Source: Arthrobacter sp. AZCC_0090 (GTDB taxonomy: Bacteria; Actinomycetota; Actinomycetes; Actinomycetales; Micrococcaceae). Taken from it: 64,000 nt of DNA. The position numbers and the translations under genes were made by a program. Each line of letters opens with the position of its first letter. Position 1 is the stretch's first letter. The DNA lies in assembly GCF_014207375.1 (NCBI RefSeq), contig NZ_JACHEE010000004.1:124001-188000 (forward strand). Direction: 5' to 3'. The notes under the pieces were generated by a model that made no database searches, was not told the origin of the DNA, and saw only the letters and a list, made by a program, of their open reading frames with translations. Shown here piece by piece: positions 1 to 64,000 of this stretch.

Positions 1-873
1 CGTAGCCAGATGCTTGGCTTCCTGGCACGGAATTTCGGTTCTGTGTTCGTCTTGGCCCTCGCGCAAAGGGCGGAAGGCCGCTCCCCTTACGCGAAGGATC
101 CCGCTGCAACCCGCGCCATGGCGGCCGACGAACAGATCCATGAAGAGGTAGTCCGCGGCTTGGCGACACGCGGCCGCAACCGATTGTCCGGCACCTTCCG
201 GGCCGCGGTATTCGGTGCCAACGATGGCCTGGTCAGCAACCTTTCCCTCGTCATGGGCATGGCCGCCACCGGTGTGCCCGCCACGGTGGTCCTCTTCAGC
301 GGCATTGCGGGCCTCTTGGCAGGCGCCCTGTCCATGGGCGCCGGCGAATATGTCTCGGTCCGCTCGCAACTGGAGCTCCTCAAGGCCACCCGTCCCACCC
401 AGGCCACGTTGACTGCAGCCCCGTCCCTGGACATCGAACACAATGAGCTGGTCCTGGTGTATCTCGCACGGGGCATGTCGCATGAAGCCGCCGAACACCG
501 GGCTGCCGAACGCATGGGACTCTACAGCTGCGATTGCGATCCCAGCCTCTCGCTCCACCCAGAAGTGGAGGAAACGGTGAATGAGCACGAGGCCGTCGGC
601 TCCGCCTGGGGTGCTGCCATCTCCAGCTTCTGCTTCTTCGCCTCGGGCGCCATTGTGCCGATCCTGCCGTTCCTCTTCGGCATGACGGGCTTCGCTGCGC
701 TGGCTGTGGCCGGTACGCTGGTGGGCATCGCGCTTCTGTCGACTGGCGCCGTCGTCGGCCTGTTGTCCGGAACTTCACCGCTGACCCGCGGCCTCCGGCA
801 GCTCGCCATCGGACTCGGTGCGGCCGCGGCCACATATGGGCTGGGCCTCGTCTTCGGCGCTGTCATCGGTTAG
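1..873 (+). CDS. VIT/CCC1-family metal transporter, 5' end outside the window
   Basis: Integral membrane protein of the VIT1/CCC1 family, whose members move iron or manganese out of the cytosol. The reading frame is open to the left edge, so the first ATG visible at base 10 is probably internal. About 287 residues are present. The segment AVFGANDGLVSNLSLVMGMA is the characteristic first family helix, followed by GLLAGALSMGAGEYVSVRSQ. Further hydrophobic helices follow the acidic middle loop. Before the first helix there is a short stretch (EQIHEEVVRGL) that looks like the tail of the N-terminal ferritin-like domain found in the longer bacterial members. That would explain a start upstream of this window. 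Family confident; metal unknown. Confidence 0.85.
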   Translation, partial: RSQMLGFLARNFGSVFVLALAQRAEGRSPYAKDPAATRAMAADEQIHEEVVRGLATRGRNRLSGTFRAAVFGANDGLVSNLSLVMGMAATGVPATVVLFSGIAGLLAGALSMGAGEYVSVRSQLELLKATRPTQATLTAAPSLDIEHNELVLVYLARGMSHEAAEHRAAERMGLYSCDCDPSLSLHPEVEETVNEHEAVGSAWGAAISSFCFFASGAIVPILPFLFGMTGFAALAVAGTLVGIALLSTGAVVGLLSGTSPLTRGLRQLAIGLGAAAATYGLGLVFGAVIG

Positions 874-879
874 TAGCGC

Positions 880-1884
880 TTGCCCGCTTGGGGCGCGGGG
901 ATCAGGGACTTGGGGGAAGGCTTGCATTCGAACTACGGGTACGACGGCGGTCCGACGCCTCCCAAGCGGCGGTCCAGTACCGCCGTCGCGCTCTTCCGAA
1001 ACTTGATGGTGGTGGCGATCGTCGCGGCCGTGGCCGTGCTTGTGAGCGGTTTCCTCCGGGGCGATCCCCGCATCCTGGGCCTGCTTCCGAACCTGGGTTC
1101 CTCGGCACAGCCACCAAGCACTGACTCCGCCCGGGGCGCCGATCCAGGGCAGAGCACAGCTCCCGGGCAGGGCGTTGTTCCCGGGCAAGGGGCGCGAAAA
1201 GCCGCGCGTGCCCCGGACACCCCGCCACCTGGCTTGGAGGAAGCCGGCCACGCGCTCGGCTCCCCCGCCAAGCCAGCCGTGGCAAGCACCTCCTACAAAT
1301 TCTTGGCCACCAACGCCGATGGCACACCCGTGGGCTATTCACCGTGCCGGCCCTTGCACTACGTGGTCAACGCGGCCCTCGCCCCTGCCGGGTCCGAGGG
1401 GCTCATTGCCGACGCCATCGCCAAGATCGCCGCAGCTACGGGCCTCAAATTCGTCGACGACGGCGCCAGCACGGAAAGCCCTTCCGAGAAGCGCAAGCCA
1501 TACCAGGCAGCGCTCTACGGGGATCGATGGGCGCCCCTGCTGATTTCCTGGACCACTCCCGAAGCCGCCCCGGCATTGGCTGGATCCGTCATAGGCACCG
1601 GCGGCAGCACCATGTACAGCTTTGGCTCCGGTCCCAAGAGCTACGTGACGGGAAGCCTGGACCTGGACGCTCCGCAAATCACGGAACTCCTGGGCGTCCC
1701 CGGCGGTGCCCACTATGTCTCGGCGGTGGTTCAGCATGAACTGGGCCATGTGGTGGGCCTTGACCACGTAGAGGATCCAGTCCAGCTCATGTACCCGGAA
1801 ATCGGGGCTCCTGACGGCTTGGCGGCCGGAGACCTGAACGGCCTCTACAAGCTCGCATCCGCGCCATGTCGGAGCGACCTCTAG
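880..1884 (+). CDS. Matrixin-like zinc metalloprotease, membrane anchored
   Basis: Predicted zinc peptidase of 334 residues if the TTG at 880 is used; the start is uncertain and a TTG at 922 is an alternative. A single hydrophobic segment (residues about 42-59, LMVVAIVAAVAVLVSGFL) follows a short basic stretch and would act as a signal anchor. Next comes a long Pro/Ala/Gly-rich linker (about 72-135). The catalytic domain carries HELGHVVGLDH at about 286-296, which is the metzincin HExxHxxGxxH motif, followed by LMYPE at about 303-307, a likely Met-turn. The active site therefore lies outside the membrane. It starts 6 bp after the transporter stop, so the two may be cotranscribed. Substrate unknown. 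Confidence 0.75.
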   Translation: MPAWGAGIRDLGEGLHSNYGYDGGPTPPKRRSSTAVALFRNLMVVAIVAAVAVLVSGFLRGDPRILGLLPNLGSSAQPPSTDSARGADPGQSTAPGQGVVPGQGARKAARAPDTPPPGLEEAGHALGSPAKPAVASTSYKFLATNADGTPVGYSPCRPLHYVVNAALAPAGSEGLIADAIAKIAAATGLKFVDDGASTESPSEKRKPYQAALYGDRWAPLLISWTTPEAAPALAGSVIGTGGSTMYSFGSGPKSYVTGSLDLDAPQITELLGVPGGAHYVSAVVQHELGHVVGLDHVEDPVQLMYPEIGAPDGLAAGDLNGLYKLASAPCRSDL

Positions 1885-1889
1885 CCCTC

Positions 1890-2000
1890 CAGCCCACCAG
1901 CCCAAATCTGCCCAGCCCACCAGCCCAAATCTGCCCCGCCCACCACTGGACATGCCCAGCCCACCAGCCCAAATCTGCCCAGCCCACCACTGGACATGCC
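1890..2000. repeat. Short tandem array of two alternating units
   Basis: Five adjacent units directly after the metalloprotease stop. Units of 23 bp begin CAGCCCACCAGCCC and end AAATCTGCC (1890-1912, 1913-1935, 1957-1979). Units of 21 bp begin CNGCCCACCACTGG and end ACATGCC (1936-1956, 1980-2000). The array runs without a break into the hairpin repeat that follows, and the 21-bp unit shares its GGACATGCCCAGCC core with that hairpin. No coding potential is apparent. Confidence 0.8.
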
Positions 2001-2172
2001 CAGCCTTAGGTTCGAGCAGTGGACATATGAGTACTATGTCCACTGCTTGAGGCCAAGGCTGGGCATGCTCAACGGACCCCAAGCATTATGTCCAGTGCAA
2101 CTCGCCAAGGCTGGGCATGCTCAACGGACGTATAGGCATTATGTCCGTTGCTGTTGGTCAAGGCTGGACATG
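1991..2172. repeat. Hairpin repeat of the GGACATGCCCAGCC family plus partial copies
   Basis: A long imperfect inverted repeat. The inner arms GCAGTGGACATA (2016-2027) and TATGTCCACTGC (2035-2046) are perfect over 12 bp with a 7-bp loop. The outer arms are ACATGCCCAGCCTT on the left and CCAAGGCTGGGCATG on the right (ending near 2069). Further right-arm copies follow at about 2107-2121 and 2158-2172. Between them is a second small inverted repeat of GGAC and GTCC words. The same architecture recurs near 31.2 and 32.2 kb. Confidence 0.8.
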
Positions 2173-2209
2173 CTCAAAGGGAGTGCGCGCGTGCACGCTG
2201 GACATGTCC

Positions 2210-3100
2210 CTAGTTCAGGGCGGTTTCCCGCACCCGGACGGGCCTGAAGCTGGCCCCCGCGCCTGGATAGGACGGGACCTCGATCCGGGCGTGGCTGTGG
2301 ATCTCGCTCAGGGTGCCATTGGTGTGTTCGGCAATCTGTTCCAGGGTGGTCACCCACATCCGGTCCATGGCTTTGACTCGTTCGATCAGTTGCTCCAAGG
2401 CCAGCCTTGGAGGGGCGGCCGGAGATGAACGGGTGGTTGGTCAAGACGAAGCAACTACCTTGGGCGTGGTGGGCCTCGGCTTCCAGGGTCCACATCTCCA
2501 GGACCTTGGCCGGGCTTTCGATGACGCCACTACCTGTCACTCCGGGGTAGAACGCGTATTGTTCCCAATCGTCCAATGCCCGGTCCACGGGGATCTCCAC
2601 GACGTCCCGTGAATCGATGTCCCGTGAATCACTGTCCCGTGAACCGCCCGAGGCAACCGCGATGCCGTAGGGGGCATCGCCGTCGAGCAGGCTCGAATCG
2701 TAGAGGAAACCACGGTCCGCGAGCAGCGCAGGCGAATCCCAGTTCAGCTCCCACCACGGTGCCCTGTAGCCCCGCGGCCGGACCCCGGCCACCTTCGCGA
2801 GGGCTTCGAGCCCGCGGTCCAGGTAGCTGGCCTCGGTGGCGGCGCCGATTCCTTGCATGGGCTCGTGCAGGTGGGCGACTTCATGGCCGCCGTCGACGAT
2901 CCGGCGGACCACGTCCGGGTAGCTTTCCGCCGTGAACCCCGGGATAAAGAAGGTTCCCTGGACCTCTTGTCGCTCGAGGATCTTCAGGAGCCGCGGGACG
3001 GCGATTCTGGGTCCGTAGGACTGGTGGCTCATGAGGGACATGCGCCGCGTGCTCGTCGGATCGTGGGCGATGGTGCAGGATTCGTAGTCGCCGTCGTGGT
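2210..3100 (-). pseudogene. Polysaccharide deacetylase family gene, decayed
   Basis: Remnant of a NodB/PuuE-type carbohydrate esterase. Recognisable blocks are SLMSHQSYGPR, GTFFIPGF, RPRGYRAPWWELNWDSPALL and SCFVLTNHPFISGRP. Three lesions are visible. The 5' end is lost: reading upstream of the first ATG (3041) gives GDYESCTIAHDP, which belongs to the family, then breaks off near 3095 and meets a stop. The metal-binding region reads HEVAHLHEPM where the family normally has a few more residues (HEVGHHGYLHE), so one histidine is gone. Near 2405 the frame shifts; the true C-terminus (ALEQLIERVKAMDRMWV to VRETALN) continues in another frame and ends at 2210. It is unlikely to make an active enzyme. 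Confidence 0.7.
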
Positions 3101-3475
3101 GAGTTCCTCAGCGGCCGGCAGCTCCGGGCACAGTTGGACAGCATCCTGCAGGCCTCCGTTCAACAAAGTGCGAGCTATGCGGACAACGCCGAGTTGATCG
3201 CGCTTGCGGCACTCCCCCAGGCCGCGGCAGCTCGGCGCCGTCGTCGAGCATGACGAACAGCGGCGCTCGGAACTGATGCGGACCTTGGCGGTATGGCTGG
3301 ATACCGGGTGCAATACCGCGCAAGCGGCACGGGAACTGCACTTGGAACGGCAGTCGATGCACCACCGGCTCCAACGGATTTTCGAGTTGTGCGGCGGAGA
3401 CCCGCGCGGAACGGGCCGGCTGGTAGCGTTTCACCTGGCAACCCGCCTGGCGCGCCTCTACTCTGCGCGCCCGAT
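3098..3475 (+). pseudogene. PucR-type transcriptional regulator, C-terminal remnant
   Basis: Only the C-terminal part of a PucR/CdaR-like regulator is left. From about 3098 one frame reads GEFLSGRQLRAQLDSILQ and on to NAELIALAALPQ. The frame then shifts near 3225-3240 into QLGAVVEHDEQRRSELMRTL. The latter leads into WLDTGCNTAQAARELHLERQ, the C-terminal helix-turn-helix of the family. The remnant is open in frame with the downstream reductase but has no N-terminal domain. It lies head to head with the broken deacetylase gene, and both genes lose homology at the same place. One deletion probably removed both promoters and both N-termini. Confidence 0.65.
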
Positions 3476-3563
3476 CACGGCCTTTTCCACCGGATCCCGG
3501 GGTGCTTCACTGGAAAGAACGACGGCGGCCACGTCGCCTTTCGCCGCAACGGGAGGTACTCGA

Positions 3564-4130
3564 ATGCGCAAGATCATCCTGATGATGTCGGCGTCTTTGG
3601 ACGGATTCTTCGAGACGCTCGACCGGGACATCAGCTGGCACCTCGTCGATGACGAACTCCTCGGTTTCTTGAACGAGCAGTTCCGAGGGATGGGGGCCTT
3701 CATGTTCGGGCGCATCACTTACGATGTGATGGCCGATTACTGGAACACGGCCGCGCCGGATCCGGACATCTCGGCGCACATGTTCGAGTTCGCGGGGATC
3801 TGGCGCGAGATGCCCAAGTTCGTGTTTTCGCGGACCCTCACCCAGGCAGGCTCGAACACCACGGTGATTCACGACGTCGTGCCCGAACAAATAGCGGAAC
3901 TGAAGGCGCAGCCCGGCGGCGACATCGTCCTGAGCGGCGCAAATTTGGCTTCCGCGCTAATGCAGCACGGCTTGATCGACGAATTCCGGATTCGCGTAAA
4001 TCCCATAGTCCTCGGGCAGGGCCGGCCGCTGTTCGAGGACCCTGGTGTGCGGATGGGCCTCAGGCTGGAGGGGACACGCACCTTCCGCAACGGCGTGGTT
4101 TTGCTTCACTACTCGCGAAACGGCGCCTGA
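3564..4130 (+). CDS. Dihydrofolate reductase-like / RibD C-terminal domain protein
   Basis: A 188-residue protein of the YyaP/RibD-C reductase group, a dihydrofolate-reductase fold that uses NADPH; the true substrate of this subgroup is usually unknown. The start RKIILMMSASLDGFFE, the segment MFGRITYDVMADYW and the C-terminal block GGDIVLSGANLASALMQHGL then IDEFRIRVNPIVLGQGRPLF are typical. I chose the ATG at 3564 because GGGAGG lies 7 bp upstream and the family starts here. The open frame extends further upstream only through the PucR remnant. Its stop codon lies inside the terminator stem shared with purU. Confidence 0.8.
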   Translation: MRKIILMMSASLDGFFETLDRDISWHLVDDELLGFLNEQFRGMGAFMFGRITYDVMADYWNTAAPDPDISAHMFEFAGIWREMPKFVFSRTLTQAGSNTTVIHDVVPEQIAELKAQPGGDIVLSGANLASALMQHGLIDEFRIRVNPIVLGQGRPLFEDPGVRMGLRLEGTRTFRNGVVLLHYSRNGA

Positions 4131-4157
4131 ACGGCCCACCGTTTGGTGGGCCGTTCA
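4128..4157. terminator. Bidirectional terminator between DHFR-like gene and purU
   Basis: Perfect 13-bp stem TGAACGGCCCACC (4128-4140), loop GTTT, and GGTGGGCCGTTCA (4145-4157). It lies between two convergent genes and includes the TGA stop of the left gene. It can serve both strands. Confidence 0.8.
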
Positions 4158-4161
4158 AACC

Positions 4162-5070
4162 CTACTTCAGCACCACGGTCCTGCTCCCTTGCAGGATCAC
4201 ACGGCCTTCGCAGTGCCAGCGCACGGCGTTGCTGAGTGCTTTGCACTCGGTGTCGCGTCCGGCCGCGACCAGTTCGTCCGGCCCGAAGGTGTGGTCCACC
4301 TCCACCACTTGCTGGGCGATGATGGGTCCTTCGTCCAATTCCCCGTTGACGTAGTGGGCGGTGGCCCCTACCGTCTTGACGCCCCTGGCATGCGCTTGGT
4401 GGTACGGCTTGGCACCTTTAAAGCTGGGCAGGAACGAATGGTGGATGTTGATGGCACGGCCGTCCAGCTTCCGCGCGAGATCGTCGCTGAGGACCTGCAT
4501 GTAGCGGGCCAGGACCACCAGTTCGACGTCCAAGCGATCGATGAGATCAAGGAGTTGCCCCTCGGCCGCTGCCTTGGTGTCCGGGGTGACGGGCACATGG
4601 AAGAACGGAATGCCGTGCCATTCGACGGTCCGCCTGTGGTCCGGGTGGTTGGAGACTACCCCGACAATCTCGACGGGCAGTTCCCCGACGCGAGCCCGGA
4701 ACAGGAGGTCGTTGAGGCAATGCTCGAATTTGGAGACCATGATCAGCACCCGCCGTTTGGCCCCGTGGCGATTCAGCTGCCAGCGCATGCCGAACTTCTC
4801 GGCAACAGGGGCGAAGGCTTCCCGCAGCGCGTCAATCGTCGATTCGTCCCCTTCCGAGGCGAAATGGACCCGCATGAAGAAGTGGCGGTCCAGCTGGGAG
4901 TCGAATTGCTTGCTGTCGATGATGTCGCAGCCGTGCTCCAGGAGGAAGCCGGAAACGGCGTGCACGATCCCCCGTGTCTCCGGGCAATCGAGCGTCAGGA
5001 CATGCTCAACGGTGGTAGCCGGCAGCGCCGCTTCATGTCGCGGGGCGGTTTCATTTTGGGTCACAGTCAT
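4162..5070 (-). CDS. purU: Formyltetrahydrofolate deformylase
   Basis: Hydrolyses 10-formyl-tetrahydrofolate to formate and tetrahydrofolate. The N-terminal ACT-like domain (HVLTLDCPETRGIVHAVSGF) precedes a formyltransferase-type domain. That domain contains INIHHSFLPSFKGA, GATAHYVNGELDEGPII and the Asn/His/Asp catalytic set. The length (302 aa) is normal. I chose the ATG at 5070; a GTG at 5079 would overlap the sdaA stop more deeply. It is the last gene of the sarcosine operon. Its place there makes sense: dimethylglycine and sarcosine oxidation load folate with one-carbon units, and PurU frees the folate when those units exceed what GlyA can use. Confidence 0.92.
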   Translation of the reverse strand: MTVTQNETAPRHEAALPATTVEHVLTLDCPETRGIVHAVSGFLLEHGCDIIDSKQFDSQLDRHFFMRVHFASEGDESTIDALREAFAPVAEKFGMRWQLNRHGAKRRVLIMVSKFEHCLNDLLFRARVGELPVEIVGVVSNHPDHRRTVEWHGIPFFHVPVTPDTKAAAEGQLLDLIDRLDVELVVLARYMQVLSDDLARKLDGRAINIHHSFLPSFKGAKPYHQAHARGVKTVGATAHYVNGELDEGPIIAQQVVEVDHTFGPDELVAAGRDTECKALSNAVRWHCEGRVILQGSRTVVLK

Positions 5071-5072
5071 GG

Positions 5073-6464
5073 CTAGCACTCCACTACGTTGACGGCGAGG
5101 CCTCCGCGGGAGGTCTCCTTGTATTTGATTTTCATGTCCGCTCCTGTCTCTCGCATGGTTTTGATGGCTTTATCGAGGGATACTTTGTGGCTGCCGTCGC
5201 CGTGCAGGGCAAGGCGGGCGGCGTTGATGGCCTTCACGCTGGCGATCGCGTTGCGCTCGATGCACGGAATCTGCACCAGCCCGCCCACGGGATCGCAGGT
5301 GAGGCCGAGATTGTGTTCAATTCCTACTTCAGCGGCATTCTCCACTTGCTCGGGAGTGCCTCCGAGGACCTCGCAAAGGCCCGCGGCGGCCATCGAGCAG
5401 GCCGAGCCCACCTCACCTTGGCAACCGACTTCGGCACCCGAAATGGACGCATTGATCTTGAACAGGATCCCGACGGCGGCCGCGGCGAGCAAGAAGCGGA
5501 CCACACCGTCGTCGTCGGCTCCTTGCACGAATTTCGTGTAGTAGTGCAGCACCGCCGGCACAATGCCGGCCGCACCGTTGGTCGGTGCCGTGACGATGCG
5601 GCCGCCCGCGGCGTTTTCCTCGTTCACGGCCAGCGCGAACAGGTTCACCCATTCCATGGCGAGCAGTGGGTCTGCCGAGCTTGAGCCCTGCAGTCCGGCG
5701 TCGGTGGCGGCGAGCGTCTTGAACAACGACGGCGCCCGTCGCCTCACGTTCAAGCCTCCTGGAAGGATGCCTTCCGCGGCGCAGCCATTGTCCACGCATT
5801 CGCGCATGACGGCCCAGATTTGCAGCAATCGCTCGCGAAGTTCGGCCTCGCTCCTCCACACGAGCTCGTTGCCGAGCATGACGTCCGAAATGGACATGTC
5901 CTCCCGTGCACAGATCGCAAGGAGCTCGTCCGCGGTGCTGAAGGGGTATGGCAGCACGGTGTCGTCAGCAACCACTTTGTCGCTTCCAGACGCATCGCCG
6001 TCCACCACGAAACCGCCGCCGATCGAGTAGTAACTGCGCTCGCGCAGGACTTTCCCGGTGTGGTCCAAGGCGCGGAAAGTCATGCCGTTAGGGTGGGCAG
6101 GCAAAGATTTGCGCCGGTGAAGGACCACGTCTTCGTCCCAGTTGAAGTCCACGCGGTGGTGTCCGGCTATCCGCAATTCGGCGTCCAGGGCGGCCGCGGC
6201 AACCTGATCGTCGGCAGTGGACGTGTCCACCGTTTCCGGCGATTGGCCCTGCAGCCCGAGTACCACGGCCTTGTCCGAGCCGTGGCCGCGGCCGGTGGCG
6301 CCCAGCGAGCCGAAAAGCTCTGCCTGGACGCGCACCGTTGCCGCGAGTTGCCCGGAGGATTCCAGGCCGTCGGTGAACTGCTTTGCCGCCCGCATCGGGC
6401 CGACCGTGTGCGAAGACGACGGCCCGATGCCAATGGAAAACAGGTCAAGCACGCTCAGTGCCAT
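5073..6464 (-). CDS. sdaA: L-serine ammonia-lyase, single-chain iron-sulfur type
   Basis: Converts L-serine to pyruvate and ammonia. The 463-residue chain has the beta domain first ([23 protein letters not shown]) and the alpha domain second ([62 protein letters not shown]). The cysteines in the last segments are those that hold the oxygen-sensitive 4Fe-4S cluster in this family. The ATG overlaps the soxG stop as TGATG, so translation is probably coupled. In this operon it removes the serine made by GlyA from glycine, completing the flow of betaine carbon to pyruvate. Confidence 0.95.
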
Positions 6465-7099
6465 CAGGGGACCTCAGGAGAGGCGAATTCCCTCATGCCG
6501 TCAAGCAGCCAACGGCCCAGGAAATCGGCGAACGAAGCCCTCGGGAAGATCCGGAAGCTGTCCTCCCCGGTCTTCAACAGCATCGCCGGGATGTTTCCGA
6601 TTTCCGTGGCCAGGGCCGTCCCGGTGCGGAAGGCGCGGGGGTGCAAGTCCAGCGAGCACCCCTTCTCCAGGACGTCCCGGGCACGGATGCCGGAAAGCTC
6701 GAAGGTGGTGCGGTTGGCGGACAAGTCCACCACCTGGCCCGGGTCGTCGCCCAAAGCCTCGACCAATGCGCGGACAAGGTCTCCGCCCAGGGAATCGTGG
6801 GCCGATTCCGGTGCGACCACCAGGAATTCGTCCGGCCCAAGCCACAAGGTGGTGGCCCTCTCGTCCCCACTGACCTCACCGCATGCCGCCGGCAGGCCGC
6901 CGGTCACGGACGCGAGGCGGGCTCCGGCGTCGGACGCCCGGTCAACCCGGACACCCACCATGGTCTGGAACGGGATCTCCTTCAACGCGACGGTTCCGGC
7001 CACGGAACCGGACTCGAAGGTCGGTGCCAGGTGCGACGCGGGGCTGCGGCGTGCCGCACGGAGCGTCTCGGGGTTTGCGGGTGTTGCTGTTTCAGCCAT
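6464..7099 (-). CDS. soxG: Sarcosine oxidase gamma subunit
   Basis: Smallest flavin-free helper subunit of heterotetrameric sarcosine oxidase, related to the folate-binding GcvT-like fold. It has 211 residues from the ATG at 7099 ([20 protein letters not shown]). The motifs [28 protein letters not shown] and [11 protein letters not shown] are typical of SoxG. The start overlaps the soxA stop by 8 bp. The open frame continues upstream without homology, so the longer start is rejected. Confidence 0.9.
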
Positions 7100-10037
7100 C
7101 TTTACGGGTCCCTTCAGCGTCGAAAAGTACGGTTTCTCCCACAACGACGTCCAGCAACTGGTCGCCGACGGAGGCCACCAGGGTCTCGCCGATCCGGTTG
7201 CGGCCGTTGGTGATGAGTGCCAGGCCGAAGGACCGGCCCAAAGCGGCACTGTGGTAGCTCGAGGTCACGAAGCCCTGCATCGGCACGGGGCCGTAAGCCG
7301 GGTTGACGGGGATTCCCTTTTCCACGAGCTGGGTGCCTTCCGGAAGACGGAACGAACCGTCCGCCGGAAGGACGCTGACCAGGTGCTTGCGGTCAGTGCG
7401 AACAGCATCCTCGCGGCTGTAAGAACGCTTGCCGATGAAGTCCTTGGCCTTGGAAACGATCCACTCCATCCCGGCATCCTGCGGGGTGACTGTACCGTCC
7501 GTGTCCTGCCCGACAATCGGGTAGCCCTTCTCGGCACGAAGAACGTGCATGGTCTCCGTGCCGTACGGGGTGATGTTGAACTCGGCACCTGCGGCAGCAA
7601 CAGCTTCCCAGGTGTTGAGCCCATACCAGGACGGAACGTTGATTTCGTAGGCAAGCTCACCGGAGAACGAAATCCGGCAAACCCGTGCCTGAACTCCGGA
7701 GGCCAGCGTGGTCTCGCGGAACGTCATGAACGGGAACGCTTCGGCGTCCAGCCCGCCGTCGGCCGCCAGTTGCGGCGCAACTTTGGCGATCACGGCGCGG
7801 GATTTGGGTCCGACGACGGCAATCGTCGTCCACTGTTCGGTCACCGACGTGCACACCACATCGAGTTCCGGCCACTCGGTCTGGTGCCACTCCTCGAGCC
7901 AGTCAAGGACCTTCGCGGCGCCGCCGGTGGTGGTGGTCATGAAGTAGCGGCCCTCGTCGAGGCGCAAGGTCACACCGTCGTCGAAGATCATGCCGTCCGG
8001 GGTGCACATGACCCCGTAGCGGGCAGAGCCCGGAGCGAGCTTCTTGAACGCGTTGGTGTAGATGCGGTTCAGGAATTCACCGGCATCCTTGCCACGGATC
8101 TCGATCTTGCCCAAGGTGGTAGCGTCCATGAAGCCCACGGATTCCCGGACTGCCGCGCATTCGCGGAGCACGGCGGCGTCCATGTCCTCGCCCGCTTGCG
8201 GGTAGTACCACGGCCGCTTCCACTGGCCAACGTCCTCGAAGAGCGCTCCCTGGGCGACATGCCAGGGGTGGATGGAGGTCACTCGGGCGGGATCGAAAAG
8301 CTCGCCGCGCTGGCGTCCGGCCAACGCCGCGAAAGCCACCGGCGTGAAGGGTGCGCGGTAGGTGGTGGTGCCGATCTCGCCGATGCCGCGTTCAGCCTCG
8401 CCGGCCTGCTTGAGGGCCGCCGCGATCACGCCGATGGCGTTGACGCCGGAGGTCTTGCCCTGGTCGTTGGCGGTGCTGATGGAGGTGTACCGCTTGATGT
8501 GTTCCACCGAGCGCATGCCTGCCCCGGTGGAACGGAGCACGTCCGCCACGGACTGGTCGCGCTGGAAGTCTACGAAGTGGTGGTGCCATTCCCCCGCGTT
8601 TCCGCTCTGGCCCGGCACCAGCCACAACTGGCGGGTCGGGGCGGAGGCGACGGGCTCCTTGATCTCCGCGGGCACCGTCTGGGTGCTGAACCCCGCGGCG
8701 ACCGCTGCGGCGGCTCCAGCGGAGATGCCATCGCCGAGGCAGTCCCCGAGCTCGTAGCTTCCGCGTCCTGCGCCGGCCACGTGCTGGTCCTTGACGACGG
8801 AGCTCGGCACGAAGCCAGCCAGGTCTTCGTCCCAACGCAACTTCCCCTGGCGCTGGCTGTGGAGGTGAACTACAGGACTCCAGCCGCCGGAAACCGCCAG
8901 CAGATCGCAAGCGAGCCGTTCGACGCCGGAGGTGACTTCGCCGTCGTCGTTGAGGCTGCGGATGGTGACGCCGTCGATCCGGCCGTTCTCCCCCGCGCCA
9001 GAGGTATCGGCGACGGCGCTGCCGACGAGGACGCGGATGCCGCTTTCAACGGCGGCTGCCGCTTCGTCGCTGAGCTTCGGACGGGCGTCGACGACGGCGG
9101 CGACCTTGATGCCCGCGGCCAGCAGATCGGCGGCCAAAAGGTAGGCGGAATCGTTCGTGGTGCCGATGACGACCCGGCGCCCGGCAGCGACGGCGTAGCG
9201 GTTGAGGTAGCTCCGCACGGCGGAGGCCAGCATGATGCCCGGGCGATCGTTGTTTTCGAAGACGAGCGGACGCTCGTGCGCGCCGGGGGCCAGGATTACC
9301 TGCTTAGCACGGATGTGCCAAATACGCTGGCGGGAGACACCGTCCGCGGCCGGGCTGCTGAGGTGGTCCGTACGGTTCTGTGCCGCGATCACATAGTTCG
9401 CGTCATAGGAGCCGAATGCCGTGGTGCGGTTGAGGACGGTACATTCGGCGGCGGAAACGAGCTCGGCCTCCACGTCCGCGATCCACTCCAGTGCCGGCTT
9501 GCCTTCAATCACTTCGGCGAGATCCGGCGCAGTGGAACCGGACAGCAGCGAGCCGCCGAGCTCGGGCTGGTCATCGATCAGGATGACCCTGGCGCCGGTG
9601 CGGACCGCCTCACGGGCTGCCGCGAGGCCGGAAACGCCGCCGCCAACCACCAGGACGTCGGTGTGGACGTATTTCTTATCGTACTCGGCGCGGTCCTCGT
9701 TGGGATCGAGCTTGCCCAGGCCGTTCAGGAACTCAACGCTGAGCCCGTCCACGAGGGACACGGCGGTCGCGGGAAGCATCGACTCGGCGACGTGGCCGGG
9801 GAAGCGGGCAGCCACCTTGACCAAGGCGTTGGATTCTTCCACTCCGGCGGACATGATGCCGCGGGGGCGATTCTCATAGAGCGAGTTGCCGACGCTGATG
9901 CGGCCGTTGGCAAGCAGTGCCGAGGCAATGGTGTCTCCCGGGTGTCCGGTGTATTCCTGGCCATCGACGGTGAACTGCCAGGCGATGCTGCGGTCGATGC
10001 GGCCGCCGGTGGCGAGGCGGGCGTTCTGCGGGGTCAC
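7092..10037 (-). CDS. soxA: Sarcosine oxidase alpha subunit
   Basis: Large subunit (981 aa) of the cytosolic heterotetrameric enzyme that turns sarcosine, O2 and tetrahydrofolate into glycine, H2O2 and 5,10-methylene-tetrahydrofolate. Domain order: an N-terminal 2Fe-2S-like ubiquitin-fold region ([20 protein letters not shown]), an NAD-binding Rossmann domain ([21 protein letters not shown]), a middle SoxA/A3 region, and a C-terminal GcvT-like folate domain (from about residue 580; [20 protein letters not shown]). The start is a GTG that overlaps the soxD stop as GTGA, with GGAAGGAG just upstream. Length is standard. Confidence 0.95.
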
Positions 10038-10348
10038 TTTGTCGCTCCTTCCGAAGTGGTGGCTGCTGTGGTGTTCGCATCAGGGCGCGGCTCGCCCATT
10101 TTGTAGATGGCCTGGATGTCATAGCTGACGGTGTCGCGGAGCATGTTGAACCATTGGCGGCAACCGGTGCTGTGGACCCAGCGTTCGGCGAAGGCACCTT
10201 TCGTGTTGTCGCGGTAGAACAGGTACTCGGCCCATTGGCGGTCCGTCAGCGCGTCCGGGTTCTCCGGGTACGCCACGTGGGCCTGGCCGCCGTAGTGGAA
10301 TTCTGTTTCGTCTCGTGGCCCGCAATTGGGGCAGCTGATGAGCAGCAT
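10034..10348 (-). CDS. soxD: Sarcosine oxidase delta subunit
   Basis: Small subunit of 104 residues. It begins with [21 protein letters not shown], the CPxCG zinc-binding start of SoxD, and continues with [19 protein letters not shown] and [17 protein letters not shown]. Its fixed place between soxB and soxA matches the usual soxBDAG order. Confidence 0.95.
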
Positions 10349-10386
10349 GGTTGGTCTCCTAAAGGGCTGCGGCTAGTGGGCTGCGG

Positions 10387-11607
10387 CTAGTGGGCGACGG
10401 CGGCGGCGCCGTGTTCGTCGATCAGGGCACCGGTCTCGAAGCGTTCCAGCGAAAAAGGCTTGTTGAGCTCGTGCGGAGTGCCGGTGGCGATGGTGTGGGC
10501 GAAGGTCAAGCCGGCAGCGGGCGTGCCCTTGAAGCCGCCCGTTCCCCAACCACAGTTGACGAACATGTTCTCCACCGGGGTGGTGCCGATAATCGGCGAG
10601 GCATCCATGGTGGTGTCCACGATTCCGCCCCAGGTCCGGAGCACGTGGGCGCGGGCAAAGATCGGGAAGAGTTCGACGCCGGCGGCCATCTGGTGCTCGA
10701 TCACGTGGAAGGAGCCGCGCTGGCCGTAGCCGTTGTAGGAGTCGACCCCGGCGCCCATGACCAGTTCGCCCTTGTGTGCCTGGGAAACGTAGACATGCAC
10801 GTGGTTGGACATGACCACCGTGGGGTGGACGGGCTCGTGCAATTCGGACACCAACGCCTGGAGGGGGTGCGACTGGATCGGGAGGCGGAAACCGGCCATT
10901 TCGGCGAGGACCGAACTGTGGCCCGCGGCGGCGAGGCCAACTTTTTCGGTGTGGATGGTGCCTTGGTTGGTCTGGACGCCCACCACGCGGTTGCCGTCCT
11001 TGAGGAAGCCCGTCACTTCGCAGTTCTGGATGATGTCCACGCCGAGTTCATCGCACTTGCGGGCGAAAGCCCAAGCGACGTGATCGTGCTTAGCGATGCC
11101 GGCCCGGGGCTGGTACGTGGCACCCATGACCGGGTAGCGGATGTTGTCGCTGATGTTCAGGATGGGGCAGAGTTCCTTCACCTGCTGCGGGTCCAGCCAT
11201 TCGGCGTCGACGCCGTTGAGCTTGTTCGCGCCGACGCGGCGGACGCTTTCGCGGACGTCACCCAAGGTGTGGGCGAGGTTCATGACGCCACGCTGGCTGA
11301 AGAGGAAATCGTATTCGAGCTCCTCGGGCAGGATCTCCCAGAGCTTGAGGGCGTGCTCGTAGATCGCGGCGCTCTCGTCCCAAAGGTAGTTGGAACGGAT
11401 GATGGTGGTGTTGCGGGCCATGTTGCCACCGGCCAGCCAGCCCTTCTCAAGAACGGCGATGTTAGTCATTCCGTGGTTCTTCGCAAGGAAGTACGCGGTG
11501 GCCAGGCCGTGGCCGCCGCCGCCCACGATCACGGCGTCATAGGAGGACTTGGGCTCCGGGTTACGCCACAGGAAATCCGGGTGTTCGGGGAGGTGGTCTG
11601 CGCTCAC
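10387..11607 (-). CDS. soxB: Sarcosine oxidase beta subunit
   Basis: Catalytic FAD subunit (406 aa) of heterotetrameric sarcosine oxidase, which also shares a covalent FMN with the alpha subunit. The N-terminal dinucleotide-binding loop is [37 protein letters not shown] contains His174, in the position where SoxB proteins carry the flavin-linked histidine. [15 protein letters not shown] and [16 protein letters not shown] are conserved C-terminal blocks. The start is a GTG overlapping the glyA stop as GTGA. The 38 bp before soxD carry a small duplication of GGGCTGCGGCTAGT that includes the soxB stop. Confidence 0.95.
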
Positions 11608-12956
11608 TGGGCTGCTCCAATCATTTCTGCTTCAAGTTCAGTGGCTGCGGCGTCGTTGCCGGTCTGGGAAAGATGCGGGTAAAGGGGGAACTTCTCCGCC
11701 AGCGCGGTAACCCTCGCACGGAGTTCGACGGCGGTGTGGTCACCCAGGGTGCCGCTGGTTGCCGCGGCGATGAGCGCCGTCGCAATGATGTCTGCCACCT
11801 CGGCGAATTCCTCGGCCCCGAAGCCGCGGGCGGCGAGTGCCGGGGTTCCGATCCGGAGTCCGGATGAGACCATTGGCGGGCGGGGGTCGAACGGGACAGC
11901 GTTGCGGTTGACAGTGATGCCGATACGGTGAAGCGTGTCCTCGGCCTGCTGGCCGTCGAGTTCCGAGTGGCGCAAGTCCACGAGGATCAGGTGCACGTCG
12001 GTGCCGCCGTTGACCACGGAAATTCCTGCCGCGGCGACGTCTTCTTTCAGTAGCCGCTCCGCGAGGAGCTTGGCGCCTTCCAGCACACGTACTTGACGTT
12101 CCCGGAATTCGGGCTCTGCCGCCATCTTGAACGCGACAGCCTTGGCCGCGATCACGTGTTCCAGAGGCCCACCCTGCTGGCCCGGGAAGACTGCGCTGTT
12201 GATCTTGCGAGCGTACTGCTCCTTGGAGAGGATCACCCCACCGCGGGGGCCGCCGAGGGTCTTGTGGGTCGTGGTAGTCACGACGTCCGCGTACGGCACC
12301 GGGTTGGGGTGCAGGCCCGCGGCGACGAGGCCGGCGAAGTGCGCCATATCCACCATGAGGTAGGCGCCCACGAGGTCGGCGATGCGGCGGAATTCGGCGA
12401 AATCCAAGTGGCGCGAGTACGCGGACCAGCCGGCAACGATCAGCTTCGGGCGGTGTTCCAGGGCCAGGGCTTCAACTTCCGCCATGTCCACCCGGAGGTC
12501 GGATTCGCTGACGTGGTACGGGATGACCTTGTACAGCTTTCCGGAGAAGTTGATGCGCATGCCGTGGGTCAGGTGGCCGCCGTGTGCGAGGTCGAGGCCC
12601 ATGATGGTGTCCCCCGGCTCGAGGAGCGCGAACATGGCCGCGGCGTTGGCCTGGGCGCCGGAGTGCGGCTGGACGTTTGCGGCTTCTGCACCGAAGAGGG
12701 TCTTCACGCGGTCGATGGCCAACTGTTCGATGACGTCCACGTGCTCGCAGCCGCCGTAGTAGCGCTTGCCCGGGTAGCCTTCGGCGTACTTGTTGGTCAG
12801 AACCGAGCCCTGTGCCTGCATGACGGCTGCAGGGGCGAAGTTTTCGGAGGCGATCATTTCCAGCGTGGACTGCTGCCGGATGAGTTCCTGGGCGATCGCC
12901 TGCTCAACCTCCGGGTCCGCCTCAGCGAGCGGGCGGATCAGCGGTTCAACCATCAT
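11604..12956 (-). CDS. glyA: Serine hydroxymethyltransferase
   Basis: PLP enzyme that joins glycine and 5,10-methylene-tetrahydrofolate into serine, here the step that uses both products of sarcosine oxidase. It has 450 residues. [38 protein letters not shown] and the PLP-lysine segment [15 protein letters not shown] are present. Two adjacent ATGs exist (12956 and 12953). AGGAG lies 3 bp from the first and 6 bp from the second, so the second may be the real start. It is the first gene of the seven-gene operon glyA-soxBDAG-sdaA-purU and is probably a catabolic copy rather than the housekeeping one, though that cannot be seen here. Confidence 0.95.
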
Positions 12957-13107
12957 GTTCTCCTTTTGAGATACTTATATTTACTGACTAATCAGCAACT
13001 GATATATTAGAACTATTGCCATAGTATGTTGAAGATCACAGAACCGTCAACAGCCCGGCAGCAACTGATCCGCCAGACTTGAAAGTGCGGCAAACGGGAG
13101 AGAGCAC
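12957..13107. promoter_or_regulatory. Divergent control region glyA-sox operon / GntR gene
   Basis: 151 bp between divergent genes, much richer in A+T than its surroundings from 12965 to 13035. It contains CTGACTAATCAG (12983-12994) and CTGATATATTAG (12998-13009), two adjacent near-palindromes with CTGA/TCAG-like ends. These are candidates for binding of the GntR protein encoded next door. No strong -35/-10 pair stands out on either strand. Confidence 0.45.
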
Positions 13108-13779
13108 ATGAGCACAGCATTGGAAGCACTGGACACGGGCACACAGGGAGCGTCCTTGGCGGAAAACGCCTACCTGCTCCTCCGCGACCGGCTCATCATG
13201 CTGGACATCAAACCCGGCGATCCCATCAACGACGGGCAGATTGCCGCCGAGCTCGGCATCGGACGGACACCCGTGCGCGAAGCCATCAAGCGCCTCGAAA
13301 GCGACCACTTGGTGGTGTCATACCCCCGCCGCGGAACCTTTGCCACCGGCGTCGACATCACCCAACTAGCGGACGTCTCCGAAATCCGGGAGCTGCTTGA
13401 GCCCCTGGCCTCACGTCGGGCAGCCCGCATGGCCAGCCCCAAGCTGCGGGAAGAACTGCGCGAGGTCGCCGCCGCCATCAGCGGCCTGGAAGCACACGAC
13501 GCCGGCCAGCAGGAACTCATGCGCTACGACATCCAGGTGCACCGGCTCATCTACAAGGCCGCGGCCAATCCGCACCTTGAGGACGTGCTGATCCGCTACG
13601 ACAACCTCGCAACACGCATCTGGTGCCACATGCTGGACAAGATGCCCTCCGTGACGGGCCACGTCGCAGAGCACGCGGAATTGCTCACCGCGATCGCCGA
13701 CGGCGACGAAGACCGCGCGGCCGCGCTCGCCCTGCACCACGTGGTGAGTTTCGAAGAGACGATCCGCAAGGTGCTTTAG
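13108..13779 (+). CDS. GntR-family regulator, FCD type
   Basis: DNA-binding regulator of 223 residues. The N-terminal winged helix has GQIAAELGIGRTPVREAIKR then LESDHLVVSYPRRGTFATGV. The C-terminal all-helical FCD domain (ISEIRELLEPLASRRAARM and on) carries the Asp/His residues that usually bind metal or an organic acid. It is divergent from the sarcosine oxidase operon across an A+T-rich control region, so it most likely represses that operon in response to sarcosine, serine or a related acid. The ligand is not visible. Its stop codon lies inside the first unit of an 18-bp tandem repeat. Confidence 0.85.
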   Translation: MSTALEALDTGTQGASLAENAYLLLRDRLIMLDIKPGDPINDGQIAAELGIGRTPVREAIKRLESDHLVVSYPRRGTFATGVDITQLADVSEIRELLEPLASRRAARMASPKLREELREVAAAISGLEAHDAGQQELMRYDIQVHRLIYKAAANPHLEDVLIRYDNLATRIWCHMLDKMPSVTGHVAEHAELLTAIADGDEDRAAALALHHVVSFEETIRKVL

Positions 13780-13822
13780 GTTCGGCGGGTGCTTTAGGTT
13801 CGGCGGGTGCTTTAGGTTCGGG
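13773..13822. repeat. Three-copy 18-bp tandem repeat over the GntR stop codon
   Basis: The unit GTGCTTTAGGTTCGGCGG occurs twice in full, and a third copy diverges after GTTCGG. The TAG stop of the GntR gene is part of each unit, so expansion or loss of a unit would leave the protein unchanged. Confidence 0.8.
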
Positions 13823-13834
13823 GCATACCCCTGT

Positions 13835-14056
13835 CTAGCCGTTTCTCTTCCAGTGCTTGGGCCACTTCACGTTCAACAGCAGCAACCCCAGCAAGAGCGA
13901 GTCGACTGTCATTACTCCCGCCATGAAGTATGCCCAACCGGCCATCATGGCTCCTTCACCACCAGTCGGCCCGAGGTGCGGGGTTGCATCAGAATACGCA
14001 TACCAATCTCCTGACTTGGATCCCCCAGTCAATCGATAGTCCACCAAGTGTGGCAC
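13835..14056 (-). CDS. Small membrane protein of unknown function
   Basis: A frame of up to 73 residues starting with GTG at 14056. One clear hydrophobic segment (AGWAYFMAGVMTVDSLLLGLLLLNV) is followed by the basic end KWPKHWKRNG, so the C-terminus should be cytosolic. No good ribosome site is seen and the start is unsure. The only evidence that it is real is the coherent membrane-protein pattern in a gap between genes. I do not recognise it. Confidence 0.4.
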   Translation of the reverse strand: MPHLVDYRLTGGSKSGDWYAYSDATPHLGPTGGEGAMMAGWAYFMAGVMTVDSLLLGLLLLNVKWPKHWKRNG

Positions 14057-14174
14057 GACGGCGCCTAAGAAGGAACGGTTTTAAGCGATCGACGGCGGGC
14101 CGCACTGAAAGGTGTGGGCCGCCGTCGTGCGGGTCTAAGGGTTGAATATGTGCGGTCGATGGGGCCGGCCAGCC

Positions 14175-15097
14175 TCACGCGTCAGGGGCCAGGCCAGGAA
14201 GTCGGGATTGTTGCCGCCGGAATTCAGTGGGCGCAACGCCGACATGCTGGGTGAACAACCGCGTGAAATACGCGGGATCTTCATAACCAACGCGGCTGGC
14301 CACCTTCCCAACGGGCAACGAACCCTTCGGCCAGCAGTGACTGCGCCTGAGAGATCCGTGTCCCAAGGATGTAGTTCAAGGGGCTCAGGCCGGTCGATGC
14401 ACGGACGATGCACCTCAACTCGGTGAGCGAGACCCCGGCCGCCCTGGCACGGTCGGCCATGGCCATGGGCCGGAAAGCTGTGCTTTTCAAAGTGGCCAGT
14501 ACCTGACGGTCCCGGCCCATGGTTGCAGCATCCGCAACTCCCGAGGCCAGAAAGGCGAGGAGCAGACGCTGGGTGGCAACCGACGCTTCGACGCTCCCAC
14601 GCAGCCCCACCGTGGACAGGGCGGCGTGAAGTTCAGCAAACACGGCCGCAACCCGCTCCGGCATTGCCCGCAGCCCAGTGACTGGCCGACCCGGGTCAAG
14701 AATTCCCAGATCTCGGTAAAGCTGGACACCTGCACCAGTGAACAAAACCCAGTGTTCGGTCCACCCATCCTTGTCGGGACCATAGGTGTGGGGAACGCCT
14801 GGAGGCACTGAGATCAAGGCCGGAGCACGTACCGCCTTTTTGGGCTCTCGCGGCCCCCCCGACGTACCAGCCCGTCCCCGATGAAATGTAGACCACCGCG
14901 TGGCAGGGGAGCTTCCTGTCCCTCGGGGATGGGGCCGTGGCAACCTGCTCTCCCGCCCCGAGACAGCCGACAGCCGCGTGGCCCAACGTTAATGGCGACG
15001 TCGAATAGAGCGCCCAATGTTGCGAATAATCCAAGGCGTGGTCCTGACCCGCGAAAATCCAACGATTTCTGACAATAGTCCATGGAGTATTGTCCAA
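14175..15097 (-). pseudogene. AraC-family regulator, frameshifted
   Basis: Pieces of one AraC/XylS regulator lie in different frames. The N-terminal ligand-binding part (RNRWIFAGQDHALDYSQHWA then HAVVYISSGTGWYVGGAARA) is in one frame. At the G7/A5 runs near 14845-14860 the frame changes to AVRAPALISVPPGVPHTYGP and continues to the first helix-turn-helix (ISQAQSLLAEG). Near 14325 it changes again to SLPVGKVASRVGYEDPAYFT and RLFTQHVGVAPTEFRRQQSR, the second helix-turn-helix. At least two frameshifts leave no full-length product. It lies head to head with the dioxygenase gene at 15082 and was probably its regulator. Confidence 0.75.
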
Positions 15098-15969
15098 GCC
15101 TGAACGAGGCCATCAGCATGGTCACATCAAACGGATACGAATTGGACGATTCACCGGTACGCCTCGGCTACCTTAATCCGGTCCCCACAGCGGAACGCGA
15201 CGATAGGGGTTCCCTGTGGTCCAGGCTTCGCCGGGACGGCTACCTCTATCTCACCAACCATCTTGACCCGAGCATGGTCGAATCGTTCCGGGAGTACTAC
15301 TTTTCACAGATGGTCGGCACGGGGCTGCTCGAACCCGGAACCGATCCGGCCACCGGGGTCGGCGCGAGCGGCGCCGTCAACCTCGGGAAGGTGCGGGAAA
15401 TCCTCTTCGGCGAGATCGTCCCCGGTGCCGTTTACGCGGCGTTGACCAGCCATCCGGCCATCCGCGGATGGTTCGAATGGTTCCTGGAAGGTGAAGTCCA
15501 CCTTCACAAGCGCAAGATTATCCGCCACATCCGTCCGGGAGAGGCCGGCATCGGTACGGCAACCCAGGCACACTACGACTTGATCTATCTACGCGAAGGC
15601 AGCGAACGTGTTCTTTCCATGTGGATCCCGCTTGGTGACTGCCCCGTCGAGATGGGCGGGCTGACCTATCTGGAAGGAAGCCACCACTGGGCGATGGCCG
15701 ACGAACGTGAGCGTGGACTGCAGCGTCCAGCTGCCTCAATGACCGCGGACCTGCCAGCGCTGGCCAACGAGCACGACGGCCGCTGGCTACTCGCCAACTA
15801 CCGCGCTGGCGACGTTATGGTCCATTCCTCGTACATGGTGCACGCAGGGAGCGACAACGTCGACTCAGCCAACCGGATCCGCCTCTCCACCGACATTCGC
15901 TACCAGCGGGCTTCGGAACCGATCGATTGGCGTTGGCAGGAGCACTGGAACTACGACGATGGCCTCTAG
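15082..15969 (+). CDS. Phytanoyl-CoA dioxygenase (PhyH) family protein
   Basis: Probable Fe(II)/2-oxoglutarate oxygenase of up to 295 residues. ATG 15082 overlaps the start of the broken AraC gene; ATG 15118 (VTSNGYELDD) is an alternative start. QAHYDLIYLREG supplies the His-x-Asp iron pair, and MVHAGSDNVDSANRIRLSTD supplies the distal His and the 2-oxoglutarate-binding Arg. The substrate is unknown. The gene lies between a dead regulator and the betaine island, so a role on an N-methylated or osmolyte compound is possible but unsupported. It converges with the VOC protein gene 26 bp further on. Confidence 0.75.
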   Translation: MEYCPSLNEAISMVTSNGYELDDSPVRLGYLNPVPTAERDDRGSLWSRLRRDGYLYLTNHLDPSMVESFREYYFSQMVGTGLLEPGTDPATGVGASGAVNLGKVREILFGEIVPGAVYAALTSHPAIRGWFEWFLEGEVHLHKRKIIRHIRPGEAGIGTATQAHYDLIYLREGSERVLSMWIPLGDCPVEMGGLTYLEGSHHWAMADERERGLQRPAASMTADLPALANEHDGRWLLANYRAGDVMVHSSYMVHAGSDNVDSANRIRLSTDIRYQRASEPIDWRWQEHWNYDDGL

Positions 15970-15995
15970 GCTCCACAGTCACCCAGGGCGCTGCC

Positions 15996-16733
15996 TCAGC
16001 CCGGGGTGAGGACGCAGAACTCGTTGCCCTCAGGGTCGGCGAGGCACACCCACGGCACATCGCCCTGGCCGACGTCGGCGTCCGTGGCGCCCAGGGTCCG
16101 CAGCCGGGCCACCTCCGATGCTTGATCGTCGCCGGGGTACGGCCTCAGGTCCAGATGGACACGGCCATACACGGAGTTCACGGTGGGTGTGCGAACGAAC
16201 TCCAGATACGGCCCGACACCCTTGGCCGAACGGAGCCTCGCAAGATCGTCGGTCACCTCGTGCAGGGTCCAGTCCATCGCCTCGCCCCAGAACCGGGCCA
16301 TGGCCCGCGGATCCGCACAATTGACTACCACCGCGGCGATCGGCCCGGTGTCCCCGTAGATCGATCGAGGTTCCAGCACGCAGAACAGGTTGCCCTCCGG
16401 ATCGGCCAGAACCCTCCAAGGCACATCCCCCTGGCCGACGTCGGCGGGTGTTGCACCGAGCTCCACAAGGCGCGCAACCAGCTCCGCCTGATGGGCCTCA
16501 GAGGTGGTGGCGAGATCGAGGTGCGCGCGGTACCTCACCGTCTTGGGGTCCGGGACGGTGACGACATCGACGCAGACGGCAACGGGATCCGGCAAGACGA
16601 CGCCCACGGGTTCAACATTTGTCACACCGGGTCCTTCGCTGGAAACACCCCAGCCGAGGGCGTCCGCCCAAAACCGGCCGAGCGCCGAGTCATCCCGAGC
16701 CTTGAAATTCACCTGAACAAGTCTCAACGCCAT
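15996..16733 (-). CDS. Two-domain VOC (glyoxalase-like) protein
   Basis: 245 residues built from two tandem vicinal-oxygen-chelate domains. The internal duplication is easy to see: GATPADVGQGDVPW then VLADPEGNLFCVL in the first half, and GATDADVGQGDVPW then CLADPEGNEFCVL in the second. I chose the ATG at 16731-16733 (MALRLVQVNFKARDD) because the first domain begins there; the open frame upstream has no homology. These Glyoxalase_6-type proteins are usually annotated as of unknown function. No substrate can be inferred. Confidence 0.8.
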   Translation of the reverse strand: MALRLVQVNFKARDDSALGRFWADALGWGVSSEGPGVTNVEPVGVVLPDPVAVCVDVVTVPDPKTVRYRAHLDLATTSEAHQAELVARLVELGATPADVGQGDVPWRVLADPEGNLFCVLEPRSIYGDTGPIAAVVVNCADPRAMARFWGEAMDWTLHEVTDDLARLRSAKGVGPYLEFVRTPTVNSVYGRVHLDLRPYPGDDQASEVARLRTLGATDADVGQGDVPWVCLADPEGNEFCVLTPG

Positions 16734-16835
16734 ACCGCCCGATCCTATAGCCACGAAAATCCCGATATGGGAGGCACGCCAGCGACACGAGACACGCAGC
16801 CCAGAGTGGCCGCCCACTTGACCGCGTTTGAGACG

Positions 16836-17669
16836 ATGAACCACATGGACGCTGACTCACTGCTTGCCAACGACCCCGACACCGATTCCGCCGGCGCGCA
16901 CCATGCCGGTGTGCAGTCCGTGGACCGGGCCATCACCGTGCTCGAAATCCTGGCCCGAAACGGTGACGCCGGCGTGAGTGAGATCGCGGAGGAAATGGGC
17001 GTCCACAAATCAACGGCGTCGCGACTGCTGAGCGCCCTGGATGCCCGCGGCATGGTGCAGCAGAACCACGAGCGCGGAAAATACCAACTCGGTTTCAACA
17101 TACTGCGCTTGGCTAGTGCCATCCCGGCCCGCCTCAGCCTGGTCAGGGAGGCCCGGGAAGATCTCGAAGCCCTCGCCGAAAAGTTCGCTGAGACCGCGAA
17201 CTTGGCCGTGCTGCGGTCAAACTTCGCGGTCAACGTGGACCAGGCCATTGGCCCCAACACGCTCGGCACGCAGGACTGGATCGGCGGCCTCACCCCGCTT
17301 CACGCCACATCCAGCGGCAAGGTCATGCTTGCCGCCCTGCCACCCGCGACGCGCGACCGTGTCCTCAGGGAGGCCGGCCAGGCCCAATACACGGCACAGA
17401 CCATCACGGACCGCGACGAGTTGGAGCAGCAAATGCCAGTCATTGCGGAAGCCGGGTACGCCGTCACCTACGAAGAACTCGAACGCGGTCTCAACGCCGT
17501 CGCCGTTCCCATCCGCAACCACAGCGGCACCGTGATCGGGGCGATCAGCCTTTCCGGCCCCGCGTTCCGTTTCGAACCCGAAAAAATACCCGGCCTCCTT
17601 GATGCGCTCAAGCAGGCCGGGCATTCAATCAGCGTGAAGATGGGTTACACCGCAGCCAGCGGCGGCTAG
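16836..17669 (+). CDS. IclR-family transcriptional regulator
   Basis: About 277 residues. The N-terminal winged helix reads QSVDRAITVLEILARNGDAG then VSEIAEEMGVHKSTASRLLS. The C-terminal effector domain includes GGLTPLHATSSGKVMLAALP and GLNAVAVPIRNHSGTVIGAI. ATG 16836 and ATG 16845 are both possible. The gene converges with the betaine oxygenase gene, and the two stop codons overlap (TAG on each strand at 17666-17669). By position it is the best candidate to regulate the glycine betaine genes. TTGC-N7-GCAA palindromes in their divergent promoter region fit an IclR-type operator. Confidence 0.85.
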   Translation: MNHMDADSLLANDPDTDSAGAHHAGVQSVDRAITVLEILARNGDAGVSEIAEEMGVHKSTASRLLSALDARGMVQQNHERGKYQLGFNILRLASAIPARLSLVREAREDLEALAEKFAETANLAVLRSNFAVNVDQAIGPNTLGTQDWIGGLTPLHATSSGKVMLAALPPATRDRVLREAGQAQYTAQTITDRDELEQQMPVIAEAGYAVTYEELERGLNAVAVPIRNHSGTVIGAISLSGPAFRFEPEKIPGLLDALKQAGHSISVKMGYTAASGG

Positions 17670-18802
17670 CCCTCCACCGGGACGTCCGCGATCTTGCTGG
17701 TGACCCAGCTGTGGAACGCCTCAATGTGGTGCTCGCTGGGCACCAGGACGCCGCCCTTGGCATAGATCTTGGAGCCCATGGCCGGCTGGCAGCGTTCGCA
17801 GGCGTCGAAGTCCTGCTCGTTGACCCGGTGGAACAGCTCAACCGATGCCGAGACGTCCTTACCTGATTCCACCACGCTGGGCAGGTACAGCCAGTCGCAC
17901 TCGACGATCGTGTGGTCCGCCGCCAGCGGAAACATGCGGTGGATGATGACGTGGTCCGGGACCAGGTTGACGAAGACGTTCGGCTTGATGGTCACTGCGT
18001 AGTAGCGGCGATCCTGGTCATCGCCGACTCCGGGAATGCGGTCCAGGCCCTCGGAGCCGTCAATCGTGAAGCCCTTGATGTCCTCGCCGAACTCGGCGCC
18101 GTGGCCCACAAAGTACTGGGCCGCCAGCCCGTCGGCGAACTCCGGCAGCACTTCGGTCAGCTCGGGGTGGATCGTGGCGCAGTGGTAGCACTCCATGAAG
18201 TTCTCAATGATGAGCTTCCAGTTGGCCTTGACGTCATACTTGATGCGGCGGCCCAGGCTCAGGTTGGCGATGTCGTAGTCGTCAACGGCCCGCAGGTCCC
18301 CGAGGCGCTCCTCGATGGCACCCATCACGTCTTCTTCGAACGACGGCGGCTCATCCGCGAGGCAAACCCAGACGTAGCCCATGTATTCACGGGCGTGGAC
18401 CTTGACGAGTCCGTATTCGTTGCGGTCGATGTCCGGCATCTTGGTCAGGTTGGGGGCGGCGATGAGCTTCCCCTCGAGGTCGTAGGTCCAGGCGTGGTAG
18501 GGGCACTGGAACGAACGGTTGGCTTCGCCGGATTCCTCCATGCACAGCTTCACGCCGCGGTGCCGGCAGATGTTGTAGAACGCGCGGATCTCTCCCTTGC
18601 GGGTGCGGTTGATGAGCACGCTCTCGCGGCCGATCTGCACGGTTTTGAACGAGCCGGCTTTTTCCAGGTCCGCGGTCCGCACTGCGCAGAACCACATTTG
18701 TTCAAAGATGTGTTCCTGCTCGGCACGGAAGATGTCTTCGCTGACATACGTGTGGCCGGGGAGAGTGGGGATCAGGCTGGGGGAAACAACTTCAGTGGTC
18801 AT
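17666..18802 (-). CDS. gbcA: Glycine betaine Rieske-type demethylase, oxygenase subunit (GbcA-like)
   Basis: Ring-hydroxylating-oxygenase family protein of 378 residues. By homology and context it demethylates glycine betaine to dimethylglycine with release of formaldehyde. The Rieske cluster ligands are Cys79-x-His81 (CRHRG) and Cys100-x2-His103 (CPYHAW). The mononuclear iron site is in NWKLIIENFMECYHCATIHP (His207, His212), with an Asp in the NEQDFDACE segment. AGGAG lies 6 bp before the ATG. It needs an electron donor; the FAD reductase gene follows upstream on the same strand and a Rieske ferredoxin gene lies across the divergent promoter. A related N-methyl substrate such as stachydrine cannot be excluded, but DMG oxidase and the betaine genes beside it favour betaine. 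Confidence 0.85.
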   Translation of the reverse strand: MTTEVVSPSLIPTLPGHTYVSEDIFRAEQEHIFEQMWFCAVRTADLEKAGSFKTVQIGRESVLINRTRKGEIRAFYNICRHRGVKLCMEESGEANRSFQCPYHAWTYDLEGKLIAAPNLTKMPDIDRNEYGLVKVHAREYMGYVWVCLADEPPSFEEDVMGAIEERLGDLRAVDDYDIANLSLGRRIKYDVKANWKLIIENFMECYHCATIHPELTEVLPEFADGLAAQYFVGHGAEFGEDIKGFTIDGSEGLDRIPGVGDDQDRRYYAVTIKPNVFVNLVPDHVIIHRMFPLAADHTIVECDWLYLPSVVESGKDVSASVELFHRVNEQDFDACERCQPAMGSKIYAKGGVLVPSEHHIEAFHSWVTSKIADVPVEG

Positions 18803-18847
18803 GCTGACTCCTATTCAGTGATGAACGTGGTTGAGGCTTGGAAATGC

Positions 18848-20053
18848 TTATGGGGTTGCCAGGACGGTCTGGGCAGTGCGCGCGTTGTGCGCATTGAGTT
18901 GCCGGCGCCAACGGGTGAACAGACGCGGCTGGTTCACCCCGAGGACGCCCACCGGTTCATCTCCCCGGTAGTACACGGCGAGGAAGCTGTGGTTCTCGAG
19001 CTCCCCTGCCTCGATCTGGACGCGTTCGGCGTCCCGGGCGTGGCCGGCGAACTGAAGCGTCACCCCGTACTGGTCGGACCAGAAGTACGGCAGGTTGAGC
19101 GGTTGGGCTGCGGCTGAGTGGTCCAGGAGGCCGGCGACGGCAATGGCTGCGCGTTCCTGGGCACCGCTCCAATGCTCCACGCGGTGGTGCCGGCCACTGC
19201 GTTCGTCGAACCAGGCCGCACAGTCCCCCACGGCAACCACCCCGGGCACATTGGTTCGGCCCATCGAATCGCACGTGACGCCGTCGTCGATCGCCAGGCC
19301 CGAACCGGCCAGCCACCCGACATTGGGGACGGCCCCGATTCCGAGGAGTACGACGTCGGCGGAACGGTACTGTCCGTCGCTCAGCCGGACGCCTGTCACA
19401 TTTCCTTCGCAGCTGTAATACGAGTCGATTCCAGTGTCACAAATCAGTTCCACACCATTCATTCCGTGGAGCGTGGCCAAGGCGGCAGCCATCTCCGCGC
19501 CGAGCGGAGCGCTCAGGGGCATCGGGCTTTTGCAGATGATGGTCACGTCCATTCCAAGGCCCTTGGCTGTTGATGCAACCTCCGCGCCGATGAATCCGGC
19601 GCCCACTACCAACAGGCGGCTACCAGGAACGAGTTCCGGAGCCAGATCTTGGGCATCCTCGAGGGTCCGCAGCGTAAAGACATTGGACAGGCCCGCAAGT
19701 TCGGGCAGCGTGCGGGCAGACGCTCCCGTGGCAATCACGACGCCGTCAGCCACCACCGCGCGTCCGTCTCCGAGGGTGATGGTCCTGGTGGCTGCGTCAA
19801 AGCTCCGCGCAGGCGTGCCCAGCAGCCATTCAGCCTGCAGGGGATCATCCGCTCCGGGTTCTTCCGCTTCCAACATCAAGTGGTTGACACCGATTTTTCC
19901 TGCCAGGAATTCCTTCGACAGGGGCGGTCGGTCATAGGGCCGCTGCTGTTCATCGCCAATGATGAGCAGCCGGCCACAAAAGCCTTGCGCCCTGGCTGCG
20001 CGGGCAGCGGAAAGACCCGCCAATGATGCCCCCACAATCGCCAATGTCTCCAT
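18848..20053 (-). CDS. FAD-dependent ferredoxin reductase (rhodocoxin/putidaredoxin reductase type)
   Basis: 401 residues. The FAD loop is LAIVGASLAGLSAARAARAQ, the NAD(P)H loop VVGAGFIGAEVASTAKGLG, and VPGVVAVGDCAAWFDE is the second FAD contact. The C-terminal reductase domain (HSFLAVYYRGDEPVGVLGVN) is typical of oxygenase-coupled reductases. It passes electrons from NAD(P)H to a small 2Fe-2S carrier. This is not the FNR-plus-plant-ferredoxin chain (GbcB) described for pseudomonad betaine demethylase. GAGGAGGAA precedes the ATG. It is the first gene of a two-gene unit with the oxygenase. Confidence 0.85.
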   Translation of the reverse strand: METLAIVGASLAGLSAARAARAQGFCGRLLIIGDEQQRPYDRPPLSKEFLAGKIGVNHLMLEAEEPGADDPLQAEWLLGTPARSFDAATRTITLGDGRAVVADGVVIATGASARTLPELAGLSNVFTLRTLEDAQDLAPELVPGSRLLVVGAGFIGAEVASTAKGLGMDVTIICKSPMPLSAPLGAEMAAALATLHGMNGVELICDTGIDSYYSCEGNVTGVRLSDGQYRSADVVLLGIGAVPNVGWLAGSGLAIDDGVTCDSMGRTNVPGVVAVGDCAAWFDERSGRHHRVEHWSGAQERAAIAVAGLLDHSAAAQPLNLPYFWSDQYGVTLQFAGHARDAERVQIEAGELENHSFLAVYYRGDEPVGVLGVNQPRLFTRWRRQLNAHNARTAQTVLATP

Positions 20054-20286
20054 GGCTTCCTCCTCGCCGAGCCGTTCGAAAATTCATTGCGCATTACGCA
20101 ACAAACTTCATTATGCGAAACAGCGTGACGGACTTCACAACGCGTGTCAAGGAATCGGCCGGGAAAGTTCAACCTCTTGACAAGCCCCTGTGAGGTCAAT
20201 CACTCTGTTGCGTATTGTGATCAGCGTTGATCATGAGACAACCGCCCCACAGGCTTCGACCCCGCCCGGTGAAAGAGGTTCTTGAG
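20054..20286. promoter_or_regulatory. Divergent promoter region of the betaine genes with IclR-type palindromes
   Basis: 233 bp between the reductase gene (minus) and the ferredoxin gene (plus). TTGCGCATTACGCAA (near 20089-20103) is a TTGC-N7-GCAA palindrome, followed by TTATGCGAAACAGCG. TTGCGTATTGTGATCA (near 20208-20223) looks like a second half-conserved site. A TTGACA at 20177-20182 may be the -35 box of the rightward promoter, but no convincing -10 follows at 17 bp. The palindrome class matches the one upstream of the second IclR gene near 30.85 kb. Confidence 0.5.
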
Positions 20287-20637
20287 ATGCACAGTGCTTG
20301 CCCGCTCAGCTCGTTGGCCCCGGGGGACGCAATTCGACTCGAGACGTCCCCGCCCATTGCCGTATTTCACACAGAAGAGGGCGAACTCTTCGCCCTCGAC
20401 GACACGTGCACGCACCAAGACGCCTCACTCGCCGACGGCTGGGTTGAGGACTGCTGGGTAGAGTGCCCCCTCCACGCTTCCAAGTTCAACCTCCGCACGG
20501 GAGCCGCCGATGCGCCTCCCGCCAAGCTGCCCGTCCGGGTCCACGAAGTCTTGGTGGTGGACGGCCAGATCATGGTCAAGGAATCCGAGGACGCCCCCAA
20601 CCTGCCGCCCGGGCTCACTGTGGACGGTCACGTCTAG
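20287..20637 (+). CDS. Rieske [2Fe-2S] ferredoxin
   Basis: Free-standing Rieske ferredoxin of 116 residues, the class used by multi-component oxygenases such as biphenyl dioxygenase. Cluster ligands are Cys41-x-His43 (CTHQDASLADGW) and Cys60-x2-His63 (CPLHASKF). GAAAGAGG lies 8 bp before the chosen ATG; a longer frame upstream has no homology. It is the first gene of the rightward betaine operon and lies next to the reductase and oxygenase genes. The simplest reading is a three-part chain: reductase, this ferredoxin, GbcA-like oxygenase. Confidence 0.88.
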   Translation: MHSACPLSSLAPGDAIRLETSPPIAVFHTEEGELFALDDTCTHQDASLADGWVEDCWVECPLHASKFNLRTGAADAPPAKLPVRVHEVLVVDGQIMVKESEDAPNLPPGLTVDGHV

Positions 20638-23208
<2,571 letters not shown>

Positions 23209-23263
23209 CGCCTCCCTGGCTACTGGACAAAGCAATGGGGATCACTTCAAAGGAGTTCAACTA

Positions 23264-24994
23264 ATGGCCAACGAAAAGTTCGACTACGTCATTGTGGGTG
23301 GGGGCAGTGCCGGATCGGTCCTGGCGGACAGGCTCAGCGCCGATCGCACCAAGACCGTCCTGGTCCTGGAGGCCGGCCGCAGCGACTACCCCTGGGACCT
23401 GTTCATCCAGATGCCCGCGGCGCTCACCTTCCCCAGCGGGAACAGGTTCTACGACTGGCGCTACCAATCCGACCCCGAGCCGCACATGCACGGACGCCGG
23501 ATCGCGCACACCCGCGGCAAGGTTTTGGGTGGCTCCAGCTCCATCAACGGCATGATCTTCCAGCGCGGCAACCCCTTGGACTACGAACGCTGGGGAGCCG
23601 ACGCCGGCATGGAGACCTGGGACTTCGCCCATTGCCTCCCGTACTTCAACCGCATGGAGACGGCCCTCGCGGCGGATCCCAGCGATGAACTGCGGGGACA
23701 CAGCGGACCGCTGGTCCTGGAACGCGGTCCCGCCCGCAATCCCCTCTTCCAAGCCTTCTTCCGCGCCGCTCAACAAGCCGGTTTTGCGCGGACCGACGAT
23801 GTCAACGGGTACCGGCAGGAGGGCTTCGGCCCCTTCGACCGCAACGTGCACAAGGGCCAGCGGCTCTCCGCGTCGCGGGCTTACTTGCGGCCAAACCTCA
23901 ACAGGCCAAACCTCACGGTCAGGACCCGGGCGCTCGTCTCGAAAATCAACTTCGACACCACTGGTACTTCCGGAGTCAGGGCCACGGGCGTCAGCTACCG
24001 ACGGAACGGCAAGAATCACAGCGTCGATGCCCAGGAAGTCATTCTGTGCGGCGGTGCCATCAACACTCCGCAGCTCCTGCAGTTGTCCGGCGTCGGGGAC
24101 TCCACGCACCTCAAGTCCCTGGGGATCAAGCCTGTGGTGGACTTGCCGGGCGTGGGCGAAAACCTGCAGGACCACCTGGAGGTCTACATCCAGCACGCCT
24201 GCACCCAGCCGGTGTCCATGCAGCCGAGCCTGAGCCTGTGGCGCTATCCGTGGATTGGCTTGCAGTGGCTGTTCGGGCGCAAGGGACCTGCGGCCACCAA
24301 CCACTTCGAAGGCGGCGGCTTTGTGCGCTCCAACGAAGACGTGGCCTACCCCAACCTCATGTTCCACTTCTTGCCGGTCGCCGTCCGCTATGACGGCCAG
24401 AAGGCCGATGCCAAGCATGGCTACCAAGTGCACATCGGGCCCATGTACTCGGATGCGCGGGGCAGCCTGAAGATCACTTCCACGGATCCAACCGTCCACC
24501 CGTCCATGAAATTCAACTACCTTTCCACGGAGCAGGACCGGCGCGAGTGGGTCGAAGCCATCCGGATTTCCCGGCACATCCTGGAGCAGCAGGCCATGGC
24601 GCCTTTCAACGGCGGTGAGCTCTCCCCCGGCCCAGCCGTCCAGACCGACGAGGAGATCCTGGACTGGGTGGCCCGGGATGCCGAGACCGCCCTGCACCCG
24701 TCCTGCACAGCCAAGATGGGCCCAGCCACGGATCCCATGGCCGTGGTGGACCCGCTCAGCATGAGAGTGCACGGCACCTCGGGCCTGCGGGTGGCTGACG
24801 CTTCGGCAATGCCCTACGTGACCAACGGCAACATCTACGCGCCGGTCATGATGCTGGCCGAGAAAGCGGCGGACTTGATTCAGGGCCGCAAGCCGCTCGA
24901 GCCGATCGCCGCCGAGTTCTACCGGCACGGCGCGGTTCCGGGGGGCGCGGAGAGCCTGGACAACCAGCCCGAAGCCACCTCGGCGCGGAACTAA
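23264..24994 (+). CDS. betA: Choline dehydrogenase / GMC oxidoreductase
   Basis: 576-residue FAD enzyme of the glucose-methanol-choline family, here most likely choline to betaine aldehyde. [20 protein letters not shown] is the FAD loop, [20 protein letters not shown] the GMC signature 1, and [16 protein letters not shown] signature 2. [10 protein letters not shown] and [19 protein letters not shown] hold the catalytic His and Asn region. I chose the ATG at 23264 because AGGAG lies 8 bp upstream; the open frame extends back over dmg but without homology. It sits directly before the betaine aldehyde dehydrogenase, which fixes the likely substrate. Confidence 0.9.
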
Positions 24995-25002
24995 GGAGCG
25001 GA

Positions 25003-26523
25003 ATGAACAGCCCACAACTCACGCCAACGCGCACTATCCGCGGCAGCTACGTTGACGGCGGCTGGCGACAGTCCGCCGGAGGAATCCGCAGCATCAGCTG
25101 CCCGGCGGACGGCACGCATGTTGCCGACGTCGCCGAGTGCACCTCGGCCGACGCCGAAGCCGCTGTGGCGAGTGCCAGGAAAGCGTTCGACGACGGCCGC
25201 TGGCCGAGCACGCCGGAACTGGAACGCGGCGCAATCCTCCTTCGCGTGGCCGGGCTGCTCCAGCGGGACAAAGCCGACTACGCCGCGGCCGAAGCCCTCG
25301 ACACCGGCAAGCGCCTGATCGAGGCCGAGTACGACATCGACGACGTCATTGCCTGCTTCCGCTACTACGGCAGCGTGGCAGGCACGGACGCGGGCCGCGT
25401 GATCGATACCGGCCGGCCCGGAGCCATCAGCCGGGTCGTCCATGCACCCGTGGGCGTCTGCGGCCTCATCACTCCGTGGAACTATCCGCTCCTGCAGGCT
25501 TCGTGGAAGGTTGCACCAGCGCTGTTGGCCGGGAACACCTTTGTCCTCAAGCCCAGTGAGCTGACGCCTTCGACGTCCATCCTGCTCATGGACACGCTGC
25601 ACGAAGCAGGCGTGCCCGACGGCGTCGCGAACCTCGTGACGGGAACGGGACCCGAAGTGGGGGCCGTCCTTAGCTCGGATCCGCGGGTCGATCTGGTCTC
25701 CTTCACGGGCGGACTGGAAACAGGCAAGCGGATCATGGTGGTTGCGGCGGAGACGGTCAAGCGCGTGGCCCTCGAGCTCGGCGGCAAGAACCCGAACGTG
25801 GTATTCGCGGACGCCGACCGGGAGGCCGCGATTGACAACGCCTTGACGGCCGTCTTCCTGAATTCCGGCCAGGTCTGCTCGGCCGGCGCGCGCCTTATTG
25901 TCGAAGAATCCATCCACGAGGAATTCGTGGCCGAAGTGGTCCGCCGTGCACAACAGATCCGGCTGGGCGGCCCCTTCGACCAGGAAGCACAGACAGGTCC
26001 GCTGATCTCCACAGCCCACCGGAACAAGGTCCACGCTTACGTCCACGCCGGGATTGCGGAGGGCGCCCGGTTGCTGTGTGGGGGCTTCATTCCGGACAGC
26101 CCGCAGCTGGCCGGTGGCAGCTTCTACCCGCCCACCGTATTGGACGGGTGCACGACCTCGATGCGCGTGGTCCAGGAGGAGTCCTTCGGTCCCGTCATGA
26201 CCGTGGAAACGTTCACCACCGAAGAGGAGGCCATCCGGCTGGCCAACGACACTGTTTACGGACTGGCCGGCGCAGTGTGGACAGCCGACGCTTCGAAGGC
26301 CCAGCGGGTCTCCGAAGCCCTGCGCCACGGGACCGTCTGGATCAACGACTACCACCCGTACGTTCCGCAGGCCGAATGGGGCGGCTTCGGACAGTCCGGC
26401 AACGGCCGCGAATTGGGGCTCGCAGGCTTGGCCGAATACCGAGAAACAAAACACATCTGGCAAAACATCAGCCCCGGGCCTAGCCATTGGTTCGAGCCGC
26501 CACAGGCAGGAGTACAGCAATGA
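25003..26523 (+). CDS. betB: Betaine aldehyde dehydrogenase
   Basis: NAD(P)-dependent aldehyde dehydrogenase of 506 residues that makes glycine betaine from betaine aldehyde. [18 protein letters not shown] holds the general base Glu258, and [17 protein letters not shown] holds the nucleophile Cys292. [20 protein letters not shown] is the cofactor region. AAGGAG lies just before the ATG, 8 bp after betA. The assignment to betaine aldehyde rather than another aldehyde rests on the neighbours betA and the betaine importer. Confidence 0.9.
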
Positions 26524-27554
26524 ATAGTCCTGACATATCAGTGCGCAACCTCTGGAAGGTCTTCGGACCGGGAGGTGAAAAGATCCCCAAGGATCCCGAA
26601 CTGTCGAGTTTGGGCTCCGCCGAATTGCTTGAACGCACCGGATGCAATGCTGCCGTGCGGGACATGAACTTCGACGTCGCCAAAGGCGAGGTGTTCGTGG
26701 TGATGGGCCTGTCCGGATCCGGAAAGTCCACCTTGATCCGGTGCCTCACCCGCCTGATCGAACCGACATCGGGGCGCGTCCTGGTGGACGGCAAGGACGT
26801 GTTGGAGGCGGGAACCGGCGAGCTTCGCGAGCTGCGACGGCGGAAAATGTCCATGGTCTTCCAGCATTTCGGCCTCCTGCCGCACCGAACGGTCCTGGAC
26901 AACGTGTCCTACGGGCTGCAGATCCGCGGCACCGCGAAGAATGAGCGCTACGCCAGGTCCCGCGAAATCATCGACCTCGTGGGGCTGAAGGGCTACGAGC
27001 AGCATTTTCCCGATCAGCTCTCCGGTGGAATGCAGCAACGTGTCGGACTGGGCCGCGCCTTGGCCGGCGACCCGGACACCATTCTCTTTGACGAACCGTT
27101 CTCGGCCCTGGACCCGCTCATCCGGCGCGACATGCAGGCAGAGGTCATCCGGCTGCACAAAGAGATGGGCAAGACGATGGTGTTCGTCACCCATGACTTG
27201 TCCGAAGCGCTCAAACTCGGGGACCGCATCCTGATCATGCGCAACGGCGAGATGGTCCAGTGCGGCACCGGCGATGACCTCGTCGGATCGCCCGCGGACA
27301 AGTACATCGCCGATTTCGTCTCCGAAGTACCCCGCGCAGATGTCCTGACGCTCAAGTGGATCACCGATCCCGTGGCTTTGGGCACTCCCGGGGATGCTCC
27401 TGTCCTGAGCGCAGGCATGATCATCCGCGACGCCATTCCCACCGTCATGAACTCATCGTGTCCTGTCCTGGTGGAAGACTCCGGCAAGATCACCGGCCAG
27501 ATCGACCGCGACAGCATCTTGTCGGTCATCCGCAGCACGGAAGTTGCGGCGTGA
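26520..27554 (+). CDS. proV: Glycine betaine ABC importer, ATPase
   Basis: 344-residue ATPase of the OpuA/ProU type. Walker A is GLSGSGKST, the Q-loop [10 protein letters not shown], the signature [14 protein letters not shown], Walker [14 protein letters not shown], and the switch histidine is in VTHDLSEA. The C-terminal 80 residues form a weak CBS-like region that in OpuA senses ionic strength; here it appears degenerate, with one repeat only. The ATG overlaps the betB stop as ATGA, so uptake and oxidation are translated together. It points to use of betaine as food as much as osmoprotection. Confidence 0.92.
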
Positions 27555-29587
27555 TGTCCACTCTCGTTCGCGATCGCGCCCCGGTTCAGACCGGTCTCGT
27601 TTCCGTCCGCCCACCGCGCAAACGGCTCAGCCGCCGCACCCTGCTTCTGGGCGGGGCCGGCGTCGTCTGGCTTGTTGGATTCCTGTTCCTCCACGGCACA
27701 TCCACCCTCACGCTGCCGGCGTCGGAATTGACTGACCTGCACCGTTCGCTCAACCAATTCAACGCCTGGGTCGCATCGAACCGAGCAGACAATCCGGTCT
27801 TCCAATACGTCTTCACTCCCTTCCGCTCCGCCGTCGATTCAGTCGCAAATCTGTTCGCCAGCACATTTGCTGCCAGCTCTACCGGGCTTCGCCTACCGGA
27901 AATCGGCTGGCTGGGAACTGTCGGCCTGCTCAGCTGGATCGCCTTTGCGGTCGGCAATGCCCGGGTGGGATTGCTGACGGCAGCCGCATTCACGTTCTTC
28001 GGCCTCCAGGGTCTGTTTACGGAAGCGGCTTACACCTTCGCCCTCGTCCTCACAGCCGTGCTGTTCAGCCTCCTGATTGGCATCCCGCTCGGAGTCTTGT
28101 CCGGGATCTCGGGCCGGGTTTCCCAAGTGATCACTCCGGTGCTCGACTTCATGCAAATCCTCCCCACGTTCGTCTATTTGGCTCCTTTGGCCCTCATCTT
28201 CCTGATCGGCCCGGCCTCCGCGGTCATCGCCACGGTGATCTACGCGGTGCCTCCACTCATCCGACTGACGGCACACGGAATCCGGAACATCCCGGAGAAC
28301 ACCAGGGAAGCCTCCGACTCCTTGGGCACCACGGGGTTGCAGCGGCTTCTGACCCTGCAACTCCCCCTGGCACGGCGCACCATCGTGATGGGGATCAACC
28401 AAAGCACCATGGCTGCTTTGTCCATGGTCACCATCGCAGCGCTGATTGCGGCGCCGGGGCTGGGACAAGTTGTTGTCCGTGCCCTGCAATCCCTCGACGT
28501 CGGGACGGCGGTCAACGCCGGCCTGTCGATCGTCCTCTTGGCCATTGTGCTGGACCGGGTCACCACGGCTGCCAGCCGCCGGGCCGAGCCCGGGGCAGCC
28601 CGCAAGCGCCGGATATCGCGGAGAAGCAGGTACATCCTGCTCGCTGTCAGCCTCGTTGTTGTCCTTGTCATGGTCCAGCTTTCCCGGACGATGCTCTGGG
28701 CCGCAGCCTTTCCGAAGAACCTCAACTTTGGCCCGGACATCGTCAGCGGAGTCGGCGCTGCCAGCGAATGGCTGCAGACAAATCTCTCCCTGTTTACGGT
28801 GTCCTTCCGCGAGGCCCTGACCAACGGGATCCTCAACCCGTTCCAATCCCTTCTGACCGAGACCCCCTTCTACCTCCTGGTCGCGGTTGTCCTCGTGGCG
28901 GCTTACGCACTCGGTGGTTGGAAGCTGGCACTGGTCACCGCCTCATGCCTGGCCGCGATCATTTACCTCGGCCTGTGGAGCGATGCCATGGTCACCCTGG
29001 CGAGCACACTTGTTGCCACGGCCGTGGTCATGGTGCTGGGCATCATCTTCGGTGTGGCGATGGGCAGGTCCAACAAAGTGGACCAGATCATGCGGCCCAT
29101 GCTGGATGCGGGCCAGACCATGCCTGCTTTCGTCTACTTGGTTCCATTCCTAGGCCTCTTCGGCGCAACGAGGTTCACGGCCATCGTCGCCGGAATTATC
29201 TACGCAGCGCCTGTGGCCATCAAGATTACGGCCGACGGCATCGCAGCGATCTCCCCCACCGTCATGGAGGCTGCGGTATCCAGCGGGTCAACCCCGTGGC
29301 AGGTCATCACCAAGGTCCAGCTCCCCATGGCAAGGAAATCCCTGGCCCTCGCCGCAAACCAAGGCTTGATCTACGTCTTGGCCATGGTGGTCGTCGGAGC
29401 ACTGGTCGGTGCAGGCGGCCTGGGGTACGACGTCGTCGCTGGCTTTGTCCAGAGCTCGCTGTTCGGCAAGGGCCTTGCCGCCGGTCTGGCCATCGTCTTC
29501 CTCGGCATCCTGCTGGACCGCATGACCCAGGCTGCGGCAGCCGACCCCGTCCGTAAAATCCGCTCAGCAAGATCGAGCGCGCACTAA
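27554..29587 (+). CDS. proW: Glycine betaine ABC importer, two permease domains fused in one chain
   Basis: 677 residues carrying two complete ProW-like permease domains. The first has VLDFMQILPTFVYLAPLALI, SDSLGTTGLQRLLTLQLPLA and GLGQVVVRALQSLDVGTAVN. The second repeats them as MLDAGQTMPAFVYLVPFLGL, AVSSGSTPWQVITKVQLPMA and GLGYDVVAGFVQSSLFGKGL. The usual ProW/OpuAB is one domain that forms a dimer, so this is a covalent dimer. A basic segment (RRAEPGAARKRRISRRSR) links the two halves. The start overlaps the ATPase stop as TGATG. At least eleven hydrophobic helices are visible. Confidence 0.9.
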   Translation: MSTLVRDRAPVQTGLVSVRPPRKRLSRRTLLLGGAGVVWLVGFLFLHGTSTLTLPASELTDLHRSLNQFNAWVASNRADNPVFQYVFTPFRSAVDSVANLFASTFAASSTGLRLPEIGWLGTVGLLSWIAFAVGNARVGLLTAAAFTFFGLQGLFTEAAYTFALVLTAVLFSLLIGIPLGVLSGISGRVSQVITPVLDFMQILPTFVYLAPLALIFLIGPASAVIATVIYAVPPLIRLTAHGIRNIPENTREASDSLGTTGLQRLLTLQLPLARRTIVMGINQSTMAALSMVTIAALIAAPGLGQVVVRALQSLDVGTAVNAGLSIVLLAIVLDRVTTAASRRAEPGAARKRRISRRSRYILLAVSLVVVLVMVQLSRTMLWAAAFPKNLNFGPDIVSGVGAASEWLQTNLSLFTVSFREALTNGILNPFQSLLTETPFYLLVAVVLVAAYALGGWKLALVTASCLAAIIYLGLWSDAMVTLASTLVATAVVMVLGIIFGVAMGRSNKVDQIMRPMLDAGQTMPAFVYLVPFLGLFGATRFTAIVAGIIYAAPVAIKITADGIAAISPTVMEAAVSSGSTPWQVITKVQLPMARKSLALAANQGLIYVLAMVVVGALVGAGGLGYDVVAGFVQSSLFGKGLAAGLAIVFLGILLDRMTQAAAADPVRKIRSARSSAH

Positions 29588-29626
29588 TTTCCTCCCGTTC
29601 ACCGCCCCAACAAGGAGACCCCAACC

Positions 29627-30601
29627 ATGAGTAGAACCAGACAGCTTTTGAAACGAACAATTCCCGTACTCGCCGGAACCGCTGCTGCAGCCCTTTTGCT
29701 AGCCGGCTGCGGAGGCGCTTCCGTGAACCAAGCCGCAGCCGCAGGCTCCTCGGATACGCCCTGCGGAACCGTCAATGTCGCCCTCAACGCGTGGGTCGGC
29801 TACACGGCAAATGCGGCCGTCTACAGCTACGTAGCCCAAAACAAGCTCGGTTGCACGGTAGTCCAGAAGGACCTGTCGGAGCAGATCTCCTGGCAGGGCT
29901 TTGGTTCCGGTGAAGTCGATGTCATCCTCGAGAACTGGGGTCACGCGGACCTCACGAAGCAGTACATCACGGACCAGAAAGTGGCTGTGGACGCCGGCCC
30001 GACGGGCAACGAAGGGCACATCGGCTGGTACGTACCACCATGGATGGTCCAGAAGTACCCGGACATCCTGGACAGCAAGAACCTGAACAAGTACGCCTCA
30101 CTCTTTGCCACCTCCGAATCAGGCGGCAAAGGCCAGGTCCTGGACGGCGACCCCGCCTTCGTGACCAACGACGAAGCCTTGGTCAAGAACCTTGGCCTCG
30201 ACTACAAAGTGGTCTTCTCGGGCTCGGAAGCAGCTCTGATCCAGTCGTTCCGTACGGCCGAAAAGAACAAGACACCCCTGCTGGGCTACTTCTACGAACC
30301 GCAATGGTTCCTCTCCGAGGTCCCCCTCAAGAAGGTCAGCCTGCCCGCCTACACGCCGGGCTGCGATGCCGACGCCGAAAAGGTGGCCTGCGACTACCCC
30401 GATTACAAACTGAACAAAGTGATGGCCAAGAAGTTCGCGGACAGCGGTTCTCCCGCAGCGAAGCTGCTCAAGGCCTTCTCGTGGACCAACGCTGACCAGA
30501 ACTCGGTCGCAACGGACATCCAGGGCGGCATGAAGCCAGACGCCGCCGCAAAGAAATGGGTGGATGCCCACCCCGATGTAGTGGCCGCCTGGCTCAAGTA
30601 G
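29627..30601 (+). CDS. proX: Glycine betaine-binding lipoprotein
   Basis: 324-residue substrate-binding protein of the OpuAC/ProX family. The signal peptide ends at a lipobox, LLLAGC (Cys about 28), so it is anchored to the outer face of the membrane. VNVALNAWVGYTANAAVYSY and WYVPPWMVQKYPDILDSKNL contain aromatic residues of the kind that form the trimethylammonium-binding box. AAGGAG precedes the ATG by about 9 bp. It is the last gene of the betaine operon and is followed by a strong terminator. Confidence 0.92.
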   Translation: MSRTRQLLKRTIPVLAGTAAAALLLAGCGGASVNQAAAAGSSDTPCGTVNVALNAWVGYTANAAVYSYVAQNKLGCTVVQKDLSEQISWQGFGSGEVDVILENWGHADLTKQYITDQKVAVDAGPTGNEGHIGWYVPPWMVQKYPDILDSKNLNKYASLFATSESGGKGQVLDGDPAFVTNDEALVKNLGLDYKVVFSGSEAALIQSFRTAEKNKTPLLGYFYEPQWFLSEVPLKKVSLPAYTPGCDADAEKVACDYPDYKLNKVMAKKFADSGSPAAKLLKAFSWTNADQNSVATDIQGGMKPDAAAKKWVDAHPDVVAAWLK

Positions 30602-30622
30602 CACTTCAATCCATCTCGCTTT

Positions 30623-30656
30623 GAAGCTCCCCGGATCAATCGATCCGGGGAGCTTC
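30623..30656 (+). terminator. Terminator of the betaine operon
   Basis: Perfect 15-bp stem GAAGCTCCCCGGATC (30623-30637), loop AATC, GATCCGGGGAGCTTC (30642-30656), then TTTGTGTT. Confidence 0.9.
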
Positions 30657-30690
30657 TTTGTGTTCCAGGGCGGAATTTTACTCACACTAC

Positions 30691-30864
30691 GCAACAGAGT
30701 TGCAGTGAATGTGCCACCCTCCCGACTAGCTCGCACTTGTTGTCGTTGAGGACGCCTCATACGACATCTACTGCACGTGAGTTGGGACGCGCCTATGGAC
30801 CCTTGACGGTGACGTGCAACACACATCGATTTTGGTGCAACAGCGTTGCATTGAATGCAACCCC
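30691..30864. promoter_or_regulatory. Pair of repeated palindromic sites before the creatinase remnant
   Basis: A 28-bp direct repeat with mismatches: GCAACAGAGTTGCAGTGAAT starts at 30691 and GCAACAGCGTTGCATTGAAT at 30837. The second copy contains GTTGCATTGAATGCAAC (30845-30861), a palindrome with perfect 8-bp arms around one base; its core fits TTGC-N7-GCAA. These look like operators of the lost gene, probably for the IclR protein encoded at 31.25 kb. Confidence 0.5.
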
Positions 30865-30867
30865 AAA

Positions 30868-31132
30868 TTTCTTGGTGGATTCCTACGGCCACTCGTTCGG
30901 CGTGCTCAGCCACTACTACGGCCGCGAAGCCGGACTGGAGTTGCGCGAGGACATCGACACGGTGCTGGAGCCGGGCATGGTGGTCTCCATGGAACCGATG
31001 ATCACGGTCCTCGACGGCCAGCCGGGTGCCGGCGGGTACCGGGAACACGACATCCTGGTGGTCGGTGAAGACGGTGCCGAGAACATCACCAAGTTCCCGT
31101 TCGGCCCGGAATACAACATCATCGGCGCCTAG
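30868..31132 (+). pseudogene. Creatinase (M24 family), C-terminal remnant
   Basis: About 85 residues matching the end of creatinase: SYGHSFGVLSHYYGREAGLE, DTVLEPGMVVSMEPMITVLD, GAGGYREHDILVVGEDGAEN and FPFGPEYNIIGA. Everything before the SYGHSFG block is missing, and the bases upstream give no related peptide. Creatinase splits creatine into sarcosine and urea, so this is the trace of another sarcosine-producing branch that fed the same pathway. It is followed within 20 bp by a hairpin repeat. Confidence 0.75.
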
Positions 31133-31148
31133 CACCACGTCCTCCACT

Positions 31149-31227
31149 GGACATGCCCAGCCTTGAATCTGAGTGATGGACATATGCTGCATATGCTCAT
31201 TGCCGAAGACCAAGGTTGGGCATGTCC
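31149..31227. repeat. Hairpin repeat of the GGACATGCCCAGCC family
   Basis: 79-bp imperfect inverted repeat. The left arm begins GGACATGCCCAGCCTTG and the right arm ends CCAAGGTTGGGCATGTCC, with CATATG CTG CATATG at the centre. It fills the gap between the creatinase remnant and the IclR gene. Confidence 0.8.
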
Positions 31228-31246
31228 CCCTTAAAAGGGCCATATA

Positions 31247-32059
31247 GTGACCATCATGACCTCAGTGAACACCAACGAAACCGCGGCTAACGGCGATTCC
31301 AAAGGCGCTTCGGTCCTCGAGAACGCCATTGCTGTGCTCCGGAGCTTCACCGCCGAGGAACCCCTGCTGGGAGTCACCGAGATCGCCGGCAGGATCGGCC
31401 TCCACAAGAGCACAGTGTCGCGCATTCTGGCGACCTTTGAACAGGAACACCTGGTGGAGCGCGACTCCGATTCCCGGCGCTTCCGGCTGGGCCTGGGAAT
31501 GATTGCCTTGGCTGGTCCGCTCCTTGCCGAGTTGGAAGAGCGGCGGGTGGCCTACCCCGTGCTGCGCGAGCTGAGCGAACGGACGGGCGAGACAAGCGCG
31601 CTCATGGTGTGGAACGGGAACGAGTCCATGTGCGTGGAGCAAATCGCGAGCCGTCACCAGGTCAAGCATCTTGCCCCGTTGGGTGCCCGCTACAACGAGG
31701 CACTCAGCTCCTCGGTGCAGGTCTTCCTTGCCGCCGAAGACGCCGACCGCGTGCGCAAGCTCCTGCGAAGCGGCTCCATTACCTTGCCTGGTCTCGACGA
31801 GGAAGCCCTCGAGGCTTACCTGCTCCGCCTCCAGGAGTCGGTGAAGCGCGGCTGGGCCGTCAATTTCGGCGAAACCTCCATCGAAGAAGTGGGCGTGGCT
31901 TCGCCTGTGTATGATCACCGCGGAGACATCGTGGCCTCGGTCCTGATTCCCGCGCCCAAGTTCCGTGTCTCCCAGGACACGCTGGCCAGCCTCGGCGAGG
32001 CCTGCCAGGATGCGGCCCGGAAGATCACGACGCGCTTGGGTGGCCGAGCCCCGCACTAG
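31247..32059 (+). CDS. IclR-family transcriptional regulator
   Basis: 270 residues from a GTG at 31247; an ATG at 31256 is equally possible. The winged helix reads ASVLENAIAVLRSFTAEEPL then VTEIAGRIGLHKSTVSRILA. The effector domain follows (RYNEALSSSVQVFLAAEDAD, NFGETSIEEVGVASPVYDHR). The gene is enclosed by two hairpin repeats and lies after the creatinase remnant, so its original target may have been lost. It could still control the betaine genes, because similar palindromes occur at both places. Target unproven. Confidence 0.85.
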   Translation: MTIMTSVNTNETAANGDSKGASVLENAIAVLRSFTAEEPLLGVTEIAGRIGLHKSTVSRILATFEQEHLVERDSDSRRFRLGLGMIALAGPLLAELEERRVAYPVLRELSERTGETSALMVWNGNESMCVEQIASRHQVKHLAPLGARYNEALSSSVQVFLAAEDADRVRKLLRSGSITLPGLDEEALEAYLLRLQESVKRGWAVNFGETSIEEVGVASPVYDHRGDIVASVLIPAPKFRVSQDTLASLGEACQDAARKITTRLGGRAPH

Positions 32060-32063
32060 CCCA

Positions 32064-32252
32064 AGCACTGGACATGTACACCCTTACCCCACCGGACATG
32101 CCCAGCTCCAACCCCTAGCAGTGGACATGTCCACCTCTATTCCACGGGACATGCCCAGCCTTGGAGTCGAGGGGTGGACATATTCGCAATATGTCCCTTG
32201 GTCCAAGCCAAGGCCGGGCATGTCCCTTGGTCCAAGCCAAGGCCGGGCATGT
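32064..32252. repeat. Cluster of GGACATG repeats with one full hairpin and a 29-bp tandem copy
   Basis: Short copies at about 32067, 32092 and 32121 are followed by a full hairpin from 32146 to 32226. Its left arm is GGGACATGCCCAGCCTTGG, its core arms GGACATATT (32176-32184) and AATATGTCC (32188-32196) flank a 3-bp loop, and its right arm ends GGCCGGGCATGTCCC. The right arm is duplicated exactly as a 29-bp unit starting CCCTTGGTCCAAGCC (32195-32223 and 32224-32252). This fills the space after the IclR gene. Confidence 0.8.
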
Positions 32253-32305
32253 CCCTTGCTCCCGGGCCGGGGAGAGGCGGCTCGAAAGCCAAGGCCGCGA
32301 GAACG

Positions 32306-33439
32306 TTAGTCCGCGACCACGGCGAGCGCCTCCTCCACCGTGTCAACCAAGAAGATCCGTCCTTCCATCACCTTCCCTGCTGCCAGCCTCTGCAACATCG
32401 GCCATGCCGGATATTTGTGCTCCCAGTGCTCGCGTCCCACGAGGACCATGGGCTTGACGGTTTCCGGGGCGCCGTAGAAGTTCTCGCACGCGTCCTGGAA
32501 GATTTCCTGCACGGTGCCGGCGGAGCCCGGAAGGAACACGATGCCACCGTTGCACAGTTCCAGCAGGATCGCTTCGCGCATGGAATTGGCGAAATACTTG
32601 GCGATGTGGGTGGCGAAGAGGTTGGGCGGCTCGTGTCCGTAGAACCAGGTGGGGATGCCCAACGACGTCGTCCCGCGCGGATTGTGCCCGACGACGGCGG
32701 CCGCCGCCCGCGCCCAAGCGGTCACCGAGGGACGGAAACCCGGCACCGCCGCGAGCGCTTCGAGCGCGGCCGCGAAGTCGCCGTCGGGCAAGCCGCTCAA
32801 GTAGGCACCGAAGTTGGCGGCTTCCATGGCACCCGGCCCTCCACCTGTAGCAACCGTGAAGCCGGACAGGGCCAAGAGCCGCCTCAGGCGCGCGGCGTCG
32901 TCGAAGTCTTGTGTTCCGCGTTGCGCGGCATGCCCGCCCATGACTCCCACGATCTTGTTCCCGGCGAAATCCCCGTTGCCCAGGAGTTCGTCCAGGGCGT
33001 CCCCGATGGCGTGATCATGCAGAGCGGCAGCCAGGGTGGCATCCAGGCTGGTCCGTTGCCCCGGCATGATGCTCCATTGATAGACCTGGGCATCCAGGGT
33101 GGCCTCGTACTCCGTGGAATCAATGTCCTCGTAGAGTTCGGCGGCACTGTAGAGCCTGCCCCGGTAAGGGTTGAACGGCACGCCACGCAGCTTCGGAAAG
33201 ATGAGCGCACCCCGGCTGCGCAGGGAGTCCTCCACGCCGTCGTCGAAGGTGCAACCCAAGAAAATAGCGCCTTGGGGATCCAGCCTCTGCAGGTCCGCGC
33301 CCCGACCCCTTAGGTCCAGCGACTGGGCGTGCCATCCGTGCATTGTTGCCGCGCCGGAACTGAGCAGCCGGTCGAAATGGGCCACGCTCTCAATGTCGAG
33401 CGTTCGGGGGCTGGGAGTCAGGGCGCGGGACGGATTCAT
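32306..33439 (-). CDS. LOG-like Rossmann-fold nucleotide-binding protein
   Basis: 377 residues. The core carries SGFTVATGGGPGAMEAANFG and FLPGSAGTVQEIFQDACENF, which match the PGGxGTxxE and GGGxGxMxA motifs of the LOG/TIGR00730 family (phosphoribohydrolases of cytokinin-type nucleotides; often mislabelled lysine decarboxylase). An extra N-terminal region of about 150 residues makes it longer than simple LOG proteins. The gene is divergent from the amidotransferase gene across about 60 bp. Substrate unknown. Confidence 0.75.
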   Translation of the reverse strand: MNPSRALTPSPRTLDIESVAHFDRLLSSGAATMHGWHAQSLDLRGRGADLQRLDPQGAIFLGCTFDDGVEDSLRSRGALIFPKLRGVPFNPYRGRLYSAAELYEDIDSTEYEATLDAQVYQWSIMPGQRTSLDATLAAALHDHAIGDALDELLGNGDFAGNKIVGVMGGHAAQRGTQDFDDAARLRRLLALSGFTVATGGGPGAMEAANFGAYLSGLPDGDFAAALEALAAVPGFRPSVTAWARAAAAVVGHNPRGTTSLGIPTWFYGHEPPNLFATHIAKYFANSMREAILLELCNGGIVFLPGSAGTVQEIFQDACENFYGAPETVKPMVLVGREHWEHKYPAWPMLQRLAAGKVMEGRIFLVDTVEEALAVVAD

Positions 33440-33501
33440 GGCATCAGCGTAAGCCCGCGGTTATGTTGCGCAGGAGTCATCCGGCCGGTGCATCATGGAG
33501 C

Positions 33502-34281
33502 ATGCAGACTTCCGAACAGCACAACAGCGTCCGGCCCCGGATCGGCATTCCGGTCCGCCTCAGCAGCTCCGAAGCGGCCGATGCCCGCGTGGGAGAGGCG
33601 AATGAACTCTTCGATTTCATCGTCGAACTCGTGCGCGACGCCGGTGCGGAGCCGGTACTCCTGGACGCCTCCTTTACCGATGAAGCCGGGCGCTTGTCGG
33701 CCGAGCTCCGTTCCCTCAACGGGGTCCTGCTGCCGGGCGGCGGGGATCTGGATCCGCGCCTTTACGGCGAGGAAGCGATTGAAGCCTGCTACGACGTCAA
33801 CCCGGAACAGGACCGCCTGGACTTGGCGGTCGCCCGCGAATCGCTCGACGCCGGTTTGCCCACCTTCGGCATCTGCCGCGGCCACCAGCTCCTGAATGTG
33901 GTCTATGGCGGTTCCCTCATCCAGGACATGCACCCGTCGTCGGTGGATCACAACGGCCTGACTCCGACGGAGGGCGAGTTGAGCGCCTGGGCGTGGCACG
34001 ACGTCGAACTTTCACCGGATTCCAAAGTGGCCGGACTCTATGGTTCACGGAACTCGGTGCGGATCGCTTCAGGGCATCACCAGGCTGTTGCCCGGGTAGG
34101 CGATGGCTTGGTGGTGACGGCGGTCGCTGAGGACGGGACGGTGGAGGCCCTTGAGGATCCGCAGCGCTGGGTGGCATCGGTGCAGTGGCATCCCGAGGCC
34201 TCGCAGCTGCCTGAGGAGGAACGGCTCGCCCCGTTCAAGGCTTTCGTGGAGGTCTGCAGGACGCTGCGTCCCGTGGGGTGA
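33502..34281 (+). CDS. Peptidase C26 / gamma-glutamyl-GABA hydrolase-like amidotransferase
   Basis: 259 residues of the class I glutamine amidotransferase fold. LNGVLLPGGGDLDPRLYGEE, the nucleophile segment FGICRGHQLLNVVYGGSLIQ (Cys) and VQWHPEASQ (His-x-Glu) are those of PuuD-type gamma-glutamyl hydrolases. I chose ATG 33502, where homology begins; ATG 33463 would add 13 residues. A role in putrescine or GABA breakdown is only suggested by family; no other puu genes are here. Confidence 0.8.
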   Translation: MQTSEQHNSVRPRIGIPVRLSSSEAADARVGEANELFDFIVELVRDAGAEPVLLDASFTDEAGRLSAELRSLNGVLLPGGGDLDPRLYGEEAIEACYDVNPEQDRLDLAVARESLDAGLPTFGICRGHQLLNVVYGGSLIQDMHPSSVDHNGLTPTEGELSAWAWHDVELSPDSKVAGLYGSRNSVRIASGHHQAVARVGDGLVVTAVAEDGTVEALEDPQRWVASVQWHPEASQLPEEERLAPFKAFVEVCRTLRPVG

Positions 34282-34404
34282 TCGGGTGAGACGCTACCCG
34301 CCGGAGGCAAATTCCTTTTCCGGTGAACCTGACCTCGCCGGAATTCGTCTCATCAATGTGGCAAGCAATTTCCGCCCGCCGGATTGAGAAGTCAGGAACC
34401 AATC

Positions 34405-34812
34405 ATGAGACAGAACCCCAAGGCCATGATGGTCATCGTTGCGGCGGCCGCCCTCATCGCTGTAAGCGGGTGCGGAAGTCCCGGAACCGACGGCTATGGC
34501 GCATCATCGAGCCCACCTTCCGGCGCGTCGTCCAGCGCTCCGCAGTCCGGCACCGCCACCATCACCATCACCATCACCATCAAGGATTTTGGCTATCAAG
34601 GACCCGTCTCGGTCAGTCCGGGTGCCAAGATCACCGTAAAGAACCAAGACGCCCAGGCCCACACAGTCACTTCAGACGATGGCAAGGCCTTCGACGCCGC
34701 GGCCGATGGAGGGGGCGGAACAGCCACATTCACCGCACCAACCACCCCAGGCAGCTATCCCTACCATTGCGCCTATCACTCGAACATGCATGGAACGCTG
34801 GTCGTGAAATGA
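34405..34812 (+). CDS. Cupredoxin-domain lipoprotein
   Basis: 135 residues. A signal peptide ends in LIAVSGCG, a lipobox, followed by a Ser/Pro/Gly linker. The blue-copper fold ends in QAHTVTSDDGKAF and YPYHCAYHSNMHGTLVV, giving the type 1 copper ligands His, Cys, His and Met, so it should be an extracellular electron carrier. AGGAACC lies 5 bp before ATG 34405. The ACCATC hexamer repeated four to five times (34556-34582) encodes the alternating TITITITI strand. Partner unknown. Confidence 0.85.
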   Translation: MRQNPKAMMVIVAAAALIAVSGCGSPGTDGYGASSSPPSGASSSAPQSGTATITITITIKDFGYQGPVSVSPGAKITVKNQDAQAHTVTSDDGKAFDAAADGGGGTATFTAPTTPGSYPYHCAYHSNMHGTLVVK

Positions 34813-34822
34813 GCGCAGTCAA

Positions 34823-35260
34823 ATGAGCGCCAGCCTAGCGACACGCCGCAGGCCCAGGGACATCGTGCTGCGGCTGCTTGTCGTGACAGCCTTGGTCATC
34901 GACGCGGTGGTGCATTGGCAGCTTGCCCCCGGCTACCAGTTGGCTGCCCCGGCCGGAATCGGGCAAGGCAACTTGTTTCGCCTTGAAGCGGTCGCCGCGG
35001 TTCTCGTTGGCCTGTACGTCCTGGTGCGCGGCAGCCGACCGGCCTACGCGGCCGCCCTGCTCGTCGCCGGGAGCGCCTTCATAGCCGTCCTCCTGTACCG
35101 GTATGTCGACATACCGGCCCTAGGTCCGATCCCGTCCATGTACGAGCCCGTATGGTTTTTCGAGAAGGCCCTCAGCGCCGTCGCCGAAGGACTCGGCGCG
35201 GCCCTGGCAGGTGTCGGCTTCCTCAGGCAACGCGGTAGCGCCCGGCGTCGCCGGCGCTGA
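34823..35260 (+). CDS. Membrane protein of unknown function
   Basis: 145 residues with about four hydrophobic segments (VLRLLVVTALVIDAVVHWQL, LEAVAAVLVGLYVLV, YAAALLVAGSAFIAVLLYRY, ALSAVAEGLGAALAGVGFL) and a strongly basic end, RQRGSARRRRR. It starts 10 bp after the cupredoxin gene and is probably cotranscribed with it, so it may be its membrane partner. I do not recognise the family. Confidence 0.7.
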   Translation: MSASLATRRRPRDIVLRLLVVTALVIDAVVHWQLAPGYQLAAPAGIGQGNLFRLEAVAAVLVGLYVLVRGSRPAYAAALLVAGSAFIAVLLYRYVDIPALGPIPSMYEPVWFFEKALSAVAEGLGAALAGVGFLRQRGSARRRRR

Positions 35261-35280
35261 GACACAAGGTTCTGATGACT

Positions 35281-35300
35281 GGACATGTCCCCAAAGTGCG
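35281..35300. repeat. Fragment of the GGACATG repeat
   Basis: CTGGACATGTCCCCAAAG starts around 35279. It is only a short piece of the hairpin family seen at 2.0, 31.2 and 32.2 kb. Confidence 0.4.
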
Positions 35301-35336
35301 CCCGTAAGCGGCGCAAAACACCCAGCTCCGGCACCC

Positions 35337-35364
35337 TTGACCAGCCCAAGGCTCCTGCTATCAT
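35337..35364 (+). promoter_or_regulatory. Promoter of the inositol-region GntR gene
   Basis: TTGACC (35337-35342), 16 bp, TATCAT (35359-35364). The start point would fall near 35371, directly before the operator-like site at 35375. Confidence 0.55.
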
Positions 35365-35374
35365 CGATAAAGCA

Positions 35375-35413
35375 GTATGTCCTATCAAGCGAACATGAGC
35401 GGACATGCTGCCA
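35375..35413. promoter_or_regulatory. Operator-like site upstream of the GntR gene
   Basis: GTATGTCCTATCAAG (35375-35389) differs by one base from the TATGTCCTGTCAA sequence found before iolC and the 46.9-kb dehydrogenase. It is also the left arm of a loose inverted repeat, GCAGTATGTCC and GGACATGCTGC (10 of 11 bases paired). The position just after the promoter suggests autorepression. Confidence 0.5.
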
Positions 35414-35449
35414 CGTTCGGGATAGTCCCGGAACACGAGGGAGCATGCA

Positions 35450-36190
35450 ATGGCGAATCAACTTGGCCTCACTATCGACCGCTCTTCCCCCGTGCCCTTG
35501 TACCACCAGGTGGTCCAGGGCATCGAGGCCGCCATCCACAGCGGAGTGTTGGAGCCCGGCAGCCGTTTGGACAACGAGATAGACCTCGCCGCCCAGCTCA
35601 ACCTCTCCCGGCCCACCATGCGCAAGGCCATGGATGAACTCGTCCGCTCGGGCCTGTTGGTCCGCAAGCGTGGCGTCGGCACGCAGGTGGTGTCGAGCCA
35701 GGTCCGCCGGCCCCTGGAGCTCTCCAGCCTCTACGACGATCTGACCAACAACGGCAAGAAGCCCACCACGGAGGTCCTCAGCTTCTCGCACATGGAGGCA
35801 GACGCGGCCACGCTGACCGCCCTCCAACTGCCGGCCGGCTCCAAGGTTTACCACTTCACCCGCCTCCGCAAAGTGGGAGGCAAGCCGCTCGCGCTCATGG
35901 AGAACTGGGTCCGGGACGACATCGCCACCATGGACGAGTCCATGCTCGCAGCGGAAGGCCTCTACGCTATCCTGCGCCGCGGCGGCGTCAACTTCCGCCT
36001 CGCCTCGCAGCGAATCGGCGCCATGATCGCCAACGACTACCAGGCCCCGCTCTTGGAGGCGGAGGTCGGTTCGGCTTTGGTCACCATGGAGCGCACCGCC
36101 GTCGACGACACCGGACGCATGGTCGAGACCGGCCACCACGTGTACCGGGCGGATTCCTACAGCTTTGAAATGACACTCGTACAGCGCTAA
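35450..36190 (+). CDS. GntR/UTRA regulator, probable inositol regulator
   Basis: 246 residues. The winged helix (PVPLYHQVVQGIEAAIHSGV, AAQLNLSRPTMRKAMDELVR, RKRGVGTQVVS) precedes a UTRA ligand-binding domain (YHFTRLRKVGGKPLALMENW; FRLASQRIGAMIANDYQAPL). It starts 18 bp before iolB on the same strand. The operator motif in its own promoter recurs ahead of five other inositol-region units, so it is the likely regulator of the region. In Corynebacterium glutamicum the inositol regulator IolR is also a GntR protein. Effector unknown. Confidence 0.85.
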   Translation: MANQLGLTIDRSSPVPLYHQVVQGIEAAIHSGVLEPGSRLDNEIDLAAQLNLSRPTMRKAMDELVRSGLLVRKRGVGTQVVSSQVRRPLELSSLYDDLTNNGKKPTTEVLSFSHMEADAATLTALQLPAGSKVYHFTRLRKVGGKPLALMENWVRDDIATMDESMLAAEGLYAILRRGGVNFRLASQRIGAMIANDYQAPLLEAEVGSALVTMERTAVDDTGRMVETGHHVYRADSYSFEMTLVQR

Positions 36191-36208
36191 CGCAAGGACT
36201 TTAACTCC

Positions 36209-37102
36209 ATGGCCAATTGGGTCTATCCATTGGGAACCGCCAACGACGGCGATTGGGACATTTCGCTCGGAACCTCCGATTCCGCCTTGGCCGTGGATGG
36301 TTGGGCCCACACCGGGATCAAGGTCGCCACGCTCGCCGCGGGCACCGCCGTCGAGCTCCCCGCCGCTGCGGAGGAGCGGATCGTTGTGCCGCTCAACGGC
36401 GCCTTCACGGTGACGGTCGACGACGTCGAGTATCCCCTCGCGGGGCGGGCGTCGGTTTTCCACGGACCCAGCGACGTCCTGTATTCCGGCACGAACACTG
36501 CTGTCACTATCAGTTCGCCCGACGGCGGCCGCGTCGCCGTCGCAACCGCCCCCGCCCACGCTTCGTATCCCACCCGGCTGGTCACCGCCGCGGAAACCCC
36601 TGTTGAGCTGCGTGGCGCAGGCAATTGCTCGCGCCAGGTCCACAACTTCGGCACTCCTGCCGCCCTCGAGGCGGACCGTTTCATCGTCTGCGAAGTGCTC
36701 ACCCCCGCGGGCAACTGGTCCTCCTATCCCCCGCACAAGCATGATGAGGAAAAGGACGGCGAGACGGAACTCGAGGAGATCTACTATTTCGAGACCCGGG
36801 TGGCCGAAGGCTCCGGCGCCCCTGCTGACGCCGATGCGATCGGCTACCAGCGCGTCTACGCTTCCGATGACCGTCCGATCGACGTTGCGGCGGAGGTTCG
36901 CACAGGCGACGTCGTGCTGGTTCCCTATGGTTGGCACGGTCCCGCCATGGCTGCTCCCGGCTACGACCTGTACTACCTGAACGTCATGGCCGGCCCGGGC
37001 CCGGTGCGTGAATGGCTCATCAGCGACGACCCCCACCACGGGTGGGTGCGGCAGAGCTGGGATGGACAGGACATCGACCCCCGCTTGCCGTTCGGCGCCT
37101 GA
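36209..37102 (+). CDS. iolB: 5-deoxy-glucuronate isomerase
   Basis: 297-residue bicupin that isomerises 5-deoxy-D-glucuronate to 5-dehydro-2-deoxy-gluconate in inositol breakdown. The C-terminal cupin has the metal site in SSYPPHKHDEEKDGETELEE and the distant His in LVPYGWHGPAMAAPGYDLYY. Length is normal. It is transcribed with the GntR gene and ends at a terminator. Confidence 0.95.
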   Translation: MANWVYPLGTANDGDWDISLGTSDSALAVDGWAHTGIKVATLAAGTAVELPAAAEERIVVPLNGAFTVTVDDVEYPLAGRASVFHGPSDVLYSGTNTAVTISSPDGGRVAVATAPAHASYPTRLVTAAETPVELRGAGNCSRQVHNFGTPAALEADRFIVCEVLTPAGNWSSYPPHKHDEEKDGETELEEIYYFETRVAEGSGAPADADAIGYQRVYASDDRPIDVAAEVRTGDVVLVPYGWHGPAMAAPGYDLYYLNVMAGPGPVREWLISDDPHHGWVRQSWDGQDIDPRLPFGA

Positions 37103-37138
37103 GGCAACTCGGCGGCACGCGCCATTGGAACTCATCGC

Positions 37139-37180
37139 AAAAACGCTCTTCCGGAACGAAAGTTTCGGAAGAGCGTTTTT
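37139..37180 (+). terminator. Terminator after iolB
   Basis: AAAAACGCTCTTCCGGAAC, loop GAAA, GTTTCGGAAGAGCGTTTTT. The stem of about 19 bp with one G-T pair ends in a T run. It can also end leftward transcripts, but the facing gene ends 90 bp further right. Confidence 0.85.
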
Positions 37181-37270
37181 GTGATGGATGGTTTCTCGAA
37201 AGGGGCTCGTATCTGCAGAAGCGTTCGTCGAAAGGCGTGTGTTTCTGCAGGAGGGTCGGGGGAATTTAGC

Positions 37271-38329
37271 TCATTTGTGGAGGAGCGTTCCTGCCGGTGC
37301 TACCTTGCCCAGGGCCACCTTGACCGGAACCCCGCGTGCCAGGGACTCCTGCGCGGCATCGGCCACGCGGGAAGCCGCGACAGCGTCCTCCGGTGTGCAC
37401 GGATTCTTCCGTAGACCCAGGACCAGCTCAACGAATGCTGCCATTTCCGAGCGGTAGGCCTGGTCGAAGCGTTCGGCGAAGGTCTTGTGGGGTTCTCCGG
37501 ACGGGAAGGCGATCCCGGCTTCGGCCGATTCCATGGCTGTTTTTTCGTCGAGGCCAACCATGAGGGAACGCTTGGAGCCCTGAATTTCGAGGCGGACGTC
37601 GTGCCCAGCACCGTTGTATCGGGTGGCGGACACCGTGCCAACCGTCCCGTCGTCGAACGTGATCAAAGCCAAGGCCGTGTCCACATCGCCAACCTCGCCA
37701 ATGGCGGGGTCTCCGTTGTTGGAGCCCTTGGCGTAGACCTCCACGATTTCGCGGCCGGTCAGCCAGCGCAGGATGTCGAAATCATGCACTGAGCAATCAC
37801 GGAACAGCCCGCCGGACGTTGCCAGAAATTCCACCGGCGGCGGAGTCATGTCGCACGTCACGGCCCGCAGCGAGTGGATCCAGCCGAGCTCCCCGGCCTG
37901 GTAGGCGCGCTTGGCCTCGAGGTAGCCGGCATCGAAGCGACGCTGGTGGCCGATCTGCACCACGCCGTCGTTGGCACGGATGTGCTCCAGGACGGGCAGC
38001 GAATCGGCCACATTCATGGCCACGGGCTTCTCGCAGAAGACCGGGATGCCGGCGTCCACTCCCGCCCGGATCAGTTCCGGGTGCGTGCCCGTTCCGGTCG
38101 CGATAACCAGTCCATCCACTCCGGAAGCAATCAAAGCCTCCACCGACGGCAGGAATTCGGCGCCGAGCCCGGCCGCCACCGCGCGGGCGTGCTCTTCGGC
38201 GACGTCCGTGAGCCGTAACTCCACGTTGATGCCCTGCGCATTCAGTTCCCCGTTGAGTGCCGCGATGTTGCTGGCATGCATGACCCCGATTCGCCCCACG
38301 CCAACCAGTCCGAGAACGACGTCCTTCAC
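37271..38329 (-). CDS. iolG: Gfo/Idh/MocA dehydrogenase, probable inositol 2-dehydrogenase
   Basis: 352 residues. The NAD loop is LGLVGVGRIGVMHASNIAAL, FCEKPVAMN has the catalytic lysine, and GLFRDCSVHDFDILRWLTGR carries the Asp/His pair of the active site. This pattern matches inositol dehydrogenases, which oxidise myo-inositol to scyllo-inosose. The start is GTG overlapping the upstream isomerase stop as GTGA. It is one of six members of this family in 15 kb, so the exact stereoisomer each uses cannot be told from sequence. Confidence 0.8.
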   Translation of the reverse strand: MKDVVLGLVGVGRIGVMHASNIAALNGELNAQGINVELRLTDVAEEHARAVAAGLGAEFLPSVEALIASGVDGLVIATGTGTHPELIRAGVDAGIPVFCEKPVAMNVADSLPVLEHIRANDGVVQIGHQRRFDAGYLEAKRAYQAGELGWIHSLRAVTCDMTPPPVEFLATSGGLFRDCSVHDFDILRWLTGREIVEVYAKGSNNGDPAIGEVGDVDTALALITFDDGTVGTVSATRYNGAGHDVRLEIQGSKRSLMVGLDEKTAMESAEAGIAFPSGEPHKTFAERFDQAYRSEMAAFVELVLGLRKNPCTPEDAVAASRVADAAQESLARGVPVKVALGKVAPAGTLLHK

Positions 38330-39144
38330 AGTGCTACCTCCGTTGAAAAAGCAGTTGCGTTCTGGGATGTAACGCCCTCAACCGTGAACGCCCTACGGAA
38401 CGCCTCAAGCGCCTCCATGTCGTCTCCGCTGGCCCATGCCTCCATGCCGACGGTACCTTCATAGCCCACAGCAACGAGCGCCCGGGCCACAGCCGAGTAG
38501 TTGATTTCGCCGGTACCGGGCTCGCAGCGACCGGGGACGTCCGCCACCTGGATCTCGCCGATGTGTGGCAAGGCAGAACGGACCAGTTCGATGAGGTTCC
38601 CCTCCCCTAACTGTGCGTGGTACAGGTCGAGCATCGTTTTCACGTTGGGATGTCCTGCCGCTTCCACCAGCGCCAAAGTGTCCTTGGCACGGGCCAGCGG
38701 AATTCCGGGGTGGTCCAGCACGGTGTTGAGGTTTTCGAGGCAGAACGTCAGTCCGTGCTTTTCCCCGAGCTCGCCAAGGCGCTCCAAGGTCCGGGCCCCC
38801 GTGATCCACATGCTCCCGTTGGACCGGTAGATGGGGCGGGCTGCTTTTCCGTCGATCAGTTCCGCCGAGTGAACCACCATGCGGCTGACGCCGAGTTCCA
38901 ACGCGGTCGTAATCAGCGTTTCGGCCGTCCTCACCACCTCATCGGCCGTGTCCGGGTCCACCAGGCTCCCGGAGGTGTATCCGGTCATGGAGGAAAAGAC
39001 CGCGCCACTCGCCTTGAGAGCCGCAATGTCCTTGTTCCTCGAGTCCCAGAGTTCGACGTCGAATCCGGCTTCGTGGATCCGCCGCACCCGTTCGGTGAAC
39101 GGCAGCTCCGTAAAAACCATTTCCGCGCAAACAGCCAGCCGCAT
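38326..39144 (-). CDS. TIM-barrel isomerase, hydroxypyruvate isomerase-like
   Basis: 272 residues of the sugar phosphate isomerase/epimerase (AP endonuclease 2) fold. CAEMVFTELPFTERVRRIHE, LTFCLENLNTVLDHPGIPLA, MLDLYHAQLGEG and IQVADVPGRCEPGTGEINY resemble hydroxypyruvate isomerases and their relatives. The metal-binding Glu, Asp, His and Glu are in place. It overlaps the dehydrogenases on both sides (TGATG and GTGA), so the three act as a unit. In this context an inosose or keto-sugar isomerase is as likely as hydroxypyruvate. Confidence 0.75.
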   Translation of the reverse strand: MRLAVCAEMVFTELPFTERVRRIHEAGFDVELWDSRNKDIAALKASGAVFSSMTGYTSGSLVDPDTADEVVRTAETLITTALELGVSRMVVHSAELIDGKAARPIYRSNGSMWITGARTLERLGELGEKHGLTFCLENLNTVLDHPGIPLARAKDTLALVEAAGHPNVKTMLDLYHAQLGEGNLIELVRSALPHIGEIQVADVPGRCEPGTGEINYSAVARALVAVGYEGTVGMEAWASGDDMEALEAFRRAFTVEGVTSQNATAFSTEVAL

Positions 39145-40247
39145 CAGACACCGGCCTTGCTGTCGCTCGACACGGCGGGTACGGCCACCGGGGCGCCTTG
39201 CTGGACCGACTCGATGCAGGCCAAAGCCATCGCGAGGGCGCGGCGCGCGTCAGCGGCTCCCGGGGTGAGGGTGAAAGCGCCCGACGGCGGCTGCGTGCCG
39301 TCGCGGCGCGCGCGGACTGCCGCCGCGAAGTCCACGAGTTCATCGGTGTAGGCATCGCGGAACAGTTCGACGTTGAGCCTCGGGGTTTCGGCGGAAAGAC
39401 CCTCTGCCGTGTACCTCAGGGCAGCCGTTTCAGTGGGTCGTCCGGCTTGAACCATGCCCTTGGAGCCGAAGACTTCGCCCCTGACGTCGTAGCCGTAAAG
39501 GGCGCTGAAGTTTGCTTCGGCCACCGCCAAGGCTCCATTGCTGTAGCGGATGGTGACCACGGCGGTATCCAGGAATCCCTGGTCACGCAGGCTCGGTTCC
39601 ACCAGGGCGTCCGCGACCGCGTAGACCTCCACTGGCTCGGCGCCTTCGTTGAACCAGTTCAGGGTGTCGAAGTCGTGGATGAGGGTTTCCAGGAAGATCG
39701 TCCAGGCCGGAATCCTGGCCGCATGTCCGATGCTCCCGGTGCCCGGATCCCTCGTCAACGAGCGCAAGAGCTGCGGCTCCCCCACAATTCCTTCGGCCAG
39801 GTCCTTCTTCGCGGCCTGGAAGTCGGTGGCGTAGCGGCGGTTGAAGCCAATCTGGAAATGCACCCCTGCCGTTTCGACGGCGAGGAGAGCGGCGTCAAGC
39901 TCTTCAAGGCTCTGCGCGGCAGGCTTCTCGCAAAACACGTGCTTGCCGGCGGCAGCGGCCTGGGCAATCAAGGATGCATGGAACCGTGCCGGGCTGGCGA
40001 TGATCACTGCGTCGATGTCCGGATCGGCCATGATGTCCGCGGCGTCAGCGGTGACCTTTGCCGTTCCAAGCCGGGCTGCCACCGACGCTGCCGAGTCAAC
40101 GTTGGGATCGGCGACGGCGGCCAGGACCGCACCGGGAACCCGGCGGGCTATGCTTTCGCCGTGGAACGCTCCCATCCAGCCGGAGCCGATGAGCCCCAGC
40201 CGCACGGGGGTGGGGAGCTTGGCTGAATGCTGTTCGATGTAGGCCAT
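39144..40247 (-). CDS. Gfo/Idh/MocA dehydrogenase
   Basis: 367 residues. The NAD loop is RLGLIGSGWMGAFHGESIAR, the catalytic lysine segment is VFCEKPAAQSLEELDAALLA, and the active-site segment is FLETLIHDFDTLNWFNEGAE. It is the first gene of a three-gene overlapping unit with the isomerase and the inositol dehydrogenase to its left. An operator-like motif lies 15-30 bp upstream. Substrate probably an inositol isomer or derivative. Confidence 0.8.
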   Translation of the reverse strand: MAYIEQHSAKLPTPVRLGLIGSGWMGAFHGESIARRVPGAVLAAVADPNVDSAASVAARLGTAKVTADAADIMADPDIDAVIIASPARFHASLIAQAAAAGKHVFCEKPAAQSLEELDAALLAVETAGVHFQIGFNRRYATDFQAAKKDLAEGIVGEPQLLRSLTRDPGTGSIGHAARIPAWTIFLETLIHDFDTLNWFNEGAEPVEVYAVADALVEPSLRDQGFLDTAVVTIRYSNGALAVAEANFSALYGYDVRGEVFGSKGMVQAGRPTETAALRYTAEGLSAETPRLNVELFRDAYTDELVDFAAAVRARRDGTQPPSGAFTLTPGAADARRALAMALACIESVQQGAPVAVPAVSSDSKAGV

Positions 40248-40261
40248 GGGCCCGTCCTTTC

Positions 40262-40280
40262 GATAGTCAGTACAACAAAA
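40262..40280. promoter_or_regulatory. Operator-like site before the 39.1-40.2 kb dehydrogenase
   Basis: Read on the minus strand: TTGTTGTACTGACTATCG. It resembles the TTTGTACTGACATA site before iolC at 10 or more of 14 positions. It lies in the 38-bp gap between two dehydrogenase genes. Confidence 0.4.
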
Positions 40281-40285
40281 ATTGC

Positions 40286-41359
40286 TCAGGCAGGCGCGTT
40301 GCCTTCGCCCGGGAATTCAATGCCCACTTGGCGGCGGATTTCATCGGCAACGTCCATCGTCCGGATGGAGGAGGCCAGGGGCCGCTGTTGGGTTTCCATC
40401 TCACCGACAGCGATGGCGCGGGCCACCGCTGCGGCTTCGTAGTGCAAGCCTTCCAAATGCCCGCCCGCAGCCTCGTCGTGTCGAAGTCGCGTACCGTCCG
40501 GGAACCGGATCTCGAAACCGCCGGGCATGTTGAAGGGTCCGTCGATGGTCAACGTGGCCTCGGACCCGACGATCGTTGCCGCGGTGGGAGTGAAATTATG
40601 CAGGTGCGTATTCATCACGGCCTGGCTTCCGCCGGGGAATTGCATGATCGCGGAGAGCTGCGCGTTGACACCCGATTCGTGGTGCTGGCCGAAAGCGCTC
40701 AAGCGTTCCGGCGCCCCCAGGACTTCGGTGATGAGGGCCAGCGGGTAGGTGCCCAGGTCCAGCAGCGGTCCTCCGGCCAATTCAGGATCGAAGATGCGGT
40801 GGTTGCGCTCGAAGCGCTCGCCGTATTCCGCCAGGACCGTTGTCACGGTACCCAGCATCCCGGCGTCGAGCACTTGCCGGATCACGTCGAACTTCGGAAG
40901 GAAGAAGCTCCACATCGCCTCGGCGGCGAAAACGCCAGCCGCCTCGGCCCGCGTGGTGATGTCCTGCGCCTGCGCCGCGTTGAGCCCGATCGGTTTCTCG
41001 ATCAGGACGTGTTTGCCGGCGTCGATGGCCAGCACGGCAGCCGCGTGGTGGAAGTTGTGCGGCGTGCACACGTACACGATGTCTATATCCGGAGCCGCGG
41101 CCAGCTCTTCGTAGCTCCCATAGGCGGCGGGGACGCCGAAAGCGTCCGCGAATGCCTTCGACCGGTCCAAAGAGCGGGAGCCGACGGCGGCGATCACCTG
41201 CCGTGAGTAGGCCTGCACAGATTCCGTGAACTTTTCGGCAATCCACCCCGGACCCATGATGCCCCAGCGCAGCGCGGGAGCGTCACGGGAATCCGGCACG
41301 CGGGACCCCGGCAGGCCGGATATCGCAAGCCCAGATGCTGGCAGACCGGATGCAACCAT
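40286..41359 (-). CDS. Gfo/Idh/MocA dehydrogenase
   Basis: 357 residues. It begins with an odd low-complexity leader (ASGLPASGLAISGLPGS) before the NAD loop WGIMGPGWIAEKFTESVQAY. The catalytic lysine is in VLIEKPIGLNAAQAQDITTR and the active site in LAGGPLLDLGTYPLALITEV. That DLGTYP pattern is closer to dimeric dihydrodiol or xylose dehydrogenases than to inositol dehydrogenase, so the substrate may be an open or cyclic sugar. The start overlaps the stop of the next gene as TGATG. Confidence 0.75.
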   Translation of the reverse strand: MVASGLPASGLAISGLPGSRVPDSRDAPALRWGIMGPGWIAEKFTESVQAYSRQVIAAVGSRSLDRSKAFADAFGVPAAYGSYEELAAAPDIDIVYVCTPHNFHHAAAVLAIDAGKHVLIEKPIGLNAAQAQDITTRAEAAGVFAAEAMWSFFLPKFDVIRQVLDAGMLGTVTTVLAEYGERFERNHRIFDPELAGGPLLDLGTYPLALITEVLGAPERLSAFGQHHESGVNAQLSAIMQFPGGSQAVMNTHLHNFTPTAATIVGSEATLTIDGPFNMPGGFEIRFPDGTRLRHDEAAGGHLEGLHYEAAAVARAIAVGEMETQQRPLASSIRTMDVADEIRRQVGIEFPGEGNAPA

Positions 41360-42354
41360 CAGTAGATCACCTTCGTGTAGGCTCCGTCGCTGTGGAGCGA
41401 ACGGATCATGGCTTGTGCAAGCTGCGATGCCCGGAGGCCATCCTCCCCCGTGGCGAGCGGCGCAGGCTCCCCCTTTTCGAGGGCTGAAATCCAGGCCTGA
41501 AGTTGCAAGCGGTAGGCGTCGGCAAACCGCGGGCGCCAGTCAGCGGGGATTTCGGAACTGCGCCGCCCTTCCTGCTGTATCGCCAAGGCAGCCGGTTCCG
41601 GGAGTGCTGTGGTGCCAAACTCTGAAACGACCTCACACTGGGTGGTGTAGCCGTACTGCGCATTGAGGAAAAGTTCGAGGGTGGCCAGGGTGCCGTCAGC
41701 AGCGCGCAAGAGCATGAAGGCGGGGTCCCTCAGGTCACCGGTGCTATGCCGGGAACTCCGCCCCGCTTGCCACGACACCTCAGTGATGGGTGAGTCCAGC
41801 AGCCAAGGAATGATGTCGAGCTCGTGGATGGCCGAATTGGTGATGGCGGATTCCGAGCTCGCGCCCGGTCCCGCGGATGCTGTCCGGCTAGTGCAGTGCA
41901 CCTGCAAAGGCTCGCCTTGGATGCGTGCCCGGGTGGATTCGCGAAGGGCGACATAGCCGGGGTCGAACCGCCTCATGAAGCCCATCGACAGCAGCCGGGC
42001 ACCCGTTGCGGCCAAAAGGTCGGCTTCGGCCTCCACTACTCCGCGGCTTTCCAGGAGCGTGGGCGCCAGCGGTTTTTCGCACAGTACCGGGGTCATCGCT
42101 TCGAAGCATTCCAGCACTAGTCCCGCATGGGTGGAGTCATGGGAAGCGACGACGACGGCGTCAACCTCGCTGGAGTTGATCAGCTCGGAAGGATCGGTGG
42201 TGATGCGTGCGGACGGCGGCGCCGCGGCTGCCGCCCGTCCGGCGTCGAGGTCTGCCACGAAGGTGACTTCGGCCCCGCTGATGGTGGTGGAGAGGTTCCT
42301 GATGTGGTCTGCGCCCATAACACCGGCGCCGATAACGCCAACCCGGATCGGCAT
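41359..42354 (-). CDS. Gfo/Idh/MocA dehydrogenase, inositol dehydrogenase-like
   Basis: 331 residues. The NAD loop is RVGVIGAGVMGADHIRNLST, the lysine segment is VLCEKPLAPTLLESRGVVEA, and the active site is ITNSAIHELDIIPWLLDSPI. It resembles the main-operon IolG (50.2 kb) in length and motif spacing and may be a paralogue for another inositol isomer. It is preceded by a 110-bp gap after the ABC ATPase, in which CGTTAACG (42374-42381) is the only clear palindrome. Confidence 0.8.
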   Translation of the reverse strand: MPIRVGVIGAGVMGADHIRNLSTTISGAEVTFVADLDAGRAAAAAPPSARITTDPSELINSSEVDAVVVASHDSTHAGLVLECFEAMTPVLCEKPLAPTLLESRGVVEAEADLLAATGARLLSMGFMRRFDPGYVALRESTRARIQGEPLQVHCTSRTASAGPGASSESAITNSAIHELDIIPWLLDSPITEVSWQAGRSSRHSTGDLRDPAFMLLRAADGTLATLELFLNAQYGYTTQCEVVSEFGTTALPEPAALAIQQEGRRSSEIPADWRPRFADAYRLQLQAWISALEKGEPAPLATGEDGLRASQLAQAMIRSLHSDGAYTKVIY

Positions 42355-42464
42355 GCTGTCTTCCCATCTGCTTCGTTAACGTTCCCGCGGTGGCACGGCG
42401 AGCGGGGGGCCCGTCCGGACTTCCGGCGGACCCCCGTCTCCCGTCCGCGCTGTCTCCCTGCGCG

Positions 42465-43418
42465 CTAGGCGTGCCTCGGGCTGTTTTCCCTCGAAGCGTC
42501 GGAAGTGTCAGCGGAGTCGGCAGCGTCGGCTACCCCGGCGACTTCGGCCTGGACTTCCTTGAGGGCCTCCGTGTGTCCGCCGAGCTGCTCGAGTTCGTGG
42601 GCGAGTTCCGCGAGCTCGGCGCCGCCGGCCATCTGGGCGGTGAGTTCGTCCAGGGTGATGTCTTTCTTGTCGTAGTAGCCGATCGACTTGCCGCGCTTGA
42701 GCAGCAGGAACCGGTCACCCACGGGGAAGGCGTGGTGCGGGTTGTGCGTGATGAAAATGACCCCCAGCCCGCGGTCGCGGGCCTGCAGGATGTAGCGGAG
42801 CACGACGCCGGACTGCTTCACACCCAGCGCGGCCGTCGGTTCGTCCAGGATCAGCACCTTCGCCCCGAAATACACGGCCCGGGCGATCGCCACGCACTGG
42901 CGCTCACCGCCGGAGAGCTGGCCGATGGGCTGTTCCACATCGCGCAGGTCGATGCCCATCTCGGCCAGTTCCTTCAGCGTGATGTCCTTCATCTTCTGGA
43001 CATCCATGGACTTGAACGGCCCCCAGCCGGTGGTCAGTTCCGAGCCGAGGAAGAAGTTCCGCCAGATCGGCATCAACGGGACCACGGCCAGGTCCTGGTA
43101 CACGGTGGCAATGCCGACGTCGAGGGCGTCCCTGGGCGAGTTGAACTTCCGCTCCTCGCCCATGATGTGCAGCACGCCTTCATCATGCTGGTGCAAGCCC
43201 GCGATGATCTTGATCAGCGTGGACTTGCCTGCACCGTTGTCCCCCAGGACACAGGTGACCCTGCCGTTGTCCACGGCCATGGTCACATCGCGCAAGGCGA
43301 TGATGTTCCCGTAGTGCTTTCCGATCTTGTCCAGGGACAGCAGGTGCACGGGGGTGTGGGTCAGCGGATCCTTTTCATCCTTGAGCAGTGTCTGTTGGTC
43401 GATCTGTTTGGCATTCAT
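42465..43418 (-). CDS. Sugar-type ABC importer, ATPase
   Basis: 317 residues with a single ATPase domain. Walker A is [18 protein letters not shown], the signature [20 protein letters not shown], Walker [17 protein letters not shown], and the switch His is in [13 protein letters not shown]. RbsA-like ATPases usually have two domains; this belongs to the single-domain group. I chose ATG 43418 with AGGGGCGG upstream. The last 50 residues are an acidic, Ala-rich tail. It completes the importer with the next two genes. Confidence 0.85.
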
Positions 43419-43429
43419 TGGTCCGCCCC

Positions 43430-44488
43430 TTACTTGAGATCTGCGCGGCGCTTGACGATGAGGTTGACGATGGTGGCCAGCAGCAGCATCAGGCCCAGGA
43501 AGAACTTGAACCAGTCCGGGTTCCACTGCGCGTACACGATGCCCTTGTTGGCCATGCCGAAGATGAACGCACCGATCGCACCGCCCACCGCCGAACCGTA
43601 GCCGCCCGTGAGGAGGCAGCCGCCGATGACCGCCGCGATGATGTAGAGGAACTCGTTGCCCACGCCCTCACCGGACTGAACGGCGTCGAAGGCGAACAGG
43701 TTGTGCATGCCCAAGATCCAGCCACAGAAACCCACCGCCATGAACAAGCCGATCTTGGTCTTGGTCACCGGCACACCCACCGCACGGGCAGCGTTCGCGT
43801 CGCCGCCGACGGCGAAGATCCAGTTGCCCACCTTGGTGCGCAGCAGGACCCAAGACGCAATGGCAACGAGGATGATCCAGAAGAACACCGTGATCTTGAC
43901 CTCGACGCCGCCGATGCTGATGGACGAGGCGAATACCGCGTGCGCGGAATCGAATCCGTCGAGCTTGGAGATGGACGGCGAGGACACGCTGCCGCCGATG
44001 AGGCGGGTCAGGGCCAGGTTGAGGCCCGTCAGCATGAGGAAGGTCGCGAGCGTGACGATGAAGCTGGGAAGTTTCGTCTTGACGAGGATCCAGCCGTTGA
44101 TGAAACCGATGCTGAGGGAGACCACAAGCGCCAGCACAACGCCGACCCATGCGTTCAGCGAGAAGTTCCAGCTGAATAGGGAGGCAGTCAGTGCGGACGA
44201 GATCACGGCCACACCGGTGGAAAGGTCAAACTCTCCGCCGATCATCAACAGCGACACCCCCACCGCCATGATCCCGATCGTCGAGGAACCATACAGGACC
44301 GTAGCCAAAGCATTCGGCTGCGTGAAGGTCTGGGACACCGAGGCGAAGAAAATGAACAGGACAACGGCCCCTACCAGGGCACCGACTTCGGGCCTCGCCA
44401 AAAACTTCTGGACCGGGCTGCGTCTGCCGATCCGCTCATCGCCGGGCGTCGAAGCCGGCGCCGGCGGCAGGGTTGCTGTGTTTGCCAT
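43430..44488 (-). CDS. Sugar-type ABC importer, permease
   Basis: 352-residue RbsC-like permease with about ten hydrophobic helices. [20 protein letters not shown] is the family signature that in RbsC reads GGIDLSVG, and [20 protein letters not shown] is the conserved cytoplasmic loop. ATG 44488 has GGAG 8 bp upstream; the longer frame has no homology. It lies between the ATPase and binding-protein genes. Confidence 0.88.
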
Positions 44489-44552
44489 AGGAAGAACTCC
44501 TTGTTGGTCAGGCCGCGCGGCGGTCACCCGCCGCGCGGCCAGAATCCTGGAT

Positions 44553-45548
44553 CTAGCGGACGCCCTGCTGGGCGAATTTGAGGACATCGGAAGCGTTGGA
44601 CTTGTCCACGATGGTGGGACCGGTCAGGACAGGCTGGCCACCGCCGAGCTTGAATCCTCCGCGCTTGGCCTGCCAAAGGGAGTCAACCGACATGTAGCCC
44701 TGAAGCCACGGCTGCTGGTCCACAGTAAAGATCACCGCGCCATCCACGATCTTTTGGGCGAGTTCCGCGTTCAGGTCGAAGCTGGCCACCTTCGCAGAAC
44801 TGCTGGCGTCCGTGACCGATTTGAGGAGAGTGAGGGTGATCGGCGCGCCCAGACCGATGATGACATCTGCATCCTTGGCTGCCTGGAGCTTCGCGGTGGC
44901 GGTGGACTGGACCGCGGTCATGTCCTTGCCGTCGACGTACAGGATCTCCGTTCCGGGCACCTTCTCCTTGACGCCGGCACACCGTGCTTCGAGGCCGACG
45001 TGGCCCTGCTGCTGGATCACGCAGACTGGGTGCTTGAAGCCCTGGGAAGCGAGCCTGGTACCCACTGCCTCGCCAGCGAGCTTCTCATTCGAACCGAAGT
45101 GAGTGAAGGCCCCGAGCTGCGCGGAGACACCCTCACCGGCGTTGAGGCTCACCACCGGGATACCGGCATCGACGGCCTTCTTGAGGACGTCCTTGAGGGC
45201 ATCCGGAGTGGCGAGGGTGACGGCGATGCCGTCAACTTTCTGGTCGATGGCCTGCTGGACGAGCTGCGCCTGGCGCCCGGCTTCAGGGTCGCTTGTGTAG
45301 AGGAGGTCAACATTGTCCTTCGCGGATGCTTCCTCTGCGCCTTTGCGGACGATGTCCCAGAACGTGTCTCCCGCGGCGGCGTGGGTGATGAGGGCCACCT
45401 TCATGCGCGGAGTGCTCACGGCCTGTCCACCACCGGCGGCGTTGCCGCTGTCAGCCGGCTTCCCGCCTTGGCTGGAACAAGCACTAAGAGCCATCATCGG
45501 AACGACGGCCGCCACAAGTGCCGCCTTCCGCCAGGAAAACTTCTTCAC
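44553..45548 (-). CDS. Sugar-type ABC importer, binding lipoprotein
   Basis: 331 residues. A signal peptide ends at the lipobox MALSAC, then a Gly/Ala linker and a periplasmic-binding-protein type I fold (MKVALITHAAAGDTFWDIVR, LVQQAIDQKVDGIAVTLATP). It starts with GTG, with AAGGAG 7 bp upstream. The pocket resembles ribose- or inositol-binding proteins. Given the neighbouring inositol dehydrogenases, myo-inositol or a related polyol is the likely ligand. Confidence 0.85.
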   Translation of the reverse strand: MKKFSWRKAALVAAVVPMMALSACSSQGGKPADSGNAAGGGQAVSTPRMKVALITHAAAGDTFWDIVRKGAEEASAKDNVDLLYTSDPEAGRQAQLVQQAIDQKVDGIAVTLATPDALKDVLKKAVDAGIPVVSLNAGEGVSAQLGAFTHFGSNEKLAGEAVGTRLASQGFKHPVCVIQQQGHVGLEARCAGVKEKVPGTEILYVDGKDMTAVQSTATAKLQAAKDADVIIGLGAPITLTLLKSVTDASSSAKVASFDLNAELAQKIVDGAVIFTVDQQPWLQGYMSVDSLWQAKRGGFKLGGGQPVLTGPTIVDKSNASDVLKFAQQGVR

Positions 45549-45614
45549 GATTTATCTCCTTTGATAGGGGTTGCGGCCCTGCCACTCTGCAGGAGCTCAA
45601 AGCCCTCTACACAG

Positions 45615-45660
45615 ATCATGGTGACTCGGCTCACAGATGTCAATACTTTGTCCTGACATT
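45615..45660 (-). promoter_or_regulatory. Promoter and operator of the ABC importer
   Basis: On the minus strand: TTGACA (45638-45643), 17 bp, CATGAT (45615-45620). Directly upstream is the operator-like TTTGTCCTGACATT (45647-45660, plus-strand reading), shared with the 58.29-kb site. Confidence 0.55.
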
Positions 45661-45717
45661 AGGATGTTTTTACGTGAGATAGTCATGCGAGCTCCCGCGA
45701 ACAGCGCCGAATGGGAG

Positions 45718-46728
45718 CTAGCGGGTCACCCGGGCCGTGGTACTTCGCAGCACCAGAACGGGTTCGATCAAGGTCTTCTGGGGCTCAATGGCCGGATCCT
45801 CGATTCTGGCGAGCAGCCTGTGCGCGACATCAATCCCGACAAGGTCGCTGCGGTTGTCCACTGAGGTGAGGTCCAGGTACCTCGACTTGGCCAACGGCGA
45901 GTTGTCATAGCCGATCACGGAAACGTCGCTCGGCACGCGAAGGCCCCGGGCCTTGAGGACGGCAAAGGCGCCCATGGCCATGGTGTCGTTGGCCGCGAAG
46001 ATCGCGGTAATGTCCGGATAGCGTTCCAGGAGCCAGGAGGCGCCAGCGTAGCCATCTTCCTCGGAAGTGCCTTGGGACTCGGCAATCAGAAGCTCGACGC
46101 CGGCGGCCCGGATCTCCCGCCGGAAACCGGCGCGCCGGTGGGCTGACGCGCCGTCGGCCCCTGACAGATGGCCGATGCGGGTATGGCCCAGCCCCAGCAG
46201 ATGGTTGGCAGCCATGCCGCCCCCGCCGTCGTCGTCGTTGGTTATCAGGTCGGCGCCGATCGGCACCCCCTTGCGCCACCCGGCCACCACCGTAGGAACC
46301 CCCGTCCCGTCAAGCATGGACTCACTCGGCTCCGCGGCAATGACAAGCGCGTCAACATGCAGAGCGAGGAGGCCGTCCGTGGCATCCTTGATGCGGTTCT
46401 CGCCAGGCCGGGAGTCGGCCAGCATGACGTGGTAGCCCAGGTCAGAGAGGACGGACTCCATGCCCCTCAGGAGGTCCACGAACCACAGGTTTCGGTAGTC
46501 GTCGATCAACAGCCCGATACTCTTCGTCCGGTTGCTCGCCAATGCAGTCGCGGCACGGCTGGGACGGTAGCCGAGCTCCGAAATTGCCGCCTGGACGGCT
46601 TCACGGCGCTTGTCGCTAACCCTCTCCGGCGACTGCAACACCAAGGACACCAACGACGGCGAGACGCCGGCATGTTTGGCAACGTCATAGATGGTCGGGC
46701 GGCGGGTTTTGGGACGTGTCGCGCTCAT
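45718..46728 (-). CDS. LacI-family regulator
   Basis: 336 residues. The helix-turn-helix and hinge are RPTIYDVAKHAGVSPSLVSL and RREAVQAAISELGYRPSRAA, followed by a sugar-binding-type domain (IGLLIDDYRNLWFVDLLRGM, FAANDTMAMGAFAVLKARGL). It lies between the importer genes and the divergent dehydrogenase at 46885. It may add substrate-specific control on top of the GntR protein. The CGTTAACG palindrome at 42374 is a possible binding site. Confidence 0.85.
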   Translation of the reverse strand: MSATRPKTRRPTIYDVAKHAGVSPSLVSLVLQSPERVSDKRREAVQAAISELGYRPSRAATALASNRTKSIGLLIDDYRNLWFVDLLRGMESVLSDLGYHVMLADSRPGENRIKDATDGLLALHVDALVIAAEPSESMLDGTGVPTVVAGWRKGVPIGADLITNDDDGGGGMAANHLLGLGHTRIGHLSGADGASAHRRAGFRREIRAAGVELLIAESQGTSEEDGYAGASWLLERYPDITAIFAANDTMAMGAFAVLKARGLRVPSDVSVIGYDNSPLAKSRYLDLTSVDNRSDLVGIDVAHRLLARIEDPAIEPQKTLIEPVLVLRSTTARVTR

Positions 46729-46774
46729 GTTCGGGGAACCTTTCTTCTCTTCTGCCTAGACTATCCATCGGACA

Positions 46775-46803
46775 TTGACAGGACATACTCACATGGTTAG
46801 GCT
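46775..46803 (+). promoter_or_regulatory. Promoter with embedded operator before the 46.9 kb dehydrogenase
   Basis: TTGACA (46775-46780), 17 bp, TAGGCT (46798-46803). The 12-mer TTGACAGGACAT covers the -35 box and is identical to the one in the iolC promoter on the other strand. Confidence 0.6.
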
Positions 46804-46884
46804 TTGAGTCCAGTGCTAAATTGTAGCGCTCCAAAATGCCAGAGGGGTGTTCGGCACCCAGGCTGAATTTCGAAGGAGAAATCA

Positions 46885-48063
46885 ATGGCTGAGAGCCTAG
46901 GGGTCGCCGTCATCGGCGCAGGAATGGCCGGCAAGGCACACGCGGCGGCGTACCGCACAGCGTCTACCCTTTACAGCCCGGCGCTTCCGCCGGTGCGCCT
47001 CGTATCGATCGGCGACGTGAACGCGGAGTTCGGATCCCTCGCTGCCCGCCGATTCGGCTACGAACGCAATGACACCTCGTGGCAGGCGATCGCAGAAGCG
47101 GACGACATCGACGTCGTGAGCGTGGTCATCGCGAACTCCCTCCACCGCGAGGTGGTCGAGGGTCTCCTCGCCGCAGGTAAGCATGTCCTCTGCGAGAAGC
47201 CACTGAGCGACTCCCTCGAGGACGCCCGTGCCATGGCGGAGGCCGCCCGCAACTCTTCAAGCATCGCGCGCATTGGCTTCACCTTCCGCCGCACGCCCGG
47301 CATCGCCTACATCCGCGACCTCATCCACAACGGGGTACTCGGAAACGTCCTGCACTTCAGCGGCCGCTACTGGACGGACTACGGATTCAGCCCCTCGGCT
47401 CCCATGAGCTGGCGCTACAAAGGCGGCCCCGGCTCAGGTGCGCTGGCCGACGTCGGAAGCCACCTGGCGTACGTCTCCGAGTTCCTTTGCGGCGACATCA
47501 AGTCCATCACCGGTGGCCGCCTCAGCACCGTGATCGGCAAGCGCCCGCTGCCGCTCGGCGCTGTCATGGGACACGACCACGCAGCGGTGAGCGACACCTT
47601 TGAGGCTGTTGAGAACGACGACTACGCGGCCTTCAACGCGGAGTTCGAAAGCGGAGCGGGAAGCTTCGAGGTCTCCCGCGTTGCCGCCGGGCACGCCAAC
47701 AGCCTCAACTTCGAAGTGTTCTGCGAGAACGGCGCCGCCAAGTTCGACCAGCGCCGCCCCTCCGAAATCCAGCTGTTCCTCAACGATGGCTCGGGCAACG
47801 AGAACGGCTACCGCCAGGTCATCCTCGGCCCGGGCCATCCCTACATCGCCGGCGGCCTCGCCATGGACGCTCCCGAGGTCGGATTCGGCCAGAACGACGC
47901 CTTCGGCTACCAGGCCCGGGCGTTCCTCGAAGAGGTTGCCGGCCTTCCGGAGGCCGAGTCCCTCCCGCGCTGCGCGACGTTCGACGAGGGCGTGCGCAAC
48001 ATGGAGCTGCTCGGCGCCGTCACCGAATCCGCGCTCAACAACGGAAAGAAAATCACGCTATGA
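46885..48063 (+). CDS. Gfo/Idh/MocA dehydrogenase, glycoside 3-oxidising type
   Basis: 392 residues, longer than the inositol dehydrogenases nearby. The NAD loop is VAVIGAGMAGKAHAAAYRTA and the lysine is in HVLCEKPLSDSLEDARAMAE. YWTDYGFSPSAPMSWRYKGG and GSGALADVGSHLAYVSEFLC match the subfamily that includes levoglucosan dehydrogenase of Pseudarthrobacter, as I recall it. These enzymes oxidise C3 of a sugar ring. AAGGAG lies 7 bp before the ATG. The stop overlaps the next gene by ATGA, so the two products should work in sequence. Confidence 0.75.
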   Translation: MAESLGVAVIGAGMAGKAHAAAYRTASTLYSPALPPVRLVSIGDVNAEFGSLAARRFGYERNDTSWQAIAEADDIDVVSVVIANSLHREVVEGLLAAGKHVLCEKPLSDSLEDARAMAEAARNSSSIARIGFTFRRTPGIAYIRDLIHNGVLGNVLHFSGRYWTDYGFSPSAPMSWRYKGGPGSGALADVGSHLAYVSEFLCGDIKSITGGRLSTVIGKRPLPLGAVMGHDHAAVSDTFEAVENDDYAAFNAEFESGAGSFEVSRVAAGHANSLNFEVFCENGAAKFDQRRPSEIQLFLNDGSGNENGYRQVILGPGHPYIAGGLAMDAPEVGFGQNDAFGYQARAFLEEVAGLPEAESLPRCATFDEGVRNMELLGAVTESALNNGKKITL

Positions 48064-49079
48064 AACTCGGCGTCTACAACGCAATCCTGCACGACCGGCC
48101 GCTTCCCGAGGCCCTCAAAGTCATTGCCGACCTCGGGCTGACGGGCATCGAGATCAACACGGGCGGATTCCTGCCCGCCGTCCACGTGCCCACCATGGAC
48201 CAGATCCTCGTCTCGGATGCCGCGCGGGATGACTACCTCGGCATCTTCGAAGGCACCGGCGTCTCGATCGCGGGCCTCAACTGCAACGGCAACCCGCTGC
48301 ACCCCAAGCCCGAGATCGGTGAGAAGCACGCCGAGGACATCCGCCGCTCCATCCGACTCGCAGAGCGCCTCGGCCAGAACCGGGTAGTGACCATGTCTGG
48401 CCTGCCCGGCGGTGAGCCCGGCGCGACCGTGACGAACTGGATCGTGAACGCGTGGAACTCTGCTGCGCTCGATGTCCTTGACTACCAGTGGGGCGTCGCA
48501 GCGAAATTCTGGCGCGAGACCGACCGCCTGGCCGCGGACCACGGCGTCAAGGTGGCCCTCGAACTGCACCCGCAGAACATCGTGTTCAACACCGCCGACG
48601 TCCGCAAGCTCATCGAACTCACGGAAGCCACGCATGTGGGCGTCGAACTGGACGCATCGCACCTGTTCTGGCAGCAGATGGATCCCGTCGCGGTGGTCCG
48701 CGAACTCGGCCCGCTGGTTTTCCAGGCAGCCGCGAAAGACGTCCGCGTGAACACGGAGAACGCCGCCCTCTACGGTGTCCTCGACAACAGCTTCCGCCGG
48801 CTCTCGCCGGAGGAAAACCGCACCAACCTCGGCGGCGACGAGTGGGCCAACGAGTGGCCCAAGAACTCCGCGTGGGACTTCGTTGCCCTCGGCCGCGGCC
48901 ACGACACCGCCTACTGGACCGAGTTCCTGCGCGCCCTGCACGAAGTGGATCCCGGCATGCTCGTTAACATCGAGCATGAAGACACCTCACTCGGCCGAAT
49001 CGAAGGTCTCGAGGTCGCCGCCAAAGTCCTGCAGGACGCCGACGCAGCGCTCACCGAGTCGCTGAACGTCACGGCTTAG
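48060..49079 (+). CDS. TIM-barrel sugar isomerase or lyase
   Basis: 339 residues of the AP endonuclease 2/sugar phosphate isomerase fold. LGVYNAILHDRPLPEALKVI, IAGLNCNGNPLHP, KVALELHPQNIVFNTADV, VGVELDASHLFWQQMDPV and VNIEHEDTSLG supply the Glu, Asp, His and Glu that bind the metal. It is translationally coupled to a ring-oxidising dehydrogenase. In the levoglucosan pathway and in C-glycoside cleavage, related TIM-barrel proteins perform beta-elimination on the 3-keto sugar, so an eliminase is as likely as an isomerase. It ends at a strong terminator. Confidence 0.75.
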   Translation: MKLGVYNAILHDRPLPEALKVIADLGLTGIEINTGGFLPAVHVPTMDQILVSDAARDDYLGIFEGTGVSIAGLNCNGNPLHPKPEIGEKHAEDIRRSIRLAERLGQNRVVTMSGLPGGEPGATVTNWIVNAWNSAALDVLDYQWGVAAKFWRETDRLAADHGVKVALELHPQNIVFNTADVRKLIELTEATHVGVELDASHLFWQQMDPVAVVRELGPLVFQAAAKDVRVNTENAALYGVLDNSFRRLSPEENRTNLGGDEWANEWPKNSAWDFVALGRGHDTAYWTEFLRALHEVDPGMLVNIEHEDTSLGRIEGLEVAAKVLQDADAALTESLNVTA

Positions 49080-49105
49080 CAACTCAGCGAAACCAGCCAG
49101 CGCCA

Positions 49106-49142
49106 GTGGGGGCTCCATCCGATGTTCGGATGGAGCCCCCAC
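49106..49142 (+). terminator. Terminator after the 46.9-49.1 kb pair
   Basis: Perfect 16-bp stem GTGGGGGCTCCATCCG (49106-49121), loop ATGTT, CGGATGGAGCCCCCAC (49127-49142), followed by GAGTTTTG. Confidence 0.9.
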
Positions 49143-49185
49143 GAGTTTTGGTACACGACGGCGGCCCGGGTGACCGCGATTCTGC

Positions 49186-49311
49186 CAAGAGATCGAGAGC
49201 GAGCGTCGCTCAAAAGGGCGTCAAAGGTGAGCGAGCGTCGGTCGATGCAACGCTCGCTCACATATCCGGCCTTAAACACCAACGCTCGCTCACATATCCG
49301 GCCTTAAACAC
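49186..49311. repeat. GCTCGCTCAC repeat cluster
   Basis: Several copies of GAGCGAGCGT or its complement, then two perfect 31-bp direct repeats starting AACGCTCGCTCACATATCC and ending GGCCTTAAACAC (49249-49279 and 49281-49311). The same words recur at 58.38-58.50 kb. The cluster lies between two terminators of convergent transcription units. Confidence 0.8.
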
Positions 49312-49346
49312 GAAAGGGGGCGGCGAGAAAATCGCCGCCCCCTTTC
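49312..49346 (-). terminator. Terminator of the iolC-iolH operon
   Basis: Perfect 15-bp stem GAAAGGGGGCGGCGA (49312-49326), loop GAAAA, TCGCCGCCCCCTTTC (49332-49346). It lies 10 bp after the iolH stop. Confidence 0.85.
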
Positions 49347-49356
49347 CGTGTCCCCT

Positions 49357-50229
49357 CTACTGGACCTTGGCGATGTACTTGCCCATCGCCTCCAACTGGT
49401 ATCGGGACACCTCGTTGGCGTTGTCGTCCTCGGCGAAGACGCTGGACACCATGACCGTGTTGTCCTTGTCCAGGAAGCCGATTTCCTTGAGTCCGCCGAA
49501 GAACTCGTCCCAGTTGACGTCGCCGTCGCCGATCTTGAGGTGCTGGTGCACGCGCACGGCGTTGCCGGGCGGGTTGGTGATGTAGCGCAGCCCGTGGGAG
49601 GCGTGGTGATCCATAGTGTCGGACACGTGGACCAGGCGCAGCTTGTCCCCCGCGGCCCGCATGATGTCGAGCGGCTTGTTGCCCATGTGGAAGGTGTGCG
49701 AGGCAACGTAGACCATGCCAATATTGGGCGAGTTCACGCCACGTATGACACGGAGGGCTGCAAGTCCATCCTCCACGAAGTCGTCCGGGTGCGGGTCAAT
49801 GAGGACGTCCAGGCCCTCGCGTTCGATGATCGGAAGGAGCTCTTCCATAGAGCGGTAAAAGGCCCTCTCGGACTCCTCGGCCTTTTCCGGGCGCCCGCTG
49901 AATTCGGTGTTCACGGTCTGCACGCCAAGATCGACCGTGATCTGGATGGCACGCTTCCAGTAGCGCACAGCGGCCTCGCGAGCGTCTTCGTCAGGCCCGG
50001 ACCAACGCAGCACAGGAAGCACCGAGGCGATCTGGACGTCGGCGTCCTTGCAGGCCTTCTTCAACTGGCCCACCAGTTCATCGTCGGCCTTGGGGTGGTT
50101 GAAGAACGGGATGAAGTCAGCGTGCGGGGTCAGCTGGAGGTATTTGTAGCCGAGATCGGCGGCCAGCCTCGGGAACTCCAGCAGGCCGTGGCTGTGGTGG
50201 AACGGCGTCGGGTCAAGGGCAATCTTCAT
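49357..50229 (-). CDS. iolH: TIM-barrel inositol catabolism protein, IolH-like
   Basis: 290 residues. KIALDPTPFHHSHGLLEFPR, LGYKYLQLTPHADFIPFFNH, LIDPHPDDFVED and RVHQHLKIGDGDVNWDEFFG resemble the IolH proteins of actinobacterial inositol operons, which belong to the sugar phosphate isomerase group and have no firmly assigned step. I chose ATG 50229 with AGGAG upstream; a GTG two codons earlier is possible. It is the last gene of the main inositol operon. IolI-type inosose isomerase activity is a fair guess. Confidence 0.75.
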   Translation of the reverse strand: MKIALDPTPFHHSHGLLEFPRLAADLGYKYLQLTPHADFIPFFNHPKADDELVGQLKKACKDADVQIASVLPVLRWSGPDEDAREAAVRYWKRAIQITVDLGVQTVNTEFSGRPEKAEESERAFYRSMEELLPIIEREGLDVLIDPHPDDFVEDGLAALRVIRGVNSPNIGMVYVASHTFHMGNKPLDIMRAAGDKLRLVHVSDTMDHHASHGLRYITNPPGNAVRVHQHLKIGDGDVNWDEFFGGLKEIGFLDKDNTVMVSSVFAEDDNANEVSRYQLEAMGKYIAKVQ

Positions 50230-50237
50230 GGTCACTC

Positions 50238-51251
50238 CTACTTGTACAGCTCAGGCTTGGCATTGAGCTGTACTGCGACCTTTTCGCCCGACTTCTGGGC
50301 TTCGACGCCGGCTTCGCAGCAAGCAGCGGTGGCGTAGCCGTCCCAGGCGGTAGGGCCGCCGATTTCGCCGCGGCGGGCGGCGTCAACCCAAGACTGGACC
50401 TCGACGTCGTACGCGGCACCAAAGCGCTCTTCGAAACCTGGGGTGACCTTGCCGCCCCAACGGCCGGCGCTGCGGACGTAAGGACCGCCATCGCCGCCGA
50501 TGTTCACGATGCCGTCCTCGAAGGACGCCTGGGTGGCGACTTCGTAGCCGAACTTCGCGTTCACGTAGATTTCGACGTCGGCCAGGACGCCGGACTCGGT
50601 CTCAATCAGGACGTGCTGGGGGTCGTGCTGGCCGTTCGGGGCGTTGCGTGTTGCCTTGCCCAGGCGGACCTGCACGGAGGTGATTTCCTCGCCGGTGAAG
50701 AAACGGATGGCGTCGAACTCGTGGACCACGGAGTCGTTGATGAGCATCGCGTTGGTGAAGCCCTCGGGGGTGTTCGGGTTGCGGTGCTGGTGGTGCAGCA
50801 TGAGCAACTCGCCGAGTTCACGGTCGCGGATCACGGAGCCCAAAGCCGCGTATTCGGCGTCGAAGCGGCGCATGAAGCCCACCTGGATGCGCTTATGGCC
50901 GAGGGCGGTTTCGGCCTGCACAACTTTCCAGGCGCTCTCGGCATCCGGAGTAAGGGGCTTTTCGCAGAGGATCGGGAAGCCCTTCTCCAGCGACTTGTAG
51001 AGGATTTCCTCGTGAAGGAATCCGGGGGTGGCAATCAGCACGGCGTTGACGTCGCCGTTGTTGAGGGCCTCGTCGGCGCTGGCGAGGGCCACCGCGCCGT
51101 CGATCCCTTCGATGGCGGCCTGCGCGCGGGCGAGGTCGACGTCGACGACGGCGGCCACTTCGGCGCCGTGGATGCGGGTGCTGAGCCGCTTGATGTGGTC
51201 GGCGCCCATGCGGCCTGCGCCGATGACGGCCACGCGGAGAATGTCAGTCAA
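50238..51251 (-). CDS. iolG: myo-Inositol 2-dehydrogenase
   Basis: 337 residues, the usual length of IolG. The NAD loop is RVAVIGAGRMGADHIKRLST, the lysine is in ILCEKPLTPDAESAWKVVQA, and the active site is LINDSVVHEFDAIRFFTGEE. It makes scyllo-inosose from myo-inositol with NAD. The start appears to be TTG at 51251, with AAGGAC 6 bp upstream; the frame continues further upstream but without homology. It is a member of the main operon, so it is the best candidate for the core dehydrogenase among six paralogues. Confidence 0.88.
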   Translation of the reverse strand: MTDILRVAVIGAGRMGADHIKRLSTRIHGAEVAAVVDVDLARAQAAIEGIDGAVALASADEALNNGDVNAVLIATPGFLHEEILYKSLEKGFPILCEKPLTPDAESAWKVVQAETALGHKRIQVGFMRRFDAEYAALGSVIRDRELGELLMLHHQHRNPNTPEGFTNAMLINDSVVHEFDAIRFFTGEEITSVQVRLGKATRNAPNGQHDPQHVLIETESGVLADVEIYVNAKFGYEVATQASFEDGIVNIGGDGGPYVRSAGRWGGKVTPGFEERFGAAYDVEVQSWVDAARRGEIGGPTAWDGYATAACCEAGVEAQKSGEKVAVQLNAKPELYK

Positions 51252-51282
51252 TGTTCTGTCCTTAGGTGTCTGGGCTGCTGTG

Positions 51283-52194
51283 CTACTGCACAGTGGTGCG
51301 GGAACCGCACGAGAGCAGGTAGTTGCGGGTGCGCTTGGCGATAGGCATAGGGACGTCGAAGGCCACGGGGTACATGTCCTGTTCCACAATGCCAAAGATT
51401 GGTCGGTTGAGTCCTTCAACGGCTTCGATGACAGCGCGGAGATCCGGGAGGCCGTTCGGCGGTTCGGTCATGACGCCGGCCAGGTTGGCTGCGGCCCAGG
51501 TCATGTTCTCCTCGTTAACTTGTCTCAGGACGTCCGGGTTGATCTGCTTCAGGTGCAGGTAGCCGATGCGGTCCGGGTAGTTCTTAATCAGTTCCAGGCT
51601 CGACGCGCCGCAGTATTCGGCGTGTCCGGTGTCCAGGCAGAGGTTCAAGTACTGGGGATCGGTCTCGGCGAGCAGGTGCTCGATATCCGCTTGGGCGCCG
51701 ACGTGGGAATCGGCGTGGGAGTGGAATTGCTGCTTCAAGCCGAAGTCTTCGAGCAGCACCTTGCCCATGCGGTTGTGGCCGGCGAACAGGTCATCCCACT
51801 GCTGCTGAGACAATTCGCCGCTCTCCACAGCCTCGCCCGTGACGTCGTCGCGCCACATGGCCGGTATGACGACGATGTGCTCACCACCCATGGCCGCGGT
51901 CAGCTCGGCAACCTTGCGTGCAGGCTCCCAGGCTTCCTCGTATTGTGCGGCACCACGGTGGAACGCCGTGAAGACCGTTCCCGCCGTCACCTTGAGGTCG
52001 CGCTGCTTGAGTTCCTCGGCCAGGCGGGCGGGATCGTTGGGCAAGTAGCCATAGGGGCCAAGTTCGATCCACTTGTAGCCGGACTCGGCCACTTCATCCA
52101 GGAAACGCTCCCACGGGGTCTGCTGGGGGTCATCCGCGAACCAGACGCCCCAGGAGTCTGGCGCTGTACCGATGATGAGTTTGTTCTCTGTCAC
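51283..52194 (-). CDS. iolE: Inosose dehydratase, IolE-like
   Basis: 303-residue TIM-barrel protein. LIIGTAPDSWGVWFADDPQQ, YKWIELGPYGYLPNDPARLA, QFHSHADSHVGAQADIEHLL, LCLDTGHAEYCG and LHLKQINPDVLRQ are typical of the actinobacterial IolE group, which removes water from scyllo-inosose. The start is GTG at 52194 with GAGGAG 6 bp upstream. An inosose isomerase role cannot be excluded, but no other gene in the operon fills the IolE step. Confidence 0.75.
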   Translation of the reverse strand: MTENKLIIGTAPDSWGVWFADDPQQTPWERFLDEVAESGYKWIELGPYGYLPNDPARLAEELKQRDLKVTAGTVFTAFHRGAAQYEEAWEPARKVAELTAAMGGEHIVVIPAMWRDDVTGEAVESGELSQQQWDDLFAGHNRMGKVLLEDFGLKQQFHSHADSHVGAQADIEHLLAETDPQYLNLCLDTGHAEYCGASSLELIKNYPDRIGYLHLKQINPDVLRQVNEENMTWAAANLAGVMTEPPNGLPDLRAVIEAVEGLNRPIFGIVEQDMYPVAFDVPMPIAKRTRNYLLSCGSRTTVQ

Positions 52195-52204
52195 TGCGGA
52201 CTCC

Positions 52205-53713
52205 TCAGTTGGACGGGAAGTTGTAGGAGGCGCCGGAGGCGTGGGTGGGCTCGGGCCAGCGGGAGGTGATGACCTTGCCACGTGTGTAGAAGGAGACGCC
52301 CTCGGGTCCGTAGATGTGCTTGTCGCCGAACAGCGAAGCTTTCCAGCCACCGAAGGAGTGGTAGGCCACCGGTACCGGCAGGGGCACGTTGATGCCCACC
52401 ATGCCTACTGTGACTGCGCGCTGGAACTTGCGGGCGTTCGCGCCAGAGGACGTGAAGATCGCGGTGCCGTTGCCGTAGGGGTTGGCGTTGATCAGCTTGA
52501 TGCCTGCGTCCAGGTCCTCCACCCGGACCACCACGAGGACGGGGCCGAAGATTTCCTCCGTGTAGGCGGTCATTTCGGTCTTGACGTGGTCGATCACGGT
52601 GGGGCCGACCCAGAAACCTTCCTCGTGGCCTGGGACCACGAGGTCGCGGCCGTCCACTACCATCGCAGCTCCCGCGGCTTCGGCCTCGGTGACGATCCGC
52701 ACGATGCGTTCCTTGGAGGCCGGGGTGATGACCGGGCCCATCTCGGCGTCGGGCTCGGTGCCGTTCTTGACCTTCACGGCCAGGGCGCGCTCTTCGACCT
52801 TCTTGACGAGCAGATCGGCGGCATCGCCGACGGCGACCGCAACGGAGATGGCCATGCAGCGTTCCCCGGCGGAACCGAACGCGGCAGCGGCCAGGTGGTC
52901 GGCAGCGTTGTCCAGATCGGCGTCGGGCATGATGATCGCGTGGTTCTTCGCGCCGCCCAAGGCCTGGACCCGCTTGCCGTGCGCCGTCGCGGTCTCGTGG
53001 ACGTACTTGGCGATCGGGGTGGAGCCGACGAAGGAAATGCCGTCCACGTCCGGGTGGGTCAGGAGGCCGTCCACGGTTTCCTTGTCGCCGTGCAGAACCT
53101 GGAACACGCCGTCGGGCAGGCCGGCCTGCTTCCACAGCTTCGCGAGCAGCATGGACGCGGAGGGGTCGCGTTCGGAGGGCTTGAGGATGAACGCGTTGCC
53201 GGTGGCGATAGCCATCGGGGCCATCCACAGCGGCACCATGACGGGGAAGTTGAACGGGGTGATGCCGGCCACGACGCCGAGCGGCTCGCGGAAGGAGAAC
53301 ACGTCGATCCCGGTGGAGACCTGGTCCGAGTAGTCGCCCTTGAGCAGTTGCGGGATGCCACAGGCGAACTCGATGACCTCCAGGCCGCGTCCGATCTCGC
53401 CCTTGGCGTCGGAGATGACCTTGCCGTGCTCTGCCGTGATCAGGGCTGCGAGTTCGTCCACGTGCGAGGCGACGAGTTCGCGGAACTTGAACAGGACCGC
53501 GGTGCGCTTGGCCAGGGAGAAATCACCCCACTTTTCGCTGGCGGCCTTGGCTGCGGCAACGGTGGCGTCCAAATCGGCCCGGTTCGCCAAGCGCAGCTCC
53601 GCGGAAACTGCGCCGGTGGCCGGGTTGTAGACCGGCTGGCTGCGATCGCCTGCGCCGGCAGTTTCAACACCGTTGATGAAATGCTTGATAGTGGTCAGGG
53701 TGGTCGTCGACAT
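52205..53713 (-). CDS. iolA: Methylmalonate-semialdehyde dehydrogenase (acylating)
   Basis: 502 residues. CoA-dependent aldehyde dehydrogenase for malonate or methylmalonate semialdehyde, the last inositol step, giving acetyl-CoA or propionyl-CoA and CO2. GVVAGITPFNFPVMVPLWMA and AFGSAGERCMAISVAVAVGD (nucleophile Cys) are present. The segment LGGAKNHAIIMPDADL lacks the general-base Glu of ordinary aldehyde dehydrogenases, which is typical of this CoA-acylating class. Confidence 0.95.
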   Translation of the reverse strand: MSTTTLTTIKHFINGVETAGAGDRSQPVYNPATGAVSAELRLANRADLDATVAAAKAASEKWGDFSLAKRTAVLFKFRELVASHVDELAALITAEHGKVISDAKGEIGRGLEVIEFACGIPQLLKGDYSDQVSTGIDVFSFREPLGVVAGITPFNFPVMVPLWMAPMAIATGNAFILKPSERDPSASMLLAKLWKQAGLPDGVFQVLHGDKETVDGLLTHPDVDGISFVGSTPIAKYVHETATAHGKRVQALGGAKNHAIIMPDADLDNAADHLAAAAFGSAGERCMAISVAVAVGDAADLLVKKVEERALAVKVKNGTEPDAEMGPVITPASKERIVRIVTEAEAAGAAMVVDGRDLVVPGHEEGFWVGPTVIDHVKTEMTAYTEEIFGPVLVVVRVEDLDAGIKLINANPYGNGTAIFTSSGANARKFQRAVTVGMVGINVPLPVPVAYHSFGGWKASLFGDKHIYGPEGVSFYTRGKVITSRWPEPTHASGASYNFPSN

Positions 53714-53755
53714 GTGCGGACTTCCTTGTCTGTAGCTTGAAGGGAGCTTGAGGGG

Positions 53756-55699
53756 TTAGCCGAGCAGCTTGCGCTGGCGGTTCTTGTGGCCTGTGTACGT
53801 CTGGTAGGCCTGCTGGGTGGATTCGAGTTCGGAGACCTGCGAGACGGGAACGTCCCACCAGGATTCGGAGCTCGGGGCGTCCAGCAAGGGGTCCGATTCG
53901 ACGTGGATGACGATCGGCCCGCTGTCTTCCGGTGCCGCTTTCGCGTCGCGGATTGCCTCTTCCAGTTCGGCGATGACCTTCTCGCCCGGCTCGATCCGGA
54001 TCACCTTGGCACCGAGGCTTTCGGCGTTGAGGGCAAGGTCGATGGGCAGGTTCGCGCCGGCGTCGAACGAGTGCTGTTCCTTGTCCAGGACCCGGTACTG
54101 CGTCCCGAAGCGTTGCGAACCCAGCGACTCCGAGAGCGAGCCGATGGAGGCGTATCCGTGGTTCTGGATCAGGACCACGATCAGCTTGATGCGTTCAGCG
54201 ACGGCGGTGACCAGTTCGGTATGCATCATCAGGTAGGAGCCGTCCCCCACCATCACGACGACGTCGCGATCCTTGCCGCCCGCGGCGGCCTCGGCCAACG
54301 CGGCGCGCTTGACGCCCAGGCCACCGGGGATTTCGTAGCCCATGCAGGAGTAGGCATATTCGACGTGGTAGCCGAACGGATCCCGGACGCGCCACATTTT
54401 GTGCAGGTCACCCGGCAAGGACCCGGCGGCGCAGATGACTACGTCTTGCTCATCCATGGCCCGGTTGGTGGCGCCGATGATCTCGTTCTGGGCCGGCAGC
54501 GGGGTGTGGCGGGTATCGAAGGCCTCGTCCACGATGCCGTCCCAGCGCTTCTTCTCCGCCGCGATCTTCCGCTCGAGGTCCGCGCCAACGCGGTAGCCGC
54601 CCAGCGCCTGGTTCAGCTTGACGAGCGCCTTGCGGGCGTCGGCGACGATCGGCAGCACGGTGCCGTGCTTGTAGGCGTCGATCGCGGCCACGTTGATGTT
54701 CACGAACGTCACGTCGGGGTTCTGGAAGGCAGTGCGCGACGCCGTCGTGAAGTCCTCGTAACGGGTACCGATGCCGATGATCAAGTCAGCCTCGGCAGCG
54801 ATCGCGTTCGCCGCCGTCGTGCCCGTGGAGCCGATGGCTCCGAGGGAGAACTGGTGGTCCCACGGCAGGACGCCGACGCCGGCCTGGGTGTTGCCCACCG
54901 GGATGCCGGTCAGCTCGGCGAACTTGGCCAGTTCCTCGTTGGCGAAGGCGTAGAGGACACCACCGCCCGCAATGATCAATGGCCGTTTAGCTGCACGGAT
55001 GGCCTCGGCGGCGCGGCGGATATCGTCGTCGTCGGCTTCGGGGCGGCGGATCCGCCACTCACGCTCAGCCAGGAATTCCTCGGGTACGTCCAATGCCTCG
55101 GCCTGGACGTCCTGCGGCAGCGAAATGGTCACCGCACCGGTCTCGGCCGGGTCCGTCAGGACGCGCAGGCCGTGGTGGAACGCGGAGAACAACTGCTCCG
55201 GGCGGGACACCCGGTCGAAGAACTTCGAGAGCGGACGGAAGGCGTCGTTGACCGTGATGTCGTAGGCGTAGGGCAGCTCGAGCTGCTGCAGCACCGGGTC
55301 CGCCGCGCGGGTGGCGAAGGTGTCGCTGGGCAGCAGCAGGACCGGCAGCCGGTTGGTGGTGGCCAGCGCCGCACCGGTCAGCAGGTTCGACGAGCCGGGA
55401 CCGATCGAGGTACTGATGGCGAAGGTCTGACGGCGGCGCGTGTGCCGGGCGTAGCCAACGGCCTGGTGCGCCTGGGCCTGCTCGTTGCGGCCTTGGTAGT
55501 ACGGCATGATGCTCGGGTCTGCGGCCTGGTACTGCTTGAGCGCCTGGCCCACACCAGCAACATTGCCGTGGCCGAAGATCCCAAAGGTGCCCGGGATCAG
55601 GCGCTCCCGGTACTCGTTCCCGCCCACGGTATCAACCGTGTACTGCTTGGACAGGAACTCGACAACCGCCTGGGCGACCGTCATTCTGCGCGTTGACAT
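53756..55699 (-). CDS. iolD: 3D-trihydroxycyclohexane-1,2-dione hydrolase
   Basis: 647-residue thiamine-diphosphate enzyme that opens the inositol ring to 5-deoxy-glucuronate. The N-terminal pyrimidine-binding domain has GNEYRERLIPGTFGIFGHGN, the middle domain AKRPLIIAGGGVLYAFANEE. The C-terminal ThDP motif runs from VVMVGDGSYLMMHTELVTAV to NHGYASIGSLSESLGSQRFG. Ring opening of this kind is specific to inositol catabolism, so the operon identity is secure. Confidence 0.95.
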   Translation of the reverse strand: MSTRRMTVAQAVVEFLSKQYTVDTVGGNEYRERLIPGTFGIFGHGNVAGVGQALKQYQAADPSIMPYYQGRNEQAQAHQAVGYARHTRRRQTFAISTSIGPGSSNLLTGAALATTNRLPVLLLPSDTFATRAADPVLQQLELPYAYDITVNDAFRPLSKFFDRVSRPEQLFSAFHHGLRVLTDPAETGAVTISLPQDVQAEALDVPEEFLAEREWRIRRPEADDDDIRRAAEAIRAAKRPLIIAGGGVLYAFANEELAKFAELTGIPVGNTQAGVGVLPWDHQFSLGAIGSTGTTAANAIAAEADLIIGIGTRYEDFTTASRTAFQNPDVTFVNINVAAIDAYKHGTVLPIVADARKALVKLNQALGGYRVGADLERKIAAEKKRWDGIVDEAFDTRHTPLPAQNEIIGATNRAMDEQDVVICAAGSLPGDLHKMWRVRDPFGYHVEYAYSCMGYEIPGGLGVKRAALAEAAAGGKDRDVVVMVGDGSYLMMHTELVTAVAERIKLIVVLIQNHGYASIGSLSESLGSQRFGTQYRVLDKEQHSFDAGANLPIDLALNAESLGAKVIRIEPGEKVIAELEEAIRDAKAAPEDSGPIVIHVESDPLLDAPSSESWWDVPVSQVSELESTQQAYQTYTGHKNRQRKLLG

Positions 55700-55704
55700 T
55701 ACTC

Positions 55705-56634
55705 TTACTCCGATACTTTCGCAGGTGTCTTCAGCAGCTCCGCCGTCTTCAAGAGCGAGGCGGCGGTGGCCACGGCCCCGGCAACGTCTCCGTCGGCCGG
55801 ATACAGAAGGGTCCGTCCCACAGTCAATCCCTGGACTCCCGGCAGGGCAAGGGCTGCCTGCCAGCTGGCAAAGACCTCATCCTGGCCCGCATCCGGATCC
55901 CCGCCCAACAGGACCGTGGGCAGCGTGGTAGCGGCCATGACTCGCTCCATCTCCGCCACAACCGGGAGCTTCATCCAGGTGTAAGCGCTCGTGGAACCCA
56001 GGCCCTCGGCGATGGCCACGGACTTGATCACGGCGTCCGGGGAAAGGTCATTGCGGACCTTGCCGTTTGCCTCGCGGACCGACAGGAACGGTTCCACCAT
56101 GGCGATCAGCTTGCGCGCCGCGAGGGAGTCCACCGCCTTCGCCGTGGCCTCCAGGATCTTCGCCGTGTCCGGGTCCCCGAGGCAGATGCGAGTGAGCATC
56201 TTGCCGCCATCGGCGCCCAGGGCGTCCAGGGCAGCTGCGGTGTGGCCAGTGAAGCGGTCATCGATTTCGTTGACCAGGCCGGCCAAGCCGCCGCGGTTCA
56301 TTGAACCGAAGACGAGCTTGCCCTCGAGGGCGCCGAGGAGGAGCAGGTCATCCATGATGTCGGGTGACGCCAGGACACCGTCGACGGCGGGATTCGCCAA
56401 AGCGATCTGCAAGCGGTCCAGGAGCTCGCGGCGGTCGGCCATGGCCACCGGATCCGAACCGACGCTCAGGGCGCCGCGGGCAGGGTGGTCGGCGGCCACG
56501 ATGAAGTTCTGGGTCCCGTACTTCAGGCCGGGGTGGCGGCGGCGCGCGGCGGCGGCGCGGGCAACGGCGTCGGGATCTTCAAGCCGGATGGCGCTCAGGT
56601 GCTCGTAACGGCGGGGATCATCATTGAAGCTCAA
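55705..56634 (-). CDS. Cgl0159-type (beta/alpha)8 protein, candidate class I aldolase
   Basis: 309 residues. Start TTG at 56634 overlaps the iolC stop (TTGA). QNFIVAADHPARGALSVGSD, DGVLASPDIMDDLLLLGALE, STSAYTWMKLPVVAEMERVM and VLLGGDPDAGQDEVFASWQA suggest a DeoC/FbaB-like barrel. The lysine in TWMKLPV is in a position that could form a Schiff base. The gene lies between iolC and iolD, where the aldolase that splits 2-deoxy-5-keto-gluconate 6-phosphate (IolJ in Bacillus) would be expected, and no IolJ is in the window. The function is inferred. Confidence 0.65.
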   Translation of the reverse strand: MSFNDDPRRYEHLSAIRLEDPDAVARAAAARRRHPGLKYGTQNFIVAADHPARGALSVGSDPVAMADRRELLDRLQIALANPAVDGVLASPDIMDDLLLLGALEGKLVFGSMNRGGLAGLVNEIDDRFTGHTAAALDALGADGGKMLTRICLGDPDTAKILEATAKAVDSLAARKLIAMVEPFLSVREANGKVRNDLSPDAVIKSVAIAEGLGSTSAYTWMKLPVVAEMERVMAATTLPTVLLGGDPDAGQDEVFASWQAALALPGVQGLTVGRTLLYPADGDVAGAVATAASLLKTAELLKTPAKVSE

Positions 56635-57656
56635 CGTGTTGCTCCTTCGGAAACTGCTGCGTGCGAAGCCGCGGCATTGGGGCCGGCCGGCGTCAGGCGG
56701 CCGCGTTCGACGAGCAATGAGGTGACTTCTTCCGGCGTCGGCATCGCGTCCGCGCAGGAGACGCGGGAGGCGACGATCGCGCCGGAGGCGTTGGCGTAGT
56801 CCAGGATCTGGGCCAACGGCCAGCCGGAAAGCAGTCCGTGGCAGAAGGCTCCGCCGAATGAGTCGCCCGCGCCCAGGCCGTTGACGGTCTCCACAGGGAC
56901 CGGTGCGGAGACGACGCGCTCGGTGCGGGTCTTGGCCATGACGCCTTCGGGGCCGAGCTTCACGACGGCTATCTCGACGCCGGCGGCCAGAAGGCGGTCG
57001 GCCTGTTCGTCCGGGGTTCCTTCACCGACGGCGACGGCGCATTCCTTGTCATTGCCGATGGCCACCGTGACGTGCGGAAGGATCTTGGCGACCTCCGCCC
57101 GGGCCTCGTCCTCGGAAGCCCAGAACATGGGGCGGTAGTCGAGGTCCAGGATGGTGTACTGGCCCTCGTTCAGGCCGGTGCGCGGCCGGGCTTCGTGCGC
57201 CGCGAGGTGGGCGGAACGGCTGGGCTCCTGGCAGAGGCCGGTCACGGTCGACCAGAAGATGCCGGCGTCCTTGATGGCGTCCAGGTCCAGTTCCTCGGCC
57301 TTGATCTGCAGGTCCGGTGCCGTGGGGAAACGGCCGTAGAAGTAGAGCGGGAAGTCGTGCGGTGGCTGGATCGCGCAGAAGGTGGCCGGCGTTTGAAGGC
57401 CCGGCACCGGGGTGACGAAAGCGTCGTCGACCTTGAACTTGCGCAGTTCGCGGTGCAGGTAGATACCAAAAGGGTCATCGCCAGTGCGCGTGATGACGCC
57501 GCTGCGGCGGCCGTGGCGGGCGGCAGCGACGGCAACGTTGGACGGCGAGCCGCCAAGATACTTGCCAAAGGACTGCACGTCCTCCAGTCCCACACCGATG
57601 TCGTTCGGGTAGATATCAACGCTGATGCGCCCGATGGTGAGCAGTTCGTGGGTCAC
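56631..57656 (-). CDS. iolC: 5-dehydro-2-deoxygluconokinase
   Basis: 341 residues of the PfkB/ribokinase family. LLTIGRISVDIYPNDIGVGL and FGKYLGGSPSNVAVAAARHG bind the sugar, and VETVNGLGAGDSFGGAFCHG has the catalytic Asp and anion hole. It phosphorylates 2-deoxy-5-keto-gluconate. The start is GTG at 57656 with AAAGG about 12 bp upstream. It is the first gene of the seven-gene operon iolC-aldolase candidate-iolD-iolA-iolE-iolG-iolH. Confidence 0.9.
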   Translation of the reverse strand: MTHELLTIGRISVDIYPNDIGVGLEDVQSFGKYLGGSPSNVAVAAARHGRRSGVITRTGDDPFGIYLHRELRKFKVDDAFVTPVPGLQTPATFCAIQPPHDFPLYFYGRFPTAPDLQIKAEELDLDAIKDAGIFWSTVTGLCQEPSRSAHLAAHEARPRTGLNEGQYTILDLDYRPMFWASEDEARAEVAKILPHVTVAIGNDKECAVAVGEGTPDEQADRLLAAGVEIAVVKLGPEGVMAKTRTERVVSAPVPVETVNGLGAGDSFGGAFCHGLLSGWPLAQILDYANASGAIVASRVSCADAMPTPEEVTSLLVERGRLTPAGPNAAASHAAVSEGATR

Positions 57657-57751
57657 GGTGATCGCGGACCTTTCTGTAGTGAACTCTTCTTGCGGGACGG
57701 TGAGAGCTCCGGTGCTTTTGCCGGCCCGCAGTGAGCGGGGCCACAAGCACT

Positions 57752-57799
57752 ACTTTGCACCAGAATTCATGTCCTGTCAAAGGTTTGTACTGACATATT
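57752..57799 (-). promoter_or_regulatory. Promoter and double operator of the iolC operon
   Basis: On the minus strand: TTGACA (57775-57780), 17 bp, CAAAGT (57752-57757). TTGACAGGACAT covers the -35 box, exactly as in the 46.77-kb promoter. A second site, TTTGTACTGACATATT (57784-57799, plus-strand reading), lies just upstream. The remaining 57800-57865 holds nothing recognisable. Confidence 0.6.
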
Positions 57800-57865
57800 T
57801 ACAACGAAACGTAATGACTGGGATTGCGTCTTGATTTGGGCGTGAATCCGCGCCAAACCCCGGAG

Positions 57866-58270
57866 TTAGCGGGCGGGAACGGCGAGCTCGCCCGTGACAT
57901 ACTGTGCGCGACCGAACCCAAAGGACCAGTCATCAGCGGTGTTTTCGACGTAACCCAGGAAGACGTCCTCGCCGGCAACACCAATCTCACCAAGCTCGGC
58001 GGCAATGGCGGCGAAGAGGGACTGCTTTGCCTCGCGACTACGGCCACCCTGGGTGAAGATCTGGATCATGATCACGCCGGAACTTCGCTCGAAGCCGAGC
58101 CCGGCATCTTGGGCGAAGATCTGGCCTTGGGGGTGTTCGGTGATGATGTGGAAGTAGTCCCGCTCGGGGATGCCGTACTCGGCGAGGATTGCGTCATGGA
58201 TCCGGCGGCTCAGTTCGGCGAGCCGCTCCGGGGTGCGGCCTTGGTTGACGTCGATGCGAACGAGGGGCAT
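57866..58270 (-). CDS. Tautomerase-family protein
   Basis: 134 residues beginning PLVRIDVNQGRTPERLAELS. Pro2 becomes the N-terminal catalytic base after Met removal, as in 4-oxalocrotonate tautomerases. RDYFHIITEHPQGQIFA and VIMIQIFTQGGRSREAKQSL complete the fold. AAGGAG lies 7 bp before ATG 58270. An inositol-type operator lies in its promoter, so it probably helps enol-keto conversion of an inositol intermediate; the precise step is unknown. Confidence 0.8.
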   Translation of the reverse strand: MPLVRIDVNQGRTPERLAELSRRIHDAILAEYGIPERDYFHIITEHPQGQIFAQDAGLGFERSSGVIMIQIFTQGGRSREAKQSLFAAIAAELGEIGVAGEDVFLGYVENTADDWSFGFGRAQYVTGELAVPAR

Positions 58271-58287
58271 ATGCTCTCCTTGAGTAG

Positions 58288-58304
58288 TTTGTCCTGACAT
58301 ACTA
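58288..58304 (-). promoter_or_regulatory. Operator and -10 region of the tautomerase gene
   Basis: TTTGTCCTGACATA (58288-58301, plus-strand reading) overlaps a TAGTAT -10 box (minus strand, 58299-58304). It shares 13 bases with the site before the ABC importer. Confidence 0.55.
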
Positions 58305-58385
58305 ACAAACTCTCTCAGGAGCTCACAAGGGAGGGTTAGTCGCGCCACTCTCTCCTCGGGCGGGGCACCACCGACGCCGGATCAC

Positions 58386-58500
58386 ATATCCGGCCTTAAA
58401 CAACGACGCTCGATCACATGATGTGATCGAGCGTCGTTGAAACGACCGCCAGATGTGAGCGAGCGTCAGCGGGAAACACCCCAAAAGTGAGCGAGCGTGT
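58386..58500. repeat. GCTCGCTCAC repeat cluster with a 19-bp perfect hairpin
   Basis: CACATATCCGGCCTTAAACA is shared with the 49.2-kb cluster. CAACGACGCTCGATCACAT (58401-58419) and ATGTGATCGAGCGTCGTTG (58421-58439) pair perfectly around one base. Further GTGAGCGAGCGT words follow to 58500. Confidence 0.8.
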
Positions 58501-58513
58501 GTGCTTAAACGAC

Positions 58514-58556
58514 GACGGCGCCTGTCACCTTCACGTGGAAGGTGACAGGCGCCGTC
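58514..58556 (-). terminator. Terminator of sucCD
   Basis: Perfect 19-bp stem GACGGCGCCTGTCACCTTC (58514-58532), loop ACGTG, GAAGGTGACAGGCGCCGTC (58538-58556), 27 bp beyond the sucD stop. Confidence 0.9.
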
Positions 58557-58583
58557 GGGCGTGTTTTGGGGATTACCCCGGAA

Positions 58584-59486
58584 CTAGAGGGCTGCGAAGA
58601 CCTCACGGAGCAGCTTGGCGGTCTCGGACGGCGTCTTGCCGACCTTCACGCCTGCAGCTTCGAGAGCTTCCTTCTTGGCCTGTGCCGTACCCGCAGAGCC
58701 GGAGACGATGGCGCCTGCGTGGCCCATGGTCTTGCCCTCGGGGGCGGTGAAGCCCGCAACGTAGCCGACAACCGGCTTGGTGACGTTGGCCTTGATGAAG
58801 TCGGCTGCGCGCTCTTCAGCGTCGCCACCGATTTCGCCGATCATGACGATTGCCTTGGTCTCCGGGTCAGCTTCGAACGCAGCCAAGGCGTCGATGTGGG
58901 TGGTACCGATGACGGGGTCGCCACCGATGCCAATGGCCGTGGAGAAGCCGAGGTCGCGCAGTTCGTACATCATCTGGTAGGTCAGGGTACCGGACTTGGA
59001 GACCAAGCCGATGGGGCCCTTGCCCGTGATGTTTGCCGGGGTGATGCCAACCAGTGCTTCGCCCGGGGTGATGATGCCGGGGCAGTTCGGCCCGATGATG
59101 CGGGTGATCTGCTTGCCGTCAGCGTCCACGGTGGCCTGGGCGAGCGCCCAGAACTCGGCGGAGTCCTGGACCGGCACGCCTTCAGTGATGACAACAACCA
59201 GGCCGATGCCTGCTTCGATGGCTTCAACCACGGCGGACTTGGTGAATGCCGGCGGAACGAAGACGATCGAAACGTCGGCACCGGTTTCCGCAATGGCTTC
59301 CTTGACGGTGCCGAAGACGGTGATTTCCTTGTCGCCGTGCAGCACCGTGGTGCCTGCCTTGCGGGCGTTGACGCCACCGACGATGTTGGTGCCGGCCTTG
59401 AGCATCAGGGCCGTGTGCTTGGTGCCTTCGCCGCCGGTGATGCCCTGGACGATGACCTTGGAGTCCTTGTTCAGATAAATAGACAT
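58584..59486 (-). CDS. sucD: Succinyl-CoA ligase alpha subunit
   Basis: 300 residues. Tricarboxylic acid cycle enzyme subunit that binds CoA and carries the phosphohistidine. [20 protein letters not shown] is the CoA-binding loop and [20 protein letters not shown] holds the His that is phosphorylated. The [20 protein letters not shown] block is normal. It follows sucC by 27 bp. Confidence 0.97.
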
Positions 59487-59513
59487 AATTTAAGTCGCCT
59501 TACTTCCCGGTGC

Positions 59514-60680
59514 TTATTTGGAGTTGGCGAGCTCGGCGGCCTTGTCGGCGCCCTCGTCCATGGTGGCTGCCAGGGTAACCAGCGGGTGGTTGGCCTCGGC
59601 CAGGATGCGGCGGCCCTCTTCGACGTTGTTGCCATCGAGACGGACGACCAGCGGCTTGTTGGCGTTGGAACCAAGCTCGGCCAGTGCGCCGACGATGCCC
59701 TTTGCCACAGCGTCACACGCGGTGATGCCACCGAAGACGTTCACGAAAACGCTCTTGACCTGCTCGTCGCCAAGGATGACGTCCAAGCCGGCGGCCATGA
59801 CCTCAGCGGAAGCTCCACCGCCGATGTCCAGGAAGTTGGCCGGCTTCACGTTGCCGTGGTTTTCGCCTGCGTACGCAACGACGTCGAGGGTGGACATGAC
59901 AAGACCGGCGCCATTGCCGATGATGCCCACTTCGCCGTCCAGCTTCACGTAGTTGAGGTCCTGCGCCTTGGCCTTGGCCTCGAGCGGGTCAGCGGCGTCC
60001 TTGTCCTCGAGCTCGGAGTGGTGGACGTGGCGGAAGTCAGCGTTCTCGTCCAGAGAGACCTTGCCATCAAGGGCAACGATGTCGCCGGCGCCGGTCTTGA
60101 CCAAGGGGTTGACCTCAACCAGGGTTGCGTCTTCCTTCTTGAAGACGTCCCACAGCTTCAGGATGACGGAAGCAACCTTGCCACGCAGTTCCTCGGAGAA
60201 ACCGGCAGCGGCAACGATTTCGTCAGCCTTGGCCTGGTCGATGCCGACTGCGGGGTCGATGGCAACCTTGGCGAGTGCCTCGGGGCGCTCAACAGCAAGC
60301 TGCTCGATTTCCATGCCGCCTTCAACCGAGCACATGGCCAGGTAGTTGCGGTTGGCCCGGTCCAGCAGGACGGAGAAGTAGTATTCCTCAGCAATGTCGG
60401 CGCCCTGGGCGATCATGACCTTGTTGACGGTGTGGCCCTTGATGTCCATGCCAAGGATGTTGGTGGCGTGCTCAAGCGCTTCGTCAGCGGACTTTGCGAC
60501 CTTGACACCGCCAGCCTTGCCACGGCCACCGACCTTTACCTGCGCCTTGACGACGGTCACGCCGCCGATGTTCTCGGCTGCAGCCTTTGCTTCTTCAGGA
60601 GTGTGCGCCACGATGCCGGCGAGCACGGGTACACCGTGCGCTTCGAACATATCGCGCGCCTGATATTCAAACAGGTCCAC
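59514..60680 (-). CDS. sucC: Succinyl-CoA ligase beta subunit
   Basis: 388 residues with an N-terminal ATP-grasp domain ([60 protein letters not shown]). The C-terminal ligase domain has [40 protein letters not shown] and [12 protein letters not shown]. It pairs with SucD. Core metabolism: here the catabolic island ends and the conserved backbone begins. Confidence 0.97.
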
Positions 60681-60888
60681 GGTTTAGTGTCCTTCTACGT
60701 CGAAGTAGTTTCTGTACAGCCGGAAACCACGGTGACCGCGAAAACCGGCTGCGGATAGGTGCGCATCGAACGGCCGTCAGGCAGCCGGTCACATTGCGCA
60801 AGTTCCTCTCGAACTTTAGCCCCCCGGGGAGGCCAGCCGGTTCTACAGTACCCGTTAAGTGAGTAACCACACACTTCTATCGGCCGTA
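60681..60888. other. Upstream region of sucC, no gene seen
   Basis: About 200 bp that must hold the sucC promoter. I see no convincing -35/-10 pair, riboswitch or open frame. Confidence 0.4.
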
Positions 60889-60916
60889 GAAAAACCGCTA
60901 TATGACGCGGTTTTCC
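60889..60916 (-). terminator. Terminator of the lipoprotein gene
   Basis: AAAACCGC (60891-60898), 8-bp loop, GCGGTTTT (60907-60914). On the minus strand it ends in a T5 run. Confidence 0.7.
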
Positions 60917-60938
60917 GGACCATCCGGCCCGCGTTGTG

Positions 60939-61655
60939 TTAGGACGGCCTTGTGTAGGACGGCTGTGGCGAGGACGACGGACCCGGACCCCCGGCGGGCT
61001 TTCCGCCGTCGGAAATCAGCTGGTAGTCGGTTCGGCTGACGAAGAATGCCACGCCAGCGGAAACGTTGCCGCAAGCGACGCCGCCGTTGTACGCAGAACA
61101 ACGCAGGCCGTTACGCTCAATGTTCTGCCCGTCTTCCAAGACGGGCAGCCGCGAAATGGGCCCATTGCGGCTTCCTTTGGGTCCGAATTCGGATTCCATG
61201 TGGGTCACCCCGGAACGGCACGCACCGTATACGGCTTTGTCTGGGCGCAGGAGTACCGTTCCGCCAAGGTAACCCAGCCCCGTCCCGCCGCAGTCATCCT
61301 TGATGTCCGCCGCCTGCGGCTTGGGGTAGACGGCCAGCTCGCATTGCACCACCGGCACGATCGCGAGCTTATTGTTGGCGTTGTCCGCGTAGGAGTTGGG
61401 CTCGTAGGGAAGGTCCAGGTGCTCGCCGCGGGCCGACGTCATGGCGCACACCACGTTGTGATCGGCCGTGACAAACGCCAGCGTTCCATCGGTGGACGCC
61501 AGCGTGCTGGGCTGCGAAACGGGTACCTGGCGGAGCTGCTCCAAGGGAGGCAACGGCGCCGGAGGAACATAGTTCGGGTCCTTGGTGGACACGGAGCAAG
61601 CCGTTGCCAACAACACCAAACAGGCGGCCAGAATCCCCAAGACAGTCCGTCGCAT
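60939..61655 (-). CDS. Lipoprotein of unknown function
   Basis: 238 residues from ATG 61655, which has GGGAG 5 bp upstream; ATG 61664 is the alternative. The signal peptide RRTVLGILAACLVLLATAC ends at a lipobox Cys. The mature part has several cysteines (VVCAMTS, VVQCELAVYP, DDCGGTG, YGACRSG, GLRCSAYNGGVACG) spaced as if to form disulfides, and a Pro/Ser-rich C-terminus. It resembles small actinobacterial surface proteins, but I cannot name a family. Confidence 0.75.
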   Translation of the reverse strand: MRRTVLGILAACLVLLATACSVSTKDPNYVPPAPLPPLEQLRQVPVSQPSTLASTDGTLAFVTADHNVVCAMTSARGEHLDLPYEPNSYADNANNKLAIVPVVQCELAVYPKPQAADIKDDCGGTGLGYLGGTVLLRPDKAVYGACRSGVTHMESEFGPKGSRNGPISRLPVLEDGQNIERNGLRCSAYNGGVACGNVSAGVAFFVSRTDYQLISDGGKPAGGPGPSSSPQPSYTRPS

Positions 61656-61688
61656 GGCTCCCATTATGCCCTGCGGGCGGAACTGGCC

Positions 61689-64000
61689 TTAGGAGTCCAG
61701 TTTGGTCAACGGCGCGTAACGCAACAGCAGCCGTTTCTCGCCGACGTCGAACTTCACCTTCGCCACAGTCTTGTCACCGGCGCCCTCGACGCCGATCACG
61801 GTGCCGTTGCCGAAACTGGTGTGGTTCACCTTGTCCCCCACCACGACCGCCACCACTTCCTTCTGCGGCTGCACACGATTGCGTACGACGGCGGCCGGCA
61901 CGTCGGCGTCGAACCCTGCGGTAGCGCTGGCGGCGGCCCCTCGGGAGGTGCCAGCGCCCCAGAAGGACCCGCCGTAACGGTTGGAACCAATGGGCGCGTT
62001 TCCCCAGCCGCCCCCTTGGCGGGACATGCCTTCTCGCTTCCACTCGACGAGATCGGTGGGGATCTCCTCAAGGAATTGGCTGGCGGGGTTGTATTGACTC
62101 TGGCCCCACATGCTGCGGACTTCCGAGCGGGTCACATACAGGCGCTTCCTTGCACGGGTGAGTCCCACATAGGCCAGGCGGCGTTCTTCCGCCAATTCCT
62201 TGGGATCCGTAGCGGAGCGCTGATGCGGGAAGAGCCCGTGTTCCATGCCGGTCAGGAAAACCACGGGGAATTCCAGGCCTTTGGCCGTGTGGAGGGTCAT
62301 GAGCGTGACCACGCCCATCCGCTTCGCCTCTGCCACCGCGGCGGCTGCGTCCTCGGAGGATCCCTCCGGGGCGTCGGGGATCTGGTCGGCATCGGCCACG
62401 AGCGAGACTTGCTCCAGGAACTCGCCCAGCGAGCCTTCGGGGTTGTCTCGCTCGTATTCCCGGACCACGGCCACCAACTCGGCCAGGTTTTCCACCCGCG
62501 ATTCGTCTTGCGGATCGGTGCTGGCCCGAAGCCCGGCAAGGTAACCGGTCTGTTCGAGGACAGCCTCAAGGGCGGCCGCAGCACCTGAGCCGGTCGCCAC
62601 CTCCGCCAGGTCATCCAGGAGCTTCACGAAGCCCAGAACCGCGTTCACGGAGCGGGTGGCCATGCCGGGAGCCTGGTCCGCCTTGCGTGCCGCGGACATG
62701 AACGACGTACGCTCGCGCTCGGCGAGGGCGGCCACTGCGCCCTCGGCACGATCGCCGATACCGCGCTTGGGTTCGTTGAGGACGCGACGCAAATTGACGT
62801 CGTCGTCCGGGTTCACCAGGACGCGAAGGTACGCGAGGGCGTCCTTGATTTCCTTGCGCTCGTAGAAGCGGGTGCCACCCACCACCTTGTACGGAAGGCC
62901 CACGCGGACCAGCACGTCTTCAATGGAACGCGACTGTGCGTTGGTGCGATAGAAGATGGCGACATCGCCGGGACGCAGGCCGTCCTCGTCCTGGAGCCGG
63001 TCGATTTCCTTGGCGATGAACTGGGCTTCGTCGTGCTCGTTCTCGCCCACGTAGCCGATGATCTTCTCGCCGTCGCCCTCGGCCGTCCAGAGTTTCTTGT
63101 CCGGCCGGTTCGGGTTGCGCGAAATGACGGAGTTGGCGGCGCTCAGGATGTTCTGCGTGGAGCGATAGTTCTGCTCCAGCTTGATGGTGCGGGCGTCCGG
63201 GTAATCATTCTCGAATTCGACAATGTTGCGGATGTCCGCACCACGGAAGGCGTAGATGGACTGGTCTGAATCGCCGACGACGGTGAGCTCGCTCGCGTGG
63301 GGACCTTCACCGACGATTTCGTGGACCAAAGCGTACTGGGCGTGGTTGGTGTCCTGGTATTCGTCCACGAGGACATGCCGGAAACGACGGCGGTAGGACT
63401 CTGCGAGCGCCGGGAAGGCCCGGAACATATAGACCGTTTGCGCGATGAGGTCGTCGAAGTCCATGGCGTTGGCCTGGCGCAGCCGCTGGGTGTAGCCCTT
63501 GAAGACGTCCGCGACAGCGCTTTCGAACGGCTCGTTATGGTTGGCGGTTGCCGCGAAGGCATCATCGTCGATGAGCTCGTTCTTCAGGGCGGAGATCTTG
63601 TGCTGGATGGCCTTCGGCGCGAACCTCTTGGGGTCCAGGTCCAGGTTCTTGGCCACGAGCGTGATCAACCGCAGGGAGTCCGCGGAATCGTAGATGGAGA
63701 AGTTGGAGTTCAGCCCCACGTTGGCGGCCTCGCGGCGCAGGATGCGCACGCAGGAGGAGTGGAAGGTGGAGATCCACATGGACTTGGCGCGGCCGCCCAC
63801 CAAGGCCTCGATGCGTTCCCGCATTTCCGCGGCCGCCTTGTTGGTGAAGGTAATGGCCAGGATCTCGCCGTGATGGGCCCGTCCGGTAGCGATCAAGTAG
63901 GCAATGCGGTTTGATAGCACGCGGGTTTTACCCGAACCTGCGCCAGCCACGATCAGCAAAGGGCTGCCGGCATGTTTGACGGCTTCCTCCTGCTGCGGGT
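61689..64000 (-). CDS. pcrA: PcrA/UvrD-type DNA helicase, N-terminus outside the window
   Basis: Superfamily 1 helicase for repair and removal of replication blocks. The frame is open to the right edge; the first visible residues are PQQEEAVKHAGSPLLIVAG, so only the very start is missing. Walker A is GAGSGKTRVLSNRIAYLIA, motif II HVLVDEYQDTNHAQYALVHE, motif III VVGDSDQSIYAFRGADIRNI, motif IV EQNYRSTQNILSAANSVI, and motif VI YVGLTRARKRLYVTRS. The end GDKVNHTSFGNGTVIGVEGA is the Tudor-like domain that binds RNA polymerase in PcrA. Confidence 0.95.
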   Translation of the reverse strand, partial: PQQEEAVKHAGSPLLIVAGAGSGKTRVLSNRIAYLIATGRAHHGEILAITFTNKAAAEMRERIEALVGGRAKSMWISTFHSSCVRILRREAANVGLNSNFSIYDSADSLRLITLVAKNLDLDPKRFAPKAIQHKISALKNELIDDDAFAATANHNEPFESAVADVFKGYTQRLRQANAMDFDDLIAQTVYMFRAFPALAESYRRRFRHVLVDEYQDTNHAQYALVHEIVGEGPHASELTVVGDSDQSIYAFRGADIRNIVEFENDYPDARTIKLEQNYRSTQNILSAANSVISRNPNRPDKKLWTAEGDGEKIIGYVGENEHDEAQFIAKEIDRLQDEDGLRPGDVAIFYRTNAQSRSIEDVLVRVGLPYKVVGGTRFYERKEIKDALAYLRVLVNPDDDVNLRRVLNEPKRGIGDRAEGAVAALAERERTSFMSAARKADQAPGMATRSVNAVLGFVKLLDDLAEVATGSGAAAALEAVLEQTGYLAGLRASTDPQDESRVENLAELVAVVREYERDNPEGSLGEFLEQVSLVADADQIPDAPEGSSEDAAAAVAEAKRMGVVTLMTLHTAKGLEFPVVFLTGMEHGLFPHQRSATDPKELAEERRLAYVGLTRARKRLYVTRSEVRSMWGQSQYNPASQFLEEIPTDLVEWKREGMSRQGGGWGNAPIGSNRYGGSFWGAGTSRGAAASATAGFDADVPAAVVRNRVQPQKEVVAVVVGDKVNHTSFGNGTVIGVEGAGDKTVAKVKFDVGEKRLLLRYAPLTKLDS

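Follow-up and report, generated by a model that had tools for sequence, protein, structure and literature searches.

An overlapping dehydrogenase/TIM-barrel gene pair in an Arthrobacter inositol cluster is probably the counterpart of corynebacterial oxiB-cg0212

The inositol gene cluster of Arthrobacter sp. AZCC_0090 contains a two-gene module, here called DH46/TIM48, which is probably the Arthrobacter-group counterpart of the oxiB-cg0212 pair of Corynebacterium: DH46 would oxidize an inositol and TIM48 would isomerize the resulting inosose, under control of their own LacI repressor. Best-hit names tie the pair to levoglucosan, whereas orthology ties it to actinobacterial inositol catabolism, which corrects an attractive misreading. 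All coordinates below refer to the window, the whole stretch of 64,000 nucleotides that was analyzed (contig NZ_JACHEE010000004.1, positions 124,001 to 188,000).

DH46 (46885..48063, forward strand) encodes a 392-residue NAD(P)-dependent dehydrogenase of the long Gfo/Idh/MocA type, with a Pfam GFO_IDH_MocA match of 84.8 bits plus C-terminal domains. Its residues K105, D189 and H193 are invariant in the 29 aligned relatives, which were kept from 43 after length, stop and redundancy filters. TIM48 (48060..49079, forward strand) encodes a 339-residue TIM barrel of the AP_endonuc_2 or xylose-isomerase-like type (Pfam AP_endonuc_2, 93.3 bits). An ATGA stop/start overlap joins the two genes at 48060..48063 of the forward strand. 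Divergent from the pair, at 45718..46728 on the reverse strand, lies a LacI-family repressor gene (Pfam LacI and Peripla_BP_3); such a gene is also divergent in 67 of the 75 loci that have an adjacent dehydrogenase/TIM-barrel pair among our named loci, that is, the best 80 of 313 loci found.

On the LacI side, genes for a sugar ABC transporter and for several inositol-dehydrogenase-like proteins follow on the LacI strand and, beyond them, a GntR regulator (35450-36190, forward strand) and IolB (36209-37102, forward strand; 277 bits for a cut-off of 205). On the TIM48 side are TIM49 (49357-50235), which is IolH by position only, IolG-like and IolE-like genes, MmsA, IolD, a Cgl0159-like protein and IolC. 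A reading as rhizopine catabolism was set aside: the neighboring binding protein reaches 170.8 bits on the rhizopine model, whose cut-off is 420. A tautomerase is also present among the annotated window proteins.

The pair has its own expression signals. A promoter at 46775..46803 of the forward strand consists of TTGACA (46775-46780), a 17-nt spacer and TAGGCT (46798-46803). It was not reported by a sigma-70 consensus scan; the pattern TTGACA-16..18-TAnnnT recurs upstream of 68 of 70 dehydrogenases at least 80% identical to DH46, a set that includes the window. Just downstream lies a LacI-type operator palindrome, TTGTAGCGCTCCAA (46821-46834, forward strand), which has a single exact match in the window and in the whole 4.92 Mb genome. 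The palindrome stands upstream of 61 of 70 dehydrogenases in the same set (at least 80% identity) and of 48 of 74 in a broader set, and it is present also in C. pacaense (locus L153). A ribosome-binding site, AAGGAG, and the start codon follow at 46872..46887 of the forward strand, AAGGAG being found near the start in all 70 rows. Past TIM48, an intrinsic-terminator-like hairpin of 17 pairs (49106..49142, forward strand) has the longest stem among five terminator-like sites, a number equal to the chance expectation of 5.0 for the region. Since the operator is unique in the genome, the LacI protein most likely serves DH46/TIM48 alone, and it is probably the dedicated regulator of the pair.

These data agree with the preliminary description on gene structure: the dehydrogenase stop overlaps the TIM-barrel start, the pair has its own promoter, operator and terminator in the form of a conserved TTGACA-17-TAGGCT, a unique palindrome and a hairpin after TIM48, and it makes up a self-contained, co-translated module sited in the inositol cluster. 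The same description had placed the module inside the inositol regulon; the location among inositol genes stands, but the operator is not common to the neighboring genes.

The closest parallel is found in Corynebacterium. In genomes G867 and G1020, the order of the genes examined is GntR, IolC, Cgl0159-like, MmsA, IolD, IolE, IolG, TIM49-type, MFS, a Gfo protein at the iolW position, LacI, dehydrogenase and TIM barrel. The G1020 dehydrogenase is 61% identical to DH46, and its TIM barrel is 83% identical to TIM48. In the dehydrogenase tree described below, DH46 and the Corynebacterium dehydrogenase at the oxiB position fall into one 21-row group with 100/100 support, apart from levoglucosan dehydrogenase (LGDH). 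The OxiD of G1020 matches 3euw, the C. glutamicum OxiD (PMC9603128), at 667 bits over 326 residues, which indicates that G1020 is a close relative of C. glutamicum. We thus find LacI, an OxiB-type dehydrogenase and a Cg0212-type TIM barrel in that order within an inositol cluster. That the Corynebacterium dehydrogenase at this position is OxiB appears probable from synteny. In the named C. glutamicum genome, used as a control, the model for levoglucosan dehydrogenase finds a match under the cut-off, which is what a long-type OxiB would give.

According to PMC9603128, oxiB is cg0211 and belongs to C. glutamicum cluster iol1; the enzyme carries out NAD-dependent oxidation of myo-inositol with a Km of 62 mM and a kcat/Km of 69 per M per s, oxidizes scyllo-inositol weakly and is described there as not oxidizing D-chiro-inositol. 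The neighboring locus tag, cg0212, would then be the TIM barrel. Work by Ramp et al. (Metab Eng 2023) reportedly found that Cg0212 interconverts 2-keto-myo-inositol and 1-keto-D-chiro-inositol. We take Cg0212 to be an inosose isomerase, plain inosose isomerization being the outcome that the preliminary description had itself set against its elimination proposal.

The two systems share a LacI protein, a long Gfo/Idh/MocA dehydrogenase and a TIM barrel of 335-340 residues, arranged identically next to iol genes. They differ in that the window genes overlap stop to start, whereas the Corynebacterium relative has a short gap, and in transport: the window module adjoins an ABC transporter, whereas C. 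glutamicum uses IolT1 and IolT2 (PMC9603128). The preliminary description had proposed oxidation followed by elimination, as in known pathways; we do not favor that proposal, the orthologous Corynebacterium block being OxiB-Cg0212, with an OxiB that oxidizes inositols (PMC9603128).

For this organism, we infer the substrate, the inducer, the repression and the chemistry of the second step as follows. Bound at the single operator just past the promoter, the divergent LacI protein would keep the pair repressed and be released by an inducer. DH46 would use NAD+ to oxidize one inositol hydroxyl to an inosose, the substrate being myo-inositol or, more likely natively, another isomer or a simple derivative. 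TIM48 would then relocate the keto group through an enediol, as between 2-keto-myo-inositol and 1-keto-D-chiro-inositol, and the isomerized product would enter the IolE, IolD, IolB and IolC route encoded in the same cluster. One difficulty is that OxiB is poor on myo-inositol and inactive on D-chiro-inositol, so that an isomerase partner acting between the 2-keto and 1-keto forms completes no obvious route. A native substrate other than plain inositol would explain the weakness of OxiB on myo-inositol.

Names drawn from best hits point elsewhere. The best NCBIfam model for DH46 is levoglucosan dehydrogenase (NF052479), and the same enzyme is its best PDB sequence match; the score, however, is 249.8 bits where the model requires 650, too low for LgdA. 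Five dehydrogenases of the window genome match this model at E 1e-40, all at or below the 650-bit LgdA cut-off, and DH46 has the lowest score of the five. It is also the farthest from LgdA, at 35% identity, its own paralogues reaching 37 to 42%. Strain LG01, which grows on levoglucosan (PMC10066097), has an LgdA at 753 bits and, elsewhere in the genome, a DH46 orthologue at 244 bits. We rejected the naming of DH46 as LGDH by best hit: the Corynebacterium dehydrogenase at the oxiB position scores alike on the model (246.2 bits).

For the tree, 3 of 45 rows were left out (the outgroup IolG50, read out of frame with 6 stops, and two other very long branches). LGDH (6a3f) and LG01 LgdA form one group and the OxiB type another, each with 100/100 support; the 4h3v group is supported to the same degree, and the deeper order is unresolved. 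A joint clade of LGDH and the OxiB type is 7.6 log units worse and is not rejected (p-AU 0.056), nor is one that joins 5ya8 to the DH46 group, at 20.7 log units worse (p 0.09). Compared by structure, the DH46 model (pLDDT 89.9) is matched equally by LGDH (Z 48.2, 33% identity) and by 5ya8 (Z 47.5, 36% identity), the scyllo-inositol dehydrogenase of Paracoccus laeviglucosivorans (PMC5969746). This tie was counted against the inositol reading. With 5ya8, DH46 shares the long subfamily and equivalents of the catalytic Lys/Asp/His and of Arg178, but its aligned loop, of low confidence, offers no His opposite His318 of 5ya8; with LGDH, it shares the loop motif GPGHPY. The preliminary description had placed DH46 in the longer subfamily that includes LGDH and had called for a phylogeny against LgdA. 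Subfamily membership holds, identity as LGDH is not borne out by the model score, and the phylogeny, run for the dehydrogenase, shows the OxiB type and LGDH as separate groups, with a joint clade not rejected (p 0.056).

The nearest solved structures to the TIM48 model (mean pLDDT 93.8) are 2zds (Z 33.3) and AtHYD (8ro4, Z 31.7), followed by a gap to Z 26.4. A profile of 35 TIM48 relatives, kept from 40 non-redundant ones after length, stop and redundancy filters, gives the same order: 97.5 bits for 2zds and 48.0 for AtHYD, ahead of IolI (29.8) and IolE (28.9). AtHYD is the 2-hydroxy-3-keto-glucal hydratase of an Agrobacterium O-glycoside pathway (PMC10628242). It resembles TIM48 in fold (rmsd 2.2 over 295 residues) and in the ExHP and DPSH motifs, but is only 19% identical and keeps a beta7 His (FHVKD) where TIM48 has Ala. 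That a hydratase is the nearest characterized relative of TIM48 by fold and profile was likewise counted against the inositol reading; the predicted common fold does not fix function. Fold lists also contain IolI, IolE, epimerases, the C-glucosyl deglycosidase 8un2 and the 3-keto-glucoside 4-epimerase 6wn6, and no weight was put on their rank. The score of TIM48 on the IolE model TIGR04379 (36.1 bits, cut-off 290) is too low for IolE, and its 23% identity to LgdB1 (E 9e-5; 339 residues against about 275) too low for LgdB1.

The active site gives a mixed picture. TIM48 keeps E168, H170, D198, H201 and E305. The E168-x-H170 motif sets a His two positions past the beta5 ligand, as for the catalytic His of eliminases; all 141 distinct relatives of at least 45% identity carry it. 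Going by this motif and not by coordinates, H170 may be the equivalent of eliminase His134/His143. In place of the beta7 His of eliminases, TIM48 has A224, two residues before the invariant K226-D227. This site is Ala in all 138 distinct relatives of at least 55% identity; two Ala and one His are seen between 45 and 55%; below 45%, 10 of 11 relatives have His. Elsewhere, LG01 LgdB1 reads HVHLKD and 2zds has Asp. In AtOGE, the beta7 His189 binds metal and the H189A mutant has less than 0.1% activity (PMC10628242); A224 therefore argues against an OGE-like eliminase. The A224/beta7 equivalence itself is suggested by the KD motif and not by coordinates, and metal may be bound otherwise. A rule distinguishing eliminases from isomerases by His or Glu at beta5 was discarded, C-glycoside eliminases having Glu there (PMC10628242). 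The eliminase-like barrel survives in part: its nearest solved relatives are 2zds and AtHYD and H170 is kept, but the beta7 metal His is lost. A well conserved TIM barrel without a metal ligand essential in related eliminases bears on the divergence of keto-sugar isomerases, hydratases and eliminases.

How do other readings of the pair fare? In the main one of the preliminary description, a glycoside or anhydrosugar undergoes 3-oxidation and elimination in a levoglucosan-like manner, following the LgdA/LgdB1 chemistry (PMC7676230). That system also combines a long Gfo/Idh/MocA dehydrogenase with an adjoining PF01261 TIM barrel and a sugar transporter (PMC7676230, PMC10066097), and the best database matches of DH46, its HPY loop motif as in LGDH and the joint clade with LGDH that was not rejected were counted for the reading. 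Against it stand the low model score, the 35% and 23% identities of DH46 and TIM48 to LgdA and LgdB1, the Ala at beta7 and the occurrence of both the LgdA/LgdB1 and the DH46-type systems in LG01, whose LgdB1, identified from its place between an LgdC-like gene and LgdA, has 271 residues and a beta7 His. The link to this pathway is therefore not supported, and we regard the levoglucosan-like reading as highly improbable. Another reading would make DH46 a scyllo-inositol (or L-glucose-type) dehydrogenase that feeds IolE directly, with TIM48 as an epimerase or other enzyme of little role in that flux. The 36% identity and Z of 47.5 to 5ya8 fit this, as do several loci with TIM48 and no dehydrogenase; but His318 of 5ya8 lacks a partner, the joint clade with 5ya8 scores worse, though it is not rejected, and the two overlapping genes remain neighbors in 75 of the 80 named loci (best 80 of 313), which leaves this reading quite unlikely.

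Elimination might also act on an inositol derivative: a keto-inositol ether or glycoside made by DH46 would lose its substituent, or water, through TIM48, and the dione would bypass or feed the IolE step. This we consider unlikely, although the same module in its inositol context would serve, with ExHP and DxSH motifs, the catalytic-His position kept and a hydratase among the nearest solved relatives; a dedicated LacI protein with a single operator suggests a separate inducer, and the OxiB kinetics on plain inositols are weak (PMC9603128). The beta7 Ala stands against it, given the AtOGE mutant (PMC10628242); moreover, no glycosidase or demethylase was recognized among the 23 annotated window proteins, and no OGE-type gene beside DH46/TIM48. 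TIM48 and its orthologues would then be a variant of the 2zds/AtHYD group without the beta7 His which, together with DH46 and under its own repressor, degrades an O-methyl inositol or inositol glycoside by beta-elimination, the inositol activity of OxiB being a side activity; this too is improbable.

Co-occurrence with iolD counts in favor of the preferred reading, inositol oxidation followed by inosose isomerization. At E up to 1e-40, TIM48 turns up in 109 of the 198 genomes from the window's genus and in 15 of 394 from its class; it occurs further in 50 of 401 genomes of the actinobacterial family that holds Corynebacterium (E up to 1e-60) and in 7 of 201 Corynebacterium genomes (genus g135; E up to 1e-8). 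All 30 best-matching genus loci have a dehydrogenase immediately upstream, as do 75 of 80 named loci (best 80 of 313) and 36 of 41 further loci; L118, where the contig ends, and L119, whose TIM barrel has 39% identity, do not enter this count. TIM48 stands without a dehydrogenase in, for example, L088, L090, L108, L112, L114 and L117. In the window's genus, 108 of 109 genomes with TIM48 carry iolD, against 70 of the 89 that lack TIM48, and the exception (G005) has the pair and no iolD; when the five genomes whose only match is below 45% are removed, the count is 103 of 104. In the Corynebacterium-holding family, the figures are 48 of 50 versus 77 of 351, the exceptions being G278 (TIM48 of 47% identity) and G832 (74% complete). 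These figures are inflated by the relatedness of the genomes, and the co-occurrence is partly phylogenetic because iolD is common. The loci without a dehydrogenase and G005 were also counted against the inositol reading, together with the 33 of 80 named loci (best 80 of 313) that have no iol core gene nearby in the stretch fetched. The other 47 have one, a number that came out the same on a recount without the Cgl0159-like gene and at other thresholds; L170 was scored as lacking core genes and yet has a TIM49 relative at its end. At least one gene of the window's inositol neighborhood is present in 60 of the 80 named loci (best 80 of 313); the other 20 show none, which was again counted against the inositol reading.

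Besides DH46, the long Gfo/Idh/MocA dehydrogenase encoded at window positions 46885-48063 (+), the genome of Arthrobacter sp. AZCC_0090 carries additional long dehydrogenases on contigs C18, C8, C4 (370-389 kb) and C12 (loci L036, L037, L038 and L039). Those on C8, C18 and C12 are 41 to 42% identical to LgdA, the levoglucosan dehydrogenase of strain LG01, a higher identity than that of DH46 (35%), and they are better candidates than DH46 for 3-keto-sugar chemistry. On C18 and on C8, the long dehydrogenase is adjoined by a TIM barrel of the type of 2zds, the solved structure closest in fold to TIM48 (window 48060-49079, +); in L038, such a barrel adjoins a different Gfo gene. A 3-keto-disaccharide hydrolase is also present in L036 (Pfam, 94 bits).

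The DH46-TIM48 pair is found in other gene settings as well. In Arthrobacter sp. M4 (L078, 1200-11367), it is preceded by an ABC transporter, a Gfo-type gene, an aldo-keto reductase, a ferredoxin reductase and a creatininase-family gene, the last matching IolN only weakly (40 bits versus a cut-off of 245). In several Corynebacterium and related genomes (L128, L135, L136, L137, L138, L152, L153, L170 and L236), the pair has a second long dehydrogenase as its neighbor, one that is more distantly related and shares about 29 to 36% identity with DH46.

TIM48 relatives also occur without an adjacent dehydrogenase. Arthrobacter sp. MI7-26 (L090, 5517-10749) has a second TIM48 copy of this kind (93% identity), whose neighbors are a cytochrome P450, an aldo-keto reductase, a creatininase-family protein and a GntR regulator. 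Two further loci, L081 and L082, hold a TIM48-like gene (63% and 61%, respectively) inside an inositol cluster, with its own LacI and no adjoining dehydrogenase.

A second inositol-like cluster lies on contig C10 of the AZCC_0090 genome (127000-146000; L040). Its ABC ATPase and permease are 97% and 84% identical to the window copies, and it also encodes an IolD (42%) and one more long dehydrogenase.

Within the window, a 32-base tandem direct repeat in two copies (49248-49311), read by eye, separates the ends of two convergent gene sets. A 671 amino acid minus-strand frame at 35120-37135 is very likely spurious, because it is antisense to genes for a GntR regulator (35450-36190, +) and IolB (36209-37102, +).
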